Source of the DNA: an uncultured Saprospiraceae bacterium
Lineage (GTDB): Bacteria > Bacteroidota > Bacteroidia > Chitinophagales > Saprospiraceae
NCBI GenBank assembly: GCA_937961455.1
Contig: CALGNN010000126.1
Location: 1 to 43,569, forward strand
DNA length: 43,569 nt
Direction of reading: 5' to 3'
Position 1 is the first letter of the stretch. Each line of letters begins with the position of its first letter. The translations under genes were made by a program, and so were the position numbers. Of this stretch, positions 1 through 43,569 are shown piece by piece. The notes under the pieces were generated by a model that saw only the letters and a program-made list of their open reading frames with translations, was not told the DNA's origin and did no database searches.

Positions 1-728
1 GCCATATTATAAGCCTTGCTTAAGGAGTTGAGTTCGATGCAATTTTTTCTGGCATTAGCGATTTGAAAAATGGAAAATTTTTCATCGGTTAGTATAAGAC
101 TATAGGGATTGTCATGACATAAAATAATATCATGAGCATCACAGAGTGCAATGAGTTTTGATAAGACTCCTTTCATGGGTTTTCCACCCGTCGGCATGTT
201 AGGATAATTTATCCAACAAATTTTTGTCCTAGATGTGATCTTTGATTCTATATCTCCAATTTTTGGTGCCCAGTTATGTTTACCATCCAAATCAAAATGG
301 ACTACTTTGGCGCCAGCTAATTTTGCGGCACTAGAATAGGCAGGATAACCTGGATTTGGAACTAGGACCTCATCACCTTCATTCAAGTACGCCATGGAAA
401 TATGAAAAATGCCCTCCTTAGATCCAATTAATGGAAGGATCTCTTTGTCTGCATCGAGCAGTACTTCATACTGGCTTTTATACCAATTCGCAAATCCTTC
501 CCTAAGACCTTGCAGTCCCTTGTATGCTTGATAGCCATGATTAGAAGACTTGGTACTAGTTTCTTTAAGCTGTTGAATGACTAGTGGGTCCGGAGCAAGG
601 TCTGGACTGCCAATGCCTAAATTGATCACTGGGAAGTCTTCAGTGTCAAGCTGCTTTACCTCTCTCAATTTTTTCGAGAAATAGTATTCCTTAACATCCG
701 ATATTCTATGTGCTACTTTAAACCTCAT
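1..728 (-). CDS. PLP-dependent class I/II aminotransferase, C-terminus cut by window edge
   Basis: The first 242 codons of a fold-type I aminotransferase are present. Visible motifs are INLGIGSPDL near residue 37, the proline-rich YPNMPTGG, HDNPYS (cofactor-binding Asp and Tyr region) and SLSKAYNMA, whose Lys codon at 15-17 would form the Schiff base with PLP. The catalytic lysine is therefore present, but the rest of the large domain and the C-terminal domain lie outside the window. The ATG at 728 overlaps the end of pheA by 11 bases, so the two are translationally coupled. In Bacteroidota an aminotransferase of this type commonly follows prephenate dehydratase and precedes DAHP synthase/chorismate mutase and prephenate dehydrogenase. 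By position it probably transaminates phenylpyruvate, 4-hydroxyphenylpyruvate or prephenate, but the substrate is inferred from context only. The family also includes LL-diaminopimelate and aspartate aminotransferases. Confidence 0.88.
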   Translation of the reverse strand, partial: MRFKVAHRISDVKEYYFSKKLREVKQLDTEDFPVINLGIGSPDLAPDPLVIQQLKETSTKSSNHGYQAYKGLQGLREGFANWYKSQYEVLLDADKEILPLIGSKEGIFHISMAYLNEGDEVLVPNPGYPAYSSAAKLAGAKVVHFDLDGKHNWAPKIGDIESKITSRTKICWINYPNMPTGGKPMKGVLSKLIALCDAHDIILCHDNPYSLILTDEKFSIFQIANARKNCIELNSLSKAYNM

Positions 729-1575
729 AAGGTGATTTTCCACTTTTGTAAATTCCCATGAGAAGCAGATCTTTTGATACACTATTCAAGGCATACATGG
801 TTTCATTGATACTTGTATTTTGGCTCCATTCTATATCAATATGAAACTTATAAGTATTGTGCAATTTTGGAATAGGGACTGATTGAATTTTAGTCATGTT
901 GATTTGTCTAAGAGCTAATTTTTTGAGGACGCGGGCTAAACTGCCTGGGGCATGTCCCGTTTCAAAACATAAGCTGGCTTTATTTGCTTCTATTGAATTG
1001 TTTTGAAGCATATTATTTAAGGACCTTTCCTCTTTCTTTTCAAGAATCAAAAATCTGGTAAAATTGTATTCAAGATCTTGCAAATCTCTTTCAATAATTT
1101 CCATCCCATATTCTTCTGCGGCTGCCTCTGGTGCAATGGCTCCGGCTTTCAATAAATTTTGATCTCTCACTATCATGGCTGATCCAGCAGTGTCAAACTT
1201 TTCAATAAATTGAATTTGTGGGTGTTGGTTTATAAAACCCCTACATTGTTTGAGCGCCATTGGGTGAGAAAATATTTCTTCTAAATCATCTTTAACTGTG
1301 CCGGGCAAAGCCATGAGATGATGAGCTATTTTTAGATAGAGTTCACCTTGAATCACAATATTGAACTCTTGCAACAATTTGTAATTAGGTAAAATACTTC
1401 CAGCCAAAGAATTTTCAATGGCCATCACAGCTACATCTGCTTTACCTGCAGTTAATAATTGGCATAGCTCTTCAAATGTTTTGCAAGGAATGATTTCATT
1501 TGATGTGTCGCTGAAATACTTTTCACTTGCCAAATGATGGAAACTTGCTCTTGTGCCTTGTATTGCTATATTCAT
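718..1575 (-). CDS. pheA: Prephenate dehydratase (PDT plus ACT domain)
   Basis: This enzyme converts prephenate to phenylpyruvate, the committed step to phenylalanine. The 285-residue product has the monofunctional layout: a PDT catalytic domain (about 1-180) with AIENSLAGSI and the substrate motif FTRF, then an ACT domain (about 200-285) with GSLARVL and a degenerate IQSVP in place of the usual ESRP, which normally takes part in Phe binding. There is no chorismate mutase domain. I chose the ATG at 1575 (MNIAIQGTRASFH), the usual N-terminus in this phylum; an in-frame TTG at 1581 lies inside the terminator T-run and is unlikely. The stop overlaps the next gene, an aminotransferase. Expression is probably controlled by the leader-peptide attenuator immediately upstream, which ends 4 bases before the start codon. 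Confidence 0.95.
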   Translation of the reverse strand: MNIAIQGTRASFHHLASEKYFSDTSNEIIPCKTFEELCQLLTAGKADVAVMAIENSLAGSILPNYKLLQEFNIVIQGELYLKIAHHLMALPGTVKDDLEEIFSHPMALKQCRGFINQHPQIQFIEKFDTAGSAMIVRDQNLLKAGAIAPEAAAEEYGMEIIERDLQDLEYNFTRFLILEKKEERSLNNMLQNNSIEANKASLCFETGHAPGSLARVLKKLALRQINMTKIQSVPIPKLHNTYKFHIDIEWSQNTSINETMYALNSVSKDLLLMGIYKSGKSPYEV

Positions 1576-1579
1576 ACGC

Positions 1580-1610
1580 AAAAAAAAAGCCCTGACTAAA
1601 AAATCAGGAC
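1580..1610 (-). terminator. Intrinsic terminator of the pheA attenuator
   Basis: Read on the minus strand, GTCCTGA (1610-1604) pairs with TCAGGGC (1595-1589) as a 7-bp stem with one G.U pair and an 8-base loop, followed by nine T (1588-1580). The pheA ATG begins 4 bases after the T-run. A strong terminator between a leader ORF and the start codon of the gene it serves makes sense only as a conditional element. Its 5' arm can also pair with an upstream segment at 1646-1652. Confidence 0.88.
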
Positions 1611-1652
1611 TTTTAAAATTTTATGTTGATACATATATTCTTATTGCCCCGA
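1604..1652 (-). promoter_or_regulatory. Candidate antiterminator pairing of the pheA leader
   Basis: On the minus strand, TCGGGGC (1652-1646), which overlaps the last leader-peptide codons, can pair over its whole length with GTCCTGA (1610-1604), the 5' arm of the terminator. This gives 7 pairs, two of them G.U, and excludes the terminator. A ribosome finishing the peptide at the stop codon (1643-1641) would cover TCGGGGC and let the terminator form. A ribosome stalled at the Phe or Tyr codons would leave it free. A weaker pairing of TTTCGA (1665-1660) with TCGGGG could sequester the segment when nothing is translated. The pairing is seen in the sequence; the mechanism is inferred from classical pheA/trp attenuation. 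Confidence 0.7.
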
Positions 1653-1703
1653 CGGTTTATCGAAATAGCCAAAAAAATAATATGCATTAAAAAATCTATT
1701 CAT
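1641..1703 (-). CDS. pheL: Phe/Tyr-rich leader peptide of the pheA operon
   Basis: This short ORF encodes MNRFFNAYYFFGYFDKPSGQ: 20 residues with 5 Phe (codons 4, 5, 10, 11, 14) and 3 Tyr (8, 9, 13), so eight of the eleven residues from 4 to 14 are aromatic. It sits directly upstream of a terminator that abuts pheA. Its last codons contain the segment that can form an antiterminator. This is the layout of enterobacterial pheL, but the peptide sequence is different. Having both Phe and Tyr codons fits an operon serving both amino acids, as the aminotransferase suggests. No convincing Shine-Dalgarno precedes the ATG, which is normal in this phylum. A near-consensus -7 box lies 11 bases upstream. 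The ORF is recognised by composition and position, not by homology. Confidence 0.82.
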   Translation of the reverse strand: MNRFFNAYYFFGYFDKPSGQ

Positions 1704-1714
1704 CGTTGCAAGGT

Positions 1715-1722
1715 TAAAGATA
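1715..1722 (-). promoter_or_regulatory. Possible -7 box of the pheL-pheA transcript
   Basis: On the minus strand TATCTTTA matches the Bacteroidota TAnnTTTG element except for the last base. It lies 11 bases before the leader-peptide ATG, similar to the spacing of the exact boxes before trpB (12) and galK (9). No clear -33 element is seen, so this is tentative. Confidence 0.4.
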
Positions 1723-1755
1723 AGTTTGCTAATAAGCAAGAGAATTGTAAAATTC

Positions 1756-2043
1756 TTATGCTGCGTACAAGTTAAGGGTTATAAATCCTCCATCTTGATT
1801 TTTACAGCTAATATTTATTTCGCCGTGCATTTCTTTGTTATTAATATAGCCTCTCACCTTTGCCTTGCTATTGTTTTCTGACACATCTTTGAAAGGTTGA
1901 TCTAGAAAAAACCACGTGTCTTTTAAAGATCTAAAGATGATATTGCTATATGTCGTTTTAGCAAAAGCTAAATTTTGTTCTTGATGCGGTATGATGATCT
2001 CTTTTGAGATGTATTTTACTGTGGGCTTGGTTTCATTTTTCAT
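1756..2043 (-). CDS. Small hypothetical protein (95 aa)
   Basis: I do not recognise this protein. It has no signal peptide or membrane segment and no obvious motif. The N-terminus is hydrophilic (MKNETKPTVKY). The rest alternates polar and hydrophobic residues in a way that suggests beta strands and ends with GGFITLNLYAA. It lies just upstream of the pheA attenuator on the same strand, 53 bases from the leader-peptide ATG, and may share its transcript, but a separate promoter for the leader is plausible. It has its own ATG, sensible composition and no overlapping better candidate. The 205 bases between it and the sensor kinase gene hold no further gene or convincing terminator that I can see. 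Confidence 0.55.
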   Translation of the reverse strand: MKNETKPTVKYISKEIIIPHQEQNLAFAKTTYSNIIFRSLKDTWFFLDQPFKDVSENNSKAKVRGYINNKEMHGEINISCKNQDGGFITLNLYAA

Positions 2044-2248
2044 TTCTGCGGGTTTAAAATTAACATAGTGGTTTAATTCATATTTTAAAGTTGAGGAATT
2101 TAGATGCCTTATTCCTCACCTAAAAAGGTGGTTAAGAAAAAATACCTCTTTTGGGTGAGTATCTATTTTGTTCCTTACCCATGTTAATATCACGAGAAGC
2201 AAAAAAGTAACCTTTAATGAGTATGTTTTTTGAAATTTATGTGTCGAA

Positions 2249-5200
2249 TTACTTTATGGGAATTTCAATCCTGACTTCGAATCCATCACTTTGATCAATA
2301 AAAAAATTAGCCCCCATCATAGCAGATCTTATTTTCATGGTGCTCATACCTAGGCCTTCCTTATTGACTTTTGCTGTATAGCTTCCATTATCTTTAATAC
2401 TTAAGATGATCTTATTTTTTTTATTGATAAAATAAATATCTACACGATCTCCATTTGAATGCTTAATTGCATTGGTTATTGCTTCCTTGAAAATCATATA
2501 AATATTTTGTCGAATTTCTGGGCTGATGAATTGTTTTCTATCTATATTCTCCAAAGTCATATGATAATCTAAAGGCGCATAATTAAATTGTGATGTAGCA
2601 AATTCATGCATTCGATCTACAAGGTTTTCATATTTGTCTCGAGTAGAATTCAGCGCCCAAACGATGTCTCTCATTTTACCCATAGCAGCTCGAGTTTTTT
2701 CACTTATTTCCAAAAGTTGCCTTTGAGATTCATGTTTAAATTTCATGGATAAGAGTTCACTTTTCATAGCCACACCTGCGAGCATGGAGCCTACATCATC
2801 ATGAATGTCTCTTGAAATTTTATTTCTCAGTTTTTCAATAGCTATTTGTTTTTCTATTTTTTGTTGGTAATAATATCTCGTGCTTAGATATATTAAAATA
2901 CCAATGGTGCTAATGAATAATAAGATAAACCACCATGTTCTAAACCACGCTTGCTTGACGTTAACTGGAACGTTTAGCATTTCATCGCTCCATATTCCGC
3001 TCCCGGAAGTGGCCTTAACTTTAAAGTTATATTTGCCCGGAGGAAGGCTTGTATATCTTGCTGTATTTTTGATGCTTGGACTTGACCAATCATAATCATA
3101 ACCTTCCATTTTGTAAGAAAATCGGTGACGATCAGGGTAATCAAAGTTTAGATAAGCGTATGTCATTTCTAACATTTTATCATTATACTTCAAGTTGATC
3201 TGTTCTATATCATCTTTGAGAAACTGATGTTGGATTAACTCATTTGATTTGCCTTTTAGAATACTATAATCATCAATTTTTATTTTGATGTTTTTTAAAT
3301 CATTCTGCTTAGAGGAATATTTGCGAATTAAGTTATCAGGATTAAAGATGTATAACCCGTTGTTCGAGCCCACAGCAATTTGGCCATTTGATAATTTTAC
3401 AAAGGCTCTGACACTCCCATTAGTCTCGATGCCTTCCTGCACAGAAAAGTTACCAGACTTTTGTTGATTAAAATTGTGAAAGGCAATACCACTTTCATAG
3501 GCAAGCCATAATAGACTATCTCCAAATGGTATCATTTTGCTGATCTGATCATTCGTGACAACATTTAAAGCTAAATAATGAGCTAAAGTTTTTTCTTCAA
3601 TGTTAATCAATCCAACTTCATTTGAAGTTCTGAACCAAAGTTGATTTTCTCCTATAAATTTAAGTTCTTTCGTTTCTGTACCAAGGCTTATTTTTTTGTT
3701 TTGATATTCAAATTCAGTGTTGTAATACTTAAAGCTGTTTTCTGATACATTGAAATAAACAATACCTTTCAAAGTGCCTAACCAAATATTCCCCTCAGTA
3801 TCTTCAGTCATTGACTGAACCTTGTTAATACTAAAATTAATATTGCCAGCAGGGTCTTCATAGTTTTTCAGTAATTCAAAATTATTCTTATCAGCTTTTC
3901 CAAATAGATAACTTTTTTTATTTAATAATCCTGAATACCATACAGCTCCGTTTTTTTGCACTAAGGTGTTTTCAATAGCTAGAATGGGCGTTTTCATTTT
4001 TCTAGCCTTGAAATTTTCATCTAAACTATAATAGCTATTCCATGTACTATACACTTTTAAATTATCATTAAAACTCATATGGACGGATTCCATAGGGCTG
4101 AAAATGGGAAGGGTTTTAATCTCCTTTGTTTTCAAATCAAGTTGATGGGTGAAAAAAGATTCTTGCAAAATGAGTCCACCTTTTCCATCCTCATTTACAG
4201 AATGGATTGAAGAATTTCTAATCGCGAAGTCATTGTAATAATTTAAAATCTTATCTAGTCCCGGGTTATTCACTTGCTGGTAAATGGGATGATTTTTGTC
4301 TTTGGTGTTGTTTAAGTGAGATTCAAAATAATTTGTCTTTTCTCTAATTTTAAATATACCTCCATCCTTATGAGCCCATAAGTTTCCAAATTCATCTTGA
4401 GTCATATTATATATATCAGAATCCGACCCTTCTAAGCCGGATATGATAGATTTTCTAAAGTTGAGAAATTGATCTATTGTAGGATCGTAGCAAACTAAAT
4501 ATGAGGCAGCACATCCCATCCAAATTCTTTCTGCATCATCAACATGTAAAAATCTTAAGCTGAGCATGGTGCCCACTTCTTGAAGGCCCACTCTTTTATT
4601 TTCATTCTCTGCATTGATCTTGCAAGTAGTTTTGAATTCAATTTTGCCTGATATTTTTTGATCTTCAAATGATCTTGTCTCCCAATTAAATATTTGAAAA
4701 TGCTTCTCGTAAATCCGCCAAAGGTTTTTTCTATTATCTAATCGAAATTGAGCACAGTCTTTAGTTTGTAGAAATGATTCTTGATTTGCAACATCTAAAT
4801 GGGTTTCTTTTCCTTCACTATTAATGATGGTCACACCTCCCATTCTCCAAAGAAAAAACAGATTGCCATCTTTATCATCAAGTTCATAGTAGGTCCAAAA
4901 AACTCCTTGGTCTCCAACATATTCATTCAAATCAAACATTTCCACGAAGTCTCTACCATTGGTTGATTTATAAACAGGTTGATGCTTGTTATCCCAAGTT
5001 GAGGTAAACAGCCAAATATTATTTAATTCGTCTTGATACAAATATTTGAAATAATCTCTTCCTGGAAGCTCCCAGAGATCTTGTACTTCTTTAGTCCTAG
5101 GATGCACAAGACTTAGTTTGTTGTCATTCAAAAATAAAATACGATCTTCAAAAAAAATGATCTCGCCCAATAACAAATAATCATCTTTCTCTTTACCTAT

Positions 5201-5422
5201 TATTTTATCGATTCCAACGGCTGTAATTTGATGACCATTATATCGATAATAATCTTTATCATCATGAAACCATAAATAACCATCCTTGTCTTTCTTAAAT
5301 TTTGTTAGAGCTCCATGGTATGGAAAAGCGATGTCGAATTTTTCAATTTGGCAAAAACTTTGACTTATGCTTAAAGTGAAGCATACAATTGCAAACCATA
5401 AAATTTTACATAAAATACGCAT
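2249..5422 (-). CDS. Sensor histidine kinase with propeller and Y_Y_Y sensor domains
   Basis: This 1057-residue membrane sensor has a signal peptide (about 1-24), a large periplasmic region of two-component-regulator propeller repeats (for example EDTEGNIWLGTLKGIVYF and DEFGNLWAHKDGGIFKI), a Y_Y_Y domain (about 740-815, FSYKMEGYDYDW and LPPGKYNFKVKA), one transmembrane helix near 825-845 (FILLFISTIGILIYL), a HisKA_3 dimerisation domain with the phospho-acceptor His in SRDIHDDVGS (about residue 874), and a C-terminal HATPase (EAITNAIKHSNG, KDNG, GLGMSTM). It lacks the receiver and AraC domains of Bacteroides hybrid sensors, and no response regulator gene is present in the window, so its partner is elsewhere. 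The HisKA_3 type usually pairs with NarL/LuxR-type regulators. The ligand is unknown. The ATG at 5422 is preferred over a TTG one codon earlier. Confidence 0.9.
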   Translation of the reverse strand: MRILCKILWFAIVCFTLSISQSFCQIEKFDIAFPYHGALTKFKKDKDGYLWFHDDKDYYRYNGHQITAVGIDKIIGKEKDDYLLLGEIIFFEDRILFLNDNKLSLVHPRTKEVQDLWELPGRDYFKYLYQDELNNIWLFTSTWDNKHQPVYKSTNGRDFVEMFDLNEYVGDQGVFWTYYELDDKDGNLFFLWRMGGVTIINSEGKETHLDVANQESFLQTKDCAQFRLDNRKNLWRIYEKHFQIFNWETRSFEDQKISGKIEFKTTCKINAENENKRVGLQEVGTMLSLRFLHVDDAERIWMGCAASYLVCYDPTIDQFLNFRKSIISGLEGSDSDIYNMTQDEFGNLWAHKDGGIFKIREKTNYFESHLNNTKDKNHPIYQQVNNPGLDKILNYYNDFAIRNSSIHSVNEDGKGGLILQESFFTHQLDLKTKEIKTLPIFSPMESVHMSFNDNLKVYSTWNSYYSLDENFKARKMKTPILAIENTLVQKNGAVWYSGLLNKKSYLFGKADKNNFELLKNYEDPAGNINFSINKVQSMTEDTEGNIWLGTLKGIVYFNVSENSFKYYNTEFEYQNKKISLGTETKELKFIGENQLWFRTSNEVGLINIEEKTLAHYLALNVVTNDQISKMIPFGDSLLWLAYESGIAFHNFNQQKSGNFSVQEGIETNGSVRAFVKLSNGQIAVGSNNGLYIFNPDNLIRKYSSKQNDLKNIKIKIDDYSILKGKSNELIQHQFLKDDIEQINLKYNDKMLEMTYAYLNFDYPDRHRFSYKMEGYDYDWSSPSIKNTARYTSLPPGKYNFKVKATSGSGIWSDEMLNVPVNVKQAWFRTWWFILLFISTIGILIYLSTRYYYQQKIEKQIAIEKLRNKISRDIHDDVGSMLAGVAMKSELLSMKFKHESQRQLLEISEKTRAAMGKMRDIVWALNSTRDKYENLVDRMHEFATSQFNYAPLDYHMTLENIDRKQFISPEIRQNIYMIFKEAITNAIKHSNGDRVDIYFINKKNKIILSIKDNGSYTAKVNKEGLGMSTMKIRSAMMGANFFIDQSDGFEVRIEIPIK

Positions 5423-5470
5423 CAACTTATTTTGATTTAAAAAGCTTTAGCAAGTATTTATGTGAGCAGC

Positions 5471-5478
5471 CAAATTTA
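5471..5478 (-). promoter_or_regulatory. -7 promoter box (TAAATTTG) for the sensor kinase gene
   Basis: Exact match to TAnnTTTG on the minus strand, 48 bases before the kinase ATG. It lies in the 106-base gap downstream of aroA, where no T-tailed terminator is visible, so read-through from the aro cluster is also possible. No good -33 element was seen. Confidence 0.5.
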
Positions 5479-5528
5479 TTCTAGCAATATACACTTTCAT
5501 AAGACATTATTTTTAGTGATGTCTGGTC

Positions 5529-6770
5529 TTATGAATAATACAGTTTTTCGAAATCTTTGTAAAAATGGGGATATGATTTGGCTACACATTCTGCATTGTC
5601 AATTTCAATAGGTCCTGTTGCATTCAAACCAGCAATGGCTAAACACATAGCAATTCTGTGATCATGCCTCCCATGTACTATTGCTCCGCGTATAGGTCCT
5701 CCTTCAATTAACATCGTGTTTTGTTCTTTCCAAACCTTTATGCCTAGTTTAGAAAATTCTTCTTTTATAGTCGTGTATCTATCACTTTCCTTGTGGGTTA
5801 ATCTTTCTACTCCATTAATCCTGCTGATCCCTTTGCAATTAGCTGCCAATGCTGCAATCGGAGGGAATAAATCTGGACAATCCATTGCATCAAAGTTGAA
5901 TGCATGTAATTCATTTTTTTCAATTACCACATTTCCATTTTCAATTAATACAGTGGCTCCTGCTCTTTTAACGGCATCCAAAATTGCAATGTCTGCCTGA
6001 ACAGATTCAGGGTTAATCCTAGATAAAGTGGCTTTGCCCGAGATGGCCGCACCGACAACATGAAAACTTGCACCACTCCAATCGCCTTCTATTTCATAAG
6101 ATCTTCCTGTATAATTTTGTGAACCTTGAATGTTGAATATTTTATAATCCTGATGACTAACTTCTACGCCAAAAGAATTCAGGATATCAATGGTGATGTC
6201 TATGTAAGGTTTGCTGCTTAGATTGCTTACTTCGATCTGAGAATCCCCTGAAATTAACGGCAGTGCAATTAATAATCCTGTTAATACTTGAGAAGTCTCA
6301 GATCCATCAATCTTAAATCGACCTCCTTTAATGGGTCCTTTCAATTTTATGGGTATGTAATCTCCATTTCCTTCAGCCCATCCTCCAGCATTAACAATAC
6401 CTTCTATGATCATATGCATGGGTCGAGTCTTCAAGGAGCCTGAACCAGTCAGGACTAATTGTTGGTCATAGAGCGCAGCAATAGAGGCAAACAATCTGAG
6501 GCTGGTTCCTGATTCACCAGCATCCAAAGGAAGGCCAGTAGGCACTCCTAGTTTTTCTATTGTAATCTCATTATTAATTTGTTCAACTTTGCAACCTAAA
6601 TTTCTAATAATATCCATTGAAGCTAATCCATCTTTTGATAAAGAGGGGTTGCTTATAATGGATTTACCTTTTGCAAGTGAAGCAATAGCCATAGCCCTTT
6701 GCATATAACTTTTAGAAGGAGGTATTGCTATTTGTCCTTTAGCTGTTCCTTGCTTGATTAATTTCTTCAT
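5529..6770 (-). CDS. aroA: 3-phosphoshikimate 1-carboxyvinyltransferase (EPSP synthase)
   Basis: This enzyme transfers enolpyruvyl from PEP to shikimate-3-phosphate, shikimate pathway step 6. The 413-residue protein carries the family signatures: PPSKSYMQRAMAIASL at the N-terminus (PEP/S3P-binding Lys-Ser), GESGTSLR, DGSETSQVLTGLL, the catalytic Asp region CPDLFPPIAALAA, KESDRYTT, DHRIAM and the C-terminal KSYPHF. It is slightly shorter than the usual 420-430 residues but nothing essential is missing. The ATG at 6770 lies 32 bases inside the 3' end of the aroE-aroK gene. The binding motif begins only 16 residues into the protein, which makes a later start unlikely, so the overlap appears real. 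It is the last gene of the four-gene aro cluster. Chorismate synthase (aroC) is not in the window. Confidence 0.96.
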   Translation of the reverse strand: MKKLIKQGTAKGQIAIPPSKSYMQRAMAIASLAKGKSIISNPSLSKDGLASMDIIRNLGCKVEQINNEITIEKLGVPTGLPLDAGESGTSLRLFASIAALYDQQLVLTGSGSLKTRPMHMIIEGIVNAGGWAEGNGDYIPIKLKGPIKGGRFKIDGSETSQVLTGLLIALPLISGDSQIEVSNLSSKPYIDITIDILNSFGVEVSHQDYKIFNIQGSQNYTGRSYEIEGDWSGASFHVVGAAISGKATLSRINPESVQADIAILDAVKRAGATVLIENGNVVIEKNELHAFNFDAMDCPDLFPPIAALAANCKGISRINGVERLTHKESDRYTTIKEEFSKLGIKVWKEQNTMLIEGGPIRGAIVHGRHDHRIAMCLAIAGLNATGPIEIDNAECVAKSYPHFYKDFEKLYYS

Positions 6771-8037
6771 GTATCAAATTGGCGATTTCTTCGATTGATT
6801 TGTCTGTAGTATTTACAACAAGATCAGAGCAAAGTGCATAATAATCTCTGCGTTCAACTAATAATTTATTTATAACAATTGATGGTTCTGGGTGATTTAA
6901 TAAAGGTCTTTGATCTCCGCGGACTCTTGCTAAACAAGTTTGCGCATCAATATACAACCAAATACAAATGCAGTTATTCTTTAGTAATTTTCTGTTTTCA
7001 GCTTTCTTAATAATGCCACCTCCTGTTGAGATGATTTGGGATTCTGAATCGATTAGTTTTTTTAAGGTCTCTGTCTCAAGATCTCTAAAGTTCTCTTCTC
7101 CGCGGTCTTCAAAGATCGCCTTGATACTTGTTCCTTCAGATTTTTCGATCTGCTCATCAGTGTCCATATATGTCCAATCACTTATCTTGGAAAGCTGTTT
7201 CCCAACTTCTGATTTTCCCGAACCCATGAATCCGATTAAGGCAATTTTTTGTTTTGCAAGATGATTATGATGAAAAGCTTTTTCCCAATTCTCATATGAG
7301 GCCTTTTTTTTGGTAAAATGATAAAAAGCTTCAATACCTTGATGAATAAGCCAGTCCTTACCGGTGATTAATTCTGAATCTGGATGTTGTAATTTTTCTT
7401 TCCAAATTGAATTTTTATAGATCGCATCAAACAATATTTTTTCTTTATGAAGGATAATTTTTGTGCTATCTAAAACTTGGCTTGATATCGTCGAAATAAT
7501 GATATCATAATTGTCCAATTGCTCATATAAGTCTTGATATTCTAGTGCCTTTCCTGAAAATTTATCTGCAATTTTTTTGGCCTTACTTAATGTTCGGTTG
7601 CATATCGTAAACGACAATTTGTTACTATGCAAGGCCATTGCGGCTGAAGATGCTGCTCCGCCTGCACCAATGATTAGAATATTTGGGTTTTTTAGTTTAG
7701 CAATCTTCTCTTGTAAAGAATTCCATACGCCCGTGATATCAGTATTAAAAGCTTTCCAATCGTCTTCATGAGCTACTAAGGTATTAGCCACGCCTAATTC
7801 AAGCACTTCATTTGATTTTCTATCAGCATATTTTACTAACTCAGCTTTGTATGGAGCTGTGCAATTGATTCCTTTAAGCCCAAGAGCCTTTGTAAGAAAA
7901 ATTGCATCACTAATATCAGCCGAAGCAAGTCTTGTATAATGAGCATCCACATGCTGTAAAGTAAATGCCGCATTCATCAGTGGAGGACTTTTACTATGCA
8001 GGATGGGTTTTCCAATCACTGCATATAATTTAATCAT
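6739..8037 (-). CDS. aroE-aroK: Bifunctional shikimate dehydrogenase / shikimate kinase (AroE-AroK fusion)
   Basis: One 432-residue chain holds two successive pathway enzymes. Residues about 1-253 are shikimate dehydrogenase: SKSPPLMN (shikimate binding), NCTAPYK with the catalytic Lys near 64, FNTDITG, the NADP-binding ILIIGAGGAASSAAMAL and NRTLSKAKK. Residues about 264-432 are shikimate kinase: P-loop GFMGSGKS (269-276), MDTDEQIE, FRDLETE, STGGG and the lid Arg in DQRPLL. A short charged linker (about 254-263) joins them, and the reading frame is open throughout, so this is a true fusion. The ATG at 8037 begins right at the AroE fold (MIKLYAVIGKP) and overlaps aroD by 8 bases; an ATG at 8070 would add 11 residues with no domain value. 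Together it reduces 3-dehydroshikimate and phosphorylates the shikimate formed. Confidence 0.95.
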   Translation of the reverse strand: MIKLYAVIGKPILHSKSPPLMNAAFTLQHVDAHYTRLASADISDAIFLTKALGLKGINCTAPYKAELVKYADRKSNEVLELGVANTLVAHEDDWKAFNTDITGVWNSLQEKIAKLKNPNILIIGAGGAASSAAMALHSNKLSFTICNRTLSKAKKIADKFSGKALEYQDLYEQLDNYDIIISTISSQVLDSTKIILHKEKILFDAIYKNSIWKEKLQHPDSELITGKDWLIHQGIEAFYHFTKKKASYENWEKAFHHNHLAKQKIALIGFMGSGKSEVGKQLSKISDWTYMDTDEQIEKSEGTSIKAIFEDRGEENFRDLETETLKKLIDSESQIISTGGGIIKKAENRKLLKNNCICIWLYIDAQTCLARVRGDQRPLLNHPEPSIVINKLLVERRDYYALCSDLVVNTTDKSIEEIANLIHEEINQARNS

Positions 8038-8665
8038 GGAGTATTTTTCTGATAGAAGTAAAATCTTCATGTGAGAGTTGCCCAGGTGCAGTGGCGTCTT
8101 TATCTAGGCTAACATAACTGAAGGGTGCACCTAAATCAAGAGCGGCTAGTCTTGAAATTTTAGCAAATTCCCCCATGCCTATGGCCACTACATTATTATA
8201 ATGATAATAGAGTGAAAATATTCTACTCAAGGCTTCAGCATTTGGACATTGACAAGCAATTTTAGAAAGATCAGCTCCTTTAATAAAATGTTGTTCAATA
8301 TATTTTTTTAGGACAGGTAAGGGTGGGGTATGCTCGTAATTGTGATAAGATATAATAAGCTTAGTCCCTCGTGCTTTTATTTCTTTAATGAGTTCATCGT
8401 TAAAAGAAGCTTCATTATTCATGTCTAGATCAACTACAGCCGCACCATTATTTATACCTGCCAACAACAAAGATTTTCTTTCTTGCTCCGAATGATTTTT
8501 AGATTCCCGACAGGTTATGATACACCTTTTTGAATGGCTTAAAAACGTTTTTAGTTGGTCTTCAGTCCATAAAAGTTTATCGAGTCTCAATTCGACTAGG
8601 TCAAATTGCTTCTTTAATTCTTGTGCTTCTTCAACGGAAGCATTTCCTAAACTTAAACAAATCAT
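8030..8665 (-). CDS. aroD: Type I 3-dehydroquinate dehydratase
   Basis: This is the Schiff-base type dehydratase of step 3. The 211-residue product shows ELRLDK near the N-terminus, the catalytic His in ISYHNYEH, the Schiff-base Lys in GADLSKIACQ and the substrate-binding Arg in GEFAKISRL. It is shorter than the roughly 230-250 residues of enterobacterial AroD, but all catalytic residues can be seen. Its ATG overlaps the aroB stop as ATGA, and its end overlaps the aroE-aroK start by 8 bases, so translation is coupled on both sides. As far as I recall, many Bacteroidota use the unrelated type II enzyme (AroQ), so a type I enzyme built into a compact aro cluster is notable. Confidence 0.93.
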   Translation of the reverse strand: MICLSLGNASVEEAQELKKQFDLVELRLDKLLWTEDQLKTFLSHSKRCIITCRESKNHSEQERKSLLLAGINNGAAVVDLDMNNEASFNDELIKEIKARGTKLIISYHNYEHTPPLPVLKKYIEQHFIKGADLSKIACQCPNAEALSRIFSLYYHYNNVVAIGMGEFAKISRLAALDLGAPFSYVSLDKDATAPGQLSHEDFTSIRKILHD

Positions 8666-9681
8666 ATATTTCTTAAACTACTCAAAGTTGTTAATGGAAT
8701 TCTTTCGATACTTGCTTGACCGATATTTTTTAAAAATATATAGTCAATGGAAGCATCTACTTTTTTCTTGTCTTTAGCTATCACATCAATCAAGGATGCA
8801 AATGGAAGGTCTGAATTAATGGGCATATCAAATGCTTTTATGGCCTCGCATAATTGTAAATAAACTTCTTTGTTACAATATCCTAATTGGTGACTCAATT
8901 TTCCTGCCATTTGCATTCCAATAGCAATGCTTTTACCATGCGATAAGCCACTCAATTTTTCAATGGCGTGTCCATAACTATGTCCAAAGTTTAAAAGTTT
9001 TCTGATACCAGATTCATTTTCATCTTGATTTACGATGTCAACTTTAATTTGGGCAGCAGTCTTTACCAGCTCTTTTAGGATCGTATCATCTTTATTAAGA
9101 ATGGCTTGTTTATTATTCATGAGCCAATCAAATCGTGAACCATCTCGAATAGCAAAATGTTTCAGCGCTTCCATTATGCCATCCTTTAAAATTTCTTGAT
9201 CTAGACTTTGTAATAATTCTGTGTCACAAATTACAAAGGAAGGTTGATTTATGGTGCCAATAAGATTTTTGTATTTATCCAGATTTACGCCATTCTTTCC
9301 TCCTATCGCTGCATCTACTTGTGCTAAAAAACTACTTGCAATAAAACCAAAAGGAACACCTCTGTAAAAAGTGCTAGCCAGATAACCTGTAATATCCGTT
9401 ATCACGCCTCCACCAAAACCTACAATAAAGCTATGACGGTCAATTTTTTTATCGAGAAGTTGTCGATATAAACTTTCAATGGTTGCTAAGGATTTTTGAG
9501 ATTCTCCAGCTGGTAAAATAATATGTGGATGTGCTTGAAAAAAATCAGGGTAGTGATTGTAAACATTATCATCCGTTATAAAAATGACTTTACGAGTCGG
9601 AATTAAATCACCAACATTTTTATATGAATGATCTGTTAATATCTTACAATTTCGATTTGCTCCTTCTACTATCATAATCAT
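8662..9681 (-). CDS. aroB: 3-dehydroquinate synthase
   Basis: This enzyme cyclises DAHP to 3-dehydroquinate (step 2) using NAD and a divalent metal. The 339-residue protein has the NAD-binding GFGGGVITDITGYLAST, RGVPFGFIASSFLAQVDAAIGGK, and metal ligands in MEALKH and in LLNFGHSYGHAIE plus the later GLSHG. It is somewhat short for the family (about 350-365) but intact. ATG codons at 9681 and 9675 are both possible; the first is used here. It is the first gene of the cluster, and its end overlaps aroD as ATGA. No leader peptide or terminator comparable to that of pheA is seen on the minus strand upstream, so the cluster appears to be regulated differently from pheA. Confidence 0.95.
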   Translation of the reverse strand: MIMIVEGANRNCKILTDHSYKNVGDLIPTRKVIFITDDNVYNHYPDFFQAHPHIILPAGESQKSLATIESLYRQLLDKKIDRHSFIVGFGGGVITDITGYLASTFYRGVPFGFIASSFLAQVDAAIGGKNGVNLDKYKNLIGTINQPSFVICDTELLQSLDQEILKDGIMEALKHFAIRDGSRFDWLMNNKQAILNKDDTILKELVKTAAQIKVDIVNQDENESGIRKLLNFGHSYGHAIEKLSGLSHGKSIAIGMQMAGKLSHQLGYCNKEVYLQLCEAIKAFDMPINSDLPFASLIDVIAKDKKKVDASIDYIFLKNIGQASIERIPLTTLSSLRNI

Positions 9682-9799
9682 ACAATGTTATATAAAATTT
9701 ATATCCTAGTATGTCTAATTGCAATAAATATTGAAAATCAGGGTTTATTTTATTATTATTGTAAAACGTGTAAGAATTTCTAGCAATATTTACTTTTTG

Positions 9800-9880
9800 C
9801 TGAGAAACTACATCAAATCCTTTCTTACTTACATTGAAAGAAAAGTGATATGGCTATGTTTATGCATAGCCATTTTTTTT
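9800..9880 (+). ncRNA. Candidate small RNA ending in a strong terminator
   Basis: A plus-strand terminator (stem ATGGCTATG 9850-9858, CATAGCCAT 9865-9873, then a run of T to 9880) stands upstream of and divergent to aroB with no plus-strand gene before it. No ATG-led ORF is visible in the preceding 150 bases. A short independent transcript of about 75 nt is the simplest reading. The 5' end is a guess based on a TA-N3-TTTG-like sequence (TACTTTTTG) near 9790-9800. No family is recognised. Confidence 0.35.
9850..9880 (+). terminator. Intrinsic terminator, plus strand
   Basis: A 9-bp perfect stem ATGGCTATG/CATAGCCAT with a 6-base loop is followed by eight T on the plus strand. The opposite strand has no adjacent T-run, so it acts on plus-strand transcription only. 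No protein gene on that strand ends here. Confidence 0.8.
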
Positions 9881-10069
9881 GCCTTCCTACCATCTTAGCA
9901 TTTTACTATAAATTTAGTAATCAATGACTTAAGTATTTTAAAAAAATATATTTAAAAAATAACTATATTTTACTTTTTTTAATGATTGCCAATTATTATA
10001 ATTGTAATCTCATTATTGAGGTACAAAGTTTCGTTCTTTATCAATATTAGATTATAGTATTTTGTGCGT

Positions 10070-10374
10070 TCAAAAAAATCCTCAATGATACTAACGAGAC
10101 ATCTAGCAGTAGATGTAGCTGAACAAAGAAAATAATTTTGCTTGCGAAATTATTTGAAAACAAATTGCAATAGTAATCGAAATAGTGTGAAGATTTAAAT
10201 GAAACGAGTTCTCAGCTTGCTGGGAATTATGAAACATGAAATTGCAAAATGGATTGTTTCTGTGTGAACTATCTAAGAGCATTAAGTTGAAATGGAAACA
10301 TGGAAATGAAGTGCATCCAATCTGAGATAAGGAAACACAAAAAAATTGGGTTAGCGAAAGCTAACCCTTTTTTT
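10070..10374 (+). ncRNA. Candidate structured non-coding RNA of about 300 nt
   Basis: No gene occupies 9882-10399. The plus strand holds a series of hairpins ending in a terminator: ACATCTA-GCAG-TAGATGT (10099-10116), an 11-bp stem AAATAATTTTG closed by loop CTTG (10130-10155), TTCTCAG-CTTG-CTGGGAA (10209-10226), a possible GAAACA/TGTTTC pairing (10231-10260) and GGGTTAGC-GAAA-GCTAACCC with a T-tail (10348-10374). Two G(CUUG)C tetraloops and a GNRA loop are stable only when read from the plus strand, which argues for an RNA in that direction. It lacks the conserved sequences of RNase P RNA, tmRNA and SRP RNA. The 5' end near 10070 is set by a degenerate TATTTTG. A 22-codon ORF (10199-10267, MKRVLSLLGIMKHE...) lies inside it and could be chance. 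Confidence 0.45.
10341..10374. terminator. Bidirectional intrinsic terminator
   Basis: GGGTTAGC (10348-10355), loop GAAA and GCTAACCC (10360-10367) form a perfect 8-bp stem. It is followed by seven T on the plus strand and, on the minus strand, by AATTTTTTT. It can end the secreted-protein gene that stops at 10400 on the minus strand and the candidate RNA coming from the plus strand. Confidence 0.88.
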
Positions 10375-10399
10375 ATTTTACGATATGTTTATCTCTTTT

Positions 10400-12985
10400 T
10401 TACAAAACAATAATCTTCCCAAACTTAATAGAGCCATTGGCAAAACGAAGCTTAATCGTGTATGCTCCAGGATTTAAAATACCCTTTTCAAAATTTGAAT
10501 TATTCAGTCCTCTGTTGACATTGATTTGATCTCTTCTAACCAATTTTCCATCGTTCTGATAAATTGATAAGATGGCCTGTCCAGCTTCCTCTGCATGGAA
10601 GCTCAAATTACTGGATTCAAGAATTGGATTTGGATAAACCAATAGTTCATTAAATTCATCTGGACTGACGACATCTTCTCTTTTTGAAAAGGCTAAATCT
10701 TCCAAAGACAAGGATACACTTTGTGATTGCAAGGGTACCAATTTGAATGAAATAGTATAGATATCTTCAAAATTACATGTTATTGCATTTTGCGTTGATG
10801 TAAACTGATCTACATGGAAACTATATGATTGCTGGTTTTCATCCAAAATTAGGCTTGTATAAAATTGTTCTTCCCAAGTCTCAATGCCTTTTTTCATAAT
10901 GCGAATTTCAAGGCGCCCATCACCTGACGCATTGAATTTCACATTGTTAAATTCCGTCATATCAACTGGAGCAAAATGAGCATTGAATGCCCTGTAAATA
11001 AACACCTCTGATGTTGTTTCAGCTTCTAGCATTACATTTCTTTCAATATGAAGTGCCTCATCGATTGGATGAATCGCAGACGAACTGACTTCCCAAGTCA
11101 CGACTTCAGTTTGTTCATCATAATTGATTCCCCAAGGTCCATCTGAGAAAAATATATCATCAGGTAATCCGCCACCCTCAGTCTTTGAAAGCCTGAGACC
11201 TGCATTGAAAATAGTACCCGTTTCGATTTCGATAATATTATTCGCCCTTGGGTTCAATGTAAATTCTGTTGTAAAATCTTCTTCTTCACTGGTTTCGCTT
11301 TTAACGATTCCTCCTTCCAATTGCCAAGATGTTTTATAACTGTTGTTTTGGATTTCTAATCGTAATTTTCCATTCTCGTACTTACCTTTTTTTACATAAG
11401 TGCTTGGTGCTCCACTACAATTGTAACTATTGATTTCTAAATTATCTTCCATGATGTTTAACAAGGACTCAGCTAGTACAATGAGATCATCAATCGAGTT
11501 AGACCATATTTGAAAGCTATAGAAGTTTTCACCTCCAGGATACCTATCTAAACTCCAATGTGATTGTATGTCTGCAAAGTCTGCCCCATTCATTCTTAAA
11601 GAAATACTTGTTGCAAAGACTATGCTCCCATCAGGATTTTTGAAAATGGTATTAATAAATTCTTTTTCATTAAAATGTATAGGTGCAATGTTTAAAATTT
11701 CTGCACCCAATAATCTATCACAAATGTATTTCGTGTGTTCATAAACGCTGCCCTGAGTGTGAAGTCCTAATATGGTTGCGGTTCTCCTGTCAGCTTTGTA
11801 AATATCAGTTGCATATACAGCATTGGCATTGGTTAAATCAATCAGATCCGTTGGGGTACTTATATAAGTCTCCGTATTTTCAATTACGTTAATTGGAAAG
11901 AAAGAAGACAAGGTTTCTAAATCTTTATTACCCACGTCAAGGATGCCATAAGAATCTGTTCTTTTAATTCTTCTTTCCGGACTTGGTCCGCTTAATTTTT
12001 TATTGGATCTCTGATTTTGAAATTTACGCTGAGCAATCTTTTCTGAAAGTCGATTATTAGATTCCAATCCTCCTTCTTCCCCTCCAGAAGGAGAATATTC
12101 CGGACAACCAGATGTATTCAAGCAAGCCGCATCATCGCAATCAACCAACCCATCACCGTCGTCATCAATTCCATTATCGCAAATCTCTTGAGGTACTGGC
12201 GCTGTAGGACATCTGGCACCATCGTTACTAGAACTGGCAGGTCCAAATGCAAATACGGATGAGTATAAATTATCTTCAGAAGTAATTTTATGCGTTTCGT
12301 TTATTTTATAAATCGTCCCTGTTGAATTTGCAGATGCATATAGGTTGCCATCTACATCAAAGTAGCAGGCTCCAAATACATAATTAGTTTCTGGAATGAT
12401 GCTAGCTACTCCTAATATTTGAACTATACCAGTTGAAGGATCAATTTTAATCACAAAGTTTGATCCTTTCGCAATGGTATAAAGGTATCCATCTACTGGA
12501 TTGAAAGCCCAATCGGCAATGGTATGATTCTCTGATAAATTAAAAGTGCCTAACAGGCTTAAATAATTGGGAGATGCTGGATCTACATCAATCATATAGG
12601 TCGTTACACCTCCGGGTTTTAAATAATAAATCCCATCCTCATTAATATCACCGATATAAGAGTTTGAGCTGGTAAGACCATCAATTACGAATGTCTCAAC
12701 TGTGTAATCATTGCTCACTCTTGCAATGGCTTTGTCAGGATTGCTTACTGAACCCCAAATGTATTCATCTTTTGGATTATAAGCTGTCGCATTTATAGTA
12801 CCATTAACAATGTTTGATGCTTCTAAAATTGTTTGTCCAGAAGCTAAGTCTACAGAATATACATCGTTTCCTTGAAATAGATATGCATATACTTCACAAG
12901 TGAACGGTCCATTCGCTTTAAGGTTGAAATTTGTAAGGAGGAGTAAGTTTACGATAATAAGTATTTGAGTAAGATTTTTTTTCAT
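10400..12985 (-). CDS. Secreted multidomain protein with type IX secretion sorting tail
   Basis: The 861-residue protein starts with a signal peptide (MKKNLTQILIIVNLLLLTNFNLKANG). Residues about 28-265 look like a beta-propeller of the kind that reads out properties over time (YLFQGNDVYSVDLASG, YTIAKGSNFVIKIDPSTG, FDVDGNLYAS). A short Asp/Cys-rich calcium-binding-like motif, CDNGIDDDGDGLVDCDDAAC, follows near 270-295. A long middle part (about 330-640) is not recognised. Residues about 650-770 resemble a carbohydrate-binding-like beta-sandwich, and the last 80 or so (LLVYPNPILESSNLSF to GSIKFGKIIVL) are a T9SS type A sorting domain, so the mature protein is exported through the outer membrane. 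No catalytic domain is evident. It stands alone between a divergent lipoprotein gene and a terminator. Confidence 0.85.
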   Translation of the reverse strand: MKKNLTQILIIVNLLLLTNFNLKANGPFTCEVYAYLFQGNDVYSVDLASGQTILEASNIVNGTINATAYNPKDEYIWGSVSNPDKAIARVSNDYTVETFVIDGLTSSNSYIGDINEDGIYYLKPGGVTTYMIDVDPASPNYLSLLGTFNLSENHTIADWAFNPVDGYLYTIAKGSNFVIKIDPSTGIVQILGVASIIPETNYVFGACYFDVDGNLYASANSTGTIYKINETHKITSEDNLYSSVFAFGPASSSNDGARCPTAPVPQEICDNGIDDDGDGLVDCDDAACLNTSGCPEYSPSGGEEGGLESNNRLSEKIAQRKFQNQRSNKKLSGPSPERRIKRTDSYGILDVGNKDLETLSSFFPINVIENTETYISTPTDLIDLTNANAVYATDIYKADRRTATILGLHTQGSVYEHTKYICDRLLGAEILNIAPIHFNEKEFINTIFKNPDGSIVFATSISLRMNGADFADIQSHWSLDRYPGGENFYSFQIWSNSIDDLIVLAESLLNIMEDNLEINSYNCSGAPSTYVKKGKYENGKLRLEIQNNSYKTSWQLEGGIVKSETSEEEDFTTEFTLNPRANNIIEIETGTIFNAGLRLSKTEGGGLPDDIFFSDGPWGINYDEQTEVVTWEVSSSAIHPIDEALHIERNVMLEAETTSEVFIYRAFNAHFAPVDMTEFNNVKFNASGDGRLEIRIMKKGIETWEEQFYTSLILDENQQSYSFHVDQFTSTQNAITCNFEDIYTISFKLVPLQSQSVSLSLEDLAFSKREDVVSPDEFNELLVYPNPILESSNLSFHAEEAGQAILSIYQNDGKLVRRDQINVNRGLNNSNFEKGILNPGAYTIKLRFANGSIKFGKIIVL

Positions 12986-13003
12986 TTCTGTTTTATTAGA
13001 CTA

Positions 13004-13031
13004 CAAATATTAATACTTACTATGTCCCAAA
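13004..13031 (-). promoter_or_regulatory. Possible promoter of the T9SS-secreted protein gene
   Basis: On the minus strand TTTG (13031-13028) is followed after 16 bases by AATATTTG (13011-13004), one mismatch from TAnnTTTG, 18 bases before the ATG. The 185-base divergent region that contains it must also drive the plus-strand lipoprotein gene, for which no clear box was found. Confidence 0.35.
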
Positions 13032-13170
13032 TGTTCCTTTTAGATTTTTGACTAGAAACCTCCGTTTTTTGGATGATTTTAATAGAAAAGTTCTCCTTAA
13101 AGCTGGTATAAAGCTGATTTATGAAATAATAGCATGACAGGAATGGATTAGCTATATTCACAAAACAAAG

Positions 13171-16100
13171 ATGTTAGCTATGACTTATAAATTTTTTCCT
13201 CCTTTTTTTATTGGGGTTTTATTGATTGGATTCCTTACAAATTGTGAGCATGAAGCAGCGATTACAAATTTGTCAGAGCCTATGGAGATTGTTTTAGAGA
13301 AGGAAGCCACTAAAGCATTAGCTGAAAAAATCAGGAAAGAAGTAAATGTGGAATTGGATGACGAAATAACGCTTGATCTGTGGGCTGTTGATACTTTGAG
13401 TCCAGATCCCATAGCTATTAGTATAGACGAGCAGGGTAGATTGTTTTTTAATCGTGCTGTACGACTAAGTAATTCTGAATTTGATATAAGAGGTCATAGA
13501 GATTGGATGACTGCTTCCATTTCGTTTGAAACTCCTGAAGATAGGAGGACTTTTATCAGAGAAACCTTTTCTGAAACCAATGAGCAGGGCAAGAAATTTT
13601 TGAAAGACTTAAATGAAGACGGAATATTAGATTGGAAAGATCTGAAAGTTGAGAAAGAAGAGGTTTGGTTTATTGAAGATACCGATGGGGATCAGATTGC
13701 CGATAAAGCCCGTAGATATTTACAAGATTTCAATGAAGAAATTACAGACCTTGCACTTGGGATTGAAGCGCATCGAGGAAAAGTCTTTGTAAGTGTAGGT
13801 CCCGATCTATGGAAAGTCGAAGATCAAGATGGAGATGGCCAAGCTGATAAAAAAGAATCTTTAGCTCATGGTTTTGCTGTTCACATTGGTTTTGGAGCTC
13901 ACGGATTATCTGGAGCTAAGATTGGACCCGACGGAAGAATTTGGTGGGGAATAGGGGACATTGGATCCAATGTAGTTGATCAAAAGGGCAAACGCTGGAA
14001 ATATCCAAATCAAGGCGTGATCGTTCGTGCCGAACAAGATGGGTCAAACTATGAAGTTTATTCAGCAGGTTTAAGAAATACCCATGAATTTGTTTTTGAT
14101 AAATATGGCAACCTCATAACAGAAGACAATGATGGAGACCATGAAGGCGAACGCGAACGTTTGGTTTACTTAATTAATGGTTCCGATTGTGGATGGAGAA
14201 TCAATTGGCAATTTGGAAAGTATACGGATCCTGATAATAATAAATACAAAGTATGGATGGATGAGAAAATGCATATCCCAAGATGGGATGGACAGGCTGC
14301 CTATATTTTACCTCCAATTGTAAATTATATTAATGGTCCTACTGGAATGGTGTATAATCCTGGTACTGCTTTAGGTCCAGAATGGGAAGATCATTTTTTT
14401 ATCGCAGAATTTAGAGGAACGCCTGCTGTATCTCCAGTACATGGATTTTCACTGAAGCCTAATGGAGCAGGATTTGCACTTGATAGAACTAGGCAATTAG
14501 TTAAAGGTTTACTTCCATCAGGTTTAGACTTTGGCCCAGACGGCGCACTATATATTGCTGACTGGATCGACGGCTGGAATACCAATCAACAAGGAAGAAT
14601 CTGGAAGATGGATGTAAAGTCCCAGGAGAATGATCAAATCAGAAAAGAGACGGCTGCCATTATCAAATCCGATTTTTCGGTAAAAGATCATGAAGAACTC
14701 AAAAACTTACTTGGGCACAAGGATATGAGAATTAGACAGGCGGCTCAATTTGAACTCGTTGATAAAGGCTCAGATTGCATAACTATTTTTAATGCTGTGA
14801 TGAACAACTCTCAAAATCAAATGGCGAGAATTCATGCTATTTGGGGCCTAGCACAATATGCACGATTGAATCAAATTGATGAAGTGGTTGCTTTAGAATC
14901 TTTACTTGAGGATGCAGATGTTGAGATCGTAAGTCAAGCTGTTAAAATGCTAGGTGATGTTAAGTTTCATGCCGCTAGCTCCAAGATTATACCCCTCTTG
15001 AAGCATTCGAATAAAAGATTGGTCTTACATGCTACTGAAGCTTTAGGAAGATTAGAATCAAAAGAAGCCGTACAAGGGATTTTGCAAATGCTAGAAAAAA
15101 ATAATGATGAAGATACTTGGCTAAGGCATGCTGGAATGATTGCGCTTGGAAGAATAGCTGATGAACCAGCTTTAGCTGAACTGAAAGATCATCCTTCTGT
15201 AGCTTTGAGGACAGCTGCCATTGTTGCATTGCGTAGAATGAAGAGTCCTAAAATTGCATTATTCTTAAATGACCCTTCAGAATATTTAGTTACCGAAGCT
15301 GCAAGAGGAATCAATGATGACTATTCTATTCCTGAGGCATTACCCCAATTAGCAAAATGTCTTGATGAACCAAGGTTTACTAATGAAGCACTTATTAGAA
15401 GAGCGATTAATGCAAACCTGCGAGTAGGTAAAGCTGAGAATATTGAATTGCTTTCAAGGTATGCGAATAACAAAAACGCCAGTGAAGAACTAAGAGCAGA
15501 AGCAATCGCTGCGTTAAGTACCTGGGCAAATCCTTCACCCCTAGATAGAGTAGATGGAAGGTATAGAGGTGCACAGGAAAGAAGTATTTTAGATGTAAGA
15601 AGTGCTTTCCTAAAATTACATTCTAGTTTATTAGCAGATGAAAATGAGCTGGTGCAGATTGGAGGTTTGAATGCTTTGGGCAAATTAGGCATGGTGGCTA
15701 TTAATCCCATAGTATACGATCTTTTTAATAGCAGCAAATCCTATGATGTGAAAGCTGCATGCCTTAATACATTGCAAAAGAATGAATATAAAGGGATGAG
15801 TGAGTTGTTGGATCATGCATTCAAAACTAATTCTTCTCAGTTGAGAAGTACAGCCTTAAGTTTGCTTCCCTTATCAAATATCACTGATGAAGCAGCCATC
15901 CCTATTTACACAGGAATATTACAAAATGGAACCCTTAAAGAAAAGCAGTCGGCCTATGCAGCCTTGAGTAAATCAAGATCAAATAATGTCTTTGAATTAT
16001 TATCCACTCAATTGGAGCAACTCATAGCAGGAAATATTCAAAAAGAAGTGCGACTAGATTTAATTGTTGCTGCTGAGAATCAAGAAGATGAAAGCTTGAA

Positions 16101-16587
16101 TCAACTATTGGCTAAGTATCAATCAATCAAAAAACAAAATGACCTTAGTGAATTCGCTGAAACGCTTCACGGAGGAGATAGCCGAAAAGGAAGCAGTATA
16201 TTTTATGAAAATGAAGCTGTTCAGTGTGTAAGATGTCATGCAGTGTTTGAATATGGAGGAAATGCGGGGCCAGTATTGTCGGGAGTTGGTAAGCGATTAA
16301 CGAGCGAGGAAATTCTTGAGTCTTTAATTCTTCCAAGTAAATCATTTGCAAGTGGTTACGAAATGTTAAGTCTTGATATGAAAAATGGTGAAAGTATCGC
16401 TGGTATTGTGATGAAAGAAACTGAAAATCAATTAACCTTAAAACAAGGAAATGAGTCTATCGTTGATGTTGATACAAAAGAGATTACGGAAAAAAGAACT
16501 GTGCCTTCTAGTATGCTATCTGTAAAAACCATTCTATCGAAGAAAGAGATCAGAGATTTGATCAGTTTTCTTGAAAGTCTCGAGTAG
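13171..16587 (+). CDS. Lipoprotein with PVC-type dehydrogenase propeller, HEAT repeats and cytochrome c domain
   Basis: The 1138-residue protein begins with a lipoprotein signal (FIGVLLIGFLTNC). Residues about 35-490 match the putative membrane-bound dehydrogenase propeller class common in Planctomycetes and Verrucomicrobia (SAGLRNTHEFVFDKYGNL, DNDGDHEGERERL, SGLDFGPDGALYIADWIDGW). Residues about 510-970 are HEAT-like helical repeats (KDMRIRQAAQFELVDKG, HSNKRLVLHATEALGRL). The C-terminus is a haem-binding domain with CVRCH (Cys1019, Cys1022, His1023), GPVLSGVGKRL and SKSFASGYEM, as in TIGR02603-type proteins. It is probably a periplasm- or surface-anchored electron-transferring oxidoreductase. 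The substrate is unknown; relatives are often assigned to sugar or alcohol oxidation by fold only. ATG codons at 13171 and 13180 both give a good signal. trpB follows 47 bases later but has its own promoter. Confidence 0.88.
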   Translation: MLAMTYKFFPPFFIGVLLIGFLTNCEHEAAITNLSEPMEIVLEKEATKALAEKIRKEVNVELDDEITLDLWAVDTLSPDPIAISIDEQGRLFFNRAVRLSNSEFDIRGHRDWMTASISFETPEDRRTFIRETFSETNEQGKKFLKDLNEDGILDWKDLKVEKEEVWFIEDTDGDQIADKARRYLQDFNEEITDLALGIEAHRGKVFVSVGPDLWKVEDQDGDGQADKKESLAHGFAVHIGFGAHGLSGAKIGPDGRIWWGIGDIGSNVVDQKGKRWKYPNQGVIVRAEQDGSNYEVYSAGLRNTHEFVFDKYGNLITEDNDGDHEGERERLVYLINGSDCGWRINWQFGKYTDPDNNKYKVWMDEKMHIPRWDGQAAYILPPIVNYINGPTGMVYNPGTALGPEWEDHFFIAEFRGTPAVSPVHGFSLKPNGAGFALDRTRQLVKGLLPSGLDFGPDGALYIADWIDGWNTNQQGRIWKMDVKSQENDQIRKETAAIIKSDFSVKDHEELKNLLGHKDMRIRQAAQFELVDKGSDCITIFNAVMNNSQNQMARIHAIWGLAQYARLNQIDEVVALESLLEDADVEIVSQAVKMLGDVKFHAASSKIIPLLKHSNKRLVLHATEALGRLESKEAVQGILQMLEKNNDEDTWLRHAGMIALGRIADEPALAELKDHPSVALRTAAIVALRRMKSPKIALFLNDPSEYLVTEAARGINDDYSIPEALPQLAKCLDEPRFTNEALIRRAINANLRVGKAENIELLSRYANNKNASEELRAEAIAALSTWANPSPLDRVDGRYRGAQERSILDVRSAFLKLHSSLLADENELVQIGGLNALGKLGMVAINPIVYDLFNSSKSYDVKAACLNTLQKNEYKGMSELLDHAFKTNSSQLRSTALSLLPLSNITDEAAIPIYTGILQNGTLKEKQSAYAALSKSRSNNVFELLSTQLEQLIAGNIQKEVRLDLIVAAENQEDESLNQLLAKYQSIKKQNDLSEFAETLHGGDSRKGSSIFYENEAVQCVRCHAVFEYGGNAGPVLSGVGKRLTSEEILESLILPSKSFASGYEMLSLDMKNGESIAGIVMKETENQLTLKQGNESIVDVDTKEITEKRTVPSSMLSVKTILSKKEIRDLISFLESLE

Positions 16588-16591
16588 TCTG

Positions 16592-16622
16592 TTTAGCTAA
16601 ATAAATACAAATAGTATCTTTG
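16592..16622 (+). promoter_or_regulatory. Promoter of trpBA (TATCTTTG -7 box)
   Basis: TATCTTTG (16615-16622) matches TAnnTTTG exactly; TTTAG at 16592-16596 lies 20 bases upstream as a degenerate -33 element. The box ends 12 bases before the trpB ATG, leaving an untranslated leader of only a few bases and no room for an attenuator. Confidence 0.65.
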
Positions 16623-16634
16623 CCTTTCTAACAA

Positions 16635-17843
16635 ATGAATGAAACTTATCACATAAATGAATCGGGATATTATGGTGCCTTTGGAGGTGCATTTATTCCC
16701 GAAATGTTGTACGCAAACGTAGAGCGTCTGAGAAGTCAATATTTAGAGATCATTGCCAAAGAATCCTTTCAAGAGCAATTTACTGAACTCTTAATTGATT
16801 ATGTAGGTCGACCTTCACCCTTGTATTTGGCTCATAAGTTGTCAAAAAAATATGGTGCAAAAATTTATCTCAAAAGAGAGGATTTAAATCATACAGGTGC
16901 TCATAAAATCAACAACACCATTGGGCAAATTCTTCTTGCAAAAGAATTAGGCAAAAAGCGAATTATTGCAGAAACTGGAGCAGGGCAGCATGGAGTAGCA
17001 ACAGCCACTGTTTGTGCTTTAATGGGAATCGAGTGCATTGTTTACATGGGATCGGTCGATATCGAAAGACAAGCACCCAATGTGTCTCGAATGAAGATGC
17101 TGGGCGCTGAAGTACGGCCTGCTGAAAGTGGCAGCAAGACGCTCAAGGATGCAACCAATGAAGCCATTCGTGATTGGATTAATAATCCAGTTGACACACA
17201 TTATATAATTGGTTCAGTAGTTGGTCCTCATCCTTATCCTGATATGGTTGCCCTTTTTCAATCAGTGATAAGCGAAGAAATGAAATGGCAGTTGCAAGAA
17301 AAAGAAGGAAGAGATTATCCAGATTATATCTTAGCCTGTGTGGGAGGTGGTTCAAATGCCGCAGGGTCATTTTATCATTATTTAGATGAACTGCGGACTA
17401 AACTATATTTAGCTGAAGCTGCAGGTAAAGGCATTGATTCGGGGCATTCCGCTGCGACAAGTATTTTGGGATCAGAAGGAATTATTCATGGTAGTCGCAC
17501 TATGTTGATGCAAACACCAGATGGTCAAATCATAGAGCCTTATTCGATTTCTGCAGGTTTAGATTATCCTGGAATTGGGCCTATGCATGCTAATCTCATA
17601 AAGCAAGGAAGAGCCAAGGTGATTCCAGTAACAGATATTGAAGCCATCGATGCAGCCTTTGATCTAACTAGAGAGGAAGGAATTATTCCAGCTTTAGAAA
17701 CAGCACATGCTTTTCATATGTTGAATAAAATTGATTTTCGAAAAGAAGATATCGTTGTGGTAAATGTTTCAGGAAGAGGGGACAAAGATCTAAGCACCTA
17801 CATTAAATATTTGAACCGACCACACAATGTTTCAGATGAATAG
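16635..17843 (+). CDS. trpB: Tryptophan synthase beta subunit
   Basis: This subunit joins indole and L-serine to make tryptophan. The 402-residue protein is full length for TrpB1: GYYGAFGGAFIPEML at the N-terminus, the PLP lysine at residue 91 in NHTGAHKINNT, the conserved Glu in ETGAGQHGVATA, the PLP phosphate cup CVGGGSNAAG, and AGLDYPGIGPMHA. The C-terminus (VNVSGRGDKDL) is complete. trpA overlaps its end. None of trpE, trpG, trpD, trpC or trpF is in the window, so the pair is either split from the rest of the pathway or the rest lies elsewhere. The exact -7 box just upstream supports independent transcription. Confidence 0.97.
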   Translation: MNETYHINESGYYGAFGGAFIPEMLYANVERLRSQYLEIIAKESFQEQFTELLIDYVGRPSPLYLAHKLSKKYGAKIYLKREDLNHTGAHKINNTIGQILLAKELGKKRIIAETGAGQHGVATATVCALMGIECIVYMGSVDIERQAPNVSRMKMLGAEVRPAESGSKTLKDATNEAIRDWINNPVDTHYIIGSVVGPHPYPDMVALFQSVISEEMKWQLQEKEGRDYPDYILACVGGGSNAAGSFYHYLDELRTKLYLAEAAGKGIDSGHSAATSILGSEGIIHGSRTMLMQTPDGQIIEPYSISAGLDYPGIGPMHANLIKQGRAKVIPVTDIEAIDAAFDLTREEGIIPALETAHAFHMLNKIDFRKEDIVVVNVSGRGDKDLSTYIKYLNRPHNVSDE

Positions 17844-18612
17844 GATAGAGGCTTTATTTACGCGTAAGAAAAAAAACATTCTCAATATTTATTTTACTGC
17901 TGGATTTCCTGAATTAGATGCTGCAGTATCTGTAGTAACTTACTTAGATCAGGCTGGCGCCGATATTGTTGAATTAGGAATACCTTATTCTGATCCCTTA
18001 GCAGATGGCCCGACGATCCAAGAAAGTGGAACCCTAGCATTGAAGAATGGAATGACCATTGATTTACTTTTCCAACAAGTGAAAAAAATACGAAGTCAAA
18101 GTGAAATTCCGATTGTACTAATGGGCTATTTTAATCAAATGTTGCAATATGGTGTTGAAGACTTTTTAGATCAGGCTGCTTCCAATGGGGCAGACGCCTT
18201 GATTATGCCAGACCTTCCCATGGATGTCTATAAAAGCGATTATCAAAGTATGTTTGAAGAACGATCTCTTGGAATTTCATTTTTGGTTACCCCTCAAACT
18301 TCTGATGAAAGAATTAAAAGGGCAGCAGAGCTTAGTAAGAACTCATTCTTATATATTATTTCAAAGTCAAGTATTACAGGATCTGCAAGCAACATTTCCC
18401 AAGTGCAAATTGACTACTTTAATAAGCTAGAAAAATTAAAAGCAGATACGCCTTCTTTGATTGGATTTGGAATACACAATAAAGAAACATTCTTAACGGC
18501 ATCTGCCCATGCAAATGGAGCCATAATTGGAAGTGCATTTATAAGACATTTGTCTAAATATGGTTTTGAGCAAGATAGTATTTCTTCGTTTATAGACGGA
18601 ATTTTGAAATAA
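17836..18612 (+). CDS. trpA: Tryptophan synthase alpha subunit
   Basis: This subunit splits indole-3-glycerol phosphate and feeds indole to TrpB through the alpha-beta tunnel. The 258-residue TIM barrel shows the catalytic acids in VELGIPYSDPLADGPTIQ, MGYFNQMLQYG, DALIMPDLP, FLVTPQTSDERI, and the phosphate-binding GFGIHN and GAIIGSAF. The ATG at 17836 (MNRIEALFTRKKKN) is preferred because it gives the usual family N-terminus and an 8-base overlap with trpB. An ATG three codons earlier (17827) is also possible. The overlap suggests coupled translation and equal amounts of the two subunits. Confidence 0.96.
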   Translation: MNRIEALFTRKKKNILNIYFTAGFPELDAAVSVVTYLDQAGADIVELGIPYSDPLADGPTIQESGTLALKNGMTIDLLFQQVKKIRSQSEIPIVLMGYFNQMLQYGVEDFLDQAASNGADALIMPDLPMDVYKSDYQSMFEERSLGISFLVTPQTSDERIKRAAELSKNSFLYIISKSSITGSASNISQVQIDYFNKLEKLKADTPSLIGFGIHNKETFLTASAHANGAIIGSAFIRHLSKYGFEQDSISSFIDGILK

Positions 18613-18673
18613 TCAATAATTCGTTTTCACCTTCTTTATTTCACCTAAAAAATAATAGACCTAAAAATTAGAA

Positions 18674-19180
18674 ATGGTCAATGAGCTTAAATTTCGTTTT
18701 GCAACAATTAGTGATCTGCCAAAGATTACAGAAATTTACAATCAAGCGATCAGATCAAAAAATGCTACAGGTGATTTAACTGAGTTTAAGGAAGAAGATC
18801 GCATAGATTGGTTTAATAAATTTTCGAAAGATGATTATCCCATCTATGTAGTTCTTTACAAAAAAATAGTGGTTGGATATTCAACCATTTCTCCATATCG
18901 TCCAGGGAGAGCGGCGATGTCTCAGGTAGCTGAAATTTCTTATTATATCGATTACACATTTCACGGAAAAGGAGTGGGCACAAAATTAATTCAATTTGTG
19001 CTCGAAGACTGCCCTAGAATAAATAAAAAATATTTACTCGCAATACTGCTTGACATAAATAAGTCCAGTGTAGGAATTTTGGAAAAATTTCATTTTACCC
19101 AATGGGGGCACTTTCCAGAAATAATAAATCTTGATGGCAAAAAGTGTGGACATTTGATTTATGGATTGCACGTATATTAA
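18674..19180 (+). CDS. GNAT family N-acetyltransferase
   Basis: The 168-residue protein has the GNAT fold order: an N-terminal RFATISDLPKITEIYNQAI, a central strand VGYSTISPYR, and the acetyl-CoA pyrophosphate loop HGKGVGTKLIQF, followed by SSVGILEKFHFTQWG. It most resembles the phosphinothricin/L-amino-acid N-acyltransferase branch (IYNQAIRSKNATGDL). The natural substrate cannot be told from sequence; small amines or amino acids such as methionine derivatives are typical of the branch. It lies 61 bases after trpA on the same strand. Confidence 0.85.
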   Translation: MVNELKFRFATISDLPKITEIYNQAIRSKNATGDLTEFKEEDRIDWFNKFSKDDYPIYVVLYKKIVVGYSTISPYRPGRAAMSQVAEISYYIDYTFHGKGVGTKLIQFVLEDCPRINKKYLLAILLDINKSSVGILEKFHFTQWGHFPEIINLDGKKCGHLIYGLHVY

Positions 19181-19262
19181 TCACTTCAAAAAAAATGAAG
19201 GAGGACTTTGGCAATTTTGTTTTCAAAAAACTAAAGTCAATTATTAAATTTAAAAATGAATC

Positions 19263-19454
19263 ATGAGATACATTTATGAATCAGTAAGTCTCAAGTACAG
19301 CAGTATGAGGGGAAGATCTAAAGAAGACTATTTGGAAATCATCAATGCAAAGGGCAGTCAAGGTTGGAGGTTTGTTTGCTTCTCTCCTATACAAGCTAGG
19401 CCTAAAGGTGTTAAAGGAATTGAATTAGTGTTTGAACGAGCCATAGAAGGATAA
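19263..19454 (+). CDS. Small DUF4177-like protein
   Basis: This 63-residue protein has the plan of DUF4177: an N-terminal strand (MRYIYESVSLKY), a helix containing EDYLEIINAKGSQGWRFVCFS and a last strand ending in ELVFERAIEG. The pattern 'N..G..GW' followed by an ER/KR near the end is characteristic. Function is unknown for the family. It has a clear ATG and no overlapping candidate. It stands alone between the acetyltransferase and a stretch without strong genes. Confidence 0.6.
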   Translation: MRYIYESVSLKYSSMRGRSKEDYLEIINAKGSQGWRFVCFSPIQARPKGVKGIELVFERAIEG

Positions 19455-19524
19455 GGTGCTTGAGTGCACCCGAGAAAAGGTAGTTGTGATTTAGTGTTTT
19501 TATTAACCTAAAAAACAAATAAGA

Positions 19525-19644
19525 ATGATAACTACAAAAAACAAAATAGCCTTGTCCATTAAGTTATCGGTATTAATTTTTTCTATTTCAATTAGCACTC
19601 AAGTAGGTTTTGATTATTATTCAATTGCGGTTAACTTAATATAA
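19525..19644 (+). CDS. Possible 39-aa membrane or signal-bearing peptide
   Basis: A short ORF beginning MITTKNKIALSIKLSVLIFSI has a lysine-rich start followed by a hydrophobic stretch of about 20 residues, like a membrane helix or signal peptide. It ends after 39 residues (YYSIAVNLI). It lies in a 306-base stretch (19455-19760) that otherwise holds nothing I can identify. It may be a chance ORF or the remnant of a secreted-protein gene; no frameshifted continuation was found. Confidence 0.25.
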   Translation: MITTKNKIALSIKLSVLIFSISISTQVGFDYYSIAVNLI

Positions 19645-19760
19645 TCAATTATTTTTTTGTACCCAAAACTGGAATGAACTAATTTTTGTTAATCATAAAA
19701 TTTCGATTTGGAAACCATGACACATAATTTTATTAAACCTAAAGAGACAATATTTAAAAT

Positions 19761-20414
19761 ATGAAAAAAGTATTGATTGTTGGAGCATCTGGAATGATTG
19801 GAGGTATCATCTTGCGAGAAGCATTGGCTGATGATGCAATCAATTCCGTATGTAGTATTACGCGTAAAAGTCATGGCATTCAAAATCCTAAATTGAAGGA
19901 GATACTCCATACAGATTTCATGAATTATAAAGGAATAAAAGGAGCATTTAAAAATATTGATGCAGCTTACTTTTGTATTGGGGTTTATACAGGCGCAGTC
20001 AAAGATGACTTATTCAAAAAAATAACTGTAGATTTTGCCAAAGTTTTCGCGGATGCAGTACATGAAGGAAGTCCGAAAGCTTCGTTTAATTTTTTAAGTG
20101 GTGCGGGAGCGGATCTTACAGAAAAGAGTAGAATGTCTTTCGCACGCTATAAGGGCATGGCTGAGAATCATATCATATCAAAAAAATTTAACGCCTTAAA
20201 TATTTTTAGACCAGGATACATTTATCCTGTTGAAAAAAGAGTGGAACCCAATTTATCATATCGACTTTTTAGATTCATGTATCCCGTTGTCAATTTTTTA
20301 ATGCCTTCAAGTTCAGTTACCTCAGAAGAATTAGCTTCAGCAATGTTTAAAGCGGGAATGGAAAAAATGAACCATGGAATTCTTGAGAATAATGATATTA
20401 AGAGATTGCTATAA
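19761..20414 (+). CDS. NAD(P)-binding Rossmann protein (atypical SDR, HTATIP2/NmrA-like)
   Basis: The 217-residue protein opens with the dinucleotide-binding motif KKVLIVGASGMIGGIILREAL. It continues as an atypical short-chain dehydrogenase: FKNIDAAYFCIGVYTG, NFLSGAGADLTEKSRMSFARYKGMAE (Tyr-x-x-x-Lys-like spacing in ARYKG) and NIFRPGYIYP. It resembles the HTATIP2/TIP30-type oxidoreductases found in many Bacteroidota. The substrate is unknown. It is monocistronic on the plus strand; its stop codon is followed within a few bases by a terminator serving the convergent gene. Confidence 0.75.
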   Translation: MKKVLIVGASGMIGGIILREALADDAINSVCSITRKSHGIQNPKLKEILHTDFMNYKGIKGAFKNIDAAYFCIGVYTGAVKDDLFKKITVDFAKVFADAVHEGSPKASFNFLSGAGADLTEKSRMSFARYKGMAENHIISKKFNALNIFRPGYIYPVEKRVEPNLSYRLFRFMYPVVNFLMPSSSVTSEELASAMFKAGMEKMNHGILENNDIKRLL

Positions 20415-20454
20415 AAAAAGCATCTCGCAATTCTAATGAAAGAATACGAGATGC
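20413..20454 (-). terminator. Intrinsic terminator of the repetitive surface protein gene
   Basis: GCATCTCG (20420-20427) pairs with CGAGATGC (20447-20454), extended inward by ATTCT/AGAAT. On the minus strand the hairpin is followed by seven T (20419-20413). On the plus strand there is no T-run, so it mainly ends transcription of the gene stopping at 20494. Confidence 0.82.
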
Positions 20455-20493
20455 CCGCTTTCGCTCGAAAATGATTTTTTGGAATTACACTTT

Positions 20494-21963
20494 CTAGTTT
20501 AAGTTGGACCAGGATGCTCCTGTCCAGACTTTCACTTTATCATCTGATGAGTCATAGTAAATGGTTCCTTTTGTTGGGGATGCAGGGGCAGATCCAGGCG
20601 TTAATTCCATGAAGTCCTTTACATGCATGGATCCGTTTATTTTTACTAAATCATTATCAAATTCTCCATATATAAGCGGTTCTGCATCATTGGTGTTTTC
20701 TATGTATAATTTGTTTGAACCAGAAGCATTTGCTCCAGCCTCATTACCAATAAGTACATTGCCATCACCACCCGTGTGGCTTATACCAGCACCATATCCA
20801 AGAAAAGTATTATAACTTCCGGTAGCCATAAAAAATCCACAATCTTGGCCGAGAAAAGCATTTCTACTTCCATTGCCTAATCTACCTGAAGTTCTTCCTA
20901 CATAGGTGTTCAGTGTACCTGTGGAATTAAAATACCCAGCACCTGAACCAATGAAAGTATTTCTGCCACCGAATCCATTTGAGAATCCAGCATTTTTACC
21001 AATAAAAGTATTGTCACCCAATCCGCCATCAATTGCATTACCAGCATTTTCACCAAGCAATACATTTCCCTCTGGTGAACTTAGAGTAATTTGTTCGTCA
21101 AGATTGCCATTCATACTTGTGCTAATTGTACGAGTCCAAGTGCCATTTGTAAACATAAAAAGTGCTGAGGCATCTGTATTGTATAACATGAGTCCTTCCG
21201 ACGGACTTACAATAGCCGTCATTTGTATGCTGTCCATTCTTGGGACAAGTAGCCCTTTGCTGGTAGAACTTAATTCTAGAATCGAAGAGCTGTTTGGAGT
21301 CTGTGTACCTATACCAACTTCTCCTGCGGGTGCTACAGTCAAGCGAGGAGTTGCATCGGTAACCAAATGGGTGCTACCATTAATATTTCCTACATCAGTT
21401 CCAAAATCCATGGAAAAATCATCGTTGTATATCCCATAGTAGCCTACAAGACCTGTATTGTTATGCACCTCCGTCCAATTGTCTGTAAGGTTATTTTTAA
21501 TAACTAAAGGAGAATATGCAGGTGAATCTTCTATAAAGATTGACCCTTCAGTGAATTCAAATTTTCCATTTTTATCCAAAGTTGCAATAGTATTCCCGTA
21601 GCTTGACCAGGCAAATAGTTTTCTATTGAAAGCAGGGCCAGTTGATTTGCGCGCATCAAAAACTATTAATGCTGGATCAGAAAAACTGTCATCTTCTGAT
21701 TGACCCAATAAGATTAATCCGGATCTATTGTCTTCATTGATTCCTCGAATAACAGGAATAAAAGATGCAGTGCCCGTTCCATTTTCTATAGTTAATGAAT
21801 TATCTGCACCTTTGTCTAAAGCCTTAAATGTAGCTAATACTCCTGGGTCTGTATCTGGAATTACTTCTAAAATCGGTGTGGTCACTTTGCCTTGTCCAGA
21901 TAAAGAAAAACTAAGGCAAATTGAACTAAGCATTATTAAGAGGCGGTTTTTACATTTTTTCAT
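20494..21963 (-). CDS. Secreted repetitive surface/fibre-like protein
   Basis: The 489-residue product has a signal peptide (LLIMLSSICLSFSLSGQ) and a beta-rich N-terminal half with EVGIGTQTPNSSSILELSSTSKGLLVPRM-type text typical of Bacteroidota tail-fibre-like proteins. In the second half (about 290-430) short degenerate repeats of the form N-x-F-(I/L)-G-x-x-A/C-G appear at least five times (NTFIGKNAGFSN, NTFIGSGAGYFN, NAFLGQDCGFF, NTFLGYGAG). Such repeats build a trimeric beta-roll as in YadA-like heads and phage fibres. The C-terminus is short (TGASWSNLN) with no T9SS sorting tail visible. The role may be surface adhesion or a structural fibre; export route unknown. No phage genes surround it. 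Confidence 0.75.
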   Translation of the reverse strand: MKKCKNRLLIMLSSICLSFSLSGQGKVTTPILEVIPDTDPGVLATFKALDKGADNSLTIENGTGTASFIPVIRGINEDNRSGLILLGQSEDDSFSDPALIVFDARKSTGPAFNRKLFAWSSYGNTIATLDKNGKFEFTEGSIFIEDSPAYSPLVIKNNLTDNWTEVHNNTGLVGYYGIYNDDFSMDFGTDVGNINGSTHLVTDATPRLTVAPAGEVGIGTQTPNSSSILELSSTSKGLLVPRMDSIQMTAIVSPSEGLMLYNTDASALFMFTNGTWTRTISTSMNGNLDEQITLSSPEGNVLLGENAGNAIDGGLGDNTFIGKNAGFSNGFGGRNTFIGSGAGYFNSTGTLNTYVGRTSGRLGNGSRNAFLGQDCGFFMATGSYNTFLGYGAGISHTGGDGNVLIGNEAGANASGSNKLYIENTNDAEPLIYGEFDNDLVKINGSMHVKDFMELTPGSAPASPTKGTIYYDSSDDKVKVWTGASWSNLN

Positions 21964-22065
21964 AGTTTGTTTTTTGTGATTAATTAATAGGGTATCGTAA
22001 GTCGGACACTCTCTTATAAACTATCGGCATGAAAGGTTACCCCTTATATTTCTTTTAATTAATAA

Positions 22066-22095
22066 TTTAGCTTAGCAGTAATCAGATTAAGTTTG
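22066..22095 (+). promoter_or_regulatory. Promoter of mqo (TAAGTTTG -7 box)
   Basis: TAAGTTTG (22088-22095) matches TAnnTTTG exactly, and TTTAG (22066-22070) lies 19 bases upstream as a degenerate -33 element. The predicted leader is about 30 bases to the mqo ATG. Confidence 0.6.
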
Positions 22096-22133
22096 TAGAA
22101 CATATTAAAACGCATCACGATTAATAGGAATGT

Positions 22134-23609
22134 ATGATTGGAAAAAATCCTAACATTGCTTTGATAGGAGCAGGAATAATGTCCGCCACGCTTGGCGTCC
22201 TCATTAAGAAATTGATACCGAACGCAAAACTGATCCTCTTCGAAAGATTGGATCAAGTTGCTGCTGAAAGCTCTAACGCTTGGAATAATGCCGGAACCGG
22301 TCACTCCGCTTTTTGCGAATTAAATTATACACCCCTACGAGATGGTGTGGTTGATATTTCAAAGGCACTTCGTATCAGTGAGTCCTTTGAAATATCAAAA
22401 CAATTTTGGGCTTACTTGAAGAAAACCGACTGGGTGGATACTCCATATCCTTTCATTAATGACATTGATCATATGAGTTTTGTTTGGGGAGAAGAAAATA
22501 TCAGTTTTTTGCAAAAGCGATTTCGATCGCTTTCCAGCTTTCCCATTTTTGAAGACATGCAATATTCAGATGATTTTCAACAAATTAAAAATTGGATTCC
22601 ATTAATGATGGAGGGAAGAAATGAAAGAGAAGAAATTGCGGTTACGAAAATGGATATTGGGACAGATGTAAATTTTGGTGCGATTACAAAGTCCATGATT
22701 GCATACCTCCAAAAATTTGATGATGTTGAAGTATTGCTGTCACATGAGGTAAAGCAATTCAAAAAAATTGATAACGCTTGGTTGGTTGAAGTGACGGATC
22801 TCGAAAATGATGAGGATAAGACCATGGCAGCAGAATTTGTTTTTATCGGTGCTGGTGGTGGAGCATTGCCTTTATTGGAAAAATCTGGAATTCCTGAAGG
22901 AAGAGGATATGGAGGATTCCCTGTAAGTGGTCAATTTTTGCAATGTACAAATCCAGAGGTCATTCTTAGGCATGAAGCGAAGGTGTACGGGAAAGCTGCT
23001 ACAGGTTCTCCGCCCATGTCAGTACCTCATTTAGATACAAGGATGCTTGATGGAAAAAGGTCTTTGCTATTTGGTCCTTACGCAGGTTTTTCCACTAAGT
23101 TTTTGAAAAACGGTTCTTTCTTAGATCTACCCTTGTCCATCGAAATGCATAATGTTTGGCCCTTGCTCGCTGCAGGAGTTCATAATATTGATTTGACCAA
23201 ATATCTGATTAAGCAGGTGACTCAATCAAAAGAAGATCGATTTGAGTTTTTGCAAAAATTTTATCCAGAAGCCAAAATTGAAGACTGGGAATTGATAACA
23301 GCTGGACAGAGAGTTCAAATAATTAAGAAGGATGAACAAGAAGGAGGTGTCTTAAAATTTGGTACTGAAATCATTGTCAGTGAAGATAAAAGTATGGCAG
23401 CGCTTTTGGGGGCAAGTCCAGGTGCCTCAACTTCAGTTTCGATCATGTTGGATGTATTAAAGCAATGTTTCCCTAATCAAATCGAAACAGATGATTGGAA
23501 AAAGTCCCTACAAGAAATGATTCCAAGTTATGGTCAATCCCTTATTGAAGATGGAGATCTTTGCTTGAAGACCAGGGCTTATACAACAGAAATTCTAAAA
23601 CTTGCTTAA
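22134..23609 (+). CDS. mqo: Malate:quinone oxidoreductase
   Basis: This peripheral membrane FAD enzyme oxidises malate to oxaloacetate and passes electrons to the quinone pool, serving the TCA cycle. The 491-residue protein has the N-terminal FAD-binding ALIGAGIMSATLGVLIKKL, the family signature AAESSNAWNNAGTGHSAFCELNYTP, FVFIGAGGGALPLLEKSGIPE, GFPVSGQF, and the C-terminal GASPGASTSVSIMLDVL. Length is normal. It has its own promoter. Its stop codon and that of the convergent thiolase share the palindrome TTAA (23606-23609). Confidence 0.97.
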   Translation: MIGKNPNIALIGAGIMSATLGVLIKKLIPNAKLILFERLDQVAAESSNAWNNAGTGHSAFCELNYTPLRDGVVDISKALRISESFEISKQFWAYLKKTDWVDTPYPFINDIDHMSFVWGEENISFLQKRFRSLSSFPIFEDMQYSDDFQQIKNWIPLMMEGRNEREEIAVTKMDIGTDVNFGAITKSMIAYLQKFDDVEVLLSHEVKQFKKIDNAWLVEVTDLENDEDKTMAAEFVFIGAGGGALPLLEKSGIPEGRGYGGFPVSGQFLQCTNPEVILRHEAKVYGKAATGSPPMSVPHLDTRMLDGKRSLLFGPYAGFSTKFLKNGSFLDLPLSIEMHNVWPLLAAGVHNIDLTKYLIKQVTQSKEDRFEFLQKFYPEAKIEDWELITAGQRVQIIKKDEQEGGVLKFGTEIIVSEDKSMAALLGASPGASTSVSIMLDVLKQCFPNQIETDDWKKSLQEMIPSYGQSLIEDGDLCLKTRAYTTEILKLA

Positions 23610-24811
23610 CACTTTTCAATTACCATAGCATATCCTTGGCCAACACCTATGCACATGGTTGCAAGTCCATATTGTTTGTCTTGTTCATGAAGTTCCAAGG
23701 CCAGACTGTGGCTGATTCTTGTGCCTGATACTCCAAGTGGATGACCGATCGCGATAGCACCACCATTGGGATTGACCCTAGGGTCTTGATCTTCTAATCC
23801 TAAAGCTCTTGTACAAGCTAAGCTCTGTGCGGAAAAAGCCTCATTTAATTCAATGACTCCTATTTCAGCCAATTCTAATCCAGCCTTTGCCAATGCTTTT
23901 TGACTGGCTTTAACTGGCCCTATGCCCATAATTCTAGGTTCAACTCCAACTACTGCAGAAGAAATAATTTTAGCTAGCGGTTTTAAATGATATTTTTTTA
24001 CGGCGTCTTCTGATGCAATAATTACTGCTGCTGCTCCATCATTTAAGCCACTGGCATTTCCAGCAGTCACGGTTCCATTTTCTTTGAATACCGTTCTTAA
24101 TTTAGCAAGGGTTTCGACATTACTGTCTCCTTTGATAAATTCATCTTTATCAAAAATGATTGGGTCAGATTTTCTTTGAGGAATGGCAATGGGAACAATC
24201 TCTTTTGCTAACCTTCCGCTTTCTTGAGCCATAGCAGCTTTTTGTTGTGACCATACAGCAAAGGCATCTTGATCAGCTCTGTTGATATCGAATTTTTCAG
24301 CAAGGTTTTCCGCTGTATTTCCCATGGCTTCTGTTCCATATAATTTTGCCATTTTAGGATTGATAAAACGCCACCCAAAACTGGTATCATAAACTTTCAT
24401 GTCACCTCCAAATGCCCTGCTTGATTTTGACATAGCTAAAGGAGCTCTTGTCATGTGTTCAATGCCCCCACTAATTATAAGATCTGCATCTCCAGCTTTG
24501 ATAGCTCTATTGGCATGCACGATAGCTGACATGCCTGAAGCGCATAGTCTATTGATGGTTTCGCCAGGTACGCTAAAAGGTAAGCCAGCTAATAAGGCAG
24601 CCATTCGGGCTACGTTTCGATTGTCTTCTCCAGCTTGATTGGCACAACCTATTATGACATCATCATAGGCTTCTATAGGAATTGATGGTGCCTTTTCGAC
24701 AAGAGACTTTATGATAAATGCCAGTAAGTCATCGGTTCTGATTGTGGATAAACCTCCTCTAAATTTTCCAAAGGGACTCCTAAGCCCTTCTACTATAAAT
24801 GCGTCTTTCAA
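23606..24811 (-). CDS. Acetyl-CoA acyltransferase (thiolase, PcaF/FadA-like)
   Basis: This enzyme catalyses thiolytic cleavage or condensation of 3-oxoacyl-CoA. The 401-residue protein has the nucleophilic Cys90 in INRLCASGMSA, IAIGHPLGVSG with the catalytic His, and the second Cys in ATMCIGVGQGYAM. DTSFGWRFINPKMAKLYGTEAMGNTAENLA is nearest to the beta-ketoadipyl-CoA/acetyl-CoA acyltransferase branch. No other aromatic-degradation genes are nearby, so fatty-acid oxidation is more likely. The start is a TTG at 24811 (MKDAFIVEG), because no in-frame ATG exists between the upstream in-frame stop and the conserved N-terminus. An exact -7 box lies 20 bases upstream. It is divergent from an enoyl-CoA hydratase-family gene, which fits joint use in beta-oxidation. 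Confidence 0.93.
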   Translation of the reverse strand: MKDAFIVEGLRSPFGKFRGGLSTIRTDDLLAFIIKSLVEKAPSIPIEAYDDVIIGCANQAGEDNRNVARMAALLAGLPFSVPGETINRLCASGMSAIVHANRAIKAGDADLIISGGIEHMTRAPLAMSKSSRAFGGDMKVYDTSFGWRFINPKMAKLYGTEAMGNTAENLAEKFDINRADQDAFAVWSQQKAAMAQESGRLAKEIVPIAIPQRKSDPIIFDKDEFIKGDSNVETLAKLRTVFKENGTVTAGNASGLNDGAAAVIIASEDAVKKYHLKPLAKIISSAVVGVEPRIMGIGPVKASQKALAKAGLELAEIGVIELNEAFSAQSLACTRALGLEDQDPRVNPNGGAIAIGHPLGVSGTRISHSLALELHEQDKQYGLATMCIGVGQGYAMVIEKC

Positions 24812-24831
24812 TGCTCTAGTATTTAATGATT

Positions 24832-24839
24832 CAAAGATA
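24832..24839 (-). promoter_or_regulatory. -7 box (TATCTTTG) of the thiolase gene
   Basis: Exact TAnnTTTG match on the minus strand ending 20 bases before the proposed TTG start codon. Its position supports translation beginning at the TTG rather than at some far upstream codon. Confidence 0.6.
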
Positions 24840-24879
24840 CTTTAAAGCCTAACAAAAGGGATTTCAATTTGTTAAATTC

Positions 24880-24887
24880 TATATTTG
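24880..24887 (+). promoter_or_regulatory. -7 box (TATATTTG) of the enoyl-CoA hydratase-family gene
   Basis: Exact TAnnTTTG match ending 16 bases before the ATG at 24904. It is arranged back to back with the thiolase box about 40 bases away. No clear -33 element. Confidence 0.55.
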
Positions 24888-24903
24888 GATTATAATAAGA
24901 AAT

Positions 24904-25710
24904 ATGGAAGGAAGAGTACGTATTGAAATAGAAGATCACATAGCGATCGTGAGTTTAAACCGTCCTGACAAACTCAATGCATTGGATGATGAAATGTTTC
25001 ACGCCATTATTGCATCAGCAAAAACGCTTGAAGAAAATGCTTCTATACGAGCAGTAGTTCTTAAAGGTGAAGGACGTGCTTTTTGCGCTGGAATTGATTT
25101 GTCCAGTTTTAGTTTTGAAGGAGCAAATGATATAAACTCTGATGCCATCATTTCTAGAACTCACGGCATTGCAAACAAATGGCAAAAGGTAGCATGGGCT
25201 TGGAGAGAATTATCTGTACCAGTTATTGCAGCGGTTCATGGAGTGTGTTTTGGAGGAGGACTTCAAATAATGCTCGGGGCTGATATCAAATATGTTCATC
25301 CTGAAACCAAGCTGAGTATCATGGAGATGAAATGGGGAATTATCCCAGATATGGCTGGCACCCAACTGATGCGCCACAATATAAGAGAAGATGTCATTAA
25401 AGAGTTGACTTATACACACAGAGTGTTTTTGGGTGAAGAAGCAGTTCAACATGGTTTTGCCAGTCATCTTTCTGAAAATCCCTTAGAAGATGCCTTGGTA
25501 CTTGCGAAAGAGATTGCGTCTAAAAGTCCTAGTGCAATTGTTAGGGCAAAGAAAGTTTTAAACAAGGCACCTTATTTACAAGAGGCTGAAGGTTTGCAGA
25601 TGGAGTCAGATGAACAAGACCTCTTATTAAAGCAGCACAATCAAGTAGAAGCTTTATTTTCTCAAATGCAAAAAAGAGAAGCAAACTTCCACGACTTTCG
25701 AGAATCATAA
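24904..25710 (+). CDS. Enoyl-CoA hydratase/isomerase family protein
   Basis: The 268-residue protein has the crotonase fold: SLNRPDKLNALDDEM, oxyanion-hole segments GEGRAFCAGIDLSSF and VHGVCFGGGLQIMLGADI, and LSIMEMKWGIIPDMAGTQ. Compared with classical hydratase, the first catalytic Glu (GGG-C-E-L) is Gln here (GGGLQI), while the second (MEMKWG) is kept. One-acid crotonases are often isomerases or act on unusual acyl-CoAs, so hydratase activity should not be assumed. It is divergent from the thiolase and followed after 9 bases by an alpha/beta hydrolase gene, probably co-transcribed. Confidence 0.88.
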   Translation: MEGRVRIEIEDHIAIVSLNRPDKLNALDDEMFHAIIASAKTLEENASIRAVVLKGEGRAFCAGIDLSSFSFEGANDINSDAIISRTHGIANKWQKVAWAWRELSVPVIAAVHGVCFGGGLQIMLGADIKYVHPETKLSIMEMKWGIIPDMAGTQLMRHNIREDVIKELTYTHRVFLGEEAVQHGFASHLSENPLEDALVLAKEIASKSPSAIVRAKKVLNKAPYLQEAEGLQMESDEQDLLLKQHNQVEALFSQMQKREANFHDFRES

Positions 25711-25719
25711 GTTTGCAAA

Positions 25720-26379
25720 ATGGATATTAAGACCTCATATTTTGAGACACAAAAAACGGCGAGATATTCCACCTATGGAAAACTCTCAGATCAAACAAAA
25801 TACTTTTGGTTTGGTCTTCATGGCTCTAAAATGCAATGCGAGCAGGTGCTGTATAAATTCAAAGATTTCGACCCCAATGAACATTTTGTTTTAGCTCCCG
25901 AAGGATTGAATCGATTGTATTTGGATGGCTTTGGGGGAGAGGTAGTCGCAAGTTGGATGACGAAGCGAGATCGACTGAAAGAGATTGAAGACTTTTCTAA
26001 TTACCTAACACAACTTTATCATAAGTACATTTCTCAACTAGCTCCAAACACTAAAAAAATTGTTTTCGGATTCTCTCAGGGTGGTACCAGTTTATTTAGA
26101 TGGCTTCATCATAGCTCAATTGAAGTGGATGAAATCATTGCCTACTCTTGTTGGATTCCAGAAGATATAGATTTGAAACTAAGTAAGACTCCTCTTGTGG
26201 ATCGGAAGATGCTATTCACTTATGGAATACAAGATCAATTTCTCACTAGAGAAAATATAGAAAAGGTGCAAAAGGTGATAGATAATAACAGTTTAAGTTT
26301 TACCATGGAACCTTATGAAGGAGATCATAGGATTAGCAAAGATCAATTGTTGAAAATATTTAAAGACTATCTTAGATAG
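25720..26379 (+). CDS. Alpha/beta hydrolase (phospholipase/carboxylesterase-like)
   Basis: The 219-residue cytoplasmic hydrolase carries the nucleophile elbow GFSQGGTSLFRW, a likely catalytic Asp in YGIQDQFL and His in YEGDHRIS, in the order Ser-Asp-His of the LYPLA/YpfH-like carboxylesterase family. WFGLHGSKM supplies the oxyanion strand. There is no signal peptide. It lies 9 bases after the enoyl-CoA hydratase-family gene and 78 bases before the galactokinase-family gene. The substrate is unknown; short acyl esters or lysolipids are usual for the family. Confidence 0.78.
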   Translation: MDIKTSYFETQKTARYSTYGKLSDQTKYFWFGLHGSKMQCEQVLYKFKDFDPNEHFVLAPEGLNRLYLDGFGGEVVASWMTKRDRLKEIEDFSNYLTQLYHKYISQLAPNTKKIVFGFSQGGTSLFRWLHHSSIEVDEIIAYSCWIPEDIDLKLSKTPLVDRKMLFTYGIQDQFLTRENIEKVQKVIDNNSLSFTMEPYEGDHRISKDQLLKIFKDYLR

Positions 26380-26418
26380 GCACTCTTTTTTAAGTTGGAA
26401 GTAAAAGCAAAAACAAAA

Positions 26419-26448
26419 TTGGTATTCAATTATGAAAATTTAATTTTG
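26419..26448 (+). promoter_or_regulatory. Promoter of the galactokinase-family gene (TTG-N19-TAATTTTG)
   Basis: TTG (26419-26421), a 19-base spacer and TAATTTTG (26441-26448) match the Bacteroidota sigma-ABfr consensus in both boxes and spacing. The box ends 9 bases before the ATG at 26458, so the messenger would have almost no untranslated leader. Confidence 0.72.
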
Positions 26449-26457
26449 TAACCAAGC

Positions 26458-27540
26458 ATGAAAAAATATATTTCTAAAGCACCTGCGCGTATTTGTCTAT
26501 TTGGTGATCATCAAGACTATATGCAACTGCCCATTATTGCTTGTGGTATAGATAGATATATTACAATTGAAGCGGTAGCCAATGATCAGGATTTTCTATT
26601 AATTGATAAGCAAGATTTGAATGAGTCTGAGAAGATTCAATTTTCAGAACCATTAGAAGCAATCGATAAAAATGATTTTTTGCGTATAGCGATGAAAGTT
26701 TTAAAGTCCTATGATTGCATCGTGGATAAAGGCTATGACATTATCATTTCTGGTAACATTCCTATTAATGCTGGTTTGTCTAGTTCATCGGCATTTACAG
26801 TAGCTTGGATTCAGTTTTTAGTCGAAGCTTTTGGAATGAATCAAAAACTAACAACTCAAGTTTTAGCAAAATTGGCTTATGAGACTGAGGTGCTTGAGCG
26901 TAACTCTTCTGGTGGTATGATGGATCAGTTTACCATATCTTATGGAGGTTTGATTTATCTAGATACGGAAGCTGCTAAAGTACATACATTAAGTGCGAAT
27001 CTTGGAACAATGATTGTCGGAGTTTCTGGAGCTCCTAAAGACACATTTGGTACCTTGGCAGACTTAAAAGGCAATGCATGGAATGCGATTCATCAAGTTG
27101 AAAAATTGTATCCAGACTTTAAGATTAAGGAAGCGAATCTAGAAGATATTGATACATATAAACCCTGGATAACTAATGAGTTTCAAGCGGTGTTTGAGGC
27201 AGCGATCGGTAATCATATGCTTACCCAGAAAGCAAAGGAACAACTAGAAAAAGCAGATTTTGATTTAAAAACCATAGGTGATTTGATGAATGAACATCAT
27301 AGATACCTCAGAGATTATTTGATGATAACCATTCCTTTGATAGATAAAATGGTAGATGCGGCCTTAGGAGCTGGTGCCCTTGGAGCAAAAATTATTGGAT
27401 CAGGAGGTGGTGGCTGCATTGTTGCATTGTGTGAGGACAAAAACAAAGAGGCTATTATTCAAGCAATAAAAAATGCCGGTGCCATAGACGCCTTTGAAGC
27501 AAAGCAATCTAGAGGCGCTGCCGTTCAGCTTATTACTTAG
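26458..27540 (+). CDS. galK: GHMP kinase, probable galactokinase
   Basis: The 360-residue kinase has all three GHMP motifs: SKAPARICLFGDHQDY (Arg11; GDH in place of the common GEH), the ATP loop IPINAGLSSSSAFTVAW (about 101-117) and GSGGGGCIVALCE near the C-terminus, plus the catalytic Asp156 in SGGMMDQF. The layout is that of galactokinases, although the HQDY variant is divergent and a related sugar-1-kinase is possible. Its position beside GH42, GH36 and an SSS symporter supports phosphorylation of galactose released in the cytoplasm. galT, galE and galM are not in the window. It converges with the GH42 gene, overlapping it by 8 bases. Confidence 0.82.
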   Translation: MKKYISKAPARICLFGDHQDYMQLPIIACGIDRYITIEAVANDQDFLLIDKQDLNESEKIQFSEPLEAIDKNDFLRIAMKVLKSYDCIVDKGYDIIISGNIPINAGLSSSSAFTVAWIQFLVEAFGMNQKLTTQVLAKLAYETEVLERNSSGGMMDQFTISYGGLIYLDTEAAKVHTLSANLGTMIVGVSGAPKDTFGTLADLKGNAWNAIHQVEKLYPDFKIKEANLEDIDTYKPWITNEFQAVFEAAIGNHMLTQKAKEQLEKADFDLKTIGDLMNEHHRYLRDYLMITIPLIDKMVDAALGAGALGAKIIGSGGGGCIVALCEDKNKEAIIQAIKNAGAIDAFEAKQSRGAAVQLIT

Positions 27541-29368
27541 TGTTTTTATTTTCGTAAGACACTTTCCCTTCAAGATAATTAAATTCCCAGGGACCTTCTC
27601 GCCTTATATTATCTGCTAATCTTTTATGAGATATGCCTGCTCGACTTAAAGTTGTAGACAAAATCTTGATGAGCGTTTCTTCATCTGGCCATCCAGTTAG
27701 ATATGATTTATTTCCTAGACTAAGAATAGGCTCTGAAGGTATTCCATCCAGCGTCAATTCTTCAGTCCAAATTTCAAAAGTTCCAAAATCTTTAAAAGTC
27801 TTTTTTGTCCCTTTTCGGAATGTTTGAACCTGTGTTAATTTTATTTCCTTATCAAATATCTTTGAAACCGAATCTATATTGAGTTTAAAATCTTCAGTTT
27901 TAGTATGACTACGAGGGCCAAATAAAATTTGACCTTGATGACTTTTAATTTTGCGACTGAGTGCTTCAGATATATTAAACAAGCCTGGTAAACATACCAA
28001 CTTATATTTTTTAATATTTGTAGAATCTGCTGAAATAATATCAAGGGATACACCCAGCTTTCGCAAGGCACAATAGTAGGCAAATACCAATTTGAAATAA
28101 TTGAAATCCTGTCCCTGTGGCTGCACTTCCCAAGCCCAGTGACTTTCATAGTCGAAAACCAATGCTACATCATTTTCATTTTCATGAAGCTTTTGAATTT
28201 GGTCTAATGCTTTTACTAACTCTTTGATTTCATCATAGGCTTTAGCTGGCTCATTGTCGGCACGCTTCAATGCTGTATGCATTTGCTCTTGGGCAAATGG
28301 AGCCTGTCTCCATCTAAAAAAAGCAAGAAATTCTGCCCCATGAGCCTTAGCTTCTAGTGCCCACATTTTTACCACTCCTGGATCAGGAGCTGGATTGTAA
28401 GGTGCCCAATTTACTGGGCCAGGTTGCTGCTCCATTACCGCCCATCGTCCTCTCCCAACACTTCGATAAAGATCATGATGAAAAGCTTGAAAATCAGGAT
28501 CACCACAGAATTGATGTTGCGCTTTGAATGCCTTCGATCTATCTGATCGGTCTTCTAAAAATCCCAGCGGATAGCTGTCCCAAGTAGCAAAGTCTAGATC
28601 TTCACCAAGTTGGAAATGATCAAAGTCAGTTATACGACCCATATAATTATGCATGATGGGTAAGTTGCTACCATGGCGAATTGCGGTTACTTGAGCCTTG
28701 TTCCATTGGACGACTTGATCAGAACTAAATCTGTGAAAATCTAAACGGTGAATAGGGTTGGCTTCTGTCACTGTAAGCATAGGGAGCGCAATTTCATCAA
28801 AGTTGGAATATTCCATTGACCAAAATGTATTTCCCCAACGTTCATTCAAAATTTCAATGGATTGATATTTTTGTAAAAGCCATTTTTGGAATGCTTTTTC
28901 AGCTATAGGACTATAAGATCTAGTGGTATCATGACATCCATATTCGTTGTCTACCTGCCATGCCATTATAGTTGGATTGGAACCATATCTTTTAGATAAT
29001 TTCTCAGCCATTTTTGCAGCCAATTCTTTATAGCCTTGATGTGAAAAACAATAATGCCTTCGAGAGCCAAATTTGCGAGGTCGGCCTCCCATATCATAGC
29101 CAAGCATATCTGGAAACTTATGTAGAACCCAACTTGGAGGTGTTGCTGAAGGGGTGCCTAATATAATTTTGAGCCCAGCATCGCCTAATATTTTTATGGA
29201 ACGGTCCAACCACTCGAATTGGTATACACCTTCTTTAGGCTCTAATTTACTCCAAGCAAATTCTCCAATTCGAACAATTGACAAACCCAGGTTTTTCATC
29301 TCGAGGGCATCTTTCTCCCAAAGTGCTTGGGGCCATTGTTCAGGGTAATAACACACGCCAAGTTCCAT
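27533..29368 (-). CDS. Beta-galactosidase, glycoside hydrolase family 42
   Basis: The 611-residue enzyme starts directly at the catalytic barrel (MELGVCYYPEQWP) with no signal peptide, so it is cytoplasmic. GH42 marks include VRIGEFAWSKLEP, GTPSATPPSWVLHKFPDMLGYD, the acid/base Glu142 in WQVDNEYGCHDT, WDSYPLGF and the nucleophile region FFRWRQAPFAQEQMHTAL. A trimerisation-like domain follows, and the C-terminal domain is short compared with the usual 650-690 residues. It hydrolyses terminal beta-galactosides. Its start codon overlaps the stop of the symporter gene upstream by one base (TAATG), so symporter and enzyme form one coupled operon. Confidence 0.94.
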   Translation of the reverse strand: MELGVCYYPEQWPQALWEKDALEMKNLGLSIVRIGEFAWSKLEPKEGVYQFEWLDRSIKILGDAGLKIILGTPSATPPSWVLHKFPDMLGYDMGGRPRKFGSRRHYCFSHQGYKELAAKMAEKLSKRYGSNPTIMAWQVDNEYGCHDTTRSYSPIAEKAFQKWLLQKYQSIEILNERWGNTFWSMEYSNFDEIALPMLTVTEANPIHRLDFHRFSSDQVVQWNKAQVTAIRHGSNLPIMHNYMGRITDFDHFQLGEDLDFATWDSYPLGFLEDRSDRSKAFKAQHQFCGDPDFQAFHHDLYRSVGRGRWAVMEQQPGPVNWAPYNPAPDPGVVKMWALEAKAHGAEFLAFFRWRQAPFAQEQMHTALKRADNEPAKAYDEIKELVKALDQIQKLHENENDVALVFDYESHWAWEVQPQGQDFNYFKLVFAYYCALRKLGVSLDIISADSTNIKKYKLVCLPGLFNISEALSRKIKSHQGQILFGPRSHTKTEDFKLNIDSVSKIFDKEIKLTQVQTFRKGTKKTFKDFGTFEIWTEELTLDGIPSEPILSLGNKSYLTGWPDEETLIKILSTTLSRAGISHKRLADNIRREGPWEFNYLEGKVSYENKNTK

Positions 29369-30834
29369 TAAGTCTCTGTAAGATTTTTATTACCAAATAC
29401 ATTTTTTGCATCCCATTGAGCTTTATTGCCGAATATAAATCTATTGATAAATAAAGCTGAAGACACGCTAAATATTAAAGTGATGGCCATCATGTGTATA
29501 TAGTTTCCGCCTGGAAGTGTAGGCCAAACTTGAGTGAAGAATGCATAAAGCATAACACCTAGTATTACAGAAATAATTACAGACTTAGCTTCAACATTTT
29601 TAAATAATAATCCAACAATAAACGCTGAAAGAATGGGCATAGAAAGGTAGCCATACAATTCTTGAACAAGGTTGATCAAGTTTTCTGCATGTAGAAAAAC
29701 AGGAAACATGATGAATGCTAAGATGACCATTACAATAGAAACAATGAATGATAATTTTTTAACTGCAGGTTTCTTATTGATGTAGGTTTCATGAATATCG
29801 CAAACCCACAGCGCAGCTGAGGCATTCAAAATTGAATTGAAAGTTGTAAGAACCGCAGCAGCAAGTGCAGCAGCAAAAGCACCTGTTAAGAAAGAAGGCA
29901 ATAATTCGCTTACAATCATTCCATAAGCTTTATTATTTCCTATTTCGCCAAATAGTTTATAAGAAATGATGCCTGGTAAAACGATAATAGGGGGTATAAT
30001 GATCAATCGAATTATGGCGGCTGCCATGATACCTTTCTGTGCTTCTTTTACAGAAGGAGAGGCCATAGCTCTTTGGGTTATAGTCTGATTGGTAGACCAA
30101 TAAAACATTTGTATGAATAACATTCCAGTAAAGAGGGTGGGGAAAGGAATTGGTGAATCATAGGCGCCTATCATAGAAAGACGTTCTGCGGGAATGCCTG
30201 AAAAATCAAAATCTATCGCCTTCAATGCAACCCAAACTACAAATCCTGCTAGTGACAAAAGAAGGATTCCAGAAAATGTATCTGAAACTGCTACTGCCCG
30301 TAAACCACCAAAAACTGCGTAGGCTGTTCCTACTAATGCAAAAGATATTGCAATAAAATAAATGTTGAGATCTTCAAGTCCAAACATCTGTTGCATAAAT
30401 AATGACCCTCCGTAAAGAATAGCAGGAAGGAAAATAAAAACATTACCTGCTAAAAATAATGCTGAAATTAAAGCGCGTATATGGGGGTCTTTGTATCTTC
30501 TTTCTAGTAACTCCGTTGTTGTGGTACACTTGTATTTATAGTAGATTGGAATGAAAATAAAACAGAGCATCATAAGACCTACAGTAGCAGCTAATTCCCA
30601 CCAAGCTAAAAGAGCCATTTGATTTCCATTCATACCGACTAGTTGGTCTGTGCTGAGATTTGTCAGCGTGATAGACCCTGCAACGAAGTACCATTTCAAG
30701 GATCCACCTGCCAGGAAATATTCTTTTTCGCCATCTTGATCGCTACGTTGCCCTCTACAATATAAGTATGTAACCAAAGCAATTAACAGCGTTAGTCCTA
30801 AGAAAACTAAGATTTGAGTAGATTGTAATTTCAT
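29368..30834 (-). CDS. Sodium/solute symporter (SSS family), probable galactoside or sugar transporter
   Basis: The 488-residue inner-membrane protein has about 13-14 hydrophobic helices in the LeuT-fold order of SGLT-like symporters, with the sodium-site region SITLTNLSTDQLVGMNG and the family stretch QMFYWSTNQTITQRAMASPSVKEAQKG. It is most like the sugar branch (GGLRAVAVSDTFSG). It is the first gene of a two-gene operon with the GH42 beta-galactosidase and is divergent from GH36, so it probably carries the galactoside or free galactose across the inner membrane with sodium. The precise substrate cannot be read from sequence. Confidence 0.9.
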   Translation of the reverse strand: MKLQSTQILVFLGLTLLIALVTYLYCRGQRSDQDGEKEYFLAGGSLKWYFVAGSITLTNLSTDQLVGMNGNQMALLAWWELAATVGLMMLCFIFIPIYYKYKCTTTTELLERRYKDPHIRALISALFLAGNVFIFLPAILYGGSLFMQQMFGLEDLNIYFIAISFALVGTAYAVFGGLRAVAVSDTFSGILLLSLAGFVVWVALKAIDFDFSGIPAERLSMIGAYDSPIPFPTLFTGMLFIQMFYWSTNQTITQRAMASPSVKEAQKGIMAAAIIRLIIIPPIIVLPGIISYKLFGEIGNNKAYGMIVSELLPSFLTGAFAAALAAAVLTTFNSILNASAALWVCDIHETYINKKPAVKKLSFIVSIVMVILAFIMFPVFLHAENLINLVQELYGYLSMPILSAFIVGLLFKNVEAKSVIISVILGVMLYAFFTQVWPTLPGGNYIHMMAITLIFSVSSALFINRFIFGNKAQWDAKNVFGNKNLTET

Positions 30835-30864
30835 AAATTTTGGAGTGGAAAGCAGATTTAATAT

Positions 30865-30876
30865 TGTATATATACA
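30865..30876. promoter_or_regulatory. Perfect 12-bp palindrome in the symporter/GH36 divergent region
   Basis: TGTATATATACA reads the same on both strands. It lies 31 bases before the symporter start and 87 bases before the GH36 start. Placed between two divergent galactoside operons, it is a reasonable operator candidate, although an A/T-rich palindrome of this length can arise by chance. Confidence 0.35.
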
Positions 30877-30937
30877 GCGCTTTTATTATTAGAATAAAAA
30901 AAGCAAATTAGTAAATTATTTATGACGTTCAGAAAAT

Positions 30938-30945
30938 TATTTTTG
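30938..30945 (+). promoter_or_regulatory. -7 box (TATTTTTG) of the GH36 gene
   Basis: Exact TAnnTTTG match ending 17 bases before the ATG at 30963. No clear -33 box is seen, which would fit a promoter needing an activator or simply a weak one. Confidence 0.55.
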
Positions 30946-30962
30946 TAAAGCCTGTTTTTGCT

Positions 30963-33182
30963 ATGTCGATTCTTGTCCAAAACGATAGAAATTTTGCCTT
31001 GTCAAATCGTTATTTTAGTTATGTAATATCCGTAGAAGAGCAAGATATATTAAGGCAAAAATATTACGGCCCTCCATTGGCTAAACCTTGGGAAGTATTG
31101 CCTGTAAATCCAAAATTACACAGAGAACTTTCATCTAGTTTTGAAGGAATTAAAAATCTAAATTTGAATGAAGCCTTGCTAGAGTATCCAACTTATGGCC
31201 GCTCTGATTATAGACTTCCAGCCTTTCATGCGCAGAATAGTGATGGGAATTCCATTTTTTCATTTCACTACAAATCCTACAAAATTTTAAAAGACAAACC
31301 TGAACTCAAAGGCTTGCCTTCAGCTCGAGGTGGAGATTCTGAGACCTTAATGATTTGCTTAGAAGACCAGCATTGGAATATTACATTAGAATTACGATAT
31401 ACCATCTATGAACATTATGGAGTCTTGGCAAAGTCGTCAAGATTTCTTAATAAGGGCATGCATGATATTACCATTCAAAGGCTAGCCTCTTCTTCTATTG
31501 GATTGCCAGCAAAGGATTATGAACTGCTTCATTTTTATGGAACATGGTCCCGAGAATTCAATGAAGAACGGATCAATATGCCAAGGGGAAGATTTGTAAT
31601 TGATAGTTCTCGAGGAAGCTCAAGTGCAGCACATAATCCATTTCTGGCAGTAATGGAAATAGATACATCAGAAGATCATGGTCATGTCTATGCAAGCACT
31701 TTAGTTTATAGTGGGAATTTTGCCATCTCAGCTGAGAAGGGTGAATTTGAGGATGTACGAATTATAGCTGGAATTAATCCTTTTGATTTTAGATGGAATT
31801 TGAAAGCAGGCCAGCAAATTGATACACCAGAGGCACTCCATGTTTTTAGTGAAAATGGTTTAACTGGTATGAGTCATCAATGGCATCAGTTTATTAGAGA
31901 TCGCATTTCACCTGCAAGATTTAAGAATGAAAGTAGACCTTCATTTTTAAATACTTGGGAGGCTTGTTATTTTGACGTGAATGCTAAAAAGATATTAGAG
32001 CTTGCCGATCAAGCTATAGTGCTTGGAGTAGAGATGCTCGTTTTAGATGATGGGTGGTTTAAGGGGCGAAATGATGATACAAGTTCTCTTGGTGATTGGG
32101 AAGCTGACAAAAAGAAGTTTCCTTCTGGTATTGAACAGCTCGCAAAAGATGTACAAGCGAAAGGTTTAAAATTTGGGCTATGGTTCGAACCTGAAATGGT
32201 GAATCCTGAAAGTGATTTGCATCGGAATCATCCAGATTGGATATTACATGTGCCAGCAAGAAAATCTTCCTTGGGTCGAAATCAGTTGACACTTGATCTT
32301 TCTCAGTCAGTTGTTGGAGATTATCTCTTTGAAAAAATAAGTGAAATACTTTCATGTGGTTTTATTGATTATGTGAAGTGGGATATGAATCGGTGTATGA
32401 CAGAAATTGGATCAAACCAGCTTCCTGCTATTCAGCAGGGAGAAATTGCACATAGGTATATATTGGGATTGTATGCCTTATTAGACAAACTCACAAAAGC
32501 CTTCCCTTCAATACTCTTTGAAAATTGCGCTAGTGGTGGAAATCGTTTTGACCTGGGAATGCTTTCGTTTTTTCCTCAAACATGGACAAGTGATATGTGT
32601 GATCCAATTGGACGACTAGAAATTGTAAATGGAGCTTCCTACTTATTTCCCAATGATGTGATGGCAGCTTATATTGGACCCTCACCAAATCATCAAAATG
32701 GAAGAATCAGTTCTATTAAGTCAAGATATCTAGCAGGTTTCTTTTGCGCATCAAGGGGAATCTCACTTGATATCCCAAACTTAGAAAAAGAAGAGATTGA
32801 CAAAATTAAAGAATACATTGCTTTTACCAATTTCACTAGCCAAGAAATGCTTGGTGGTAGTTTTTACAGATTGCTAAAGGAGCCGCATAAATTTTGTTGG
32901 CAATTTATTACCTCTGATGCTTCCAAAGTGTATCTTCTGTATTTTCATATACTCGCTGCAACTAATATGTCAATTCCTAGAGTACGTTTAAAGGGATTGA
33001 ATTCCAAAAGCCAATATTACTTAAAACAAGAAGATTTATTGCTGAGTGGAGACACGCTAATGAAACTTGGCTTTGAGTTACCATTCTTAACTAATGCACC
33101 CAATATAGCTGCACGGGAGGTCCTAAAAAGAGATTTTGTTGGAATGCTGTATGAGTTTCAAATAAAAGACACGCCTCAATAA
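30963..33182 (+). CDS. Alpha-galactosidase, glycoside hydrolase family 36
   Basis: The 739-residue enzyme has the GH36 plan: an N-terminal beta-supersandwich (about 1-300) then the catalytic barrel with VLDDGWF, GLWFEPEMVNPES, the nucleophile Asp474 in DYVKWDMNR, LFENCASGGNRFDLG and the acid/base Asp544 in TSDMCDPIGR, followed by a C-terminal beta domain. It has no signal peptide, so cleavage of terminal alpha-galactose takes place in the cytoplasm after import. The gene is divergent from the symporter operon and is followed, 124 bases on, by the regulator gene. Length is normal for bacterial GH36. Confidence 0.95.
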   Translation: MSILVQNDRNFALSNRYFSYVISVEEQDILRQKYYGPPLAKPWEVLPVNPKLHRELSSSFEGIKNLNLNEALLEYPTYGRSDYRLPAFHAQNSDGNSIFSFHYKSYKILKDKPELKGLPSARGGDSETLMICLEDQHWNITLELRYTIYEHYGVLAKSSRFLNKGMHDITIQRLASSSIGLPAKDYELLHFYGTWSREFNEERINMPRGRFVIDSSRGSSSAAHNPFLAVMEIDTSEDHGHVYASTLVYSGNFAISAEKGEFEDVRIIAGINPFDFRWNLKAGQQIDTPEALHVFSENGLTGMSHQWHQFIRDRISPARFKNESRPSFLNTWEACYFDVNAKKILELADQAIVLGVEMLVLDDGWFKGRNDDTSSLGDWEADKKKFPSGIEQLAKDVQAKGLKFGLWFEPEMVNPESDLHRNHPDWILHVPARKSSLGRNQLTLDLSQSVVGDYLFEKISEILSCGFIDYVKWDMNRCMTEIGSNQLPAIQQGEIAHRYILGLYALLDKLTKAFPSILFENCASGGNRFDLGMLSFFPQTWTSDMCDPIGRLEIVNGASYLFPNDVMAAYIGPSPNHQNGRISSIKSRYLAGFFCASRGISLDIPNLEKEEIDKIKEYIAFTNFTSQEMLGGSFYRLLKEPHKFCWQFITSDASKVYLLYFHILAATNMSIPRVRLKGLNSKSQYYLKQEDLLLSGDTLMKLGFELPFLTNAPNIAAREVLKRDFVGMLYEFQIKDTPQ

Positions 33183-33275
33183 AGCTTTTTTTCTACGGCA
33201 AAAAATAATTTTCAAATAATTTTATCATTCAAATGGGATTGTTCTCAGAATATCTTATTATTGTATAATTCAAAA

Positions 33276-33300
33276 TAGTACAGTATAGTACAGTACAGTT
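33276..33300 (+). repeat. Tandem 10-bp repeats, probable operator before the GntR-type regulator
   Basis: TAGTACAGTA occurs twice in perfect tandem (33276-33285 and 33286-33295), followed by a partial CAGTT. The 10-base period places the copies on the same face of the helix. A near-consensus -7 box TATTATTG (33256-33263) lies just upstream, so the repeats would cover the start of transcription of the regulator gene whose ATG is at 33307. This suggests autoregulation. The binding protein is inferred. Confidence 0.5.
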
Positions 33301-33306
33301 GCAAAC

Positions 33307-34320
33307 ATGACCCTTATTTCTAAAATTGAAGTCCTGAATGATCTAAATGCTTTAACGAAGCAAGAAAAAATAGTCAATGGGATTATTGAAAGCATTAGAG
33401 ATCAAACCTTGAATCAAGGTGATATGCTTCCATCTGTAAATGAACTGTCTAATAAACTGGGATTCTCTAGGGAGACTGTTGTCAAAGCTTATCAAAATTT
33501 AAAAGAGAAAGGCATAGTTGCATCCAAGCATGGATTGGGATTTTTCATTAGTGGGAGTGTACTAGATCAGAAACTGAGAATTGCGATTGTGCTATATGGC
33601 TTCCAATCCTTCCAACAAGATTTTTATAATGCTTTTCGCAAAGAGTTGGGCCCACAATATCACTTAGATGTATATTTTCATCACAACAATCTTCAAATGT
33701 ATCGTTCCATTTTGAGCAGTATTAGGTTGAAGTATGGCAAGTATGTGATTGCTCCTATCCAAAATGAAGAAGCTAAAAATAGTTTGAGTGGTTTTCCAGA
33801 TGATAAGCTTTTAATCATTGATAGATACCAAGAATTAGGTGATGGTGTTTCATACATCTCACAAGAATTTGAAATGTCTTTGTCTATAGTTTTTGAAAAA
33901 CTAGAAAAGCGCATTTTAGAATTTAAGCATTGGGTACTGTTCTATAGAGATGATGTAGATTATCCAGAAGGTATTTACAAATCATTCATGAGTTTTTGCA
34001 AAAGCCATCATATTCAGCCAAAAATTTATAAAGAATTTGAAGATTTGAAACTAGAAGAAAATCACTTCTACTTCACTGTGGGAGATGCGGATTTATGGTT
34101 GCTTTTAAAGCAGGCAAAACAACAGGATTTAAAATTAGGGAAGGACATTGGGATTTTATCTCATAATGATTCACCTGTGAAGGAAATTATTTCTGGAGGG
34201 ATCACCACCTTTTCTACAGACTTTAAACTAATGGGCCGAAAGGCTGCCAAGAGTATAAAAGATATTGATCAGATCAAGGAGATAACACCTTGCTTACTGA
34301 TCAGAAGAAACTCACTTTAA
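33307..34320 (+). CDS. GntR-type transcriptional regulator with periplasmic-binding-like sugar domain
   Basis: The 337-residue protein has an N-terminal winged helix (about 15-85: QGDMLPSVNELSNKLGFSRETVVKAYQNLKEKGIVASKHGLGFFI). The effector domain (about 90-337: IAIVLYGFQSFQQDFYNAF, YVIAPIQNEEA, LLIIDRY, DIGILSHNDSPVKEIISGGITTFSTDF, MGRKAAKSI) has the LacI/periplasmic-binding fold, as in AraR-like hybrids. It is therefore a sugar-responsive repressor or activator, presumably of this galactoside locus. It lies between GH36 and susC, and the tandem repeats before its start are likely sites for it. Confidence 0.9.
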   Translation: MTLISKIEVLNDLNALTKQEKIVNGIIESIRDQTLNQGDMLPSVNELSNKLGFSRETVVKAYQNLKEKGIVASKHGLGFFISGSVLDQKLRIAIVLYGFQSFQQDFYNAFRKELGPQYHLDVYFHHNNLQMYRSILSSIRLKYGKYVIAPIQNEEAKNSLSGFPDDKLLIIDRYQELGDGVSYISQEFEMSLSIVFEKLEKRILEFKHWVLFYRDDVDYPEGIYKSFMSFCKSHHIQPKIYKEFEDLKLEENHFYFTVGDADLWLLLKQAKQQDLKLGKDIGILSHNDSPVKEIISGGITTFSTDFKLMGRKAAKSIKDIDQIKEITPCLLIRRNSL

Positions 34321-34329
34321 TTTACTAAA

Positions 34330-34359
34330 AGCAATGATTGCGCAACACCACTCATTGCT
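34330..34359 (+). promoter_or_regulatory. Inverted repeat between the regulator gene and susC
   Basis: AGCAATGA (34330-34337) and TCATTGCT (34352-34359) form a perfect 8-bp inverted repeat around a 14-base centre that itself begins with the palindrome TTGCGCAA. No T-run follows, so it is not a simple terminator. It may be an operator or a leader hairpin for susC. It ends 16 bases before the preferred susC ATG. Confidence 0.4.
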
Positions 34360-34375
34360 GATTAAACTTTCGATT

Positions 34376-37300
34376 ATGAAATATGACATGTACAAAAAAA
34401 GGAACTCAGCTCCTTTGCGGCTTTTAAAAGCACTGAGTGTTCTGATCATTTTGATGAGCACTTGTATACTCTCTTACGCACAAACTATCGAGGGAACCGT
34501 CCTTGATGAAACTGGAAGCCCAGTGATAGGTGCAAACATTACCGTCCCTGGAACTACAACTGGAACGGTTACTGATTTCGATGGCAAATTTAGCTTAGAT
34601 GTACCTGAGGGAACAAAAAGTGTTGTCATCTCCTACATTGGATACCAATCAAGAGAATTGGTTTTGGATGGTAGCTCTAACTATGCTATTAGTCTTACGA
34701 ATGATAATGAACTGCTAGATGAGGTCGTAGTTATTGGCTACGGCGTACAAAGAAAAAGCGACCTAGTAGGTTCTGTTGCTTCCTTAGATGGAAAGGACAT
34801 TCAAACACTGGCTGTGGGAAATCCTACTTCTGCACTGCAAGGTAAAATGGCTGGAATACAAATTGAAAACAACGGAGGTGCACCTGGTGGTGCGGCGAAT
34901 GTTTTTGTAAGAGGAGTTAGTTCTCTAACAAACTCTTTCCCATTATATGTCATAGATGGAACATTCGCAGATAATATGAATTACCTAAACCCAAAGGATA
35001 TTGAATCCATTGAGGTTTTAAAGGATGCATCCTCTGCTGCTATTTATGGTTCACGAGCTGCTAATGGTGTTGTAATCATTACAACTAAAAATGGATCGTC
35101 AGACGGTACTACTAAAATCAGCCTTGACTTGAGAGCTGGGGTTGAAGGACCTTCAAAGATGCTTGAGCTTTTAGATGGTCCACAATTCGTGCAATATAGA
35201 AATCAACTAGAGGCAAATGATAATACAGGATTTGTAATGCCATCTGGTCTTCCTAGTACAGACTGGCAAGATCTTTCGCTGAATTCAGGCGGTATTCAGG
35301 ATTACGGTCTGTCACTATCAGGTGGTTCTGAGACTGCTAAATTTTATATTTCTGGAAACTATTTTGATCAAGATGGAATTTTGGTGGGTTCAGGATTTAG
35401 GAGACTCAATGGTAGAGTAAATAGCCAATTCAAGTTTGGCAAGCTTACTATAAATGAATCTTTGTCATTGGTTAATGCAGATCTACAAGAAAATAATTGG
35501 TTTGGATTTGATGGTGCAACTGCTCCCATCCTTGCACAGAATGTTCCTGGGAATGATGGAGGGTTTGAAGCGCCCAGTTTTGAATTGCACAATTTTGGAG
35601 GCCTCAACAAGTATGGTCTGGCTAGTTTGGAAGACAATAATCTTAATACGAAGAATGTATTTGGAAATGTGAATTTTAACTATGAACTCACAGAAAACTT
35701 ATCAGTTAAATTGAATTACGGAGTTGATTATATCAATCGTCATGCAAGATCATTTACTCCAACTTATTTTATGAGTAATTCAGATGCAGTAATTAATGTA
35801 AATGAACAGAATGACTTAACTGAAGTCAGAGGAGAAACACTATTAACCGTATGGGAACCTACACTTTCTTATAATTTGGATCTGCGAAATAATGGAAACT
35901 TAAATGCTGTAATTGGATATACTGAACAAAAAATTGATTCCAAAAACATTGGTATCTACGTTCAAGGTTTACCAAGTAATGGAATCCAAGTAACAGGAGC
36001 AGCGGCTCCTTCGAATGTTCAAAATATTGGAGGTGTGAGTAATGTAAGTGGCTTGAAGTCAGTCTTTGGAAGATTGAATTACAACCATGCAGATAAATAC
36101 TTGTTGCAATTTACCATGAGAAGAGATGCTTCTTCAAAATTTGCTCCTGAGTTTAGAGTTGGATATTTCCCTTCTGTTTCTGCAGCATGGAAATTACATA
36201 ATGAACCATTCTTTAACATTGAAGCAATTAATAGATTAAAGATTAGAGCGGGATACGGTACTTTAGGTTCTCAAAATATTCCTGATTATTCATACCAATC
36301 TGTTTTCGGTCTAACATCTAATACATCATTCGGAGGTGTAGTAGCAGCAGGATATGCACAAACACAATTTGCATTGGAAGATTTAAAATGGGAAGAAGCA
36401 CAAACAACAAATATTGGCGCGGATGTCGGTTTGTTAGAAGATAAGTTAAGCTTCAGTGCAGAATATTATGTGAAGAATGTAAAAGATGTTTTAGTCGGTG
36501 TAAACATTCCTTCAACTGCTGGAACATCATTACCTGTCATTCGTAATGCAGGATCAATCCAGAATTCTGGTTTTGAATTTGATGCGATTTATAAGGGAGG
36601 AAATTCTTCTGCTTTTAAATATCAGTTAGGCTTCAATTTAGGAACATTCAATTCTGTAATTACAGAATTACCTAATCCAATCATTGGACCTTCAACAAGT
36701 GAAGATTTGACAAGAGTTAATAGATTTATTGAAGGCGAAGCTCCTGGGGTTTATTGGGGATTTATTGTTGATGGTGTCTATGCTGATCAAGCTGCAATTG
36801 ACGCAGATGTAAATATCTCAAATGATCCTGTCAGAAAATCATTAGTGCAACCAGGTGATTTTATTAGAAGAGACATTAATGGTGACGGCGTGGTAGATGC
36901 AGAAGATCAAACTGTACTAGGAGATCCAACACCTGATTTTATTTACGGAATCAATTTTTCAGGATCATTCAATAAATTGGATTTTGGTGTATTTTTTAAT
37001 GGTGTGCAAGGAAATGAAATTTATAATTTGAATAAATTTTATAACATCTTTTGGGCTGATGATAATAAATTGTCTACAGTGCTTGATGCATGGACTCCAA
37101 CAAATACCAACACAGATATTCCAAGAGCGACAAGTTTGGATCAAGCTGAGAATAGAGCACCGAGTTCCTTCTTTGTAGAGGATGGATCCTATTTAAGATT
37201 GAGAACTTTAGAATTAGGTTATACCATTGATCCATCAATCATGCCTTCACTTTCTGGATTAAGAATTTTTGTGTCTGGACAAAATCTTTTGACCATTACA

Positions 37301-37474
37301 GGCTACTCTGGATATGATCCAGATGTTTCTTCAACCAATGGAGGACGAGCAAATAGAGATACAGGATTTTATGGTAATCGTACGAATGTGAATCCACTCT
37401 TAGGGCGTGGATTGGACGCAAGAGCTTATCCAAATGCGAGAGGATTTATGTTTGGTATTCAAGCTAATTTCTAA
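34376..37474 (+). CDS. susC: SusC/RagA-type TonB-dependent outer-membrane transporter
   Basis: The roughly 1030-residue outer-membrane protein has a signal peptide (LLKALSVLIILMSTCILSYAQ), a carboxypeptidase-regulatory-like domain (TIEGTVLDETGSPVIGANI), the SusC hallmark LLDEVVVIGYGVQRKSDLVGSV at the TonB box/plug border, plug text VFVRGVSSLTNSFPLYVIDG and IEVLKDASSAAIYGSRAANGVVIITTKNG, and a 22-strand barrel ending in a terminal aromatic residue (FGIQANF). With the SusD lipoprotein encoded next, it forms a TonB-powered pedal-bin importer, here probably for a galactoside. ATG codons at 34376 and 34388 both fit; one at 34334 would add 14 unlikely residues. Confidence 0.95.
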   Translation: MKYDMYKKRNSAPLRLLKALSVLIILMSTCILSYAQTIEGTVLDETGSPVIGANITVPGTTTGTVTDFDGKFSLDVPEGTKSVVISYIGYQSRELVLDGSSNYAISLTNDNELLDEVVVIGYGVQRKSDLVGSVASLDGKDIQTLAVGNPTSALQGKMAGIQIENNGGAPGGAANVFVRGVSSLTNSFPLYVIDGTFADNMNYLNPKDIESIEVLKDASSAAIYGSRAANGVVIITTKNGSSDGTTKISLDLRAGVEGPSKMLELLDGPQFVQYRNQLEANDNTGFVMPSGLPSTDWQDLSLNSGGIQDYGLSLSGGSETAKFYISGNYFDQDGILVGSGFRRLNGRVNSQFKFGKLTINESLSLVNADLQENNWFGFDGATAPILAQNVPGNDGGFEAPSFELHNFGGLNKYGLASLEDNNLNTKNVFGNVNFNYELTENLSVKLNYGVDYINRHARSFTPTYFMSNSDAVINVNEQNDLTEVRGETLLTVWEPTLSYNLDLRNNGNLNAVIGYTEQKIDSKNIGIYVQGLPSNGIQVTGAAAPSNVQNIGGVSNVSGLKSVFGRLNYNHADKYLLQFTMRRDASSKFAPEFRVGYFPSVSAAWKLHNEPFFNIEAINRLKIRAGYGTLGSQNIPDYSYQSVFGLTSNTSFGGVVAAGYAQTQFALEDLKWEEAQTTNIGADVGLLEDKLSFSAEYYVKNVKDVLVGVNIPSTAGTSLPVIRNAGSIQNSGFEFDAIYKGGNSSAFKYQLGFNLGTFNSVITELPNPIIGPSTSEDLTRVNRFIEGEAPGVYWGFIVDGVYADQAAIDADVNISNDPVRKSLVQPGDFIRRDINGDGVVDAEDQTVLGDPTPDFIYGINFSGSFNKLDFGVFFNGVQGNEIYNLNKFYNIFWADDNKLSTVLDAWTPTNTNTDIPRATSLDQAENRAPSSFFVEDGSYLRLRTLELGYTIDPSIMPSLSGLRIFVSGQNLLTITGYSGYDPDVSSTNGGRANRDTGFYGNRTNVNPLLGRGLDARAYPNARGFMFGIQANF

Positions 37475-37492
37475 CATCTTAATATTAATAAA

Positions 37493-39043
37493 ATGAAAAT
37501 GAACAAGTTTTTCAAAACCATATGTTGCTTGATGTTAGTCATGACACTAACCCAAAGTTGCAACGAAGATCTTTTAGATCAAGTAAATACCAATACCGTT
37601 TCTACAGGTAATTTTTGGCAAACTGAATCTGATGCACAAAATGCAGTAAACGGAATGTATCATCCCATAACGAATACTTTCTTCTGGGGAAGAATAATTC
37701 ACACTAGCGCTATGTTACGATCGGATGTATTCAACATTAGACCCTTTGGTGTAAATACTGCAATGTCGACCTTACAAGGAACACCTGGAGTGGCAAGGTG
37801 GGCTACTGAGATTTGGCAAGAGCCTTTCAAAACCATTTACAGAGCGAATGCTATCATAGAAAATGTTGGGAGTGAAATTCCAAATGCAGATTCCTATGTA
37901 GGCCAAGCTTATTTTATGAGAGCCTTTTCTCATTGGTATCTATTAAATCTTTTTGGTAATATTCCTTTAATTACGAATACACCTCAAACAGATGAGGACT
38001 TCTTTCCTTCACAGGCTTCACAAGATGCAGTATGGGATCAGATTATTGCTGACCTAGCGGAGGCACAAGCTAAATTGCCAGAGTCTTGGTCTGGCAATGA
38101 TGCAGGTAGACCTACAAAAGGATCAGCTGTGGCTTTAAGAGCTAAGTCTCATTTATACAGAGGGAATTGGGCAAATGCAGAAGCTGACTTTCGGACAGTA
38201 ATCAATAGCAATCAATATAGTTTATTGTCAGAATTAGATTACATGGATAATTTCGGCCAGTTCAACGAAAACAATGCAGAGTCTGTCTTTGAATTACAAT
38301 TTTTAGGTATACAGGCATTTTCATGGGGTGTAGATATTCCAGGAGTAGGTACCATGGGTAATTTTCATATTGATTATGCTCCTCCTACAAAATCTCCAGA
38401 TCAATCACATTTTGTGAATTCTTGGGTGAAAGATTTGTTTGAAGCAAATGGAGAAACCATTAGAAGGGATGCAACTTTGGCTTATGACTATCCTGGATCC
38501 CTGGGTTACGGTGGTGTTGCTTATTTAGATGATTTTGCAGGAGATATTGAGGTCGCAAATAATGATGGTATGGAGCCTATCTTCACCAAAAAATATGCAG
38601 GTCTAGATATAGGAACAAGAGAAAATGTAGATTTCCTAGGAACAAATGTTGGAAACAATTGGAGGATAATTAGATATGCTGACGTACTATTAATGATGGC
38701 TGAAGCATTAAACAATCAAGGAAATACTTCAGAGGCAGAAACTTACTTGAATCAGGTGAGAGCGCGTGCTCAAGTAGCGGCTAAAACTGGTTTGAGTCAA
38801 ACAGAAATGACTCAAGCAATCATTGACGAAAGAGTATTAGAGCTAACAGGTGAAGGACATCGATATTTTGACTTGGTGAGATGGGGTTTAGCTGATGATT
38901 ATATGGGCGCAAACTCCCTACATGGAGATCACCCAAAATCACTAAGTGGTGGGACCTTTACATCTGGAAGAGACGAATACATTTGGATCCCTGTGTCAGA
39001 ACTATCCTCTAATAGTAAGTTGGTGCAAAACCCAGGTTACTAG
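37493..39043 (+). CDS. susD: SusD/RagB-type outer-membrane glycan-binding lipoprotein
   Basis: The 516-residue lipoprotein has the signal LMLVMTLTQSC with acylated Cys, then the SusD fold: TNTVSTGNFWQTESDAQNAVNGMY, the TPR-like GQAYFMRAFSHWYLLNLFGNIPLIT, GRPTKGSAVALRAKSHLYRGNW, and the C-terminal NWRIIRYADVLLMMAEALNNQG and DERVLELTGEGHRYFDLVRWG. It would lie on the cell surface as the lid and ligand-binding partner of the SusC barrel encoded 18 bases upstream. Ligand specificity cannot be read from the sequence; the locus argues for galactosides. Confidence 0.95.
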   Translation: MKMNKFFKTICCLMLVMTLTQSCNEDLLDQVNTNTVSTGNFWQTESDAQNAVNGMYHPITNTFFWGRIIHTSAMLRSDVFNIRPFGVNTAMSTLQGTPGVARWATEIWQEPFKTIYRANAIIENVGSEIPNADSYVGQAYFMRAFSHWYLLNLFGNIPLITNTPQTDEDFFPSQASQDAVWDQIIADLAEAQAKLPESWSGNDAGRPTKGSAVALRAKSHLYRGNWANAEADFRTVINSNQYSLLSELDYMDNFGQFNENNAESVFELQFLGIQAFSWGVDIPGVGTMGNFHIDYAPPTKSPDQSHFVNSWVKDLFEANGETIRRDATLAYDYPGSLGYGGVAYLDDFAGDIEVANNDGMEPIFTKKYAGLDIGTRENVDFLGTNVGNNWRIIRYADVLLMMAEALNNQGNTSEAETYLNQVRARAQVAAKTGLSQTEMTQAIIDERVLELTGEGHRYFDLVRWGLADDYMGANSLHGDHPKSLSGGTFTSGRDEYIWIPVSELSSNSKLVQNPGY

Positions 39044-39070
39044 AAGTTTGTATTTTTATATGTTACAAAT

Positions 39071-39100
39071 TGACCACCCCATTAAGTGGGTGGTCATTAT
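39071..39100 (+). terminator. Hairpin after susD, possible partial terminator
   Basis: TGACCACCC (39071-39079) pairs perfectly with GGGTGGTCA (39088-39096) as a 9-bp GC-rich stem, followed by only a weak T-rich tail (TTATTTC). It lies between susD and the next lipoprotein gene, so it may lower downstream expression relative to susCD rather than stop it, or stabilise the susCD message. Confidence 0.55.
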
Positions 39101-39105
39101 TTCAC

Positions 39106-42100
39106 ATGTATAAATATTCTGTATTATTATTTCTGTCGTTTTTTGTTTGCTTATTTGAATCCTGTGAGAATTACAATATGCTTCATTTTGATAAAAGCAG
39201 TTGCTTTAATCCTAGTCATGAATTAACATTGGATTTTGCCAATATGATAGATACGGCAGAATTAAGTGTCTTCGATTACCATTATCTGTATAATGGCGCA
39301 GGTGTTGCAATTGCAGATTTTAATCTCGATGGCATTAAAGATATTTTTCTAGGTGCGAATAGTACATCATGTGCCTTGTTGCAAGGTAAAGGAGATTTGG
39401 CTTTTAAAAATATAACTGAACAAGCAGGCATAAAAACAAGTGCGTGGGTAAATGGGGTCTCAATTGTAGACATTAATCATGATGGCAAAATGGATATCTA
39501 CTTATCAGTTGGAGGCCCAGAATGTAAAACTGCCAGTTGTGAAAATCTACTCTACTTAAATTATTCAACAGTTGACACTTTTAAGTTTGTAGAATGCGCT
39601 GAAAAGTATCAGCTGAATACACGAGATTACAGCCAACAAGCTTTATTTTTTGATGCAGATTTAGATGGCGATTTAGACTTATATCAATTACAAAATTTCG
39701 TCGATCCAAAGTCTAAAAATTATCCGCAACCAAAACGCTATTTTTCAAATAAGAGTTTTGATAAGTTTTTCATAAATCTTGAAATAGAAACAGGAACCAT
39801 AACATTTGTGGATAAATCTGATGAATGGAATGTTAATACTCCAGGTTTTGGTTTGGGAATTGCTATGAATGATTTTAATGGAGATGGTTATCCTGATCTT
39901 TATATAGCCAATGATTTTATCACAGATGATATATTGTACATTAATCAAAATGGAAAGGCATTTCTTGATCAATCTAAATCCCTATTAAAACATACGAGTT
40001 ACAATAGCATGGGAGTCGATATCGCTGATATCAATGGTGATTTAGAAGATGATATCCTGGTGGTAGATATGCTTCCAAGTTTAAATAGCAGACAAAAGAC
40101 CATGCTCGGTGCTATGAACTACGATAAATTTCTTCTCTCGAAAAAAGAAAATTATAATGATCAATACATCCGAAATACCCTTCAAATAAATAATGGAAAA
40201 CTATCAGGTACATTAATGCCATTTTCAGATCTTTCACAATTTTATGGGATGCATGAGACGGACTGGAGTTGGTCACCGCTTATTGCCGATTTTGATAATG
40301 ATACTGATGCAGACGTTTTTATTAGTAATGGTTATGGTAAAAATATAACAGACTTAGATTTTGTAAATTATAACTCCAATCTTGTAGGCTTCGGTGATGG
40401 ACAACAAATCAAAGAGCAACTAATCGCTGATATCAATCAATTACCTTCAGTTGAACTGTCGAATCACTTCTTTATCAATCAAGGAGATTATAGTTTTTCA
40501 AATTTAAACCATTTTCAAAAAGGAATAACCAATGGAGTTTCTTATGGAGATTTAGATGGAGATGGAGATCTCGATTTGGTGCAAAATCATATTAATAAAC
40601 CTTCTAGTATTTTAATAAATCAAAGTAGCAACAATTACTTAAGTATTCGATTGCAAGAATCATCAACTAATATCAACGCCATTGGTGCTAAGATTAAACT
40701 GACATTAACTAGCGGGAAAACCTTGCAAAAATATCTTGCTCCAGTGAGATCTTATTTGTCCAGTATGGATTATGATCAAATTTTTGGCCTCGCTCAAGAT
40801 TCTGTAAAGCAGATAGAAGTAATTTGGCCAGATCAGAAACGAACGAGCATTGATACCTTAACGGCGAATGAAGTAATTGTTATTTCAAAAGACCTGAAGA
40901 CCATTCAACGAGAAAATAAAAGTGTTCATATGGGTTTAATTAGCCAATGTGATACTTTGATATACAAAGAACAGAATTTATTATCACAGCATGATTTTAG
41001 TATTCAGCCTTTGTTGTTTAAATCCTGTCTAAGTGAAAATATAAAATTAGCCTCAAATGATAAATCTATTGCATTAGTCAATGCATCAAAACAGCTACAG
41101 CTGATGGCTAAAAATAATCTACGTTCAGTAGAGGATATTTATGATTTGACTGGATGGATCGTTTCTGATATAATGTTTGCAGATGTTAGTGGTAATGAAA
41201 AAGAAGAAATTATAATTAGCTGCGTCAAACAAGAATTCCAAAAAGAAGAATCTAAAATAGTCATCCTCGAAAATAATGGAAATGAATGGTTAGAGTCGAG
41301 TTCAATAAAGCTTCCTGTTGGCGTTTATAAAATGAGCTTGCAAACAAATGCTCAGAATCAAACACCAAACTTAGTCCTCGGTAGCTATCCTTTGGCTCAT
41401 GACTATCCTGTAAACAAAGGCCAAAGTATGATATCCTTTGAACTAAAGAACCATGTCATTACTCCAAGTGCACTTCCATGGGCGGAAAACATAGAAGGAA
41501 ACATCACAGATATTAAAAATCAAGATTTAAATGGTGATGGACTAAATGATTGGGTCATAGTAGGCGAGTGGATGAGTCCTCACATTATATTATCAAATGG
41601 TGAGCTTGATCATTCCTTTGAGATATTGACTTTTGATTCATTAAGAGGATATTGGCAGGATATTACATTGGGCGATTTAGACGGTGATGGTGATATGGAT
41701 ATCCTACTAGCTAATTTGGGAGCAAATACCCGCTTGCAATGTGATTTCAAAAGCCCGATTTTTATTGTGAGTAGTGATCTTGATGAGAACGGTAGTGTTG
41801 ATCCAATCTTATCTTATAATAATGCTATCGAAGCTCGCAGTTATACCTATCATTCTAGGGATGATATTACGAAACAACTTCCTTCACTAAAAGAACACTT
41901 TCAGGATTACACTAGTTTTGCACAGGAGGATTTCAACTCTATTGTAAATCGATTTGAAAAAGCTGTTGAGACTAAGGCAATAAATTTTATGTATTCTATT
42001 ATTTTAGAAAATCAAAATGGGACATTTGTAAAAAGAGCACTCCCGCTTGAAGCTCAATGTGGAATGATTAATGATTTTGGAATAGCCGATTTCAATAATG

Positions 42101-42339
42101 ATGGTTTGGAAGATATTTTAATCATTGGTAATCATGATCAAGTTGAAATTCATAGTGGCAACTTAAATGCTTTTCACGGCTTAATGCTATTGAACAAAGG
42201 TAATTTTACCTTTGATGTGCTTGATGCAGAAAAAACGGGTTGGTACATCAACGAAGAGGCTGAGTCCTTTCATAAAATTAATAATGATCAATATTTAGTT
42301 TCAAGCGCTAAAGGCTTATACCATTTACAGCAAAAATAA
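39106..42339 (+). CDS. FG-GAP/VCBS repeat lipoprotein with ASPIC/UnbV domain
   Basis: The 1077-residue lipoprotein (signal VLLFLSFFVCLFESC) contains Asp-rich calcium-binding FG-GAP repeats of an integrin-like propeller (GVAIADFNLDGIKDIFLG, VDINHDGKMDIYLS, AMNDFNGDGYPDLYIAND, GDLDGDGDLDLVQN, DLDGDGDMDILLANLG) and an ASPIC/UnbV domain (about 525-600: AIGAKIKLTLTSGKTL ... IEVIWPDQKRTSID). Proteins of this class are often encoded next to SusCD in Bacteroidota and are thought to sit at the surface; their role is unclear. The ATG at 39106 is chosen because an in-frame TTG at 39070 would put the start inside the hairpin and before a non-signal sequence. The next gene starts one base after the stop. 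Confidence 0.88.
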   Translation: MYKYSVLLFLSFFVCLFESCENYNMLHFDKSSCFNPSHELTLDFANMIDTAELSVFDYHYLYNGAGVAIADFNLDGIKDIFLGANSTSCALLQGKGDLAFKNITEQAGIKTSAWVNGVSIVDINHDGKMDIYLSVGGPECKTASCENLLYLNYSTVDTFKFVECAEKYQLNTRDYSQQALFFDADLDGDLDLYQLQNFVDPKSKNYPQPKRYFSNKSFDKFFINLEIETGTITFVDKSDEWNVNTPGFGLGIAMNDFNGDGYPDLYIANDFITDDILYINQNGKAFLDQSKSLLKHTSYNSMGVDIADINGDLEDDILVVDMLPSLNSRQKTMLGAMNYDKFLLSKKENYNDQYIRNTLQINNGKLSGTLMPFSDLSQFYGMHETDWSWSPLIADFDNDTDADVFISNGYGKNITDLDFVNYNSNLVGFGDGQQIKEQLIADINQLPSVELSNHFFINQGDYSFSNLNHFQKGITNGVSYGDLDGDGDLDLVQNHINKPSSILINQSSNNYLSIRLQESSTNINAIGAKIKLTLTSGKTLQKYLAPVRSYLSSMDYDQIFGLAQDSVKQIEVIWPDQKRTSIDTLTANEVIVISKDLKTIQRENKSVHMGLISQCDTLIYKEQNLLSQHDFSIQPLLFKSCLSENIKLASNDKSIALVNASKQLQLMAKNNLRSVEDIYDLTGWIVSDIMFADVSGNEKEEIIISCVKQEFQKEESKIVILENNGNEWLESSSIKLPVGVYKMSLQTNAQNQTPNLVLGSYPLAHDYPVNKGQSMISFELKNHVITPSALPWAENIEGNITDIKNQDLNGDGLNDWVIVGEWMSPHIILSNGELDHSFEILTFDSLRGYWQDITLGDLDGDGDMDILLANLGANTRLQCDFKSPIFIVSSDLDENGSVDPILSYNNAIEARSYTYHSRDDITKQLPSLKEHFQDYTSFAQEDFNSIVNRFEKAVETKAINFMYSIILENQNGTFVKRALPLEAQCGMINDFGIADFNNDGLEDILIIGNHDQVEIHSGNLNAFHGLMLLNKGNFTFDVLDAEKTGWYINEEAESFHKINNDQYLVSSAKGLYHLQQK

Positions 42340-42340
42340 C

Positions 42341-43569
42341 ATGACAAGAGGACCTGCATATTTCAGTAATATTAATCGAGAGGAAAGGATTAATCAAGCC
42401 AAGCAAAATACTTTTGACCTTATCGTAATTGGAGGTGGTATAACCGGAGCGGGAATTGCCCTAGATGCTTCTTTGAGAAATTTAAAAGTCTTGCTACTCG
42501 AAAAACTAGATTTTGCCTCTGGAACCAGCAGTAGGTCTACAAAACTGATTCATGGTGGTTTGAGATATCTAAAAAATTTAGAGTTTGGACTCGTAAGAGA
42601 GACTGGAGTTGAAAGACATATAGCACACAAAAATATTTGTCATTTAGTGCACCCAGAAAAAATGCTCCTGCCCATAGTTAAGGACGGGAGTTTTAATAGA
42701 CACTCTGCCAATTTAGCCATTGGCGTATATGATTTGTTAGCTGGAGTTCCTAAGGCTCAAAGAAAGAAAAAAATGAACAAGGCTCAAACCATTAAAGAGG
42801 AGCCTTTAATAAAGTCCGATATGCTAAAATCAGGTATCGTATATTCTGAATATCGAACTGATGATGCTCGACTGACTATGGAGTTGATAAAGGCTGCAGT
42901 TCGCAATGGAGCCACAGTTTTTAATTATATGGAGGTCAAAGATTTTGTCTATGATCACGGAAAAATACAAGCAGCTATTTGTGAAGACCTCTTAGATCAA
43001 ACACAAGTAAGTTTTACCTCTGATACCATAGTTAGCGCAGCAGGACCTTGGGTGGATGAATTAAGAAAAACAGACAATCCTGATACCAGCTTAAATTTAC
43101 ACCTCACAAAAGGAGTACATATCGTCTTAGACAAAAAAGATTTAAATATTCAAAGAGCCATATATTTTGATGCTTTTGACGGGCGAATGATTTTTGCAAT
43201 TCCAAGAGCTGAGAATGTTTATGTTGGAACAACAGATACCAGCTTTAAGGGAGACAAAGATGAATTGCTTTGCACCCTTGAAGATGCTCAATATTTAATT
43301 GATGCTGTAAATGCTTTTTTTGAAATAACACCTTTGAATATTAATCATGTCAATTCTTCATGGACAGGCTTGCGTCCCCTCATTCAAAAGGAAGGGAAAT
43401 CGCCTTCGGAATTATCAAGGAAAGATGAAATATTTATTTCTAAAACTGGACTTATTTCAATTGCTGGTGGCAAGTTAACAGGCTTTAGAAAAATGGCAGA
43501 AAGGGTAGTAGATCTGGTTTACAAACTGAATAATAAAAACAAGACCGCCTCTAAAACAAAAAATTACAA
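42341..43569 (+). CDS. glpD: FAD-dependent glycerol-3-phosphate dehydrogenase, 3' end cut by window edge
   Basis: The open frame begins one base after the preceding stop and runs off the window after 409 codons. The protein has the FAD-binding LIVIGGGITGAGIALDA, the GlpA/GlpD signatures SGTSSRSTKLIHGGLRYLK, EYRTDDARLTMELIKAA, SAAGPWVDELR, GRMIFAIPRAENVYVGTTDT and WTGLRPLI, plus the flavin-site IAGGKLTGFRKMAE. The roughly 100-residue C-terminal helical domain is missing only because the window ends. It oxidises sn-glycerol-3-phosphate to dihydroxyacetone phosphate at the membrane, passing electrons to quinone. Its place in a susCD galactoside operon suggests that glycerol is a product of the imported compound; glycerol kinase would be expected just downstream. 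Confidence 0.95.
   Translation, partial: MTRGPAYFSNINREERINQAKQNTFDLIVIGGGITGAGIALDASLRNLKVLLLEKLDFASGTSSRSTKLIHGGLRYLKNLEFGLVRETGVERHIAHKNICHLVHPEKMLLPIVKDGSFNRHSANLAIGVYDLLAGVPKAQRKKKMNKAQTIKEEPLIKSDMLKSGIVYSEYRTDDARLTMELIKAAVRNGATVFNYMEVKDFVYDHGKIQAAICEDLLDQTQVSFTSDTIVSAAGPWVDELRKTDNPDTSLNLHLTKGVHIVLDKKDLNIQRAIYFDAFDGRMIFAIPRAENVYVGTTDTSFKGDKDELLCTLEDAQYLIDAVNAFFEITPLNINHVNSSWTGLRPLIQKEGKSPSELSRKDEIFISKTGLISIAGGKLTGFRKMAERVVDLVYKLNNKNKTASKTKNY

Follow-up and report, generated by a model that had tools for sequence, protein, structure and literature searches.

Does the DNA directly upstream of pheA in this uncultured Saprospiraceae bacterium form an attenuator, in which translation of a leader peptide rich in phenylalanine and tyrosine would decide whether transcription continues into the operon? 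The window, i.e., the whole 43.6-kb stretch that was analysed, carries on its minus strand an open reading frame of 20 codons (positions 1703 to 1641), encoding MNRFFNAYYFFGYFDKPSGQ and ending in a stop codon. It comprises five Phe and three Tyr residues, every one of them within codons 4-14, as the initial annotation had read letter for letter, and it is kept in relatives. The operon is therefore preceded by a short, translated-looking frame that is rich in codons for the operon's products, its translation being a prediction. The Bacteroidota -7 element has the consensus TAnnTTTG. A promoter-like candidate, TATCTTTA (1722-1715, minus strand), is located 11 nt 5' of the leader ATG and matches this consensus at only 7 of the 8 positions, which we count against the explanation developed below. 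Further 5' on the same strand, a 95-residue ORF (1756-2043) yields no Pfam match at an E-value of 0.001.

Between the leader and pheA there is an intrinsic terminator (1614-1585, minus strand), a predicted hairpin with a GC-bearing core and four A-U pairs beneath it (-15.5 kcal/mol, z -5.5). It had been described as a 7-bp hairpin and is extended here to 13 bp; the run of nine T (1588-1580), followed by four bases and then by the pheA ATG at 1575, was borne out. The last leader codons contain GTCGGGGC (1653-1646; segment 2), which would form the 5' strand of an antiterminator by pairing with the 5' arm of the terminator (1610-1603; segment 3). The annotated pairing of TCGGGGC (1652-1646) with GTCCTGA (1610-1604) indeed extends over all seven bases and includes two G-U pairs; RNAduplex lengthens it to eight. 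The duplex between segments 2 and 3 is predicted at -12.1 kcal/mol (p 0.005 when the segment is shuffled 200 times), and the stretch from 1655 to 1600, containing two inner helices, folds at -13.7 kcal/mol (z -3.7). A third partner, segment 1 (1669-1659), lies inside codons 12-15; in the minimum-energy fold predicted for the transcript without a ribosome, the bases of these codons pair with segment 2 to give a 1:2 hairpin. Both strands of the window were scanned with a fixed rule for such modules (an ATG-initiated ORF of 8-40 residues with at least six Phe or Tyr within 11 residues, and a terminator within 110 nt). Exactly one module was found, that of pheA, and 20 dinucleotide shuffles of the window, both strands of each, contained none.

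The gene that follows, pheA (1575-718, minus strand), encodes a prephenate dehydratase (Pfam PF00800, PDT; E-value 8.9e-55). The second gene of the operon, a class I/II aminotransferase (782-3, minus strand; PF00155), is cut by the end of the contig, which the window spans in full, and the contig stops before any gene for prephenate dehydrogenase or DAHP synthase/chorismate mutase. Three relatives (L216, L217 and L218) show the order pheA, aminotransferase, prephenate dehydrogenase and a DAHP synthase fused to chorismate mutase, with the aminotransferase assigned by Pfam in L216 and L217, as in the window, and present as an ORF in L218. In these relatives the operon encodes enzymes for Phe as well as Tyr synthesis, in keeping with a leader that contains codons for the two amino acids. 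Another gene of the chorismate pathway, the EPSP synthase gene aroA (5529-6770), is found on the same (minus) strand about 4 kb upstream of pheA, from which it is separated by a gene for a two-component regulator-like protein (5425-2249).

The conservation of the element was assessed in the regions upstream of pheA in related genomes. The family sample of 105 regions consists of 104 matches, less a fragment (G038) and a match at a contig edge (G139), plus three regions from the search of the order. Outside the family, the order search gave 38 matches, of which 30 enter the main counts; of the others, L195 was also included, and has the module, and 7 were left out. The phylum sample comprises 65 loci from 257 genomes with a match, picked by similarity and spread. 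When at least five Phe or Tyr in 11 residues were required, 116 of the 135 regions from family and order had a leader and terminator before pheA; the same rule gave no hit on any of the 135 opposite strands or in any of 675 shuffles. With at least six, they are present in 88 of the 105 family regions, in 23 of 30 regions from other families of the order and, taken together, in 29 of 39 from other orders of the class. The latter are distributed among five families: f19 (7 of 7), f21 (17 of 21, with a leader in all 21), f24 (3 of 7), f25 (2 of 2) and f27 (0 of 2, both with a leader). Other classes with a similar PheA contribute the module in 6 of 7 regions, one of which, the locus L167, has its leader more than 500 nt from the match. 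The distant members of the phylum lack the module by this rule (0 of 18), as do the opposite strands of the loci from the phylum search (0 of 65), and the three Bacteroidota loci among the 12 from a search of named genomes include none with the full module. Within the family, 12 of the 105 regions contain no leader by the rule, a few of them being shortened by contig ends. The same is true of 4 of the 7 regions of f24; in three of these four, pheA appears by eye to lie directly 3' of an aroA-like gene.

Across the leaders of the relatives, Phe and Tyr replace one another and occur in varying order. In-frame TTY/TAY codons outnumber TTR/TAR codons by 1134 to 6, a ratio that reflects bias from the selection rule and hence is no evidence of translation. 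The alternative pairing is retained as well. In 140 modules (at least six Phe or Tyr in 11 residues, with a detected terminator), the leader end pairs with its own terminator arm at a mean of -10.9 kcal/mol, compared to -7.7 for permuted partners (z -19.7, a value inflated by relatedness), and in 113 of the 140 the pairing is better than 95% of shuffles. A MAFFT alignment was prepared of 28 modules from the family, selected because a Tyr codon and an AG/GG codon occupy set positions ahead of their stop. Double changes occur in 6 of 7 terminator pairs, as many as reached by 1 of 500 shuffles, and in 5 of 6 antiterminator pairs (11 of 500 shuffles). The covariation score of the antiterminator is reached by 12 of 500 shuffles and its number of further pair types by 90 of 500; its covariation in this alignment is weaker than that of the terminator. 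RNAalifold recovered the terminator and a hairpin at the leader stop codon from the same 28 modules and left out the competing pairings, since one structure cannot hold both. The comparison that had been proposed as a check on the leader, namely whether relatives keep an aromatic-rich ORF, a terminator and an alternative pairing upstream of pheA, thus came out in its favor, with covariation in addition.

The hairpin across the leader stop is a characteristic feature of the relatives, typically TTATGG-NNNN-CCATAA. In 65 of 133 family leaders, the fifth codon from the end (the stop being counted) begins with TA, and the third base of this codon and that of the codon before the stop are T/A in 37 cases, C/G in 22, T/G in 0, C/A in 0 and other combinations in 6, counts for which relatedness would inflate any p-value. 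Pairing of this helix amounts to 94.6% in the alignment of 28 modules, and none of 500 shuffles attains its covariation score; its count of doubly changed pairs is attained by 37 of them and its count of pair types by 451. A second helix in the relatives joins an AGC-like codon with GCT 3' of segment 2 (66% paired; permutation z -8.6). The leader peptides of the family often have a conserved C-terminus (FYGQP before the stop, and similar endings), which we attribute to the constraint that the two helices place on the RNA. Neither helix appears in the register of the relatives in the predicted folds of the window, which has its own 1:2 hairpin instead, and its leader is without an FYGQP-like C-terminus. 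We found no description of a covarying hairpin across a leader stop in the literature searched. As a speculation, the stop hairpin (e.g., in L036, L014 and L018) may also serve as a pause hairpin for RNA polymerase.

The effect of ribosome position was predicted from folds of a transcript cut just past the 5' arm of the terminator, the ribosome being represented as a block over the 15 nt that precede the A-site codon and over 14 nt starting with that codon's first base. With this 14-nt footprint, the probability of the antiterminator in the window is 0.94-1.00 for a ribosome at any position from F4 to Y13, 0.75 at F14, 0.14 at the stop codon and 0.18 without a ribosome. The value for F14 is sensitive to the footprint (1.00 at 12 nt and 0.04 at 17 nt), and that for the stop is 0.17 and 0.13, respectively. 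Over the 140 modules, the mean probability is 0.73 at aromatic codons versus 0.08 at the stop, and 0.23 versus 0.14 for controls with a shuffled segment. Without a ribosome the mean is 0.45 (above 0.5 in 75 of the 140), so that the untranslated state of the window would not be general. The three states of classical attenuation emerge from these cut-transcript folds, in which the proposed geometry works as described in the initial annotation: a ribosome at the stop is predicted to cover TCGGGGC and a stalled one to leave it free. The complete leader was also folded at equilibrium with the ribosome masked in; the finished terminator then prevails wherever the ribosome stands (probability 1.00), and this approach was dropped as a test of the switch in favor of the cut transcripts. 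The switch must therefore be kinetic, resting on the order of synthesis. In the constrained folds the antiterminator would exclude the terminator and be blocked by a ribosome at the leader stop, and covariation points the same way, although the equilibrium fold shows no switch.

Given these parts, their conservation and covariation, and the folding logic predicted for them, we infer leader translation, switching kinetics and a response to Phe and Tyr, as follows. RNA polymerase and the first ribosome would advance together through the leader. When charged tRNA-Phe or tRNA-Tyr is scarce, the ribosome would stall at codons 4-14 and leave segment 2 free to pair with segment 3 before the 3' arm of the terminator exists; with the antiterminator formed, transcription would proceed into pheA and the aminotransferase gene. 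In good supply, the ribosome would reach the stop codon and cover segment 2, so that the terminator forms and transcription stops near position 1580. If the leader is not translated, segment 1 would occupy segment 2 and the terminator would likewise form. Comparison and folding thus both support the leader-peptide reading, and the element is very probably a ribosome-mediated transcription attenuator of the Phe/Tyr operon. Attenuation of this type presumes tight coupling between the first ribosome and RNA polymerase, and the element family means that such coupling can be tested in a phylum remote from E. coli.

The window contains a single module, as do many of the relatives, and in 30 of 101 family regions (loci among L014-L137; the 105 regions less four with under 450 nt upstream) two leaders, each with its own terminator, are arranged in tandem upstream of pheA. 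Tandem modules are found in 0 of 30 regions from other families of the order. Both regions of f25 (L156 and L180), another family of the class, also have two leaders before pheA. The consensus TAnnTTTG occurs within 90 nt 5' of the first leader in 28 of the 30 tandem relatives; the opposite strand of this interval carries it in 4 of them, and the segment from one leader start to the next in only 2. In single-module family regions it lies within the same distance 5' of the leader in 38 of 63. This distribution suggests that one promoter most likely serves both modules. An origin of the tandem by an old duplication may be considered: a first comparison of 36 two-leader genomes (8 of them with one terminator undetected) favored it in 35, by setting one pair against the best of 35, and a fairer test gave a mixed result. 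Of the 406 pairs that 29 genomes form, 319 had position-matched modules scoring above cross-matched ones, but only 164 had them above the within-genome pairs. We consider it probable that the element of the window is the single-copy form of a class-wide family of Phe/Tyr attenuators, which in part of this bacterial family would have become a two-stage switch, with two leaders for the same signal, one promoter and two terminators to escape, and that in many modules a ribosome at the stop would at once open the covarying hairpin between stop and Tyr codon and cover segment 2. With the tandem form, it would be possible to ask in a natural setting whether a series of two like sensors sharpens a response or cuts its leak.

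Other explanations of the same features were weighed against attenuation. The hairpin could be simply the terminator of the upstream ORF (2043-1756), downstream of which it lies on the same strand, with the T-rich short ORF a coincidence. This is scarcely credible, as the hairpin is situated some 140 nt beyond the stop of that ORF with the leader in between, an aromatic-rich ORF and terminator recur before pheA in the 116 of 135 regions and in none of the 675 shuffles, and the end of the leader shows covariation with the arm of the terminator. The leader peptide itself could be the effector, arresting the ribosome in the manner of TnaC or acting in trans, in which case its codons would not sense charged tRNA; the frequent conservation of the C-terminus in the family would be expected on this account. 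That conservation is explained by RNA pairing, as reflected in the third-base combinations given above (T/A in 37 cases and C/G in 22, with no T/G or C/A), the leader of the window is without such a C-terminus, and Phe and Tyr interchange in variable order, all of which renders an active nascent peptide very improbable.

The element could also work mainly on translation, since the hairpin of the window ends at 1585, 10 nt before the pheA ATG at 1575, and might hide the start, which the antiterminator would then expose. In the family, the distance from the end of the last terminator to the most upstream in-frame ATG has a median of 25 nt and does not exceed 15 nt in 12 of the 84 regions, close enough for an effect in some of them, so that distance was given up as an argument against this reading. 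The run of nine T is nevertheless the mark of an intrinsic terminator, T runs being part of the rule that the relatives satisfy, and the upstream one of two tandem terminators cannot reach the pheA start. We therefore regard translational control in place of attenuation as unlikely, and the two effects could act together.

Transcription attenuation also seems to be a habit of the source organism, judging from two further leaders in the same genome. On contig C96 (locus L173, 1198-1311), a His leader, MKINQLHHHHLLNRLRA followed by a stop codon, precedes hisG (identified by Pfam) together with a terminator, and the pairing of its end with the arm of the terminator exceeds that of shuffled sequences, only 5 of 500 being as low. 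On contig C14 (L174, 798-909), a Trp leader, MINKNWWWLNTFDKSRRD and a stop codon, is followed by a strong terminator just before a gene for a chorismate-binding protein, which was taken for trpE; the best antiterminator found for this leader does not stand out from chance, an equally low value arising in 56 of 500 shuffles.

The suggestion that a Phe/Tyr leader in this phylum may be undescribed was only partly right. In a study of Flavobacterium psychrophilum, a structured element 5' of pheA is reported to be shared by genera of the Flavobacteriaceae, and the parts available also give clues for leader-peptide attenuation before amino-acid operons (PMC9723704). The element of the window thus belongs to a known kind: the two share a structured region before pheA within one phylum, and their identity is likely, the published element being given in the available text without sequence or model. 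For Chitinophagales, no paper on pheA leaders was found in the literature searched. The work of Lopatovskaya et al. from 2010, cited in PMC4833913, may contain earlier predictions for the phylum. No Rfam family, including T-box, riboswitches and Phe leader, reaches its gathering threshold in the window or in eight related or own-genome loci. Among 32 sub-threshold matches, most of them probably due to chance, are Trp_leader (RF00513; 21 bits, 41 needed) and Bacteroid-trp (RF01692; 24.6 bits, 49 needed), so that the element is a member of neither. By its Rfam description, the Bacteroid-trp RNA is likewise found in Bacteroidota as the leader of an operon for an aromatic amino acid, Trp as opposed to Phe/Tyr (PMC2864571, as far as available). 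The Leu/phe leader of Lactococcus lactis (RF01743), which is a Leu/Phe leader by name, belongs to the Firmicutes and is absent from the window's sub-threshold matches (same source).

No tandem leader-peptide attenuators for the same signal before an amino-acid operon were found in the literature searched; the effect of tandem regulatory RNAs in general is raised in a remark on tandem glnA RNAs (PMC2864571, in part). The Salmonella mgtCBR leader has two short ORFs in one leader RNA, like the tandem relatives, and according to the portions consulted these sense ATP and proline, respectively, with stem-loops unlike intrinsic terminators (PMC3641672). The tandem relatives differ in having two Phe/Tyr leaders, each with an intrinsic terminator, and the window has one module. 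The rimP leader of several Gammaproteobacteria includes a second terminator in tandem, as they do, and, in what was available of the report, involves neither an amino-acid operon nor leader peptides that sense a pathway product (PMC2965389).

The present family provides a defined and conserved example of leader-peptide attenuation, as we read it, for Phe/Tyr synthesis in Bacteroidota, one that no Rfam family matches. The enterobacterial pheL-pheA and trpL attenuators combine product codons in the leader, 1:2, 2:3 and 3:4 pairings and a terminator with a U-run, all of which have counterparts in the element of the window. It differs from them in that Phe and Tyr control codons occur together, and that segment 2 is located inside or directly after the last leader codons.
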